DNA of 41,133 bases from Bacilli bacterium (GTDB lineage: Bacteria; Bacillota_I; Bacilli_A; RF39; UBA660). The first letter of the stretch is position 1. Every line of letters starts with the position of its first letter. The DNA lies in assembly GCA_017940575.1 (NCBI GenBank), contig JAGAYJ010000010.1, forward strand, positions 1-41,133. The letters are read 5' to 3'. Under the pieces are notes generated by a model. That model was not told the origin of the DNA. It worked only from the letters and a program-made list of their open reading frames with translations, and did no database searches. A program made the translations under genes and the position numbers. Positions 1 through 41,133 of this stretch are shown in pieces.

Positions 1-1
1 A

Positions 2-595
2 GGTGATATTACAAATAATGGAAAAGTAACACAATCTTTAAATACATCAACTAAATCTTATACAATTCCAAAGGGATATCATGATGGAACTGGATCAGTT
101 AGTTTAACAACTGAGGAAAAAACAGTTACTGCATCACGTTCAGCTCAAACAGTAACACCAACAAGTGGAAAAGTACTATCTAAAGTTACAGTTAATAAAT
201 ATCCTGATGCAACAGGTACATATACTGCAAAATCAAGGGGTTCTGCACTTGATATGGGAACTACTAATAATTATAGATATGTAAATACTAATTCAGTTCC
301 AAATAGTAATAGTGAAACATATAATGTTACAAGTAATGGTAAAAAAGATATGGGGGCAACTAACAACTATAGATATGTAAATGTTAATGTCTCAAGTGAT
401 GTTAAACATGCCGTAACAGTTAAAGCTAGAGCTTTAAGAAATCAAAGTAGTACAGAAGCAGATCCACTTACAGTATATGTAGAGATTAGTGTTGATGGCA
501 CATTAAAAAGTAGTAATGAAGTTACACATCATTTGGGTGGTGATGATAAAAGATATATATGGAGTGGATATACTCAAATAGATACTACAATATAG
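2..595 (+). CDS. C-terminal part of a tail-fibre-like or surface repeat protein (5' end outside window)
   Basis: The reading frame is open from base 2 to a TAG at 593-595, so only the last 197 residues are present. The sequence opens with GDITNNGKVTQSL, followed by a YTIPKGYHDGTG-type segment and a TVTASRSAQTVTPTSGKVLSKVTVN segment spread over the first 70 residues. These Gly/Thr/Asn-rich beta modules are familiar from phage tail fibres and from large surface proteins of gut Firmicutes. A 14-residue unit, DMG(T/A)TNNYRYVN(T/V)N, occurs twice with a 32-residue period. No Cys, no membrane anchor and no LPXTG motif are visible at the C-terminus, which ends in a short hydrophilic beta domain (WSGYTQIDTTI). 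An internal ATG at 254 has no ribosome binding site and is not a start. Other prepilin-like surface proteins occur in this window, so the missing N-terminus may also be a prepilin signal, but that cannot be seen. Confidence 0.7.
   Translation, partial: GDITNNGKVTQSLNTSTKSYTIPKGYHDGTGSVSLTTEEKTVTASRSAQTVTPTSGKVLSKVTVNKYPDATGTYTAKSRGSALDMGTTNNYRYVNTNSVPNSNSETYNVTSNGKKDMGATNNYRYVNVNVSSDVKHAVTVKARALRNQSSTEADPLTVYVEISVDGTLKSSNEVTHHLGGDDKRYIWSGYTQIDTTI
251..388 (+). repeat. Two-copy 42-bp in-gene repeat with 96-bp period
   Basis: Bases 251-292 and 347-388 are near-identical and encode DMGTTNNYRYVNTN and DMGATNNYRYVNVN. The 96-bp period equals 32 codons, so the frame is kept. Several of the differences fall at silent third positions, which suggests protein-level selection rather than a fresh duplication. 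Confidence 0.8.
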
Positions 596-666
596 TCAAT
601 TTTAATTATTAGATTTAATAATGTAACTATAAATATTATTAACAGGTTATTTAATTAAATTATATA

Positions 667-693
667 AAAAAGAACTTATAAAAGTTCTTTTTC
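667..693. terminator. Bidirectional intrinsic terminator
   Basis: A 10-bp stem (668-677 with 682-691, loop ATAA) is flanked by an A-run on the left and a T-run on the right. It can therefore serve the plus-strand surface protein and the minus-strand deaminase, whose stop codon begins at 695. Confidence 0.8.
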
Positions 694-1973
694 TATTTCA
701 TTAATCTCATCATCATTTCATTCATTTTATCTTTTAATGCATCTTTATTAATATTAAGAAGAAGCTTATGATTTTGAATTAATGTCTCCCCATTAATCAT
801 TACTGTATCTATATTAATAACCTCTGTATTATGAACAATATTATTTATTATATCATCACTAGGATATGAATTAATTGTATTCATATCAAGTATTATAATA
901 TCAGCTTTCTTATCAACCTCAATACTTCCTATCTCTTTTTCTAAACCTAGTGCATAAGCACCATTAATAGTTGCCATTTTAAGTACATCATAAGAGTTCA
1001 TTGATAAAGGATTTTTATGTAGTCCTTTTTGAAGTAAATCTACTAAAGACATATGGTAAAACATATTTAAGTTATTACCACTTCCTTGTCCATCAGTACC
1101 TAAGCAAATATTTAAAGTGTTATTATATTTGTCTATATCAGCTATACCGCATCCTAAATTTAAATTACTAATTGGATTATGACATATACTAATATCTTTT
1201 TTATTTAATAGTTTTAAATCTTTATCAGATATAAATGTTCCGTGAGCAAGTACAAGTTTATTTCTTAAAAGTCCAACCTTATTTAAAGCCTTAACAGGAC
1301 TTTTATGATATTCTTTTTTAATTTTTTTAACTTCATCTTCATTCTCACAAAAATGAATATGTACTGGAACATTATATGAAAGCGCGAGTTCACTACATTC
1401 TTTTAAGTATTTTTTTGAACATGTATACATAGAGTGAGGAGAAACCATAAAACTTACTAAATCATTATCTTTATATTTTTCATATAATTTTTTAAATGTT
1501 TCAATTCTTTCAGTTCCTTTATCATCATTATCCATTAAACACTCAGAAAAAATACTTCTAACTTTTGTTTGAACAATTGCGTTAATTGCAGCTTCACTTG
1601 AAAAATACATATTATTAGAACAAGTTGTACCAGACTCTAACATTTCTAAAATAGAAAATAAAGTAGCAAAATATACATCTTCATCTGTCATAGTAGATTC
1701 TATTGGCCATATTTTTTTATTTAACCAATCATTTAGAGTTAATTCATCATTAGTAGCTCTAAATAAACTCATACCTAAATGTGTATGTGCGTTAATAAGC
1801 CCTGGCATAACTATTTTATTAGATGCATCTATAATAACATCAGCATCTCCCTGATAGTCTACTGTTAAATCTTTAATTACATTATCTTCAATTACAATGT
1901 CTAACTTTTCAAACTTTTCAAGTTTTTTTTCATCCATTGTAATTACTATTCCACCTTTAATGACCTTTCTCAT
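693..1973 (-). CDS. mtaD: Amidohydrolase, 5-methylthioadenosine/S-adenosylhomocysteine deaminase type
   Basis: The protein has 426 residues when started at the ATG at 1973, which has the good ribosome binding site CTAGGTGAG. A longer open frame to 2114 adds 47 residues of low-complexity sequence that do not fit the family. It is a metal-dependent deaminase of the ATZ/TRZ-SsnA-MtaD branch of the amidohydrolase superfamily. Metal ligands are visible as HTH (His63, His65, in NAHTHLG), His207 in HIHFCE, and Asp294 in LGTDGQGS; Glu210 and His244 (LAHGTF) complete the usual active site. Known relatives convert methylthioadenosine or S-adenosylhomocysteine to the inosyl compounds for salvage. Exact substrate is inferred from the family; related enzymes act on other nucleosides. 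It stands alone and is divergent from the nuclease gene at 2128. Confidence 0.82.
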   Translation of the reverse strand: MRKVIKGGIVITMDEKKLEKFEKLDIVIEDNVIKDLTVDYQGDADVIIDASNKIVMPGLINAHTHLGMSLFRATNDELTLNDWLNKKIWPIESTMTDEDVYFATLFSILEMLESGTTCSNNMYFSSEAAINAIVQTKVRSIFSECLMDNDDKGTERIETFKKLYEKYKDNDLVSFMVSPHSMYTCSKKYLKECSELALSYNVPVHIHFCENEDEVKKIKKEYHKSPVKALNKVGLLRNKLVLAHGTFISDKDLKLLNKKDISICHNPISNLNLGCGIADIDKYNNTLNICLGTDGQGSGNNLNMFYHMSLVDLLQKGLHKNPLSMNSYDVLKMATINGAYALGLEKEIGSIEVDKKADIIILDMNTINSYPSDDIINNIVHNTEVINIDTVMINGETLIQNHKLLLNINKDALKDKMNEMMMRLMK

Positions 1974-2127
1974 ATTCTCACCTAGTTTAATTATACAATA
2001 AAATGTTAAAAAGAAAAAGATGTAATATTTTATATTTATTCTTAATTGTTTGTCATATTTTGTCGTATGAAAAATCTTGATTATAAAAATTCTATAGATT
2101 ATAGTAAATGACATTGGAGATGATTAA

Positions 2128-3030
2128 ATGAACTTTTATAATGAAATTAAACAGGAGCTAATTAATAACGAAATATATAAGAAAGTTAAAGACTATAGTA
2201 AAAATAGATCAGATTTAATGACTTATTATAATGTTGGTAAAATATTAATAGAAGCACAAGGAGGTGAGGAAAGAGCTAAGTATGGAAATAGTTTAATTAA
2301 GAAATATTCAAAAAAACTTGTTGCAGAAGTTGATAAAAAATATGGAGAAAGAAATTTAAGAAACATGCGTAAATTCTATTTGATATTTAAAGATGAGATT
2401 TGGAACGCAGTGCGTACCAATTTATCTTGGACACATTTTAGAGTATTATTAACATTAAATAATTTTGATGAAATTAATTACTATATTGAATTAGCAAATA
2501 AGCAAAATTTAGGATATAGAGAATTAGAAACAAGAATAAAAAATAATGAGTATGAAAGACTTCCTAATAATACAAAAGAAAAAATGATTGAAGAGAGTAA
2601 ATTAGAAATACAAGACTTAATAAAAAATCCAATTGTAATAAGTAGTAATGGAAGAGAAATTGTAAGTGAGAAAATTCTTAAACAACTTATTTTAGAAGAC
2701 TTAGATAATTTTTTAAAGGAACTTGGCCCAGGCTTTTCATACATAGAAAGTGAGTATAAAATTAAAATTGAAAATAGATATAATTATATAGATATACTTC
2801 TTTATAATTTTATATATAATTGTTATGTTGTGGTTGAGTTAAAAGTAACTGAACTCAAAAAAGAGCATTTAGGTCAAATACAATTTTATATGAACTATAT
2901 AGATAAAAATTTAAAACTACCTAGTCAAGATAAGACAATAGGAATTATTATTACCAAAAAGGGTAATGATTATGTGATTGAATATTCTAGTGATGATAGA
3001 ATATATAAGACATCTTATATATTAAATTAA
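2128..3030 (+). CDS. YhcG-type PDDEXK nuclease (DUF1016 family)
   Basis: The protein has 300 residues, with GGAG upstream of the ATG at 2128. Residues 1-145 match the alpha-helical DUF1016 N-terminal domain, with the typical run LSWTHFRVLL around 99-108 and ELANKQNLGYRELE at 121-134. Residues 155-300 form the PDDEXK nuclease domain: Asp222 (IDILLYN), Glu237-Leu-Lys239 (VVELK) and Gln250 (LGQIQFY) give the expected D...ExK...Q series. Members are often found in mobile elements and defence or restriction islands, and proposed roles include DNA repair and restriction accessory functions. The gene is single, with no restriction-modification partner next to it. All catalytic residues are present, so it is probably an active enzyme. 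Its biological role is not known from sequence. Confidence 0.82.
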   Translation: MNFYNEIKQELINNEIYKKVKDYSKNRSDLMTYYNVGKILIEAQGGEERAKYGNSLIKKYSKKLVAEVDKKYGERNLRNMRKFYLIFKDEIWNAVRTNLSWTHFRVLLTLNNFDEINYYIELANKQNLGYRELETRIKNNEYERLPNNTKEKMIEESKLEIQDLIKNPIVISSNGREIVSEKILKQLILEDLDNFLKELGPGFSYIESEYKIKIENRYNYIDILLYNFIYNCYVVVELKVTELKKEHLGQIQFYMNYIDKNLKLPSQDKTIGIIITKKGNDYVIEYSSDDRIYKTSYILN

Positions 3031-3074
3031 TATGTGTAAAGAAAAGTATTTCAATATAAATAATAACTAATTTA

Positions 3075-3083
3075 TGATATAAT
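3075..3083 (+). promoter_or_regulatory. Extended -10 promoter of the glycosyltransferase-pcrA operon
   Basis: TGATATAAT is a perfect extended -10 element placed 20 bases before the start at 3104. No clear -35 box is seen, as expected for this promoter class. Confidence 0.55.
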
Positions 3084-3103
3084 ATTTAAGGAAGGTGTTA
3101 AGT

Positions 3104-4225
3104 ATGAAGAAAGTAACCATTTTAGCGCTTCATCTAGGATATGGTGGTATTGAAAAGTGTATTTCAACTCTTGCAAATATGTTGTCAAGTGACTTTGAAG
3201 TAAATATTATATCAACATATAAACTATATGAAAAACCAAGCTTTGATATAGATAGTAATGTTAAAATAACTTATTTAATGGATAAAGGTCCAAATAAATT
3301 AGAAATAAAAGAAGCTTTAAAAAGCTTTAAATTAGTAAGTTTAGTAAAAGAATTAATAAAAGCAAGAAAAATACTTAAAGATAAAAAAGTATTAATGATT
3401 GATGCTATTAAAAATTGTGATAGTGACTATATAATATCAACAAGAGATATTCATAATTTATGGTTAGGTAAATATGGTAGAAAAGATTCTATAAAAATAG
3501 GCTGGGAACATAATGACCATAATAATAAAGAAAAATATATTAACAAAATAGTTAAATCAGTAAGTAATTTAGATTACTTTATATTACCTTCAAAAGAGTT
3601 AACAGAGGAATATCAAAAATTACTTCCAAATATAAAATGCTTATATATTCCAAATACACTAGATTATTATCCAAATAGAGTATCAGAGGTAGATAATCAT
3701 AACATTGTATCAGTAGGTAGATTATCAAGTGAAAAAGGATATTTAGACTTAATAGATGTAATGAATATAGTCGTAAAAAAATATCCAGATGCAATTTTAA
3801 ATATAATTGGTGATGGAGAAGAAAAAGAAGAAATAAATAATAGAATAAAAGAATACATGCTTGAAGATAATGTTAAATTACATGGATTTAGGGATAAAGA
3901 ATATATAAATTCAATTCTTTCTAAATCAAGCGTATATGTAATGACATCTTTCACTGAATCATTTGGTATAGTTTTACTTGAAGCATTTTCATTTGGTATA
4001 CCAACAGTGGCATTTTCCTCTGCTAGAGGAGCTAGAGAACTTATCAGCAATAACTGGGATGGATTCTTAATTGAAAATAGAGATAAAGATGCTATGGCAA
4101 GAAAAATATGTGAATTACTATCTAATCAAAATAGAAGAATTATAATGGGTGCTAATGGATATAAAAAGTCACTAGAATATAGCACTTCTAAAGTAAAAGA
4201 AGAGTGGCTTAAGATAATAAAGTAG
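3104..4225 (+). CDS. GT4-family glycosyltransferase
   Basis: The ATG at 3104 is preferred (373 residues) because AAGGAAGG lies at the right distance; an in-frame GTG at 3095 overlaps that ribosome binding site. The protein is a GT-B fold retaining glycosyltransferase. The N-terminal acceptor domain has the GYGGIEK loop near residue 12. The donor domain has SVGRLSSEKGYLDLI at about 203-217, IGDGEE near 235, and the E-x7-E signature (Glu285 ... Glu293 in ESFGIVLLE) that binds the nucleotide sugar. Family members use UDP- or GDP-sugars for exopolysaccharide, teichoic acid or glycolipid synthesis on the cytoplasmic membrane face. It is the first gene of an operon and is followed after 7 bases by a PssD/PssE pair, so a role in a surface polysaccharide or glycolipid is likely. 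Sugar specificity cannot be read from sequence. Confidence 0.88.
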   Translation: MKKVTILALHLGYGGIEKCISTLANMLSSDFEVNIISTYKLYEKPSFDIDSNVKITYLMDKGPNKLEIKEALKSFKLVSLVKELIKARKILKDKKVLMIDAIKNCDSDYIISTRDIHNLWLGKYGRKDSIKIGWEHNDHNNKEKYINKIVKSVSNLDYFILPSKELTEEYQKLLPNIKCLYIPNTLDYYPNRVSEVDNHNIVSVGRLSSEKGYLDLIDVMNIVVKKYPDAILNIIGDGEEKEEINNRIKEYMLEDNVKLHGFRDKEYINSILSKSSVYVMTSFTESFGIVLLEAFSFGIPTVAFSSARGARELISNNWDGFLIENRDKDAMARKICELLSNQNRRIIMGANGYKKSLEYSTSKVKEEWLKIIK

Positions 4226-4232
4226 GTGGGTT

Positions 4233-4703
4233 ATGAAAAAAGTTTTATTCATATCAAGTACTGGAGGACATTTAACTGAGTTATTAGAACTTAAAGGTAT
4301 GTTTAAAAAGTATGATTATACAATTATTACTGAAAAAACTAAATCTAATAATTCACTTAAAGAAGAGTATCCAGGCAAAGTACACTTTGTAATGTATGGA
4401 ACACGTCATAAAAAAATAAGATATATATTTGTTGTTCTAGCTAATATATTTATTAACTTTTATTATTTTTTAAAAATAAGACCAGATGTAGTTATATCTA
4501 CAGGTGCTCATACAGCTGTACCAATGTGTATACTAGCTAAATTATTTAGAAAAAAAGTAATTTATATAGAAACTTTTGCAAACATTAAAACTAAAACAAT
4601 AACTGGAAGAATTTTATATAAATTTGCTGATTTATTTATTGTACAGTGGGAGAGTATGTTAGAGTTATATCCTAAAGCAGTATATGGAGGTTGGATATTT
4701 TGA
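4233..4703 (+). CDS. PssD/Alg14-like membrane subunit of a split glycosyltransferase
   Basis: The protein has 156 residues and begins MKKVLFISSTGGHLTELLEL, the GGH-containing start typical of PssD, EpsE, Cps14F and eukaryotic Alg14. This family supplies the acceptor side of a GT28-type enzyme and recruits the catalytic partner to the membrane. A hydrophobic stretch at about 68-86 (IFVVLANIFINFYYFLKI) precedes VISTGAHTAVPMCILAK, another conserved block. The gene ends in TGA at 4701-4703, inside the TTGA overlap with the next gene, which encodes the matching PssE/Alg13-like subunit. Together they probably transfer a sugar, often galactose or GlcNAc, onto a lipid-linked intermediate. Confidence 0.85.
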   Translation: MKKVLFISSTGGHLTELLELKGMFKKYDYTIITEKTKSNNSLKEEYPGKVHFVMYGTRHKKIRYIFVVLANIFINFYYFLKIRPDVVISTGAHTAVPMCILAKLFRKKVIYIETFANIKTKTITGRILYKFADLFIVQWESMLELYPKAVYGGWIF

Positions 4704-5179
4704 CACTTGTAATATTAGGTACTCAAGATAAAGAGTTTACACGTCTACTTAAAATGGTAGAAGATGAGATAAAAAAAGGTCTTATCAAAGGTGAAGTAAT
4801 AGTTCAAGCAGGACAAACAAAATATAAAAGTAATTATATGGAAATACTTGATTTAATACCAAATACTAAGTTTAATAAACTAATAAAAGAATCAGACCTT
4901 GTAATCACACATGGTGGTGTTGGATCAATTATATCAGCTTTAAAACATAATAAAAAGGTAATAGCTGTACCAAGACTTTCTAAGTATGGTGAACACGTAA
5001 ATGATCATCAACTTGAAATTGTTGAAGAATTTGGTCGCCTTGGATATATAAAAAGTGCAACCAACAAAAGAGAACTTACAAAAGCACTAGAAGAGATAGA
5101 TAGTTTTGAAGGAACAAAATATAAATCAAATAATAATAAAATGATAAAGTTAATAGAAGACTTTATTGATAATATATAG
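4700..5179 (+). CDS. PssE/Alg13-like catalytic subunit of a split glycosyltransferase (TTG start)
   Basis: The likely start is the TTG at 4700, giving 159 residues beginning MTLVILGTQDKEF. GGAGG at 4686-4690 is nine bases upstream, and the start overlaps the previous stop as TTGA. A TTG at 4691 is too close to that ribosome binding site. The protein matches the C-terminal donor-binding half of GT28 enzymes, as in PssE, EpsF and Alg13. GTQDKEFTRLL is at the N-terminus, VIVQAGQTKY is in the first half, and the key donor loop SDLVITHGGVGSII is followed by VPRLSKYGEHVNDHQ. It is expected to act only as a complex with the preceding PssD-like protein, and the 4-base overlap fits stoichiometric translation. 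Confidence 0.85.
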   Translation: MTLVILGTQDKEFTRLLKMVEDEIKKGLIKGEVIVQAGQTKYKSNYMEILDLIPNTKFNKLIKESDLVITHGGVGSIISALKHNKKVIAVPRLSKYGEHVNDHQLEIVEEFGRLGYIKSATNKRELTKALEEIDSFEGTKYKSNNNKMIKLIEDFIDNI

Positions 5180-5187
5180 GAGGATTT

Positions 5188-5658
5188 ATGAATGAATTTA
5201 AAATAGCCGTTATATCAAAAGATGGTGATGCAAAATATTACCCAATAGATGACAATGATACATATCATGCATATTATTTAGAGCTATATGCAAAAGAGCA
5301 TTATCAATTACCTGATAATGTAGATACGAGAAGTGCAAATAGTATTGCTTTATTCTTAAGAAATCAAGGTAATGTAATATTTTTAAATATAACAACATAT
5401 AAAGAAAATATCTTAAAACAACATGGTAGAAATGGTATTATAATAATACCTGATATAATAACTGATCAACAAGAAAAAGCCATTTTAGAGTTAAATGATA
5501 AAATTCAAAATTTTGATTCAATTCAAATATGGCATAATTTTATAAGTGAGACTGATTGTTCAATGACTGTAAGACATACAAATGAAGAAGTTAGAAAATT
5601 ATTCCCAGGATTTTTAGAATATTATAAGGAAAATCAAAATGCTAGAAAATCTAAATGA
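5188..5658 (+). CDS. Conserved-context hypothetical protein
   Basis: This is a 156-residue soluble protein with the strong ribosome binding site ATAGGAGGA before the ATG at 5188. I do not recognise the family. It is predicted alpha/beta, with no signal peptide or membrane segment. The sequence starts MNEFKIAVISKDGDAKYYP and has an Ile-rich segment, GRNGIIIIPDIITDQQ, near residue 82, then an acidic-helical C-terminus. The gene lies 8 bases after the pssE-like gene, and its last 20 bases overlap the start of pcrA, so the two are very probably co-translated. The coupling to pcrA is suggestive but no function can be assigned. Confidence 0.75.
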   Translation: MNEFKIAVISKDGDAKYYPIDDNDTYHAYYLELYAKEHYQLPDNVDTRSANSIALFLRNQGNVIFLNITTYKENILKQHGRNGIIIIPDIITDQQEKAILELNDKIQNFDSIQIWHNFISETDCSMTVRHTNEEVRKLFPGFLEYYKENQNARKSK

Positions 5659-7714
5659 TAAACAACTAGAAGCAGTAAAGATTACTGAAGGACCTCTTTT
5701 AGTACTTGCAGGTGCTGGTTCAGGTAAGACTAAAGTATTAACTACAAGAATTGCTTATTTAATTAAAGAAAAGAATGTAGATCCATACAATATTTTAGCT
5801 ATTACATTTACTAATAAAGCAGCTAAAGAGATGAAAGAAAGAATTATTAACTTAATTGGTAGTATTGGATATAGTATGCAAATATCTACATTCCATTCAT
5901 TTGGATTATCTATCATAAAAGATAATTATGAACTTTTAGGCTATAAACCAAATTTCACTATATTAGATAGTGATGATACTTTAACGCTTATTAAAAAGAT
6001 ACTTAAGGATATGAATATAGATCCTAAAATATATAATCCTAAAGCTATAAAAAATAGTATATCAAGCGCTAAAAATGAACTAATCGATTCTAAAAAATAT
6101 TCTAAATATGTTGGAAGTGAATTTGAATCAATTGTACTTGATGTTTATAAACAATATGAGAGTAGACTTATATCTAATAATGCACTTGATTTTGATGACC
6201 TACTTATGAAACCAATTGAGTTATTTAACAATAATCCTAGTGTTTTAAAAGAGTATCAAGAAAGATTTAAATATATATTAATTGATGAGTATCAAGATAC
6301 AAATGAAGCACAATACCTACTTACTAAAATGTTATCGGCTAAATATAAAAATATATGTGTTGTTGGAGATGACTCACAAGCAATATACTCTTGGCGTGGC
6401 GCTAATTATAGAAATATCCTAAACTTTGAAAAAGACTATAAAGATACTAAAGTAGTATACTTAGAGGAAAATTATAGATCAACTAAAACTATATTAAATG
6501 CTGCTAATAGTGTTATTAAAAATAATGTTGATAAAAAAGAAAAAAACTTATGGACTAATAATGAAGAAGGAGTAAAAATAACTTACCATAAAGCTTTATC
6601 AGAAGTAGATGAAGCATGTTATGTTAGAGATGAAGTTAAAAAACTAATTAAAGATGGAATAAGCCCTTCTGATATAGCTATCCTATATAGAACTAATGCT
6701 CAATCACGTGTTATGGAAGATGCTATGTTAGAAAGTCAAATTCCATATAAAGTAATAGGAAGCTTTTATTTCTATAATAGACGTGAGATTAAAGATTTAA
6801 TTAGTTATTTAAAACTTATATATAATAATGATGATGATACTTCTTTAATTAGAATAATCAACACTCCAAAAAGAGGAATAGGACTTAAAACAATTGAAAA
6901 TTTATCTATAAAAGCATTAGAAAATAATACATCTATGTATAATTCAATTGATAGTGGTAAAGAACTTATTTTTAAAAACTTAATTGAAGAATTAAAATTA
7001 GAACAAGATAAATTATCATTAACAGAACTTGTTGATTTAGTGCTTAACAAGTCTGGTATGAAAGAAGAACTTGTCAAAGAAAACTCAATTGAAGCAGATA
7101 TAAGACTAGAAAACTTAGAAGAGTTTAAATCAATTACAAGAAGCTTTGAAGAAGCAAATGGTATTATTTCTTTAGGAGAATTCTTAGAGCAAATCACACT
7201 TGTATCAGATATGGAAGAACATAAGAATAACGATAATGTAGTAACACTTATGACTATTCATTCAGCTAAAGGATTAGAGTTTGAAAATGTATTTATAATA
7301 GGTATGGAAGAAGGAATATTTCCACATAAAAACTCAAGTGATTTAAGAGAAGACTTAGAAGAAGAAAGAAGACTTTGTTATGTTGCAATAACACGTGCAA
7401 AGAAGAATTTATATTTAGTAAATGCTAAAAAAAGAATGATATTTGGTGAGACTTCTTATAACATGCCAAGTAGATTTATTAATGAAATAGATCAAAATTG
7501 CCTAAATGTTGACAGTAAAGTTGAAGAAAAATTTGACAAAACATCAATGATTAGTGATACAATAGATTATAGTGTAGGGGATAAAGTAGAACATGATACT
7601 TATGGAGTAGGTATAATTGTATCTATGGATAAATCAATTGTAACTATTGCATTCCCACATCCTATTGGAATTAAGAAAATGATTAAAGGACATAAGTCTA
7701 TAAGGAAGGTGTAG
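5639..7714 (+). CDS. pcrA: ATP-dependent DNA helicase PcrA/UvrD
   Basis: This 691-residue SF1A helicase has all its motifs: Walker A GAGSGKT at 25-31, motif Ia TFTNKAAKEMKER, motif II LIDEYQDTNEAQ near 215, motif III GDDSQAIYSWRGA, motif IV YRSTKTI, motif V TIHSAKGLEFENVF and motif VI VAITRAKKNLYL. The C-terminus carries the Tudor-like fold typical of PcrA (VGDKVEHDTYGVGII at about 645-659), which contacts RNA polymerase in relatives. It is slightly shorter than Bacillus PcrA because the linker before that fold is short. It unwinds DNA 3' to 5' in repair, rolling-circle replication and transcription-replication conflict. Its start at 5639 lies within the previous gene, with AAGGA eight bases upstream. 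The ribosome binding site of the next small gene overlaps its stop. Confidence 0.96.
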   Translation: MLENLNDKQLEAVKITEGPLLVLAGAGSGKTKVLTTRIAYLIKEKNVDPYNILAITFTNKAAKEMKERIINLIGSIGYSMQISTFHSFGLSIIKDNYELLGYKPNFTILDSDDTLTLIKKILKDMNIDPKIYNPKAIKNSISSAKNELIDSKKYSKYVGSEFESIVLDVYKQYESRLISNNALDFDDLLMKPIELFNNNPSVLKEYQERFKYILIDEYQDTNEAQYLLTKMLSAKYKNICVVGDDSQAIYSWRGANYRNILNFEKDYKDTKVVYLEENYRSTKTILNAANSVIKNNVDKKEKNLWTNNEEGVKITYHKALSEVDEACYVRDEVKKLIKDGISPSDIAILYRTNAQSRVMEDAMLESQIPYKVIGSFYFYNRREIKDLISYLKLIYNNDDDTSLIRIINTPKRGIGLKTIENLSIKALENNTSMYNSIDSGKELIFKNLIEELKLEQDKLSLTELVDLVLNKSGMKEELVKENSIEADIRLENLEEFKSITRSFEEANGIISLGEFLEQITLVSDMEEHKNNDNVVTLMTIHSAKGLEFENVFIIGMEEGIFPHKNSSDLREDLEEERRLCYVAITRAKKNLYLVNAKKRMIFGETSYNMPSRFINEIDQNCLNVDSKVEEKFDKTSMISDTIDYSVGDKVEHDTYGVGIIVSMDKSIVTIAFPHPIGIKKMIKGHKSIRKV

Positions 7715-7717
7715 AAT

Positions 7718-7873
7718 ATGGAAAACGTTTTAAAAGGGATATCAGATATACCTGAAAATTTTAAAGGCTTTATACTAGAACACAGTGATAATGCATTACT
7801 TTGGATATGTTTATTCTTTGGAGGAATAATAGTATTCTGGTTAACATTTAATGCCTTAAACAAAAATAAGTAG
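7718..7873 (+). CDS. 51-residue single-pass membrane protein
   Basis: This is a short ORF starting at the ATG at 7718, three bases after the pcrA stop, with TAAGGAAGGTG as a strong ribosome binding site that overlaps the end of pcrA. The protein begins MENVLKGISDIPENFKGFIL; residues 27-46 (ALLWICLFFGGIIVFWLTFN) form one transmembrane helix, followed by a short Lys/Asn tail. It is probably translated with pcrA and precedes tRNA-Gln by 17 bases. I recognise no family. It is called a gene because of the ribosome binding site, the operon position and the clean membrane helix. Confidence 0.65.
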   Translation: MENVLKGISDIPENFKGFILEHSDNALLWICLFFGGIIVFWLTFNALNKNK

Positions 7874-7890
7874 AAATACTTATCTTTCCT

Positions 7891-7966
7891 TGTCCCATAG
7901 CCAAGCGGTAAGGCCTCTGACTCTGAATCAGATATTTCGTTAGTTCGAATCTAACTGGGACAGCCA
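7891..7966 (+). tRNA. tRNA-Gln (anticodon CTG)
   Basis: The cloverleaf can be drawn by hand. The acceptor stem is 7891-7897 with 7956-7962 (7 bp) and the discriminator is G7963, followed by an encoded CCA. The D stem is 7900-7902 with 7912-7914. The anticodon stem is 7916-7920 with 7928-7932, enclosing the loop CTCTGAA, with anticodon CTG at 7923-7925. The T stem is 7939-7943 with 7951-7955 around TTCGAAT. The U1-A72 pair and G73 are glutamine identity elements. This species reads CAG, a rare codon in such an AT-rich genome, so a separate UUG species presumably reads CAA elsewhere. Confidence 0.93.
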
Positions 7967-7976
7967 ATAAAAAAAT

Positions 7977-8002
7977 AACTTCCTATTAGGGAAGTTTTTT
8001 TT
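7977..8002 (+). terminator. Intrinsic terminator after tRNA-Gln
   Basis: A 7-bp stem AACTTCC/GGAAGTT (7977-7983 with 7990-7996) is followed by a run of eight or more T. It ends the pcrA-tRNA transcript. Confidence 0.85.
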
Positions 8003-8022
8003 ATAATAAAGGTGTTGTTGAT

Positions 8023-8124
8023 ATGGACCTTTTAAATAAAGTAGCTAATATAATAATTATAATTGCAATAATTTTAACTATTATGTTATATAATAATTTC
8101 GATAAATATGGAACATTCTTATAA
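8023..8124 (+). CDS. 33-residue hydrophobic membrane peptide
   Basis: This mini-ORF starts at the ATG at 8023 with AAAGGTG at 8009-8015 as a plausible ribosome binding site, and it lies just after a terminator. The product MDLLNKVANIIIIIAIILTI continues for 13 more residues (MLYNNFDKYGTFL). It is one long Ile-rich transmembrane helix with a short polar tail. Such peptides can be type I toxins, subunits of membrane complexes, or untranslated chance ORFs. No antisense RNA promoter is obvious. Confidence rests only on the ribosome binding site and helix pattern. Confidence 0.4.
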   Translation: MDLLNKVANIIIIIAIILTIMLYNNFDKYGTFL

Positions 8125-8168
8125 CTTCCTATAAAGGTTTTTTCAATTAAAGTATATTAATATAAAAT

Positions 8169-8753
8169 TTAAGCAACCATTAAATTATTAGATTCATCAA
8201 ATAATTCAATAGGAATACATGAGATTTCTTCTAAATAAAATGGCTTTTTATTTTCTATAAGATAATTGATTTTTTCACTTGCCATCCAGCTTTGAGGCGC
8301 ACATTTAATATTATTTTTATCGGTATCGCTTATAACTAATCCCAGTAAGCAATTAATCTTTTCATATATTTTTAGTAGTCCATAATCGCCATCGTATAAG
8401 CTTCCGTATTTTTTAGGCTGTAGGTTATATAAATATGTATTAAATCCTTTTAATATATCTAAAAGTAGATGGAAAGTAGTTATTCTATATTGTAGTGATT
8501 CATTATCATTAATTTCACTCAATAAGATATTGTTAAATTTTTTAACATTATTTTTTATATACTTATATTTTTTAGATTTAGATTTAATATAATTTGGAAT
8601 AAATAAATCAATATTAGTTTTATGTAAGCCCACTAAGTGAAAAAAATTATCATTTTTAAACTTTATAATAATTGGATATTTATTACCTCTTTTAATAATA
8701 TAAACGTTTTTCTTTATTTCTTCGTAAGTATCAATTAATTGTTGTAATAACAT
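8169..8753 (-). CDS. Probable PBECR4-like nuclease (barnase/EndoU/colicin/RelE-like superfamily)
   Basis: The protein has 194 residues. The start at 8753 has GAGGTG as ribosome binding site (8759-8764). It is soluble, Lys/Asn/Ile-rich, and has no signal peptide. Residues 14-52 carry the pattern that made me recognise it: KNVYIIKRGNKYPIIIKF followed by NDNFFHLVGLHKTNIDLF. The HLxGLHK block after a short beta pair is typical of the PBECR4 family, predicted nucleases common in Firmicutes and their phages. The middle (60-115) is helical. CAPQSWMASEKINYLIENKK lies near residue 146. Assignment is from pattern memory, so it could be another HLxGLH-type family. The gene is the only one in its direction here and is preceded by a structured RNA with a terminator (8771-8907), so its expression is probably attenuated or the RNA is its partner. 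Confidence 0.6.
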   Translation of the reverse strand: MLLQQLIDTYEEIKKNVYIIKRGNKYPIIIKFKNDNFFHLVGLHKTNIDLFIPNYIKSKSKKYKYIKNNVKKFNNILLSEINDNESLQYRITTFHLLLDILKGFNTYLYNLQPKKYGSLYDGDYGLLKIYEKINCLLGLVISDTDKNNIKCAPQSWMASEKINYLIENKKPFYLEEISCIPIELFDESNNLMVA

Positions 8754-8770
8754 TTATACACCTCATTTCT

Positions 8771-8805
8771 AAAAAAAATAGAACTTATCATTAGATAAGT
8801 TCTAT
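8771..8805 (-). terminator. Intrinsic terminator between structured RNA and nuclease ORF
   Basis: ATAGAACTTATC/GATAAGTTCTAT is a perfect 12-bp stem (8778-8789 with 8794-8805) with a 4-base loop. On the minus strand it is followed by eight T (8778 to 8771). Only six bases separate the U-run from the ribosome binding site of the downstream gene. Confidence 0.88.
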
Positions 8806-8907
8806 AGTGGCTGCCTAATTAGATATTAGGCTATGGGTGCTTCTATTTTGCGCATTATAACAAAATTATAAACCGCCGAAGCTAGGCTGGGGCCACTGCC
8901 TCCCGTT
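8771..8907 (-). ncRNA. Structured RNA or leader of unknown class upstream of the nuclease gene
   Basis: Read on the minus strand, this stretch is GC-richer than its surroundings and folds well. P1 is 8892-8897 with 8806-8811 (AGTGGC/GCCACT). Inside it, P2 is 8878-8882 with 8839-8843 (GCTTC/GAAGC), and P2 encloses P3, 8866-8871 with 8855-8860 (TTATAA/TTATAA). P4 is 8825-8831 with 8813-8819 (GCCTAAT/ATTAGGC, loop ATCTA). The three-helix body directly abuts a 12-bp terminator hairpin (8778-8805) with eight U residues. A sigma-A-like promoter lies just upstream. No ORF of note is inside it. I compared it from memory with 6S, SRP, tmRNA, T-box and common riboswitch motifs and saw no match. It may be a stand-alone small RNA, a riboswitch-like leader or an RNA antitoxin. 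Confidence 0.6.
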
Positions 8908-8913
8908 AATAAT

Positions 8914-8943
8914 ATTATACTATAAATAAATAATATTATACAA
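8914..8943 (-). promoter_or_regulatory. Promoter of the structured RNA
   Basis: On the minus strand TTGTAT (8943-8938) is followed after 18 bases by TATAAT (8919-8914). Transcription would start near 8907, just before the GGGAGG that opens the structured RNA. The area is very AT-rich, so other -10-like boxes exist nearby. Confidence 0.55.
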
Positions 8944-11133
<2,190 letters not shown>

Positions 11134-11190
11134 GACTTTTCAAATTAATTATTAAATGATAAAATATAGTAGAAAGTAGAGGTGTATATA

Positions 11191-12657
11191 ATGAATAATA
11201 AAGGTTTTGCTATAACAGGATTTATATACACTATTTTTGCAATTTTTATTATTTTAATGATTGCTATTTTAAATATGTTTAATTCAAGAAAAAACATACT
11301 TGATAAGCTTAAAAGTGGTGTTTTAGAAGAAGTAAATAAAAAAACAACAACTCCCGTTCAAAAATTTGAAAGCACAAATGAAATTCAAGAGTTTTATGCC
11401 TATAAAACAGGTTTTTATAAAGTCTTTATAACAAGCCCAAAGGTTGATGGTTATAGTTTAATAATGACATTTGAAATATTTTTAAATGAGTCAGAAGTAT
11501 TATATATGAGAGTTGGTAGTCCAAGTTATAATAACAATAATACTGAAATATCTTTTGATAAAGCATTTGCTACAGATAATATAATAGCGTCATCACAGGC
11601 TAATACATCTAGTAATAGCGTTGAAAATAAATATGCTAAAATTATAAATAATCGTGTTGTTTATAATGTTTATAATGATATGGTAAATGAAAGTGATAGT
11701 AAAATTGAGATAACTTCAATTAATAAAGCTAAAGAAAATGAAGACTTAAATAGAGTTCAATATGTAAAAGATTGTATTCATGGTGGAAGTGGTACAAGAC
11801 CAAATTCATGGTCTGAATTTAAAGTTTTAGTTAATGGTGTTAATATTGCAAAAGGTTTAATACCTACAGTAACTCCTGGTACTTCTTCTAAAACTCCTCT
11901 TGAAAATATGACTGATATTAAAACAGGTACATATGTGCAAGCAAATACAACAACAGATGAAGCATGTGCAACAATTGATTTAGGTAGAACATATAATATT
12001 GATTCTATTCAAGTTATTCATGAATCAGATCAAACTGCATATGGAAATAAATTATATGTATCTAGTGATAATAATGAATATAAGTTAATTAGAAATATAG
12101 ATGAATTAGAGGATAGTAACGGTATAATTGTTGATGCTTATGAAAAAAAGCATGTAAAAAAAGTTGGTAATATATATGCACCTGTTAAAACATTTGAAGG
12201 AGCTACATGGCTTAGGGTTCACTATCAAAATACTTTAGATGGTACTCTATTTTGGGATGCTAAAGCACAAATACTTACAGAAGGTGGATATGAAGCTCTT
12301 CACAAACAAAGTATTTTATATAATTTGGAACAATATAAAAATAAAAGTGGTCAATTTGAATTTATGTTAGAGTATTCTGATGTTTATGGATATAATAGAT
12401 GGATTCAAACATCTAATCCAGTTACAGAATCAGAAAATGTTACAGGATATAAAAATGTCAGAACTTCTTGGACTACAACAAAATGGTATGGACTTGCTCT
12501 ATCTAGTTCAGGAAATACTCTAATAGATGGCAATCAAGGCAGCAACTGGTGGTATTCTGTTGGTACATTAAAGCCACATCAAGGTGGAATACCTGTATAT
12601 ACTGGTGCAATATCTAAAGGATCATCTTCATTGTGGGTTAGAATAGATAATTTATAA
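11191..12657 (+). CDS. Prepilin-like surface protein with discoidin-like domain
   Basis: The protein has 488 residues from the ATG at 11191 (ribosome binding site AGAGGTG). The open frame to the GTG at 11182 only covers that site. The N-terminus MNNKGFAITGFIYTIFAIFI resembles a type III (prepilin) signal: a short basic leader, Gly-Phe, then a long hydrophobic helix. The usual Glu at position +5 is replaced by Gly. Residues 35-180 are a beta-rich stalk. About 190-330 resembles an F5/8-type (discoidin) carbohydrate-binding fold, with ACATIDLGRTYNIDSIQVIH and LYVSSDNNEYKLI. The C-terminal 110 residues are Trp-rich (NRWIQTSNP, WYGLALSSSG, NWWYSVGTL, LWVRIDNL), like tail or adhesin tip modules. 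It is probably displayed on the cell surface and binds glycans; ligand unknown. TGATAAAAT upstream may be its own extended -10 box, and a terminator follows. Confidence 0.75.
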   Translation: MNNKGFAITGFIYTIFAIFIILMIAILNMFNSRKNILDKLKSGVLEEVNKKTTTPVQKFESTNEIQEFYAYKTGFYKVFITSPKVDGYSLIMTFEIFLNESEVLYMRVGSPSYNNNNTEISFDKAFATDNIIASSQANTSSNSVENKYAKIINNRVVYNVYNDMVNESDSKIEITSINKAKENEDLNRVQYVKDCIHGGSGTRPNSWSEFKVLVNGVNIAKGLIPTVTPGTSSKTPLENMTDIKTGTYVQANTTTDEACATIDLGRTYNIDSIQVIHESDQTAYGNKLYVSSDNNEYKLIRNIDELEDSNGIIVDAYEKKHVKKVGNIYAPVKTFEGATWLRVHYQNTLDGTLFWDAKAQILTEGGYEALHKQSILYNLEQYKNKSGQFEFMLEYSDVYGYNRWIQTSNPVTESENVTGYKNVRTSWTTTKWYGLALSSSGNTLIDGNQGSNWWYSVGTLKPHQGGIPVYTGAISKGSSSLWVRIDNL

Positions 12658-12686
12658 AAAGAATCTTTTTAAGATTCTTTTTTTAG
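12658..12686. terminator. Bidirectional intrinsic terminator
   Basis: The stem AAAGAATCT/AGATTCTTT (12659-12667 with 12673-12681) has A- and T-runs on its two sides. It lies between two convergent genes and covers the last bases of clpP. Confidence 0.85.
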
Positions 12687-13250
12687 TATTTCATCTACTA
12701 TTCCATAATCAAGAGCTTCATCCGCACTTAAAAAATGATCTCTCTCTGTATCACAGGATACTCTTTTAATATTTTGACCAGTATTTAAAGATAAAAGTTT
12801 ATTCATTTTATCCTTAAGTTTTAAAATTCTCTCAGCTGCTATTTTAATCTCAGTAGCTTGTCCTTCACAACCTCCAAGTGGCTGATGTATCATAACTTCA
12901 CTATTAGGTAGAATATATCTTTTACCTTTTTCACCACTGCTTAGTAAGAATGCTGCCATAGATGCTGCCATTCCAACGCATATAGTAGAAACATCTGATT
13001 TAATAAAATTCATTGTATCATATATAGACATACCAGCTGTTACACTTCCACCTGGTGAATTAATATAAATACTTATATCTTCATTGCTTATAGAATCTAA
13101 GTACAATAACTCAGATACAATAATAGAAGATGTTGTATCATTAATTTCTCCTGATAATATTATAATTCTATCTTTAAGTAGTCTAGAATAAATATCATAT
13201 ACTTTTTCTCCATTAGAACTTCTCTCAATTATTGTTGGTACTATATTCAT
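12669..13250 (-). CDS. clpP: ATP-dependent Clp protease proteolytic subunit
   Basis: The protein has 193 residues, the usual length. The Ser-His-Asp triad falls exactly at the Escherichia coli positions: Ser97 in GMAASMAAF, His122 in MIHQPLGG, and Asp171 in TERDHFLS. The handle region is normal, with [19 protein letters not shown]. It forms the tetradecameric barrel that degrades unfolded proteins delivered by ClpX or ClpC. The start at 13250 has AGAGGCGA as ribosome binding site. The gene is monocistronic and divergent from the kinase gene at 13362. No CtsR heptad repeat was seen upstream. Confidence 0.97.
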
Positions 13251-13307
13251 ATTATCGCCTCTAATTAATATAATGTTTTTAAATATTTAAAATATTCTAT
13301 AAAAGAT

Positions 13308-13336
13308 GTGACAAATTACTTAATATTTGGTAAAAT
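13308..13336 (+). promoter_or_regulatory. Promoter of the kinase-gapA operon
   Basis: GTGACA (13308-13313) and TAAAAT (13331-13336) are separated by exactly 17 bases, 25 bases before the start at 13362. Confidence 0.6.
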
Positions 13337-13361
13337 ATTATTAGAATACGAGGGGATCATT

Positions 13362-15023
13362 ATGGCAAGAATGATAAAGGTAAATTATAAGGATATAGAA
13401 GAATTAGAATTTGAAGCTGGAGTAACACTAAAAGAAGTAAGTGAAAAGTTTAAAAATCACTATAATTATCCAATTTTAATAGGTATGGTTGATAATGATA
13501 TAACTGAACTTACAGAAGAACTAACTAGAAGTTGTAAGGTTGATTTTTTTGATAGATCAACAACACTTGGTAACTCTACATATGGTAGAACTACACAATT
13601 TATGCTAGTGGTTGCTGTTAAAGAGTTATATGGTGAGAATGTAGATGTAGTAATAGATTTCTCTATTGACAAAGGTTATTACTGTGAAATCAAAGGATTA
13701 GATATAGATAAACCTGATATTAAAAAAATAGAAGAAAAAATGAAAGAAATAAAAAAACAAGACTACATAATTAATAAGCTTAGTGTATCTAGATTCGATG
13801 CTATAAAATACTTTAAACAAAAGAAACAAAATGATAAGGCAAGAGCTCTTAAATATATAAGTAATACATATGTAAATTTATATAGAATTAATAAAATATA
13901 TGATTATTTCTATAGTGAACTTGCATATTCTACAGGTCAAATAGATGATTTTAAATTAACTTATATAAAAGATAATGGTTTTGTATTAAGTTATCCTGAT
14001 ACATATAATCCAGAATGTACACTAGATTATAAACATCATGAAATGTTATTTAACTCATTCTTAAATTATTCAAGATGGGGAGAAAAAATAGGAATTAAAA
14101 ATGCTGCTGATTTAAATCAAATAGTATCAGATGGAAAATATAATGATTTAATTAGACTTGCAGAAACTTATTATAACAATCAACTTGCTGATATAGCAGA
14201 GAAAATTGCTCAAAATAATAAGAGTATAAAATTAGTTTTAATCGCAGGTCCATCTTCAGCAGGAAAAACTACTACTAGTAAAAAACTTCAAACTTATCTT
14301 AGAAGTAAAGGTGTTAGAACACATCAAATTTCAATAGATGATTATTTCTTAGATAGATCTAAAACTCCTGTTAAACCTAATGGTGAATTAGATACAGAGA
14401 GTTTAAATGCTGTAGATGTAACTCTATTTAATAAACACTTAACTAAACTATTTGAAGGTGAGAGAGTAGAACTTCCTGAATATAATTTCTTGCTTGGAAA
14501 AAGAGAATATAGAGGTAAATCTCTAAAACTAGAAGAAAATGATATAGTTATAATTGAAGGATTACATGCTTTAAATGAAGATTTAACAATTTCAATTGAA
14601 AGAAAAAATAAATTTAAAGTATATATAAATGCCTTAACTCAATTAAATATAGATAATCATAATAGAATTCATACAAGTGATACAAGAAAACTTAGAAGAA
14701 TTGTTAGAGACAATAAATATAGAAGTTATACTGCAAGTCAAACATTAAATATGTGGGGTAATATTAGAGAAGGAGAAGAGGCACATATCTTCCCATTCCA
14801 AGATGATGCTGATGTAATAATAAACTCTGCTTTAATATATGAACTTGGAATACTTAAAACTTATGCTGAACCACTACTATTTTCAGTAGAAGAAAATGAT
14901 CCTATGTATAGTGAGGCTATAAGATTAATTAACTTCCTTAGAAACTTCTTACCTATACCAAGTGATTATATACCACAAGACTCAGTTTTAAGAGAATTTA
15001 TTGGAGGGAGTTGCTTTGAATAA
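13362..15023 (+). CDS. TGS-domain nucleoside (uridine) kinase-like protein
   Basis: The ATG at 13362 has AGGGGATC upstream and gives 553 residues; the longer frame to 13308 overlaps the promoter. The N-terminal 60 residues resemble a TGS/ubiquitin-like fold, with ELEFEAGVTLKEVSEKFK. A threonyl-tRNA-synthetase-like second domain follows, typical of this family. The C-terminal half is a P-loop uridine kinase/phosphoribulokinase domain: Walker A GPSSAGKT at 296-303, ISIDDYFLDRSKTP just after it, the ELPEYNF substrate loop, and VIIEGLHALNEDL as Walker B region. Proteins of this build are annotated as nucleoside kinases; they are widespread in Firmicutes with poorly defined substrates. The gene overlaps the next by one base (TAATG) and is cotranscribed with gapA. 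Confidence 0.85.
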   Translation: MARMIKVNYKDIEELEFEAGVTLKEVSEKFKNHYNYPILIGMVDNDITELTEELTRSCKVDFFDRSTTLGNSTYGRTTQFMLVVAVKELYGENVDVVIDFSIDKGYYCEIKGLDIDKPDIKKIEEKMKEIKKQDYIINKLSVSRFDAIKYFKQKKQNDKARALKYISNTYVNLYRINKIYDYFYSELAYSTGQIDDFKLTYIKDNGFVLSYPDTYNPECTLDYKHHEMLFNSFLNYSRWGEKIGIKNAADLNQIVSDGKYNDLIRLAETYYNNQLADIAEKIAQNNKSIKLVLIAGPSSAGKTTTSKKLQTYLRSKGVRTHQISIDDYFLDRSKTPVKPNGELDTESLNAVDVTLFNKHLTKLFEGERVELPEYNFLLGKREYRGKSLKLEENDIVIIEGLHALNEDLTISIERKNKFKVYINALTQLNIDNHNRIHTSDTRKLRRIVRDNKYRSYTASQTLNMWGNIREGEEAHIFPFQDDADVIINSALIYELGILKTYAEPLLFSVEENDPMYSEAIRLINFLRNFLPIPSDYIPQDSVLREFIGGSCFE

Positions 15024-15391
15024 TGAAAGTAACTAGTATTAAAACTGATAATATTAAAGTTGCAAAAGATTTAATAATAAAAAAACTTATATCAAATGAT
15101 ATACAATATGTAGATATGGGGAATGAGTTATTAGTAGAAACTGATTTATTAATTAGATTTGAACTTGCCTTAAAGAAAGAATTATTTGATATAGATATGT
15201 TTTTAAATTTAGGTCATTATAAAGATTCGCTAAATAAAAGTATCATTGAACCTATGAATCTTAGAGATGAATTTTATGAACAATTTATTGATAAAAAAAC
15301 TAAAACTGATTTTAAACAAGATTCAAAATTAGTAAAAAATAAAACAAAAGAATATAAAAGGAGAATAAAACATGATAAAGGTCGCTATTAA
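15023..15391 (+). CDS. Small hypothetical protein between kinase and gapA
   Basis: The protein has 122 residues, starting at the ATG at 15023 inside the previous stop (TAATG) and ending 20 bases inside gapA. This double overlap makes it a convincing translated gene. I do not recognise the family. The first 70 residues look like a small alpha/beta unit (MKVTSIKTDNIKVAKDLIIK, then ELLVETDLLIRFELALKKEL). The C-terminal 35 residues are strongly basic and disordered-looking (KTKEYKRRIKHDKGRY), which could bind nucleic acid. There is no membrane segment and no Cys. The GGAG ribosome binding site for gapA lies inside its tail. Confidence 0.7.
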   Translation: MKVTSIKTDNIKVAKDLIIKKLISNDIQYVDMGNELLVETDLLIRFELALKKELFDIDMFLNLGHYKDSLNKSIIEPMNLRDEFYEQFIDKKTKTDFKQDSKLVKNKTKEYKRRIKHDKGRY

Positions 15392-16379
15392 TGGTTTTGG
15401 ACGTATAGGTAGACTTGTATATAGAATAATGGAGAATGATCCTGAATTTGATGTTGTAGCTATTAACGATTTAACTGATGCTGAACAACTATCATATCTT
15501 CTTAAATACGATACATCACATAGAAGATATGGAGAAAATGTATCTTTTGAAGGAAGTAATTTAGTAGTTGATGGTAAAACAGTTAAGGTCTATAGTGAAA
15601 CAGATCCAGCTAATCTTCCATGGAAAGACTTAGATGTTGATATAGTATTTGAATGTACTGGGCATTTTACTGATAAAGATAAGGCTTATTCTCATATAAA
15701 TGCAGGAGCTAAAAAGGTTATTATATCCGCACCTGCTAAAGGAGATTTAAAAACAATTGTTTATAATGTTAATGAAAAAACATTAGATGGAACAGAACAA
15801 GTTATATCTGCTGCATCTTGTACAACAAACTGCTTAGCTCCAGTACTTAGAGTAATGGATTATTACTTTAAAATTAAAAAGGGTTATATGACAACAGTTC
15901 ATGCTTATACAAACGATCAAGCAACACTTGATATTCCACACAAAAAAGGAATATTTGCTCGTCGTGGTAGAGCTGCTGCAGCCAATATTATACCAACATC
16001 AACTGGTGCTGCTAGTGCTATAGGTGAGGTTTTACCAAATTTAAAAGGAAAATTAGATGGTACTGCTTTAAGAGTCCCTGTAACAGATGGATCAGTTGTA
16101 GATTTAACTTTAGAGTTAGAAAAACATACAACAATAGAAGAGATTAATAAAGCATTTCTTATTAATCAAACAGAGACTATTGCTATAACTAATGATCCTG
16201 TTGTATCAAGTGATATTATAGGTACAACTTATGGAGCTTTAGTTGATGCTAATTTAACTAGTATTGTTGAAGTAGACGGAAGTCAACTTGTTAAAGTAGT
16301 AGCATGGTATGATAACGAATTTGGATATAGTTCTCAAATGGTTAGACTAGCTAAATATGTTGGAGAAAATATGAAATAA
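15372..16379 (+). CDS. gapA: Glyceraldehyde-3-phosphate dehydrogenase
   Basis: The protein has 335 residues, full length, with the ribosome binding site AAAGGAGAA. The Rossmann start is INGFGRIGRLVYR, with Asp33 (AINDLTD) indicating NAD preference. The catalytic cysteine is Cys150 in SAASCTTNCLAP and the base is His177 in TTVHAYTNDQ. WYDNEFGYSSQM is the conserved C-terminal block. It oxidises glyceraldehyde-3-phosphate to 1,3-bisphosphoglycerate in glycolysis. It is the only glycolytic gene in this operon (no pgk or tpi follows); a terminator comes directly after. Confidence 0.97.
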   Translation: MIKVAINGFGRIGRLVYRIMENDPEFDVVAINDLTDAEQLSYLLKYDTSHRRYGENVSFEGSNLVVDGKTVKVYSETDPANLPWKDLDVDIVFECTGHFTDKDKAYSHINAGAKKVIISAPAKGDLKTIVYNVNEKTLDGTEQVISAASCTTNCLAPVLRVMDYYFKIKKGYMTTVHAYTNDQATLDIPHKKGIFARRGRAAAANIIPTSTGAASAIGEVLPNLKGKLDGTALRVPVTDGSVVDLTLELEKHTTIEEINKAFLINQTETIAITNDPVVSSDIIGTTYGALVDANLTSIVEVDGSQLVKVVAWYDNEFGYSSQMVRLAKYVGENMK

Positions 16380-16404
16380 AACAATCTTTATTGATTGTTT
16401 TTTT
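16379..16404 (+). terminator. Intrinsic terminator after gapA
   Basis: The 8-bp stem AAACAATC/GATTGTTT (16379-16386 with 16393-16400) is followed by a T-run. Confidence 0.85.
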
Positions 16405-16423
16405 GCTTATTATAAAAAATATA

Positions 16424-16432
16424 TGTTATAAT
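16424..16432 (+). promoter_or_regulatory. Extended -10 promoter of the 992-residue prepilin-like gene
   Basis: TGTTATAAT is a perfect extended -10 box between the gapA terminator and the start at 16462, so the surface protein gene has its own promoter. Confidence 0.6.
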
Positions 16433-16461
16433 TATCTTAGAGTATAGAAAGTAGGGATGAT

Positions 16462-19440
16462 ATGAAAAAGGGATTTACATTAGTAGAATTACTTGCTGTA
16501 ATTATAATACTTGGAGTTATAAGTTTAATATCAGCTCCACTAATTACAAGACAAATAGATAATTCAAAATTAACATCATATAGATCTAGTGTTCAAAATA
16601 TAATAGATGACGCTAAAGAATATGTGACAAAGAATATGTCTAATAGTGATATCCCAGAAGATGGTTTGGATATAAAAACATTAAAGTTAAAAAAAGGTAA
16701 CATAAAAAGCGGATTAATTAAGAGAAATGAAAATGGTGAGATAGAAGCAATTAATATATATAATGGCTCTTATTGTGCAAGTGGAACAAAAAGCAATATA
16801 ATAGTTGCTAAGGTAAATAATGAAAAAGACTGTGAAACAATAGATTTTACAGGTCCAGAATTAAAGCTAAAGTTAGTAAAAGCAACAAATACAAGTATTA
16901 TGATTAATGCATATGCATCAGATTCACAAACTGATATCGCACTTTATACATTTCAAATAGGAAATGAATATATAAAAGAAGTTAAAACAAATAGTAAAGT
17001 AGCAAGTTATGAATTCACAAACCTAAGAGCCGGAGTAGAATATGAAATAACAGTAACTGTAAAAAATAAAAATGCAGACTCTAGTGATTCACAATATAAT
17101 AACAATACTGATGCAACAACAACGACAAAGAAAATACTTGTAAAAACACTAGAAGTTGGAATACCAACATTTATAGTATCAAGTAATAGTTATGCAAAAA
17201 CAAAAGAAGTAACAATTAACTATCCTAGTATAGAAGGTGGAGTAAATAGTTATAAATTTGATGGTAAAGAAATAATAGTTAATGGTAATGAAGTTAAACT
17301 TGATATAAATACAAATGGAAAACTAGAAGCCTATACAAGATTCAACTCTCAAGAAGTAAAAAATAGCTTAAATATCTTTGGAATAGATGATAAAGGACCA
17401 GAAATATTAAGTATAGATAATCCAGATACATGGGAGATGACTAAAGTAGTAACAGTCGTTGTAAAAGATACTGGAGCAGGGCTTGCTAGTAAAGCATGTA
17501 GTTATGATGGTGGAAAAAGCTGGATATCATATAAAACAAATAAATCAGGAGAGACATATTGTTCACAAACATTTAAAGAAAATAAAACAGTAGACTTCTT
17601 AGTAAAAGATAAAATGGGAAGTATAACAAGTGCTGAGAGTTTCTTAAATGGTAAAAAAATAGTAATTAATAAAGTGGATAATAAAATACCAACATTAAAT
17701 ATAGGTACTGTTGCAGTTACAAGTAAAAGTATATCTATTCCATATACAACGAGTGATGATCAGTCAGGAATAGATAAAATAACATGTAAGTATTCTACAA
17801 AAGCTGGTACATATACAACAAATGCAACAAGTGTAACAAATACTAATTGTATGATAAATAATATAGCTCACAATACAACATATTATTATCAAATATGTGC
17901 AATAGATAAAGCAGGAAACCAAAATTGTAAGACAGGAAGTAGTAAAACAACTGCTTTAACAGTTGCTTTAAAATCAACGAATACTCCTACAACAGCTAAA
18001 AATGGATATTTAACAAAACAAGTATGGAATTTAACAACATCAGGTAATCCAAATGCATATTATATAAAATCAACAAGAGCAGCAACAAGTAGTATTAATT
18101 TGACAAAGAGTTGTGGAACAAGTACTAATCCTGGAACATGCTCTAATATAACAGCAACGAAGAATATGGCAGCAAATACATGGTATTATGTAACAAGTAA
18201 GCCAAGTATAACTTACAATAAAACAGTAACATCAACAGCTACTTTATATGCAAGAATAACAGATGGTACAAATACAACAAATAATACTAGTGCAACAGTA
18301 TCTAAAATAGATATAACTGCACCAACAAAACCATCGATAACAAATCCAACAAATGGAAATTGGACAAACAAAAATTTCTCATTAACAGTGTCATCAACAG
18401 ATACAGGATCTGGTATAAACTATTATCAATATAGTTATGACAATGTTAATTTTACAACGTATGCATCAAGTGCATCAACAAAATATACAACGACAGCATT
18501 CTCAGCAGAGAGAAATCAAAATGTATATATAAGAAGTTGTGATTATGTCGGTAATTGTTCTATATCAGCATCTACAATGATTAGAATTGATAAAACAGGT
18601 CCAACAAAACCAAGTATTCAATTGGTACAAAGTACTGCAAGAGATAACTTAAATTGGGGAAATAGTTATACTAGTGGATCTTGGACAAGTATGAATGTAC
18701 TTACACGAGCTCAATCAACAGATGCAGCTTCAGGTATAAGTCAATATCAATATTCACATGATGGTGTAAATTGGACAGGCGATATATCTGCAATGGGATG
18801 GAATTGCGCATACTATAATAATAAAACAATATTCGATTACTGGATTACATGGGATGGTCAGTGGAATTTCTATGTAAGAGGTGTTGATAACTTAGGAAAT
18901 GCAGGACCAGCATCTAATATGTTTACACTTAGAATTTTTACAAATCAACAAAATGATGCTAATAGCAACTGGTCTCAAACACGTGAAATTAAAGATGGAA
19001 GAGTTTCTTATTATCAAGTAATGGCAAATGGTTCATGGTATACAGTACAAAAAAGATCAGTTTCAGGTTGGTCAGATGATAGTTATCAAGGAACAACTGT
19101 TGATGCAGATTTATCAGTACCACTTCCAAAAGGTATTAGTTCATTTACTTTACCTTGTGCATGGTATGGAGCAAATGCTGATAGATCATGGGGACATGTA
19201 GATGCAAGTATTGTAGATACAACAACAGGTCAAACATTGTGGAGTGGAAGATCTGCTAATGGTGAGAGTGGTTCTTCAACAGCTAGCTTCTCAATTTCTA
19301 GAGAACAATCTGCTCATAATCTTGTATTATATATGAAAGGTAGTGCACATGGTGAGGAATATAACCAGGGTGCTGCAAGTGTTGGTCTAGGCGTTTGTTG
19401 GAATGGCTTCTGCCCTAACTGGACGTTTAATTATTATTAA
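16462..19440 (+). CDS. Giant prepilin-like surface protein with Ig-like repeats
   Basis: The protein has 992 residues; the start at 16462 has GTAGGGATGA upstream. Residues 1-24 are a textbook prepilin signal, MKKGFTLVELLAVIIILGVI, with Gly4, Phe+1 and Glu+5, so it should be cut by a prepilin peptidase and held by its N-terminal helix. An FN3-like unit spans about 133-230. It is followed by Ig-like modules at about 310-400, 405-500, 615-710 and 715-825, recognised by D-x-GSGI, a YxYSxDxVN strand and a closing aromatic-Gly-Asn motif (KAGNQNC, YVGNCS, NLGNAG). Six or more Cys pairs suggest disulfides outside the cell. Residues 830-992 form a separate Trp/Gly-rich tip domain. Most pilins have only 130-200 residues, so this is an adhesin on a pilin anchor. 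It is monocistronic between two terminators. Confidence 0.85.
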   Translation: MKKGFTLVELLAVIIILGVISLISAPLITRQIDNSKLTSYRSSVQNIIDDAKEYVTKNMSNSDIPEDGLDIKTLKLKKGNIKSGLIKRNENGEIEAINIYNGSYCASGTKSNIIVAKVNNEKDCETIDFTGPELKLKLVKATNTSIMINAYASDSQTDIALYTFQIGNEYIKEVKTNSKVASYEFTNLRAGVEYEITVTVKNKNADSSDSQYNNNTDATTTTKKILVKTLEVGIPTFIVSSNSYAKTKEVTINYPSIEGGVNSYKFDGKEIIVNGNEVKLDINTNGKLEAYTRFNSQEVKNSLNIFGIDDKGPEILSIDNPDTWEMTKVVTVVVKDTGAGLASKACSYDGGKSWISYKTNKSGETYCSQTFKENKTVDFLVKDKMGSITSAESFLNGKKIVINKVDNKIPTLNIGTVAVTSKSISIPYTTSDDQSGIDKITCKYSTKAGTYTTNATSVTNTNCMINNIAHNTTYYYQICAIDKAGNQNCKTGSSKTTALTVALKSTNTPTTAKNGYLTKQVWNLTTSGNPNAYYIKSTRAATSSINLTKSCGTSTNPGTCSNITATKNMAANTWYYVTSKPSITYNKTVTSTATLYARITDGTNTTNNTSATVSKIDITAPTKPSITNPTNGNWTNKNFSLTVSSTDTGSGINYYQYSYDNVNFTTYASSASTKYTTTAFSAERNQNVYIRSCDYVGNCSISASTMIRIDKTGPTKPSIQLVQSTARDNLNWGNSYTSGSWTSMNVLTRAQSTDAASGISQYQYSHDGVNWTGDISAMGWNCAYYNNKTIFDYWITWDGQWNFYVRGVDNLGNAGPASNMFTLRIFTNQQNDANSNWSQTREIKDGRVSYYQVMANGSWYTVQKRSVSGWSDDSYQGTTVDADLSVPLPKGISSFTLPCAWYGANADRSWGHVDASIVDTTTGQTLWSGRSANGESGSSTASFSISREQSAHNLVLYMKGSAHGEEYNQGAASVGLGVCWNGFCPNWTFNYY

Positions 19441-19442
19441 CC

Positions 19443-19470
19443 AAAAAGCAATCACGTTGATTGCTTTTTT
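19443..19470 (+). terminator. Intrinsic terminator after the giant prepilin-like gene
   Basis: A perfect 12-bp stem (19443-19454 with 19458-19469, loop CGT) ends in a T-run. Confidence 0.9.
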
Positions 19471-19529
19471 AGACTATATGTATTATAATTAGAATGAATA
19501 TTGATAATAAAGAATAGGTGGTACTTATT

Positions 19530-20831
19530 ATGAAAAAATCGGGTTTTACTTTAGTTGAGTTACTAGCAGTTATTGTAATACTTGCAATTATAGCATTAAT
19601 TGCATTTCCACAAATTACAAATGTGGTTGAAAAAGCTAGAAAAGTTGAAGTAAAAAGTAGTGCTTTAAACTATGTAGATGCAATAGAAAAATCAGTTATT
19701 TTATCATCACTTACAGGACAACAATATGATAATAGAGAATATATATTTGATGAAATAGACGTAAAGATAAAAGGACAAGGCCCAACAGCAGGAAGATTTG
19801 ATTTATTAAATGGAAAAGTTACAAATGCTTTATTTTGTATAGATGGATATACTGCAACATATAATGGTGAAAATGTAACAGTAGGAGCAAAGTGTACTTC
19901 TGATGACTTGAAATATGATTCAACCTTAAATGTTTCTAAAACATCTGTTGCTTTAACTTATCCAAATAATGATACTATAGAAATTTTAGAAAATACAAGT
20001 GGTGGAGAGCTTAGCTGTGAATCGGATGATTCAAGTATAGCTACATGTGAAATTAGTGGTAATAATTTAGTAATAAAACCTGGAACAAGTGAAGGGGCAA
20101 CAACAATAACTTTAAAATCAAAAGGAAGTAGTAAATATAAAGAAGCAACAGTTGCTATTGCTGCATCAACAGAACATGGAATTTTAAGTGTAACTTCAAA
20201 TGGATATAATGCACCATTTGATGGAAATGCACATGGTATAACAGTAACATCTAGTGGAGCAACTATTAAATATGGATTAACTGAGGGAACATATGACTTA
20301 ACCGAAAATCCAACTTATACAAATGTTGGAACATATACAGTTTATTATGAAGTTACAAAAGAAGGTTATAAAACAGTAACTGGAAGTGAAGTTATAAAAA
20401 TTATAGAGATTCCAACATATAAGATTAATTGGACAAAAACAATTTCTGGTAATGGTTCTGCAACTTCAACAAATAATATAGGTAGTTATTTAGGCGAAGG
20501 AAGTCTTGCTGCAACAAATAGTAATAAATATTATCATAAACGAATTGTATATACTGCTGCAGATGGAAAAACTCATTATGCAAACCCATATGTTGCAACA
20601 ACAATTTATATAAAACAAGGAACAGCTATTCAATTTCAAAAATATGCTGATAGTCATGAATCATATATTCGAATAGATAAACCAAAAGGTACAGTTAAAG
20701 TACAAAAAAGTACTACTACTAAATATGGTTTATTGACAGTTTCATATACTCCAACTAGTAATGCTACAATAAGTGGATATGCTGATGAAAATACAAGATC
20801 AGTTGCAAATTATTGGTATATAAATTTTTAA
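19530..20831 (+). CDS. Prepilin-like surface protein with Ig-like domains
   Basis: The protein has 433 residues from the ATG at 19530 (ribosome binding site TAGGTGG); the GTG at 19518 overlaps that site. The signal MKKSGFTLVELLAVIVILAI is a canonical prepilin leader with Glu+5. A pilin-like helix runs to about residue 55 and a small globular part to about 130. About 135-215 resembles a bacterial Ig-like domain, ending in a NNLVIKPGTSEGATTITL-like strand pair. About 218-295 resembles the MBG/YDG repeat, with APFDGNAHGITVTSSG and TNVGTYTVYYEV. The last 135 residues are a Tyr/Lys/Thr-rich tip ending YWYINF. Expected location is the outer face of the membrane or a pilus. TATAAT at 19484-19489 may be its own promoter; a terminator follows. 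Confidence 0.85.
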   Translation: MKKSGFTLVELLAVIVILAIIALIAFPQITNVVEKARKVEVKSSALNYVDAIEKSVILSSLTGQQYDNREYIFDEIDVKIKGQGPTAGRFDLLNGKVTNALFCIDGYTATYNGENVTVGAKCTSDDLKYDSTLNVSKTSVALTYPNNDTIEILENTSGGELSCESDDSSIATCEISGNNLVIKPGTSEGATTITLKSKGSSKYKEATVAIAASTEHGILSVTSNGYNAPFDGNAHGITVTSSGATIKYGLTEGTYDLTENPTYTNVGTYTVYYEVTKEGYKTVTGSEVIKIIEIPTYKINWTKTISGNGSATSTNNIGSYLGEGSLAATNSNKYYHKRIVYTAADGKTHYANPYVATTIYIKQGTAIQFQKYADSHESYIRIDKPKGTVKVQKSTTTKYGLLTVSYTPTSNATISGYADENTRSVANYWYINF

Positions 20832-20857
20832 AATAATATATATTTACTATTGTATAT

Positions 20858-20888
20858 AAAAAACATCTTTATTTAAAAGATGTTTTTG
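20858..20888. terminator. Bidirectional intrinsic terminator
   Basis: The stem AAAACATCTTT/AAAGATGTTTT (20860-20870 with 20876-20886) has A- and T-runs on its two sides and lies between convergent genes. Confidence 0.85.
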
Positions 20889-20890
20889 TT

Positions 20891-21694
20891 TTATAAAAAT
20901 ATAATTACTAATAATCCAACTATTATACAATAAATTGAAAAATATATTAGTTTTCCATTCTTCATTATATTATTAAACCATTTAGTTGATATAAATGTTA
21001 CTATTCCACTTATAATCATAGCAATAAAATAAGTCATCCACATATTAATAGATATACTTGCTTCCATTAAATCTTTAACGCCTAATAACATAGTAGCAAG
21101 ACTTATTGGAATATAAAGTATAAATGAGAATTTAAATGCTACATCTCTTTTAAGTCCTCTAAACATACTACCTACTATAGTAGCTCCACTTCTACTAATT
21201 CCTGGTAAAAGTGCTACTGCTTGAAATAGTCCTATAATTATAGCATCTAAATATGTTATATCGTTATCTTCCTTTGTTCCTTTGATATTTCTAATTATAT
21301 ATAAGAATAAACTTGTAACAAGAAGGGCAATTCCAACAACTTTAACACTATTTAATAACTCTTCGATCGTATCTTTGAATATGAGTCCTATAATACCAGC
21401 TGGAATTGTACCTATAATTACCAATATACAGTATTTAAAGTTTTTATATGATTCTTTATTTCTTTTAAAGATGTATGTAAAGAAGTCTATAAATAATTCT
21501 TTAATATCTTTCCAAAAATAAATAACTATTGCAATTAAACTACCAAAATTAAGAATTATCTCAAAATTTAAATCATTTAAAACACCACTATTTAAAATAC
21601 TTTTAAATATAATTAAATGTCCACTAGATGAAATTGGAATAGGTTCAGTAAATCCTTGAATGATTGCAAGTATTATATATTTAATAAAATTCAT
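20891..21694 (-). CDS. uppP: Undecaprenyl-diphosphate phosphatase
   Basis: This 267-residue polytopic membrane protein has about eight hydrophobic helices. The first conserved block is IQGFTEPIPISSSGHLI (residues 13-29), corresponding to the (E/Q)xxxE motif plus PISSSGHL; here the first acidic position is Gln. The second is GISRSGATIVGS near residue 164. Family members dephosphorylate undecaprenyl diphosphate to recycle the lipid carrier for peptidoglycan and other wall polymers and contribute to bacitracin resistance. The start at 21694 has AATAGGTGAT as ribosome binding site. It is monocistronic and divergent from the 73-residue membrane protein at 21762. Confidence 0.95.
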   Translation of the reverse strand: MNFIKYIILAIIQGFTEPIPISSSGHLIIFKSILNSGVLNDLNFEIILNFGSLIAIVIYFWKDIKELFIDFFTYIFKRNKESYKNFKYCILVIIGTIPAGIIGLIFKDTIEELLNSVKVVGIALLVTSLFLYIIRNIKGTKEDNDITYLDAIIIGLFQAVALLPGISRSGATIVGSMFRGLKRDVAFKFSFILYIPISLATMLLGVKDLMEASISINMWMTYFIAMIISGIVTFISTKWFNNIMKNGKLIYFSIYCIIVGLLVIIFL

Positions 21695-21761
21695 AATATC
21701 ACCTATTTAATTATATACTAAATTTAGAATAAAATAAATAAAATTTATTAGGTGAATATAA

Positions 21762-21983
21762 ATGATTAAAAAAATTTTACTCTTTTTATTTGGTTATTCT
21801 CTAACTCTCATTGGCCTTATATATGTAATAAGTTATCTAAATATTTTAGCACTCGGGTATAATTTTTTATTTTATGTTAAATTTATATTTAGAAGAATAG
21901 AATGCTTGTATACTTTAATTGGTTTAATACTAATTATTTTATCAATATATTTACCAGGAGGAGAAAATGAATTATATTTATGA
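21762..21983 (+). CDS. Small two-helix membrane protein
   Basis: The protein has 73 residues, with GGTGAA before the ATG at 21762. Two hydrophobic helices are visible: about 4-33 (a long stretch that may be one long or two short helices) and about 50-66 (LYTLIGLILIILSIYLP). A basic loop, FIFRRIEC, lies between them. The family is not recognised. It overlaps the next gene by 17 bases, with that gene's ribosome binding site AGGAGGAG inside its 3' end, so the two form a translationally coupled pair. Confidence 0.7.
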   Translation: MIKKILLFLFGYSLTLIGLIYVISYLNILALGYNFLFYVKFIFRRIECLYTLIGLILIILSIYLPGGENELYL

Positions 21984-22593
21984 TATTATCTTAAATTTTA
22001 ATAATTATTATTATGAATTTTATGATTGGAATAAGTCAGATAAAATTACTGAAATTAGAAAAATTCCTATATTTAAAGTAAGCACAAATACATTAAATGA
22101 TTTAAAATATAATGAATTTAGATTAAATGATAAATTTATAAATAAAATAAAAAACAAATGTGAGTATTATATAGGAAGAACAGTAAAATTAAATACATCT
22201 TTTTTACTTACTGATTCGTTAGATGTAGTAGCCTTTCAAATAGATAAAAAGAATAAATATAGTAGTCTTCAAATAGATGAAGAGTTAGATATATTAGATG
22301 AATTAAATATAAATGAAATAAACATTGAATATGAACTACTCGCACCTAATAAAATAGATAATTTTAAAACAAGAAATCAAATTTATTATGAAAAAAACTT
22401 AAAAGATGAACTTAATAAATTATTTAAAGAAAATAATGAATCAAAAATAAAATATATTTATTATGAATGCTTTAATGAAAAGATTAATGATATAAATTTG
22501 ATCAAAGAAAAAATAATGAATGATGATAATTTAAATATTATTTCAAAAAAACTAAGTTACTTATTTAATAATAAAAACACTATCAACAATTAA
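21967..22593 (+). CDS. DUF3603-like protein
   Basis: This is a 208-residue soluble protein, strongly Asn/Lys/Ile-rich. The N-terminal third (YDIILNFNNYYYEFYDW, then KIPIFKVSTNTLNDL) and the middle block TSFLLTDSLDVVAFQID resemble the DUF3603 family of Bacillus proteins, which has no established function. The assignment is from pattern memory. Residues 85-110 are an acidic segment, EELDILDELNINEI. No catalytic motif stands out. It is cotranslated with the small membrane protein before it, and asnS follows with its own promoter-like box. Confidence 0.6.
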   Translation: MNYIYDIILNFNNYYYEFYDWNKSDKITEIRKIPIFKVSTNTLNDLKYNEFRLNDKFINKIKNKCEYYIGRTVKLNTSFLLTDSLDVVAFQIDKKNKYSSLQIDEELDILDELNINEINIEYELLAPNKIDNFKTRNQIYYEKNLKDELNKLFKENNESKIKYIYYECFNEKINDINLIKEKIMNDDNLNIISKKLSYLFNNKNTINN

Positions 22594-22622
22594 AAATGCT
22601 TTTAATTTTAAGGAAATTACGT

Positions 22623-22628
22623 TATAAT
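22623..22628 (+). promoter_or_regulatory. asnS: Possible -10 box of asnS
   Basis: TATAAT lies 19 bases before the asnS start, just ahead of the AAGGAGG ribosome binding site. The -35 match is poor, and this leaves almost no leader, so there is no room for a T-box. Confidence 0.4.
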
Positions 22629-22646
22629 TAATAAGGAGGCATTTTT

Positions 22647-24032
22647 ATGAAATTAGATATTAAAGATTTAATAAAAAAAATGAACGAATATAAAAATACT
22701 GAAGTTACTTTAGAAGGATGGGTTAAGAATCATCGTAAGCAAAAGTCAATCGGGTTTATAGAGTTTAATGATGGAACATGTCAAAATAGTATTCAAATTG
22801 TATATAGTGATACATTTAGTGATTTTGAAAATGTTTCAAAAGTTAAAATAGGTTCAGCTTTAAGAATAAATGGTATTGTAAAAGAAAGTACTGGTTCAGG
22901 TCAAGAATTTGAAATTGAACTTAAATCTTTTGAGGTGTTAGGAGATTGTACAGATGACTTTCCAATTCAACCTAAAAGACATACTAGAGAATTCTTAAGA
23001 GAACAAGCTTATCTTAGACCTAGAACAAATCTATTTAGAGCGGTATTTAGAATACGTAGTGTTGCAGCACTAGCAATTCATTCATACTTTGAAGAAAACA
23101 ACTACGTTTACTTTAATTCACCAATTATAACTGGTGATGACTGTGAAGGTTCAGGTCAAATGTTTAAAATAACAACACTTGATATGAATAACTTACCTTT
23201 AAATGAAGATAAAACAGTTGACTATTCTAAAGATATATTTAATGAACTAACATATGTAACAGGAACTGGACAATTACACGGTGAAGCATTTGCTATGGCA
23301 TTTAAGAAGATTTATACATTTGGTCCTACATTTAGATCAGAAAAATCAAATACAAAAACACATGCCAATGAATTTTGGATGATTGAACCTGAAATAGCAT
23401 TCTGTGACTTAAATGAATTAATGGATATAGAAGAATCACTACTTAAATATGTTATTAAATATGTTATGGATAGATGTAAAGATGAATTAGAACTTTGTGA
23501 TAAATTTGTAGAAAATGGATTACTTGAAAAATTAAATAAGGTACTTAACTCTAGTTTCGTTAGAATTACTCATAAAGAAGCAATTGATTTACTTAAAAAA
23601 GCTAATGTTAAATGGGAGTTTGAACCTGAATATGGTGAAGATATAGCTAAAGAACATGAAAAATACATTACAGAGTATTATAATAGTCCTGTATTTATTA
23701 CTACTTGGCCAAAAGATATAAAAGCATTTTATATGAAAGTTAATGATGATAATGAAACAGTAGCAGCTGTTGACTTAGAAGTTCCAGGTTCAGGGGAACT
23801 TATGGGTGGATCACAAAGAGAAGAAAATTATGATAAATTAATTAATAGAATGCGTGAAATGAATATTCCTCTTGATGATTTAGATTGGTATACTAAACTA
23901 AGATTATATGGAGGATGCTATCATTCTGGATTTGGGCTAGGATTTGAAAGATTAATTATGTATTTAACAGGAATTGATAATATTAGAGATGTTATACCAT
24001 TTCCTAGAACTCCAGGTAAAATTGATTATTAA
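22647..24032 (+). CDS. asnS: Asparaginyl-tRNA synthetase
   Basis: The protein has 461 residues, normal for AsnS. An N-terminal OB-fold anticodon domain (about 15-105, LEGWVKNHRKQKSIGFIEFN) is followed by a class II catalytic core. Motif 2 is FGPTFRSEKSNTKTHANEFW and motif 3 lies in GFGLGFERLIMYLTG, with the DVIPFPRTPG end. The THANEFW sequence and the overall length favour AsnS over AspS. It charges tRNA-Asn directly. A good AAGGAGG ribosome binding site and a following terminator make it monocistronic. Confidence 0.96.
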   Translation: MKLDIKDLIKKMNEYKNTEVTLEGWVKNHRKQKSIGFIEFNDGTCQNSIQIVYSDTFSDFENVSKVKIGSALRINGIVKESTGSGQEFEIELKSFEVLGDCTDDFPIQPKRHTREFLREQAYLRPRTNLFRAVFRIRSVAALAIHSYFEENNYVYFNSPIITGDDCEGSGQMFKITTLDMNNLPLNEDKTVDYSKDIFNELTYVTGTGQLHGEAFAMAFKKIYTFGPTFRSEKSNTKTHANEFWMIEPEIAFCDLNELMDIEESLLKYVIKYVMDRCKDELELCDKFVENGLLEKLNKVLNSSFVRITHKEAIDLLKKANVKWEFEPEYGEDIAKEHEKYITEYYNSPVFITTWPKDIKAFYMKVNDDNETVAAVDLEVPGSGELMGGSQREENYDKLINRMREMNIPLDDLDWYTKLRLYGGCYHSGFGLGFERLIMYLTGIDNIRDVIPFPRTPGKIDY

Positions 24033-24061
24033 AGAAGTTTATGCTTCTTTTTTCTTTTTTT
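24031..24061 (+). terminator. Intrinsic terminator after asnS
   Basis: The 7-bp stem AAAGAAG/CTTCTTT (24031-24037 with 24044-24050) is followed by an interrupted T-run. Confidence 0.75.
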
Positions 24062-24098
24062 AAAAGTTAATAAAATTAAAGAAAAAAAGCAAAAAGTA

Positions 24099-24127
24099 TT
24101 GATTTTATTGATTAAAAATGGTATTCT
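24099..24127 (+). promoter_or_regulatory. Promoter of the HU gene
   Basis: TTGATT (24099-24104) and TATTCT (24122-24127) are separated by exactly 17 bases. Transcription would start near 24134 and give a leader of about 40 bases. Confidence 0.65.
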
Positions 24128-24134
24128 TTAATTG

Positions 24135-24154
24135 TAAGCAAGATAGGTTGCTTA
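24135..24154 (+). promoter_or_regulatory. 5'-leader hairpin of the HU mRNA
   Basis: TAAGCAA/TTGCTTA forms a perfect 7-bp stem (24135-24141 with 24148-24154) with loop GATAGG. It would sit at the extreme 5' end of the transcript, about 8 bases before AGAGGAGG. There is no T-run, so it is not a terminator; a 5' stabilising hairpin is plausible. Confidence 0.5.
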
Positions 24155-24176
24155 AGTAAGAGGAGGTTATTTAAAA

Positions 24177-24443
24177 ATGACAGAATTAGTAAACTTTATT
24201 GCAGAAGAAACAGGACTTACTAAAGCTGATGCTAAAAGAGCAGTTGAAGCTTTTGAAAAAGGTGTAGTTGAAGGACTTAAAAAAGATGGAAAAGTAACTC
24301 TAACAGGATTTGTTACTTTCACTAAAAAACATAAAGAAGCATCTACAGCTCGTAACCCAAGAACAGGAGCTACTGTTCCAGTTGCAGCTAGAAATGTTGT
24401 AACTATCAAAGCTGGTTCTAAATTAAAAGACGCTATGAACTAA
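24177..24443 (+). CDS. hup: HU family DNA-binding protein
   Basis: The protein has 88 residues, close to the usual 90. The helical body has the KADAKRAVEAFEKGVVEGLK pattern, then VTLTGFVTF, and the DNA-binding arm has ARNPRTGATVPVAARNV with the conserved RNP. It ends KAGSKLKDAMN. It bends and compacts DNA as a homodimer. An excellent AGAGGAGG ribosome binding site and its own promoter suggest high expression. The codons look smoother and GC-richer than in neighbouring genes, as expected for an abundant protein. Confidence 0.96.
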   Translation: MTELVNFIAEETGLTKADAKRAVEAFEKGVVEGLKKDGKVTLTGFVTFTKKHKEASTARNPRTGATVPVAARNVVTIKAGSKLKDAMN

Positions 24444-24445
24444 TA

Positions 24446-24471
24446 AAAAGGAGATTTATTCTCTTTTTTTG
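24446..24471 (+). terminator. Probable intrinsic terminator after the HU gene
   Basis: An imperfect stem (AAAAGGAGA with TCTCTTTT, one bulged G) is followed by a run of T. Confidence 0.6.
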
Positions 24472-24530
24472 TGTTATAATATTTTGTACAAGGATTATTA
24501 AAAATATGTTATGATATAGATGGTGATTAT

Positions 24531-25184
24531 ATGTATAATACAGCTTTATCTATTTTAAGAGAAATAAATGATACTGGCTATATAGCCTATATAGTTGGTG
24601 GATATGTTAGAGACTTTATACTTAGTATAAAAAGTAATGATATAGATATTACAACAAGTGCAACTCCTGATATAATAAAATCGATGTATGAAGTGGTAGA
24701 AGATAATTCTTGCTTTGGATCTTTAAAAATAAAAAAAGAGGGTTATACATTTGAAATTACAACATTTAGAAGAGAGTTAAAATATAATAATAGATTTCCA
24801 CAAATTGAGTTTACTGATTCTTTAATAGAAGATTTGAAAAGAAGAGACTTTACTATAAATGCAATTTGTATGTGTGATGATGAATCAATTATAGATTTAA
24901 TTGGTGGTATAGAAGATATTGAAAATAAAACTATTAGATCTATTGGTGATGCGACGACAAAAATAAAAGAAGATCCATTAAGAATACTTAGAGCTATAAG
25001 ATTTATGGGTTATCTTGATTTTACTTTAGATAAATATTTAAAAGAATCTATTGAAAAAAATAAAGAGCTAGTTAAAACATTATCAAATAAAAGAGTGCAT
25101 AATGAATTATCTAAGATGAATAAAAAATCTATTGATGAGATTAAAAAACTTGGTATAGACAAATATATAAAGGAGGAATTATGA
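24531..25184 (+). CDS. cca: Compact CCA-adding tRNA nucleotidyltransferase (head and neck only)
   Basis: The protein has 217 residues, about half the usual class II length (about 400). The catalytic core is intact: GGYVRD at 23-28, the metal-binding pair Asp37 and Asp39 in NDIDITT, RRDFTINAI at 104-112, and the nucleotide-template motif EDPLR at 147-151 followed by ILRAIRFM. The body and tail domains that normally measure the tRNA are absent after residue 215. It is not a frameshift, because the stop overlaps the next start as ATGA with that gene's GGAGG in place. The start at 24531 has GGTGA upstream, and TGTTATGAT may be its extended -10 box. Specificity for CCA rather than A-only or CC-only addition cannot be told from the sequence. 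Confidence 0.82.
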   Translation: MYNTALSILREINDTGYIAYIVGGYVRDFILSIKSNDIDITTSATPDIIKSMYEVVEDNSCFGSLKIKKEGYTFEITTFRRELKYNNRFPQIEFTDSLIEDLKRRDFTINAICMCDDESIIDLIGGIEDIENKTIRSIGDATTKIKEDPLRILRAIRFMGYLDFTLDKYLKESIEKNKELVKTLSNKRVHNELSKMNKKSIDEIKKLGIDKYIKEEL

Positions 25185-25819
25185 AAGATAAAATAAGAGA
25201 TTTAATAATAAGTGGTACATATAGCATTCCAAAATTACTTTTAAGTAATTATAAAGAATTAAAGATAAATGAGTCAGAACTTATATTATTAATTTACTTA
25301 CTTAATGAAAAAAATCTAGAATTTAATCCTGCAAAAATAAGTAGTGACTTAAACATTGAATTAACCTCAGTTATGACATCTATTGATAACTTAACTAAGA
25401 ATAACATAATTTCTCTATCAATCATAAAAGAAAATGGTATTAGAAAAGATGTTATCAATTTAGACAATTTATATGATAAGTTGCTTTATTTAGTTATAAA
25501 TGAGGATAATAAAGAAAAAGAAACTGATATATATTCAACATTTGAAACTGAATTTGGTCGTACTCTAGCGCCTATGGAGTATGAAATTATAAGTAGTTGG
25601 ATAGATACAGGATATTCTAAAGAGTTAATTGTTGCTGCCTTAAAAGAAGCTGTATATAATGGAGTATTTAAATTAAACTATATCGATAAAATTTTATTTG
25701 AATGGAACAAAAAAGGAATTAAGAATCCTACTGATATTGAAAAGAATAAAGTTGAATTTAAAAATAAAAAAGAGGAAAAGAAAGAATTATATGACTACAA
25801 TTGGCTTGAAGATGAATAG
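25181..25819 (+). CDS. dnaD: DnaD-family replication/primosome protein
   Basis: The protein has 212 residues; the start overlaps cca by four bases (ATGA), with AAGGAGGAA as ribosome binding site. The N-terminal 100 residues form a winged-helix-like domain (ISSDLNIELTSVMTSIDNLT). The C-terminal DnaD domain is clear at about 120-175: FETEFGRTLAPMEYEII, WIDTGYSKELIVAALKEAV, then a LNYIDKILFEWNKKGI run. A charged tail ends YDYNWLEDE. In Firmicutes it helps DnaA and DnaB load the replicative helicase at origins and restart sites. It sits directly before nth, the same order as in Bacillus. Confidence 0.93.
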   Translation: MKDKIRDLIISGTYSIPKLLLSNYKELKINESELILLIYLLNEKNLEFNPAKISSDLNIELTSVMTSIDNLTKNNIISLSIIKENGIRKDVINLDNLYDKLLYLVINEDNKEKETDIYSTFETEFGRTLAPMEYEIISSWIDTGYSKELIVAALKEAVYNGVFKLNYIDKILFEWNKKGIKNPTDIEKNKVEFKNKKEEKKELYDYNWLEDE

Positions 25820-26429
25820 GATATTTAATTATTTAGATAAAATAATTAAAGAAGCTAAACCTGAACTTGTTTATAACAAAGATTATGAACTTTTAATAGC
25901 TGTTATGTTATCGGCTCAAACAACAGATAAAGGTGTTAATAAAGTTACTAAAGTATTATTTGATAGATATCAAACTCTAGAAGAATTATCTAAGGCTAGA
26001 TTAAAGGATTTAGAGAAGATTATAAAGCCAATTGGCACATACTATAAGAAAGCAAGAAATGTTAAAAATACAGCCATTAAATTAAAAACTATAGGGTATG
26101 TTCCAAACGATAGATTATTTATAGAATCATTACCTGGAGTAGGTAGAAAGACAACTAATGTTGTATTATCTATTTTATATAATGAACCTTATTTAGCAGT
26201 TGATACACATGTTGAGAGAGTTGCTAAAAGATTAAGATTAGCATATAAAAATGATAGTGTTTTAACTGTTGAGAGAAAACTAACAAAAAAAATACCAAAA
26301 GAAAGAGTGAGTAAAACACATCATCAATTGGTATTGTTTGGTAGATATTATTGTAGAGCAAGAAAACCCTTATGTGAAAATTGCGAACTTAAAGATATAT
26401 GTAAATATTATAAAAAAGGAACTGATTAG
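25812..26429 (+). CDS. nth: Endonuclease III
   Basis: The preferred start is the ATG at 25812, giving 205 residues whose beginning aligns with other Nth proteins. It overlaps dnaD by eight bases and has only a weak ribosome binding site, so translational coupling is likely. An ATG at 25791 would add seven residues. The helix-hairpin-helix LPGVGRKTTNVVL carries the catalytic Lys, and VDTHVERV carries the catalytic Asp. The C-terminal iron-sulfur loop is Cys-x6-Cys-x2-Cys-x5-Cys (CRARKPLCENCELKDIC). It is a bifunctional DNA glycosylase/AP lyase for oxidised pyrimidines. A terminator overlaps the stop. Confidence 0.94.
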   Translation: MNRIFNYLDKIIKEAKPELVYNKDYELLIAVMLSAQTTDKGVNKVTKVLFDRYQTLEELSKARLKDLEKIIKPIGTYYKKARNVKNTAIKLKTIGYVPNDRLFIESLPGVGRKTTNVVLSILYNEPYLAVDTHVERVAKRLRLAYKNDSVLTVERKLTKKIPKERVSKTHHQLVLFGRYYCRARKPLCENCELKDICKYYKKGTD

Positions 26430-26443
26430 TTCCTTTTATTTTG
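26415..26443. terminator. Intrinsic terminator between nth and pbp1
   Basis: The 9-bp stem AAAGGAACT/AGTTCCTTT (26415-26423 with 26428-26436) is followed by a T-rich stretch. It lies between convergent genes and covers both stop codons. Confidence 0.7.
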
Positions 26444-29255
26444 TTATTTTAATTGTTTTACTGATTGTTTCAGTTGCATTTTTATAAGTTACATTATATG
26501 TAATAGTATAACTTCCTTCTTTTGTTGTATCAATAGTTGTTACTTCTTTTCCATCAGCAGAAGTAATTTTAATTTTTACATCTGAATTTGCCGTAACATC
26601 AGTTTGATTAGAAACAACTTTAATATCTTTACTACTTGGTGTAATTGTACTTCCAATTTTAACTTCACTAACTTGATTAATAAGTGAAACATTAATTGTT
26701 TCTTTTTTTAGTGATTGAATTGTAACTGTTGTACCATTACTTTGATTATTAGAATAATTTGAGTAAGATGTTTTAACTACATATGTAGCAGCTGAGTTTT
26801 GATCAATTGTAATATCAATTGTATTTGTGCTTACATCAGCTATATGTACTAAATTATTATTGTCATTACTATATACTTTATAAATAATATCTCCGACAGA
26901 TTCATCATTTTTACTTACGTTAACACCATTCCATGTAAGTGTTAATTTATCACCGTTGACTGTACCTTTTAAATTTGTTACATCTGGAAGTTGAGCGTAT
27001 TTACTTGATACTTCTGTAGGTTCAGTACCAGCTTTGAATAATTCTTTAACTCTCCTAGATTCAGGAGTATTTTCACTTGCTAAAGCAGCAGGCCATGATC
27101 CCATTTCAACTTCAACTTCAATTACATCTTCAGGTTTTTCCCATTTGCTATCTTTCTTAAATACATTTCTTGCAACAAGATTAAAGATATTTCTGTGAGC
27201 TATTGTATAAGATGTTGATGTATATTTTTTATTTTCTTCAGTCCTATTTAAATATCCATACCATACAGATATTGCATAATCTGGTGATACTCCGTTAACC
27301 CATAAATCATTAACAGCATCTGGACCAAATCCCCATCTCTTTATTGTATTTGAATCATAATTTGATGTACCAGTTTTAGCACCGTATTGTGCTCCTCCAA
27401 TATTATATTGATTGCCTAGTCCATATTGTGCTGATGATTGAAGTAGGCTAGTCATCATATAAGCAGTTTCTTCACTCATAACACGTGTTTTTTTCCATTC
27501 GGGTTCAATTACTTCATTTGTATCATTTATAATTATTTTTGTATAACTATGTGGTTCAATATAGAATCCTCCATTACCAAATGCAGCATATGCAGCAGCC
27601 ATAACTCTTGGATTTTCACCTGTATATCCTCCAATTGAATGTGCTTCATGTACAATTCCATTACTTACTTCTGGATGAAGTCCTAGACTTTGTACAAATT
27701 TTAAAATATTACTATTTTTATTTTCTTGGAAGGCTTTTAAAGCAGGTATATTTCTTGAATGAGCCATAGCGGTTCTAAGTGTCATTTTTCCTTCATATTT
27801 TCTATCCCAGTTTAGAATAGTTGTTCCATCAGAATATGAATAAGGTTCATCATCAAATAGTTTATATGTTGACCAGTTTTCATATTCAATACCTGGTGCA
27901 TAATCATAAAGTGGTTTAGCAGTAGACCCAATTTGTTTATTTATCATAGTTGCGTTATTATATTGTCTTTCACCAATTTTATTTCTTCCATTTCCAACAG
28001 CTACGATAGCACCAGTTTTTATATCTTCAACAATTATACCTGTATCAGCATAATCATTTTGCCAGTTATATGTTTTACCACTTAATATATCATTGATTAC
28101 TGATTGCTTTTCTTTATCAAGTGTTGTATATATCTTCATTGAAACTTTATATGGATCCATTTCTGTTTTTTCTACAACATCTTCAACGACTAAATCAATA
28201 AAAGGTTGCCATTCACTTGTACCGGCACTTTTGATACCATCTTCAGAACTTTTTGTAAGCATATCTTCAACTTTTGTTGATACTGCAATTTTATATTCCT
28301 CATCTGTAATATAACCATGTCTTTTCATTAAACTTAAAACTTGATTACGTCTTTGTTCAGCTTTGTCTGGATGTTGATATGGATCATATGCATTAGGTGC
28401 TTGGAATAAACCAGCTATTAAAGCAGCTTCATTTAAACTTAAATCTTTAGCACTTTTACCAAAGTAATTGTGACTTGCTTGTTCAACACCGTAAGCCCCA
28501 TTACCTAAGTAATATGAATTTACATAAAATTCCAATATTTCTTTTTTGGTATATTTCTTTTCAACTTGGAATACAGCCATATAAATATCTGTAAATTTTC
28601 TTTTTATTCCATCAAATCCTGATGCTTCTGTTGATGTAAATGTATTTTTAACAACTTGCATTGTAAGTGTTGAGGCACCACCACCTCCACCAGTTAATAC
28701 TTGTTTAAAACTTGCAACTAAGAATCTTGATAAGTCAAATCCATGGTGTTGGAAGAACTTAGAATCTTCTGTTGCAACAATTGCATCAATTAATACCTCA
28801 GGTAATTCATCATATGTAATGTTCTCTCTTTTTTCAGATCCTAGTCTAGTAATTTCATCTCCATTAACATCATATAAAACTGATGGCTCACTAGCATATA
28901 ATTCATCAGGGTTAAATTTTGGAGCGTTAATTACTATATATGATGCGAATGCTACCATTAAGCCAATAACAGCAATAATCATAAATAGAATAACAAGTAA
29001 AATTATTTTACCTAATTTCTTTTTTTTCTTTGCTTTCTTAACTTTTTCTTTGGCATGCATAACTTCTTTAGCAATTGTCTTATTTCTATCTTTTTTAAGT
29101 AACTTAGATATTTCTGGATAAAAGAAGAAAATATCTGCAAGCGCTACTATTAAGAAAGAAAGTAATGCGTGTTTAGCTAAGCATCCCGCAATAAATGCAA
29201 CCAAACTTACAATTAAAATTACCATATTATCTTGATTTTTTAAAAACTTTTTCAT
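26436..29255 (-). CDS. Class A penicillin-binding protein (PBP1)
   Basis: This 939-residue bifunctional peptidoglycan synthase starts at 29255 with GGAGG. The N-terminal region has hydrophobic segments at about 10-30 and 31-46, a Lys-rich cytoplasmic stretch (60-82) and a main helix at about 83-109. The GT51 transglycosylase follows, with catalytic Glu163 in ATEDSKFFQHHG and TLTMQVVKN near 197. The transpeptidase has Ser444-x-x-Lys447 (GSTAKP), Ser500-x-Asn502 (SRN) and Lys627-Thr-Gly (KTGTS). The C-terminus adds an FN3-like unit (about 755-845) and a Ser/Thr-rich Ig-like unit (about 850-939). It polymerises and crosslinks glycan strands outside the membrane. It overlaps recU by ATGA, the classic Firmicutes pair. 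The extra N-terminal membrane hairpin is unusual. Confidence 0.95.
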   Translation of the reverse strand: MKKFLKNQDNMVILIVSLVAFIAGCLAKHALLSFLIVALADIFFFYPEISKLLKKDRNKTIAKEVMHAKEKVKKAKKKKKLGKIILLVILFMIIAVIGLMVAFASYIVINAPKFNPDELYASEPSVLYDVNGDEITRLGSEKRENITYDELPEVLIDAIVATEDSKFFQHHGFDLSRFLVASFKQVLTGGGGGASTLTMQVVKNTFTSTEASGFDGIKRKFTDIYMAVFQVEKKYTKKEILEFYVNSYYLGNGAYGVEQASHNYFGKSAKDLSLNEAALIAGLFQAPNAYDPYQHPDKAEQRRNQVLSLMKRHGYITDEEYKIAVSTKVEDMLTKSSEDGIKSAGTSEWQPFIDLVVEDVVEKTEMDPYKVSMKIYTTLDKEKQSVINDILSGKTYNWQNDYADTGIIVEDIKTGAIVAVGNGRNKIGERQYNNATMINKQIGSTAKPLYDYAPGIEYENWSTYKLFDDEPYSYSDGTTILNWDRKYEGKMTLRTAMAHSRNIPALKAFQENKNSNILKFVQSLGLHPEVSNGIVHEAHSIGGYTGENPRVMAAAYAAFGNGGFYIEPHSYTKIIINDTNEVIEPEWKKTRVMSEETAYMMTSLLQSSAQYGLGNQYNIGGAQYGAKTGTSNYDSNTIKRWGFGPDAVNDLWVNGVSPDYAISVWYGYLNRTEENKKYTSTSYTIAHRNIFNLVARNVFKKDSKWEKPEDVIEVEVEMGSWPAALASENTPESRRVKELFKAGTEPTEVSSKYAQLPDVTNLKGTVNGDKLTLTWNGVNVSKNDESVGDIIYKVYSNDNNNLVHIADVSTNTIDITIDQNSAATYVVKTSYSNYSNNQSNGTTVTIQSLKKETINVSLINQVSEVKIGSTITPSSKDIKVVSNQTDVTANSDVKIKITSADGKEVTTIDTTKEGSYTITYNVTYKNATETISKTIKITK

Positions 29256-29821
29256 ACCATACCTCCAAAATATATACTATCGATAATATTTAAATAATCT
29301 ATTCTAGGATTAAACTTAGGTTTAATCAGATATCCAAATTTTTCAAAATACTCGAGTGGAATTGATTTTCTTTCATTTGATTCAATAAAAGAAAATAATT
29401 TAGTACCTTCAAGTAAATATATTTTATCTAAATTTTTAAAATTTACAAGTATAAAGCCAATACCACCATGTTTTATAATTTTCTTTAAATGTTCTATTTG
29501 ATGTTGATGGATATTTGATAAGGGAAAATAATTTAGCTTTGTTTCCTTTGCTTCAAAGTCAATGTATTTTCCTTTATATATGCCATTATAGTCAGTAGTT
29601 GAAGGTGTATTAAAATGCGCTTCTTTAATAACTGCATCAACTCTTGATTTATAATCTACTTTATTTATGGTGATAGGTGTTGGTTTTTTATAAATAACTG
29701 CTATATCCATATCTCGGTAATAGTCATTGGTAATATTAATATCAGCTTCAAAATTCATACCTCTATTTGCATAATTAACTTGGCTATTTCCTTTTTTGGT
29801 AAAACCTCCAGGATATTTCAT
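29252..29821 (-). CDS. recU: Holliday junction resolvase RecU
   Basis: The protein has 189 residues, starting at 29821 with AAAGGTGAT. The N-terminus KYPGGFTKKGNSQVNYANRG is the basic stalk region of RecU. The nuclease core has STTDYNG (Asp77), IDFEAKET (Glu90 and Lys92) and an H-Q-H-Q-I-E-H segment near 105, all family hallmarks. It resolves recombination junctions and assists chromosome segregation. Its stop overlaps the PBP1 start as ATGA, so the two are coupled. Confidence 0.95.
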   Translation of the reverse strand: MKYPGGFTKKGNSQVNYANRGMNFEADINITNDYYRDMDIAVIYKKPTPITINKVDYKSRVDAVIKEAHFNTPSTTDYNGIYKGKYIDFEAKETKLNYFPLSNIHQHQIEHLKKIIKHGGIGFILVNFKNLDKIYLLEGTKLFSFIESNERKSIPLEYFEKFGYLIKPKFNPRIDYLNIIDSIYFGGMV

Positions 29822-29961
29822 ATTATCACCTTTAATAATTATACTATAAAATAAAAAAATTTACTACTTAATTATAAAAGAAATTTGCTAAATAAATCTA
29901 GTTTTGTCGAAATTGATGAATTAAGCATCTTTATATGATAAAGTCTACTTGAGGTGATAAA

Positions 29962-30060
29962 GTGAATTACTTTAATAGAATAAATTGTTTGTTAGATGAT
30001 ATGACTGATGATATAAATTATATAAAAAAAAGAGCATTCTTATACTCAATTCAAAAATGA
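29962..30060 (+). CDS. Possible 32-residue peptide upstream of gpsB
   Basis: A GTG at 29962 follows GAGGTGAT at good spacing and opens a 32-codon frame ending in TGA at 30058-30060. The peptide is MNYFNRINCLLDDMTDDINY followed by 12 residues (IKKRAFLYSIQK). It is charged, amphipathic and not membrane-like. A terminator follows directly (30074-30107), which would make it a stand-alone mini transcript. No family is recognised. Confidence 0.4.
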   Translation: MNYFNRINCLLDDMTDDINYIKKRAFLYSIQK

Positions 30061-30073
30061 CGAATATAAGCTT

Positions 30074-30107
30074 AAGCATTTTAATTGACAAATGCTTTTT
30101 TTTTTGA
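30074..30107 (+). terminator. Intrinsic terminator upstream of gpsB
   Basis: The 8-bp stem AAGCATTT/AAATGCTT (30074-30081 with 30090-30097) is followed by a run of T to 30105. Confidence 0.85.
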
Positions 30108-30138
30108 GAAAATAAAAGCAGAATTGTGAGGTGTCATT

Positions 30139-30462
30139 ATGTATCAAGATAGAATATTACTTACATGTAAAGATATTTTAGAAAAAGAATTTAAAATTGA
30201 TACAAGAGGTTATCGTCCTCAAGAAGTAGATAAATTCCTTGATGCAATCATAAGAGATTATGAAGAATTCTTAAAAATAATTAAAGAAATAGAAAATGAC
30301 AAAAAAGAATTAATTGAAGACAACATTAAATTAAAACAAGAAGTTAGAAATTTGAGAACAAAACTTGATGTTTTAAAAGAAAGCGCACATACAGATGTAT
30401 CAAATGCTGACTTATTAAGACGTTTATCTAACCTTGAAAAAATTATTTATAGCGAAAGATAA
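30139..30462 (+). CDS. gpsB: Cell-division/cell-wall regulator GpsB (DivIVA-like)
   Basis: The protein has 107 residues, with GTGAGGTG before the ATG at 30139. The N-terminal lipid- and PBP-binding domain shows the hallmark KEFKIDTRGYRPQEVDKFLD (15-34). A coiled coil follows at about 38-80, and a short C-terminal helix (DLLRRLSNLEKIIYSER) forms the hexamer interface. GpsB binds the cytoplasmic tails of class A PBPs and shuttles them between side wall and septum, so it should work with the PBP1 encoded at 26436-29255. Its stop lies next to the 5' end of rnpB, the same arrangement as in Bacillus relatives. Confidence 0.93.
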   Translation: MYQDRILLTCKDILEKEFKIDTRGYRPQEVDKFLDAIIRDYEEFLKIIKEIENDKKELIEDNIKLKQEVRNLRTKLDVLKESAHTDVSNADLLRRLSNLEKIIYSER

Positions 30463-30812
30463 TATTTAGACAAACGCGGCATTTTTAATAGTGCTGAGGA
30501 AAGTCCATGCTCGCAAAGTCTGAGATGACTTTAGTGTTCGTGCTTAGGGAAAAAATAACCTAAGGTCAAGGTAACTTGAACGGCTCTTCGATAACCTAAG
30601 TCAATAGATATGGTTTAGAAGTATAAAAGTGCCATAGTGACGAATAAACTAGAAATAGTGGATGTGGAACGCGGTAAACCCCACGAGCGAGAAACCCAAA
30701 TTTTGGTAGGGGAGCAAAGCCTAGAGAACTGAATCGAAGCTTTGACCGAGTAATCGGTAGATAAATGTTTGTCACCTCATCTGAGGTACAGAACATGGCT
30801 TATTAATATTAT
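30460..30812 (+). ncRNA. rnpB: RNase P RNA, bacterial type B
   Basis: About 350 bases contain the universal P4 strand and CR I, GAGGAAAGTCCATGCTCGC (30498-30516), and the matching 3' CR V, ACAGAACATGGCTTA (30788-30802). GTCTGAGATGAC followed by TAGTGTTCGTGCTTAGG is the type B (Bacillus-like) arrangement. Inner blocks GGAACGCGGTAAACCCC and GAGCGAGAAACCC are also typical. The ends are estimated from a short P1 (TAATATT at 30460 with its complement near 30804) and may be off by a few bases. It is the catalytic RNA that trims tRNA 5' ends. The 5' end touches the gpsB stop codon. Confidence 0.95.
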
Positions 30813-30838
30813 TTTTGTGTTTTAGAAAGGTTGGTAAT

Positions 30839-31309
30839 ATGAAAGAGATTGGTGCTGCTTTAAAAGAGTCTAGAGAAAACACCGGACTTTCACTTGAAGA
30901 AGTTGCTAGTGATTTAAAACTTAGACCTAGCCAAATTGAAAATATTGAAGCAGGTAATATGGATGCCTTCAAGGATGTTTTTTATCTAAAATACTTTATA
31001 AAGGAATATGCTAAATACTTAGGTTTATCATATGATGATTTAATTGATGAGTTTAATGAATATATATTTGACTATACATCAAAAATTTCATTAGAAGATA
31101 TCAAAAAAGCAGCCAAAAAAGAATCTAAAAAAGATAAAAAACAAAAAAGAATTGCCTCACCTTATACAATAGAAAGAAGAAAGCGTATTAATTTTAAAAT
31201 AGGATTAGTGATTTTCTTGTCTATTATTGCACTTCTACTTAGTGGTTTTATTATAAAAACTGTAGTAGATACAAATAATAGCGGACCTGTTGATAATGTA
31301 ATTAGATAG
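30839..31309 (+). CDS. rodZ: RodZ-like helix-turn-helix membrane protein
   Basis: The protein has 156 residues from the ATG at 30839 (GAAAGGTTGG upstream). The N-terminal HTH_25 domain is at about 4-75, with KESRENTGLSLEEVASDLKL and LKYFIKEYAKYLGL, as in RodZ/YmfM. A Lys-rich linker (95-120, KKAAKKESKKDKKQKR) precedes one transmembrane helix at about 125-146. The periplasmic/extracellular part is very short (about 12 residues) compared with E. coli RodZ, as usual in Firmicutes. In relatives it links the cytoskeleton and wall elongation machinery. It is followed 10 bases later by pgsA, a common order in Bacilli. Confidence 0.85.
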   Translation: MKEIGAALKESRENTGLSLEEVASDLKLRPSQIENIEAGNMDAFKDVFYLKYFIKEYAKYLGLSYDDLIDEFNEYIFDYTSKISLEDIKKAAKKESKKDKKQKRIASPYTIERRKRINFKIGLVIFLSIIALLLSGFIIKTVVDTNNSGPVDNVIR

Positions 31310-31319
31310 GAGAGAGTTT

Positions 31320-31913
31320 ATGAATTTACCAAATAAACTAACGATAAGTAGAATAATACTTACATTTGTTATTATATTTGTATTGTTATTTCCAATTGAT
31401 GCTACGGGAATTGAAATTCCAAGATTATTTATAGATGAAGCTATAGTTATTGATCTTAGATATATAATTGCTGGTATTTTATTTATAATAGCATCAATTA
31501 CAGACTTTTTAGATGGTAAGATTGCGCGTAAATACAATATGGTCACTGACTTAGGTAAAATGCTTGATTCAATTGCTGATAAAATACTTGTTAATGCAGT
31601 ACTTATAATTTTAGCATCAAGTGGTTTTATCTCACCAATAATACCTGTTGTAATAATAGTTAGAGATAGTATTGTAAATTCTATTAAAATGGTAGCAGGA
31701 AATAAAGGAGAAGTTGTAGCGGCTATTCCATCAGGCAAAATTAAAGCAGCGTGCTTAATGATTGGTATAGTTCTTACATTATTCTATAATTTACCATTTG
31801 AAATATGGAATATTAAAGTATCAGATGCATTACTTATAATTGCTTGTGTATTTGCAATCATCTCTGCAGTACAATATTACAATATGAATAAAAAATATAT
31901 TTTTGAAAAATAA
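31320..31913 (+). CDS. pgsA: CDP-diacylglycerol-glycerol-3-phosphate 3-phosphatidyltransferase
   Basis: This 197-residue polytopic membrane enzyme has TAGGAGAG before the ATG at 31320. The CDP-alcohol phosphotransferase signature D-G-x2-A-R-x8-G-x3-D-x3-D is complete: Asp65, Gly66, Ala69, Arg70, Gly79, Asp83 and Asp87. The N-terminus MNLPNKLTISRI is typical of PgsA. It makes phosphatidylglycerol phosphate from CDP-diacylglycerol. It is cotranscribed with rodZ and followed by a terminator. Confidence 0.95.
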   Translation: MNLPNKLTISRIILTFVIIFVLLFPIDATGIEIPRLFIDEAIVIDLRYIIAGILFIIASITDFLDGKIARKYNMVTDLGKMLDSIADKILVNAVLIILASSGFISPIIPVVIIVRDSIVNSIKMVAGNKGEVVAAIPSGKIKAACLMIGIVLTLFYNLPFEIWNIKVSDALLIIACVFAIISAVQYYNMNKKYIFEK

Positions 31914-31940
31914 GCCAATTTTAATAATTTGGCTTTTTTT
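31912..31940 (+). terminator. Intrinsic terminator after pgsA
   Basis: The 7-bp stem AAGCCAA/TTGGCTT (31912-31918 with 31929-31935) is followed by a T-run. Confidence 0.85.
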
Positions 31941-32050
31941 GTACTTCAATTTTTAAAATTCACCTAGTTATTTTAAAAAAATGGATAAATTTATTATTCC
32001 ATTTTTTATAATTAGTCATTTGCATTATTATTTTGTTTATTGTTTAATTA

Positions 32051-32066
32051 AATTGGCTAGCCAATT
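32051..32066. repeat. Perfect 16-bp palindrome upstream of relB
   Basis: AATTGGCTAGCCAATT reads the same on both strands. It has no T-run after it and lies 26 bases before the relB -35 box, so it may be a protein-binding site rather than a terminator. Confidence 0.6.
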
Positions 32067-32076
32067 ATATATAGTT

Positions 32077-32107
32077 ATGTAATACAATATATTGACAATG
32101 TAATACA
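32077..32107 (+). promoter_or_regulatory. Putative RelB operator: two direct repeats flanking the -35 box
   Basis: ATGTAATACA occurs at 32077-32086 and 32098-32107. The spacing is 21 bp, two helical turns, and TTGACA lies between the copies. This layout fits autorepression by an antitoxin with a ribbon-helix-helix domain. Binding is inferred. Confidence 0.5.
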
Positions 32108-32120
32108 TAAATATTATACT
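32092..32120 (+). promoter_or_regulatory. Promoter of relB
   Basis: A perfect TTGACA (32092-32097) and TATACT (32115-32120) are 17 bases apart, making this one of the strongest sigma-A-type promoters in the window. Confidence 0.8.
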
Positions 32121-32138
32121 CTTAATAGAGGTGATGTT

Positions 32139-32417
32139 ATGAATCAATCAATATTAAGTGTAAGAGTTAATAAAACTGATAAAGAAAATTTTGAAAAATT
32201 TTGTAGTGAAGCTGGTATGAATGTCTCAACAGCTATCAATATGTTTATTAAAGCTACTAATAGAGAGCGTAAGCTTCCTTTTGAGGTTAAGACTGAGAGC
32301 TATGAAGACTATGTTATTGAAAAATTAAAAGAAGCAGAAGAACATTATGAAAAAGGCGCAAGAACATATACACAAGAGGAAGTTATGGAAATGATTAAAA
32401 ATAAGTTAAAAAAATAA
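32139..32417 (+). CDS. relB: RelB/DinJ-family antitoxin
   Basis: The protein has 92 residues, with AGAGGTGAT before the ATG at 32139. The N-terminal ribbon-helix-helix domain (1-50) has ILSVRVNKTDKENFEKFCSE and GMNVSTAINMFIKATNRERK, followed by PFEVK, as in RelB/DinJ antitoxins. The C-terminal 40 residues are acidic and helical (YVIEKLKEAEEHYEKGARTY), the part that normally wraps the toxin. A toxin gene should follow, but only a 23-codon remnant is present. The promoter and repeat pair upstream are intact, so the antitoxin is probably still expressed and autoregulated. Confidence 0.88.
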   Translation: MNQSILSVRVNKTDKENFEKFCSEAGMNVSTAINMFIKATNRERKLPFEVKTESYEDYVIEKLKEAEEHYEKGARTYTQEEVMEMIKNKLKK

Positions 32418-32488
32418 TGTATAAGATTATTTATTCCAATGATGCTTTTGATGACATTAGTTATATTTTTGATAATTTATTAAAATAA
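32417..32488 (+). pseudogene. Remnant of RelE/ParE-type toxin, truncated after 23 codons
   Basis: The ATG at 32417 overlaps the relB stop (TAATG), exactly where the toxin gene starts in intact operons. It encodes MYKIIYSNDAFDDISYIFDN plus Leu-Leu-Lys, then TAA. The first strand and helix match the beginning of RelE/ParE toxins (YxIxYSxxAxxDIxxI). The rest, including the catalytic basic residues, is missing, and the following bases are the recA control region, with no continuation in other frames. The toxin has most likely been deleted, leaving an orphan antitoxin. Confidence 0.75.
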
Positions 32489-32515
32489 CTATATAAAATA
32501 CGAAAAAACATATAA

Positions 32516-32529
32516 CGAACAAAATTTCG
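32516..32529 (+). promoter_or_regulatory. recA: LexA (SOS) box of recA
   Basis: CGAAC-AAAA-TTTCG matches the Firmicutes LexA/DinR box CGAAC-N4-GTTCG at 9 of 10 positions. It ends nine bases before the recA -35 box, so LexA would repress recA. Confidence 0.75.
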
Positions 32530-32538
32530 TAAAAAGTA

Positions 32539-32567
32539 TTGACTTTCTAAAAAGGTTAATATATAAT
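32539..32567 (+). promoter_or_regulatory. recA: Promoter of recA
   Basis: TTGACT (32539-32544) and TATAAT (32562-32567) are 17 bases apart, just downstream of the LexA box. Confidence 0.8.
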
Positions 32568-32595
32568 TGAATTGTATTTGATAGGAGGATATATA

Positions 32596-33612
32596 ATGGC
32601 AAAAGAAACAGATAAGACTTTAGATGAAGTTTTAGCAAGTATAGAAAAACAATTTGGAAAAGGTTCAGTTATGAAATTAGGAGATAATGAACACTTAGAC
32701 ATAGAAACAATACCAAGTGGATGTTTATCACTAGATATAGCACTTGGAGTTGGTGGTTATCCAAAAGGACGAATAATAGAAATTTATGGACCTGAATCAA
32801 GTGGTAAGACTACATTCGCACTACATGCAATAGCGGAAGCTCAAAAACTTGGTGGACGTGCAGCTTTTATAGATGCAGAACATGCACTAGATCCAACATA
32901 TGCTGCAAAGATTGGTGTTAATACAGACGAACTTTTACTTTCACAACCAGATAGTGGTGAACAAGCACTAGAAATTTGTGAAGCATTAGTTAGAAGTGGG
33001 GCAATTAGTATTATTGTAATTGATTCAGTAGCAGCTTTGGTTCCTCAAGCAGAAATTGAAGGTGAAATGAGTGATATGCAAGTAGGTCTTCAAGCTAGAC
33101 TTATGAGTAAAGCATTAAGAAAATTATCAGGTGTCATTAGTAAAACTAATACTATAGCTATATTTATTAATCAATTAAGAGAAAAAGTAGGAGTTATGTT
33201 TGGTAATCCAGAGACAACTACTGGTGGTAGAGCTTTAAAATTCTATTCATCAATTAGACTTGAGATTAGAAGATCAGAACAAATAAAGGATGGATCTGAT
33301 GTAATAGGAAATAAAACTAATATTAAAGTTGTTAAAAATAAAATGGCTCCACCATTTAAGAACTGTACTGTAGATATTATGTATGGTGAAGGCGTATCTA
33401 AAGAAGGAGAGTTAATCGATCTTGCTAGTGAGGCTAAAATAATAGATAAAACTGGTGCTTGGTATTCATATAACGGTGAAAAACTAGGTCAAGGTAAAGA
33501 AAATGTTAAAGCTTTACTTAAGAGTAATCCTAAACTTACAAGTGAAATTGATAAACTTGTTAGGGAACATTATGATATAAGTAAAAAGAGTTCTAAAAAA
33601 GAAGAAAAATAA
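32596..33612 (+). CDS. recA: Recombinase RecA
   Basis: The protein has 338 residues from the ATG at 32596 (TAGGAGGAT upstream); the longer frame to 32572 would start upstream of that ribosome binding site. Walker A is GPESSGKT at 65-72, followed by [26 protein letters not shown], the Walker B region [12 protein letters not shown], loop L1 ([20 protein letters not shown]) and loop L2 ([20 protein letters not shown]). The C-terminus is Lys/Glu-rich rather than strongly acidic. It forms filaments on single-stranded DNA for strand exchange and LexA cleavage. A LexA box upstream makes it SOS-controlled. A terminator overlaps the stop. Confidence 0.98.
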
Positions 33613-33626
33613 TTTCTTCTTTTTTC
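33595..33626 (+). terminator. Intrinsic terminator after recA
   Basis: The 8-bp stem AGAAGAAA/TTTCTTCT (33600-33607 with 33613-33620) is followed by TTTTT. The recA stop codon lies in the loop. Confidence 0.75.
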
Positions 33627-33629
33627 ATA

Positions 33630-33658
33630 TTGACTTATGGTTATTTTTTTTTTACAAT
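33630..33658 (+). promoter_or_regulatory. rny: Promoter of rny
   Basis: TTGACT (33630-33635) and TACAAT (33653-33658) are 17 bases apart, 57 bases before the rny start. Confidence 0.65.
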
Positions 33659-33714
33659 GATAGTAGGTAGAATTATAACTACTTTTATGACGTATAAAGA
33701 ATGGAGGTTGTTTT

Positions 33715-35268
33715 ATGAACAATATGATTTTCTCCATTTTACTAGTATTAATTGGACTTTTTGTTGGTGTAATAGTTATGACTATTATATCTTACATTAG
33801 AGGAGTATCTGCATCAGCTAAAGCAGAGAAAATTATTGAAAATGCTAAGAAAGAAGCTGAAAAAGCTAAAAGAGATGGCATTGTTGAATTAAAAGAAGAA
33901 ACTTATAAATTAAAAAGTGAAGCAGATAGAGAAATAAAAGAAAAAAAATTAGAGTTAAAAGAAAATGAAGATAGACTTCTTCAACGTGAAGCTAATATTG
34001 ATAGAAGAGATCAATCTCTTCAAAATAGAGAGTCAATGTTAGAAGAAAAAGAAAATAATTTAGCTCTAAAACAAAAAGAAATCCAAGAAACTCAAGTTAA
34101 AATAGAAGAAATCAAAAATGAACAAATTAATGTTTTAGAAGGTATTTCTAAAATATCAAAAAAAGAAGCAAAAGATTTAATTTTAAAAAAAGTAGAAGAA
34201 ATGATGAATTTAGAAGTTACTAGTTATATCAAAGAAAGAGAAGCAGAAGCAAAATTAGAGGCTGACAAAAATGCTAAAGATATGTTAGTTGAGTGTATGC
34301 AAAGATATGCTGGTGACGTAGCTAATGAACAAACAGTTACAGTTGTAGAGTTACCTAATGATGAGATGAAAGGTCGTATTATTGGTAGAGAAGGAAGAAA
34401 TATTCGTACAATTGAAGCTGTTACAGGAGTAGATTTAATTATTGATGATACACCTGAGGCTATAGTTTTATCTAGTTTTGATCCATATAGAAGAGAACTT
34501 GCAAGATTAACACTAGAAGCATTGATAAAAGATGGTAGAATTCATCCAACACGTATAGAAGAATTGTATGATAAAACATCAAAAGAATTATCAATTAAAA
34601 TTAGAGAATATGGTGAAGATGCTTTATTTAAATTAGGCTTATCTAAAGTAGATCCAGGACTCGTTGAATTAATTGGTAAATTACATTTTAGAACAAGTTA
34701 TGGTCAAAATGTACTTCAACACTCAATTGAAGTAGCAACTCTATCAGGGTTAATTGCTAGTGAGTTAGGTGAAAACGAGACTATTGCTAAAAGAGCAGGA
34801 TTACTTCATGATATAGGAAAATCAATTGATCATGAAATTGAAGGATCACATGTTCAAATAGGATCAGATATTGCACACAAATATCATGAGTCAGATATAG
34901 TAATAAACGCTATTGAATCACATCATGGTGATACAGCAGCAACTTCTGTTATATCTTTTATTGTTGCAATAGCAGATGCTCTATCAGCATCTCGACCTGG
35001 AGCTCGTAATGATTCTTTAGAAAACTATGTTAAGAGACTTCAAGATTTAGAAGGTATAGCAAAAGAAATTGATGGTGTAGATACAGCTTATGCTCTTCAA
35101 GCGGGAAGAGAAATTAGAGTTGTTGTTAAACCTGATAAAGTAGATGACTTAGGAAGCTTTAAAATAGCTCGTGATATCAAAAATGATATAGAAGAAAAAC
35201 TTCAATATCCTGGTACTATTAAAGTAACAGTAATTAGAGAAACACGTGCTGAAGAAGTAGCTAAATAA
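33715..35268 (+). CDS. rny: Ribonuclease Y
   Basis: The protein has 517 residues, normal length, with ATGGAGGTTG upstream. An N-terminal transmembrane helix (about 5-27) is followed by a long coiled coil (about 35-200) rich in Glu/Lys. A KH domain follows (about 205-275, [20 protein letters not shown]), then an HD phosphohydrolase domain with [18 protein letters not shown] near 360-377 and SHHGD near 402. It is the membrane-bound endonuclease that starts mRNA decay in Firmicutes. The position after recA matches Bacillus gene order. Confidence 0.97.
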
Positions 35269-35271
35269 CAT

Positions 35272-35300
35272 AAAAAGATGATTTATTCATCTTTTTCTTT
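35272..35300 (+). terminator. Intrinsic terminator after rny
   Basis: The perfect 10-bp stem AAAAAGATGA/TCATCTTTTT (35272-35281 with 35287-35296) continues into a pyrimidine-rich run. Confidence 0.88.
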
Positions 35301-35304
35301 TTCC

Positions 35305-35333
35305 TTGAAATAAAAGGCTTTTTATTATATAAT
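35305..35333 (+). promoter_or_regulatory. Promoter of the dusB-lysS-ackA-nrnA operon
   Basis: TTGAAA (35305-35310) and TATAAT (35328-35333) are 17 bases apart, giving a short leader before the start at 35350. Confidence 0.75.
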
Positions 35334-35349
35334 TAAGTGGGTGAAAAAT

Positions 35350-36333
35350 ATGTTTGAAATAGGTAATGTAAAGATTAAAAATCGTATAGTTTTAGCTCCG
35401 ATGGCAGGTATTTCTAATAGTGCATATAGAACTATTGTAAAAGAGTTTGGAGCTGGACTTATATATGCTGAGATGGTTAGTGATAAAGCAATTGCATATG
35501 GAAATAATAAAACTATAGATATGCTTTATATGACAGACTTTGAAAGACCTATTGCGCAACAAATATTTGGAACTGATATTGATTCATTTGTAATTGCAGC
35601 TAAATATATATATGAAAATATGCACCCTGATATAATTGACATTAATATGGGATGTCCTGTACCTAAAGTAGCTTTACGTGCTCAAGCAGGAAGTGCTTTA
35701 CTTAAAAACCCAGATAAGGTTTATGAAATAGTAAAAAGTGTAGTAGAAGCAGTACCTATTCCTGTAACAGTTAAAATTAGAAGTGGATGGGATCAAAACT
35801 CTATTAATGCAGTTGAGATTGCTAAAAAGGTAGAAGAAGCTGGAGCAAAAGCTATCGCAATACATGCTCGTACAAGAAGTCAGGGTTATAGTGGAAAAGC
35901 TGATTGGAATATAATAAAAGAGGTAAAAGAAGCTGTATCTATTCCAGTTATAGGAAATGGTGATATTAAGTCTTGTTATGATGCTAAACGTATGCTTGAT
36001 GAGACAAAGTGTGATGCTGTTATGATAGGTAGAGGATGTCTTGGTAATCCTTGGCTTATTAAAGAGTGTGTTGATTATCTAGAAAGTGGTATAGAACCAA
36101 CTCCTATCTCATTAGAAGAAAAGTTAGATATGATTTTAAAACACATTGATTATTTAAAGAAAACTAAAAATCCTAAAGTAGCTAACTTAGAGATGCGTAC
36201 TCATATAGGTTATTACCTAAAAGGAGTTAAATCGGCTAATAATTTAAAAGAAAATGTTTTTAAATGTAAAACAATAGATGAACTAGAAACTTTAATAAAA
36301 GAATTTAAAAAGGTGGAATGTGAAAATGTTTAA
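35350..36333 (+). CDS. dusB: tRNA-dihydrouridine synthase
   Basis: The protein has 327 residues from the ATG at 35350, with GTGGGTGA upstream; the GTG at 35341 overlaps that ribosome binding site. It is an FMN-binding TIM barrel: [14 protein letters not shown] at 14-27, catalytic Cys102 in [37 protein letters not shown], and [11 protein letters not shown] near residue 226. It reduces specific uridines in the tRNA D-loop. It is the first gene of an operon reaching to nrnA. Confidence 0.94.
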
Positions 36334-36889
36334 AAGATTTATAGCTTTTATAATAGATTTAGTAATAGTTATGTTGATATGTAATATATTAAATACAATA
36401 GCGCTTAATAAAAAAATAGATAACTATAATCATAATTTAAATACTTATAATGAACAAATGCTTAATCACGAAATTGGCCTTAGAGAATATATAAGTGATT
36501 ATACAAAAGTAAGTTATAAAATAGATAAGTCTAATATATTAGGAAGTGGAATAACTATCATGTTATTTATAATTTACTTTATAATTATTCCATTACTAAC
36601 TAAAGGGTATACTCTAGGCCTTAAAATAATGAATCTTAAATTAAGTGGAAAATTAAGCATTAAAAATTTATTTTTAAGAAATATAATTACAGTTGGTATT
36701 TTATATATGGTTTTAAGTGTAATACTAATTCATATATTAAACTATAAATATTATTTCATTTTAATGAGTATTTTAAGTTTTATTCAATTTTTACTAGTAA
36801 TTATAAGTGTTTTTATGATAATATATAGGGGAGATAAAAAAGGTTTACAAGATGTTTTAAGTAATACATTTGTAGAGGAAGTGAAATAA
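36326..36889 (+). CDS. RDD-family membrane protein
   Basis: The start is taken at the ATG at 36326 (187 residues); a GTG at 36320 is possible but is only four bases from AAGGTGG. The N-terminus [18 protein letters not shown] shows the R...D pattern of RDD proteins. Hydrophobic segments are at about 7-25, 71-90, 115-135 and 140-162, with an amphipathic 40-residue loop after the first. [13 protein letters not shown] is the usual block after the second helix. Functions vary in this family, and some members act as sodium/proton exchangers. It overlaps dusB by eight bases and lysS by one (TAATG). Confidence 0.75.
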
Positions 36890-38379
36890 TGAGAAAATTA
36901 ACTGATCAAGAAATAGTTAGAAGAGAAAAAGCTGAAAAGTTAAAAGAACTAGGAATAGACGCTTTTGGACAAAGATTTGAAAGAGATGCATTTGCTAGTG
37001 AACTACAAGAAAAATATAAAGATGTTGAACATGATCAATTTGATTCTATGACTGATACTGCAACAGTAGCTGGTAGAATCATGTTTATACGTAAAATGGG
37101 TAAAGCATCATTCTTCTCTCTTAAAGATAAAACTGGAAAAATCCAAGTGTATATTTCAATTAATGATATAGGAGAAGAAGCTTATTCATTATTTAAAACA
37201 GCTGACATCGGTGATATCGTAGGTGTATATGGTAAAATTATGAAAACTCAAACTGGAGAGTTAACTATTAAATGTTTAAAATATACTCATTTAGTAAAAG
37301 CATTAAGACCTCTTCCAGAAAAATTCCATGGACTTACTAATACAGAAGATAGATATAGACATAGATATGTTGACCTTATTTCAAATGATGAATCAAGAAG
37401 AGTTGCTTTCTTAAGGCCTAAAATTATAAGAGCAATTCAAAACTTTATGGATAATGAAGGCTATACAGAAGTAGAAACTCCAATTTTAACAACATTACTT
37501 ACAGGAGCATCAGCGAGACCATTTGTAACGCACCATAATACACTTGATGTAGATATGTATATGAGAATCGCTCTAGAACTACCTCTAAAAAGACTACTTG
37601 TAGGTGGTATGGAATCAGTATATGAAATAGGAAGAACATTCAGAAATGAAGGAATGGACCCTCGTCACAATCCTGAATTTACTTTAATGGAAGCATATAA
37701 AGCTTATTCTGATCTAGATGGTATGATGGATCAAACTGAAAGAATGTTTAAGTATGTTGCTGATAAAGCAGTTGGAAAGACATTATTTAATTGGTGTGGA
37801 TATGAAATAGATTTATCTAAACCTTTTAAAAGAGTATCTATGACTGATGCAATTAAAGAAAAAACAGGAATTGATTTTAAAGCAATAACTGACGTTAATG
37901 AATGTATAAAATTAGCTGAAGAACATCATATTGAACTATTAGAACATGAACGTCAATATGGTCATATTATAAATAAATTCTTTGAAGAATATGTAGAAGA
38001 AACTTTAATTGAACCAACATTCCTTTATGGACATCCAATTGAAATATCACCACTTACTAAGAAAAATCCTGAAGATCCAAGGTTTGTTGATCGTTTTGAA
38101 CTTTTCATAGGTGGTAAAGAATTTGCTAACGCTTATACAGAATTAAACGATCCAATTGATCAATTAGAAAGATTTGAAGAGCAATTAAAAGAAAGAGATC
38201 TTGGTAATGATGAAGCAAACGATATCGACTATGACTTTATTGAAGCCTTAGAATATGGTATGCCACCAGCTGGAGGTATAGGATATGGAATCGATAGATT
38301 CGTAATGCTTTTAACTGAACAAGATTCAATTCAAGAAGTAATATTATTCCCAACTATGAAACCAGAGGAAACTAAGTAA
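36889..38379 (+). CDS. lysS: Lysyl-tRNA synthetase, class II
   Basis: The protein has 496 residues, full length. The N-terminal OB-fold anticodon domain (about 60-145) includes VAGRIMFIRKMGKASFFSLK. Class II motifs follow: motif 1 area HRYVDLISNDESRR, motif 2 YEIGRTFRNEGMDPRHNPEFT, and motif 3 GYGIDRFVMLLT near the C-terminus. FANAYTELNDP is the conserved lysine-site block. The start overlaps the RDD gene stop as TAATG, and its stop overlaps the next start in the same way. Confidence 0.97.
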   Translation: MRKLTDQEIVRREKAEKLKELGIDAFGQRFERDAFASELQEKYKDVEHDQFDSMTDTATVAGRIMFIRKMGKASFFSLKDKTGKIQVYISINDIGEEAYSLFKTADIGDIVGVYGKIMKTQTGELTIKCLKYTHLVKALRPLPEKFHGLTNTEDRYRHRYVDLISNDESRRVAFLRPKIIRAIQNFMDNEGYTEVETPILTTLLTGASARPFVTHHNTLDVDMYMRIALELPLKRLLVGGMESVYEIGRTFRNEGMDPRHNPEFTLMEAYKAYSDLDGMMDQTERMFKYVADKAVGKTLFNWCGYEIDLSKPFKRVSMTDAIKEKTGIDFKAITDVNECIKLAEEHHIELLEHERQYGHIINKFFEEYVEETLIEPTFLYGHPIEISPLTKKNPEDPRFVDRFELFIGGKEFANAYTELNDPIDQLERFEEQLKERDLGNDEANDIDYDFIEALEYGMPPAGGIGYGIDRFVMLLTEQDSIQEVILFPTMKPEETK

Positions 38380-38912
38380 TGAAACTATATGTCGTAAGAC
38401 ATGGTGAAACTACTCAAAACCAACTTGGTTTAGTACAAGGTAACACTGAATCAGATTTAAGTGAAAGAGGAATTAGGGAAGCTAAAGAACTTAATTCTCT
38501 TGTTAAAGACTTAGATATTGATGTAGTAGTTGCATCACCACTTAGAAGAGCTTTAGATACAGCTAGATTAATCACTAATGATAAATTTGATATCATTATT
38601 GATGAGCGACTTAGAGAAAGAGATTACGGTTTAAGTGAGGGAAAACCTGTAGATGAATATTTAACTCCTAAATACTGGGACTTTAATTTAAATACAGATA
38701 TAAACGAAGTAGAAAAGGTTAGAGATTTACTTGCTCGTGTATCAGATTTTATTGAGGATATGAGAGCAAAATATAATGATAAGAATGTACTAGTGGTTGC
38801 TCATAGTGCTATCTTAAGAGCGATTCACTATGCAATAAATGGTATACCAGAAGATGGTGATTTATTAAAAATCGAAATACCAAATTTAAGAATAATAGAA
38901 TATGAATTATAG
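38379..38912 (+). CDS. Histidine phosphatase (phosphoglycerate mutase-like) family protein
   Basis: The protein has 177 residues, starting in the lysS stop (TAATG). The phosphohistidine motif is VRHGETTQNQLGLVQGNTES at residues 5-24, with catalytic His7. LRRALDTA carries the second Arg, RERDYG gives the acidic residue, and VAHSAILRAI the second His. The length is below that of cofactor-dependent glycolytic mutases (about 230-250), so a broad phosphatase such as a CobC/GpmB/PhoE-type enzyme is more likely. Substrate unknown. It lies between lysS and ackA in one operon. Confidence 0.9.
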   Translation: MKLYVVRHGETTQNQLGLVQGNTESDLSERGIREAKELNSLVKDLDIDVVVASPLRRALDTARLITNDKFDIIIDERLRERDYGLSEGKPVDEYLTPKYWDFNLNTDINEVEKVRDLLARVSDFIEDMRAKYNDKNVLVVAHSAILRAIHYAINGIPEDGDLLKIEIPNLRIIEYEL

Positions 38913-38924
38913 GAGAGTGTAAAA

Positions 38925-40115
38925 ATGAAAATATTATCAATTAATGCAGGTAGTTCATCTTTGAAATTCCAAATGTATGAAATGCCAGAAGAAGAAGTTT
39001 TAATTTCAGGAAGATTTGAGAGAATTGGACTTGATAAATCTTTCTATACTGTTAAGATTAATGGTGACAAAATAGAAAAATTTGTTGATTTAAAAGATCA
39101 CGGAGTATGTGTTGAATATTTAATTCAAGAATTACTAGAAAATAAAGTAATTAATTCACTTGATGAAATAAAGGGTGTAGGACATAGACTAGTTCATGGT
39201 GGAGATAAATACTCTGAATCAGTAGTAATTAACGATAAAGTTATTAAAACTGTTGAAGAATTATCAGATTTAGCCCCACTACATAACCCAGCTAACTTAA
39301 TGGGTGTTAGAGCATTTATGGAGAAAATTCCAAGTGCTGTTCAAGTTGGATGCTTTGATACTGCATTCCATCAAACAATGAAAGCTGATAGATACCTTTA
39401 TCCAGTACCATATGAATGGTATACAAAATATGGTGTTAGAAAATATGGCTTCCATGGTATGAGCCATAGATATGTATCTGAAAGACTTGCAGAGCTTGTT
39501 GATAAAGACTACTCAAATGTTATCGTATGTCATATAGGTAATGGTGGATCAATCTCTTTAGTTAGAGATGGTAAATGTGTAGATACATCTATGGGATTCA
39601 CTCCTAATGCAGGAATTATTATGGGATCTCGTTCAGGTGATATAGACTACTCAGTAATCCCATATATTGCTAAGAAAACTGGTATGTCTTTAGAAGAAAT
39701 AGATACAGCTTTAAATAAAAAATCAGGAATGCTAGGAACTAGTGGTATTTCATCTGACTTTAGAGATATAGATGAAGCTATTGCTAAAAAAGATGAAAGA
39801 GCTATTATGGCACACTACTTATTTGTTAACTCAATAGTTAACTATATTGCTAAATACTATGTCGAATTAAATGGTAGAATTGATGCATTAGCATTCACTG
39901 CTGGAGTTGGTGAAAATGCACCACACGTAAGACGTATGGTAATTGATAGACTACAGTGCTTAGGATTTAAAATAGATAGAGAAAAGAATGATGAAATTCG
40001 TTTTGGTAAAGAAGGAATTATATCTTCAGTAGATTCTAAAATTCCAGTATATGTAATACCAACTGATGAAGAAGTAATGATTGCAAGAGATACATTTAAA
40101 TTTATTAAAAAGTAG
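38925..40115 (+). CDS. ackA: Acetate kinase
   Basis: The protein has 396 residues with TAGGAGAGTG upstream. ASKHA-fold motifs are clear: MKILSINAGSSSLKFQMYEM at the start, GHRLVHGG with substrate-binding residues, catalytic Asp in VGCFDTAFHQTM, KYGFHGMSHRYV, CHIGNGGSI and FTAGVGENAPHVR. It converts acetyl phosphate and ADP to acetate and ATP, the ATP-yielding step of acetate fermentation. No pta gene is next to it here. Confidence 0.97.
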   Translation: MKILSINAGSSSLKFQMYEMPEEEVLISGRFERIGLDKSFYTVKINGDKIEKFVDLKDHGVCVEYLIQELLENKVINSLDEIKGVGHRLVHGGDKYSESVVINDKVIKTVEELSDLAPLHNPANLMGVRAFMEKIPSAVQVGCFDTAFHQTMKADRYLYPVPYEWYTKYGVRKYGFHGMSHRYVSERLAELVDKDYSNVIVCHIGNGGSISLVRDGKCVDTSMGFTPNAGIIMGSRSGDIDYSVIPYIAKKTGMSLEEIDTALNKKSGMLGTSGISSDFRDIDEAIAKKDERAIMAHYLFVNSIVNYIAKYYVELNGRIDALAFTAGVGENAPHVRRMVIDRLQCLGFKIDREKNDEIRFGKEGIISSVDSKIPVYVIPTDEEVMIARDTFKFIKK

Positions 40116-40129
40116 AAAGCGTGATTAAA

Positions 40130-41098
40130 ATGACTGGTAGAATGTATAAAAAAATATTTAATGAGATAAAAAAATATGACAAAATTGTTCTAGCACGTCA
40201 TGTTGGACCTGATCCTGATGCTCTAGGAAGTACTCTTGGACTAAAAGCAATTATAGAAGCAACATTTCCAGATAAAAAAGTATATGCTGTAGGTAATCCT
40301 GCAAGTAAATTCAAATATATTGGTGATGTTGATAAGTTTACAGAGGATATGTATCAAGATTCACTTTTAATAGTAACTGATACACCTGATATAGCTAGAG
40401 TAGATGGAGTTGATCCTAAAAAATTTAAAAAGTCAATTAAAATAGATCATCATCCATTCATAGAAAAATTCTGTGATATTGAATGGATTGATGATACTGC
40501 ATCAAGTGCTTCTCAAATGGTTATGGAACTAACATTTAATACAAAGTTAGTTATGACTAAAGAAGCAGCAGAAAAACTTTATATTGGACTAGTTGCTGAT
40601 ACAAATAGATTTTTATTCTACTATACAACTGCTAAAACATTTGATTTAGTATCAAAATTAATTGATGAGACAAAAATTGATTTTGAAAAATTATATGATA
40701 ACTTATATATGAGAAGTTTTAAAGAAGTTAAATTCGGTGGATATATAGCTGATAACCTAAAAGTTACAGACAACGGATTTGCTTATCTTAAAATAACTGA
40801 TGATATATTAGAAAAATATAATGTTGATGCAGCAACTGCTGGTAATATGGTTAATAACTTTAATCATATTGATAAGGTTTATGCATGGGGAATATTCTCA
40901 AGCGATAAACAAAATAATAATATAAGAGGTTCAGTTAGATCTAGAGGGCCAATCATAAATGAAGTTATATCTTCAAATTACAATGGTGGAGGACACATTT
41001 ATGCATGTGGTGTTAGACTTAAAGACTTTGATGAAGTTGATAAGTTAATTAAAGATTTAGACTTGACTTGTAAAGAATATATAGAAACTTCCAAATAA
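40130..41098 (+). CDS. nrnA: DHH-family phosphoesterase, NrnA type
   Basis: The start is taken at the ATG at 40130 (322 residues); a GTG at 40121 is also in frame, and both have weak ribosome binding sites. The DHH core has ARHVGPDPDALGSTLGL, VTDTPD, the name motif KIDHHPF and GLVADTNRF; the C-terminal DHHA1 domain has GGGHIYACGVRL. Relatives degrade short RNA oligomers (nanoRNA), pGpG or pApA, and hydrolyse 3'-phosphoadenosine 5'-phosphate. It is the last gene of the dusB operon; a terminator overlaps its end. Confidence 0.9.
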   Translation: MTGRMYKKIFNEIKKYDKIVLARHVGPDPDALGSTLGLKAIIEATFPDKKVYAVGNPASKFKYIGDVDKFTEDMYQDSLLIVTDTPDIARVDGVDPKKFKKSIKIDHHPFIEKFCDIEWIDDTASSASQMVMELTFNTKLVMTKEAAEKLYIGLVADTNRFLFYYTTAKTFDLVSKLIDETKIDFEKLYDNLYMRSFKEVKFGGYIADNLKVTDNGFAYLKITDDILEKYNVDAATAGNMVNNFNHIDKVYAWGIFSSDKQNNNIRGSVRSRGPIINEVISSNYNGGGHIYACGVRLKDFDEVDKLIKDLDLTCKEYIETSK

Positions 41099-41116
41099 GG
41101 AAGTTTTTTAATTTTT
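41085..41116 (+). terminator. Intrinsic terminator after nrnA
   Basis: The 8-bp stem AAACTTCC/GGAAGTTT (41085-41092 with 41099-41106) is followed by a T-rich run. Confidence 0.85.
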
Positions 41117-41133
41117 AATTGAAAAATAATAAA

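Follow-up and report, generated by a model that had tools for sequence, protein, structure and literature searches.

The window analyzed here, a stretch of 41,133 nucleotides from a Bacilli bacterium, carries on its minus strand, between positions 8943 and 8169, a structured RNA, a Rho-independent terminator, a ribosome binding site and a PBECR4 gene in this order, which is the layout of type III toxin-antitoxin loci or of attenuated genes that a previous sequence-only reading had recognized. All features given below are on the minus strand. The RNA core runs from a GGGAG segment (8904-8900) through the end of helix P1 (8804..8904). The 5′ strand of P1 (8892..8897) pairs with its 3′ strand (8806..8811), and the helix encloses P2 (8875..8887), an invariant GCC-UAGCUUC-GGC hairpin and the most conserved segment of the RNA, a variable hairpin P3 (8850..8874), an A-rich single strand found conserved by homologue comparison (CAAAAUAGAAG, 8840..8850) and P4 (8813..8831), a GCCUAAU/AUUAGGC hairpin. 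The intrinsic terminator (8771..8805) consists of the perfect 12-bp stem already described (8805-8778) and a T tract reaching 8771; the ribosome binding site (8759..8765, with GAGG at 8764-8761) and the gene for a 194-residue protein (8169..8753, ATG at 8753) follow, as had also been proposed. The RNA is indeed GC-richer than its surroundings (GC 0.44 in the core, compared with 0.27 across the window and 0.14 in the upstream region), and folding of the 137-nt RNA beats 200/200 dinucleotide shuffles (z -3.63).

Upstream of the RNA, a promoter-like TTGACA-17-TATAAT site (8996..9024) matches the consensus at 12/12 positions, and a similar site is found at orthologous loci when compared by eye. 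A second site closer to the RNA (TTGAAT-18-TATAAT, 8935..8964, 10/12) is weak, as AT-rich DNA gives a similar chance rate. A promoter had previously been placed at 8943-8914; this sequence is weaker than both upstream sites, and the presence of these stronger candidates leaves the 5′ end of the RNA unfixed. In a genome of the same genus the corresponding tRNA-Gln/ligA site has flanks 91% identical and another ORF in place of the module, which is thus accessory; the gap between the two genes resembles a site for cargo. The ORF occupying it in that genome (L167:743-1453) is unrelated and encodes ~237 aa. Elsewhere in the window, a sub-threshold match to Rfam n00280 (7334-7429, 59.7 vs. 65.2 bits) falls within the pcrA helicase gene and is probably mere coding-sequence homology.

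The protein belongs to Pfam PBECR4 (PF18813; E 7.5e-9, 36.7 bits vs. a gathering cutoff of 27), a predicted RNase family, bearing out the PBECR4 affiliation suggested for this gene. Residue H39, within HLxGLHK, is invariant among 23 sequences and lies in a predicted helix (34-41), and S155 (PQSWM) falls in the 90%+ conservation class; by sequence, both agree with the His plus Ser/Thr active site predicted for PBECR RNases (PMC5512222). The structure model is confident (pLDDT 92.3), and the predicted fold resembles two unnamed viral proteins. A search of the PDB with this fold returned nothing at E <= 0.001, so that Pfam and the two conserved residues are what support a nuclease; the protein sequence did not match any PDB entry either. 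Furthermore, NCBIfam gave no match above cutoff, no ToxN/AbiQ, CptN or TenpN hit was obtained in Pfam, and PADLOC holds no model for the PBECR4 proteins of these loci.

A four-helix RNA family in bacteria and phages

Single-protein scans of genomes and viral contigs gave no match, and were replaced by a search pattern taken from the RNA core, RCCCCAGCCTANCTTCGGCG. Across 257 billion bases of genome sequence this pattern had 47 matches, vs. a few expected by chance according to our own estimate, mainly from uncultured Bacilli of the rabbit and ruminant gut together with a few Clostridia; a slightly shorter pattern recovered 10 stretches from viral contigs. Covariance model R1 hits the window at 8902-8804 with 82.6 bits, and 58 of the fetched loci at E below 1e-12. 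At gathering scores the window RNA matches no Rfam family, drum included, in keeping with the earlier view that it belongs to no known class. A resemblance to tsr26 was discarded as a chance match (21 vs. 141 bits, sub-threshold). A self-cleaving ribozyme, considered because of the GCC-7nt-GGC hairpin, was also rejected: no Rfam ribozyme matched, and P1 is unlike the HDV layout. Two further pattern hits (L020 and L097) arose by chance, the rest of the RNA being missing there.

Homologues reveal four helices, namely the long-range closing helix P1 together with P2, P3 and P4, rather than the three proposed from the single sequence. The structured RNA is real, since besides folding beyond all shuffles it covaries strongly across homologues: P1, P3 and P4 covary while P2 is invariant, none of 500 shuffles equalled the observed value on any of five measures, and all slid controls were exceeded as well. 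Five of the seven P1 pairs vary on both sides, with 97.4% of cells paired and pair sets such as UAGCA/UGCUA, UGACG/CGUUA, UGACA/UGUCA and UGGUA/UACCA, and all seven P4 pairs covary; the counts for P3 are lower because two length classes align in different registers. The maintenance of P1 pairing through changes between phage lineages argues that the structure is under selection. Large unpaired segments are also conserved among homologues. A possible H-type pseudoknot would join the 5′ GGG with a CCC inside P1; both are kept in 51/53 rows, and compensatory change is absent. As had been observed before, the RNA has no tandem repeats, being a single unit of ~100 nt.

Several copies are carried by phages. 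The RNA lies near phage tRNA arrays at three loci (L023, L026, L096), and in a rumen phage group it is placed between an exonuclease gene and the gene preceding the terminase large subunit, the fetched stretches of this group encoding no PBECR4; the L062 copy, on a prophage contig, has no head gene close by. The terminator is missing from phage copies, which are followed by unrelated genes or by tRNAs. The INPHARED phages lack both the window RNA and any close PBECR4. Integrase or recombinase genes adjoin several relatives (L018, L034, L066, L068).

Association of the RNA with PBECR4

Four orthologues from the same GTDB family are preceded by the same RNA, and in 25 distinct loci the PBECR4 orthologue starts 115-215 nt downstream of it. 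Many of these 25 loci were reached via the RNA, and for this reason separate protein-first searches, independent of the RNA, were carried out: the RNA was present just upstream of 5/5 PBECR4 orthologues in the window's own GTDB family (157 genomes), and at the only orthologue (1/1) in viral contigs. The check proposed earlier, whether the RNA always precedes this gene, thus comes out positive for the 5/5 family orthologues, but the reverse does not hold, as PBECR4 is missing downstream of the RNA at ~30 loci. At these loci the RNA does occur alone, a situation considered from the outset for a known RNA class, but it is the same new RNA. When 31 genomes or records, most of them with solo RNA, were searched with a profile, PBECR4 turned up only at L018 and L063; as the genomes are drafts, any absence is relative. 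At these two loci the RNA is intact and adjacent, and stops or frame changes interrupt PBECR4; the gene is divided over two frames around residues 37-50, in the vicinity of HLxGLHK, and may be a pseudogene, an assembly error or a case of frameshifting.

Sister species sharing one chromosomal site show both states: L040 carries the RNA, PBECR4 and another gene, and L030, L050 and L053 carry the RNA alone, with flanks 87-88% and RNA 88-91% identical. Similarly, beside gltX, L044 has RNA and PBECR4, and L058 RNA alone. The broken genes beside intact RNA favour an origin of the RNA-only sister loci by toxin loss, the order of states being unproven. L040:4838-4938 and 5877-5962 cross-match L030 and L070, pointing to direct repeats of ~70-100 nt around the RNA-PBECR4 cassette, which could mediate its gain or loss. 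Among these orthologues the putative toxin is never found without the RNA and the RNA is often found without the toxin, the pattern predicted for a toxin-antitoxin pair; the retention of RNA-only copies over sister species suggests that the RNA may have a toxin-independent role too. Promoter-like sites lie between terminator and gene at L040 and L027, their chance rate being high and their weight slight when taken singly. At one solo RNA (L038:5859 onward), an opposite-strand ORF pair resembling, by eye, a YoeB/YefM-type toxin-antitoxin system follows.

Distant PBECR4 genes and their upstream RNAs

Large or divergent PBECR4 genes of the same family (L004, L008-L014) have no such RNA, nor do the large polyvalent phage proteins of which PBECR4 is also a domain (L107, L109-L112). 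Distant PBECR4 proteins of other families were collected by a Pfam search across the class. Nearly all the small ones, located in chromosomes, plasmids and phages, have an intergenic RNA-like region plus terminator before the start codon; with a simple detector, a terminator-like hairpin was found within 110 nt upstream in 14/20 of these genes vs. 23/247 control genes. The exceptions without evident RNA are L106, directly after ffh, and L122/L126, after another gene (L121 is ambiguous).

The upstream RNAs are of several kinds, all differing from the window RNA. In two families (L099 and L101), the RNA is Rfam drum (RF02958) above gathering score, directly upstream of PBECR4 with a terminator between (L099:2029-2134 on the minus strand, L101:184-295 on the plus strand). 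Drum, for which Rfam lists no function, differs from the window RNA in sequence and fold, and is predicted to be the antitoxin at these loci. Further genomes yielded one extra drum, sub-threshold and on a contig ending too early for its neighbour to be judged; a drum-like DNA pattern retrieved only unrelated sequence from viral contigs. A second kind, made of two tandem units of ~50-55 nt with two hairpins each, precedes PBECR4 at eight loci, including plasmids of Macrococcoides (L123), Pediococcus (L124) and Enterococcus faecium (L125), Erysipelothrix phage phi1605 (L128), Streptococcus phage Javan100 (L129) and an Enterococcus phage (L130), besides L098 and L105; its second hairpin covaries. 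A different repeat lies upstream at L102 and L115. Four loci of one family (L100, L103, L113, L116) have, by eye, a common upstream RNA, GGGGTTAGAAATA ... ATTACCG ... TATCGGTAGAC; Rfam gave no match for it at L100, L103 or L113. RNAs of the type I antitoxin RatA also occur beside PBECR4, in three copies in the Enterococcus phage (L130:1098-2700) and as a sub-threshold match in the Pediococcus plasmid (L124:2099-2191).

Proposed function of the module and its place among RNA-antitoxin systems

Type III systems are defined by a toxin gene, a terminator before it and antitoxin-RNA tandem repeats before that (PMC5086642). ToxIN, CptIN and TenpIN have in common with the window module the order of promoter, RNA, terminator and endoribonuclease-type gene, and the carriage on plasmids, phages and chromosomes. 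RNA mimics on phages are known for ToxIN, phage PhiTE being the precedent for a phage-borne RNA antitoxin mimic (PMC3475682), and the window RNA likewise has phage copies. On the other hand, the window toxin candidate is PBECR4 and no relative of ToxN, CptN or TenpN, and its RNA is one non-repeat four-helix unit of 100 nt; the two tandem repeats are matched in distant PBECR4 relatives, but not in the window. The module falls outside the known type III families. None of the three outcomes that the earlier reading named as refuting an RNA-nuclease module was seen, the predicted fold having found no PDB match. We nonetheless consider it rather probable that PBECR4 is an RNase-type toxin neutralised by the adjacent RNA in a type III-like manner. 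The RNA would be driven by its own promoter, most transcripts ending at the terminator and leaving the RNA in excess, and read-through, or a second promoter in some relatives, would provide little PBECR4 mRNA. The folded RNA would bind PBECR4 and cover its active site; should its supply fall, as upon loss of a mobile element or shutdown of host transcription by a phage, unbound PBECR4 would cleave RNA and arrest growth. Antitoxin might then be supplied in trans by the phage-borne RNAs, whether from tRNA arrays or from late regions.

Co-occurrence by itself fits an inhibitor, an activator or a guide RNA alike. The obligate co-occurrence and the large unpaired conserved segments would also suit an effector ribonucleoprotein, in which the RNA, instead of inhibiting PBECR4, would serve it in phage defence as cofactor, guide or activator. 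AbiF, a phage-defence protein with an adjacent structured RNA, is a published case, similar in that a structured regulatory RNA accompanies an Abi-type protein (PMC12373285); in Pfam, however, the window protein matches PBECR4 and no Abi family, and Rfam returned no AbiF-associated RNA. Such a particle is unlikely, since it does not easily account for solo RNAs in PBECR4-free genomes or for phage copies lacking the toxin, and the tandem-repeat RNAs of distant PBECR4 genes resemble type III antitoxins. Cis-regulation is a quite improbable explanation, even though riboswitches are typically laid out in this way, with an RNA and a terminator in the 5′ region of the gene, and some read-through is likely needed: if a riboswitch or attenuator merely set read-through into PBECR4, the gene should not be lacking downstream at so many RNA loci, nor should phage copies lie without terminator before unrelated genes or tRNAs. 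The solo and phage RNAs, the sites past the terminator at L040 and L027, with their high chance rates, and the unrelated RNAs at the same place in distant PBECR4 genes argue against pure attenuation, and a toxin-antitoxin pair fits better. It is very unlikely that the RNA is an independent small RNA of phages and mobile elements, acting in packaging or tRNA arrays, behind which PBECR4 merely hitch-hikes. Several phage copies do lie in the terminase/portal region and RNA-only loci are common, but the phage positions vary (tRNA arrays, before terminase genes, or away from head genes as in L062), the spacing to PBECR4 is held at 25 loci, and distant PBECR4 genes have upstream RNAs too.

In terms of protein family, the closest comparison is with the PBECR polyvalent phage proteins, which share the family and the predicted His plus Ser/Thr active site (PMC5512222); these are large and injected, whereas the window PBECR4 is small, single-domain and RNA-partnered. 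Solo PBECRs were described by Iyer et al. (2017), and no RNA link was found in the accessible part of that paper (PMC5512222). No mention of PBECR4 was found in open-access full text, and the open-access papers naming PBECR domains, in their accessible parts, make no link to an adjacent RNA. As far as open-access full text shows, the PBECR4-RNA link is thus new to the literature.

Among toxin-antitoxin systems neutralised by RNA, the module seems to represent a new branch. We give an even chance to the view that the PBECR4 proteins of Bacillota together constitute a large undescribed toxin superfamily, in which one fold would be guarded by several unrelated RNA antitoxins, with RNA decoys deployed by phages in tRNA arrays and late regions, and with toxin-free RNAs kept by hosts as immunity; the RNAs proposed for it are the four-helix RNA, drum, the two-repeat RNA (Enterococcus, Pediococcus and Macrococcoides plasmids, and phages) and further classes. 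If true, RNA-antitoxin systems would gain a toxin family unrelated to ToxN, one toxin could be guarded by structurally unrelated RNAs, and the orphan drum RNA would acquire a testable function. PBECR4 genes on Enterococcus and lactobacillus plasmids would also find an explanation, and the toxin-free RNAs in phage tRNA arrays would constitute a natural set of anti-defence RNA candidates.
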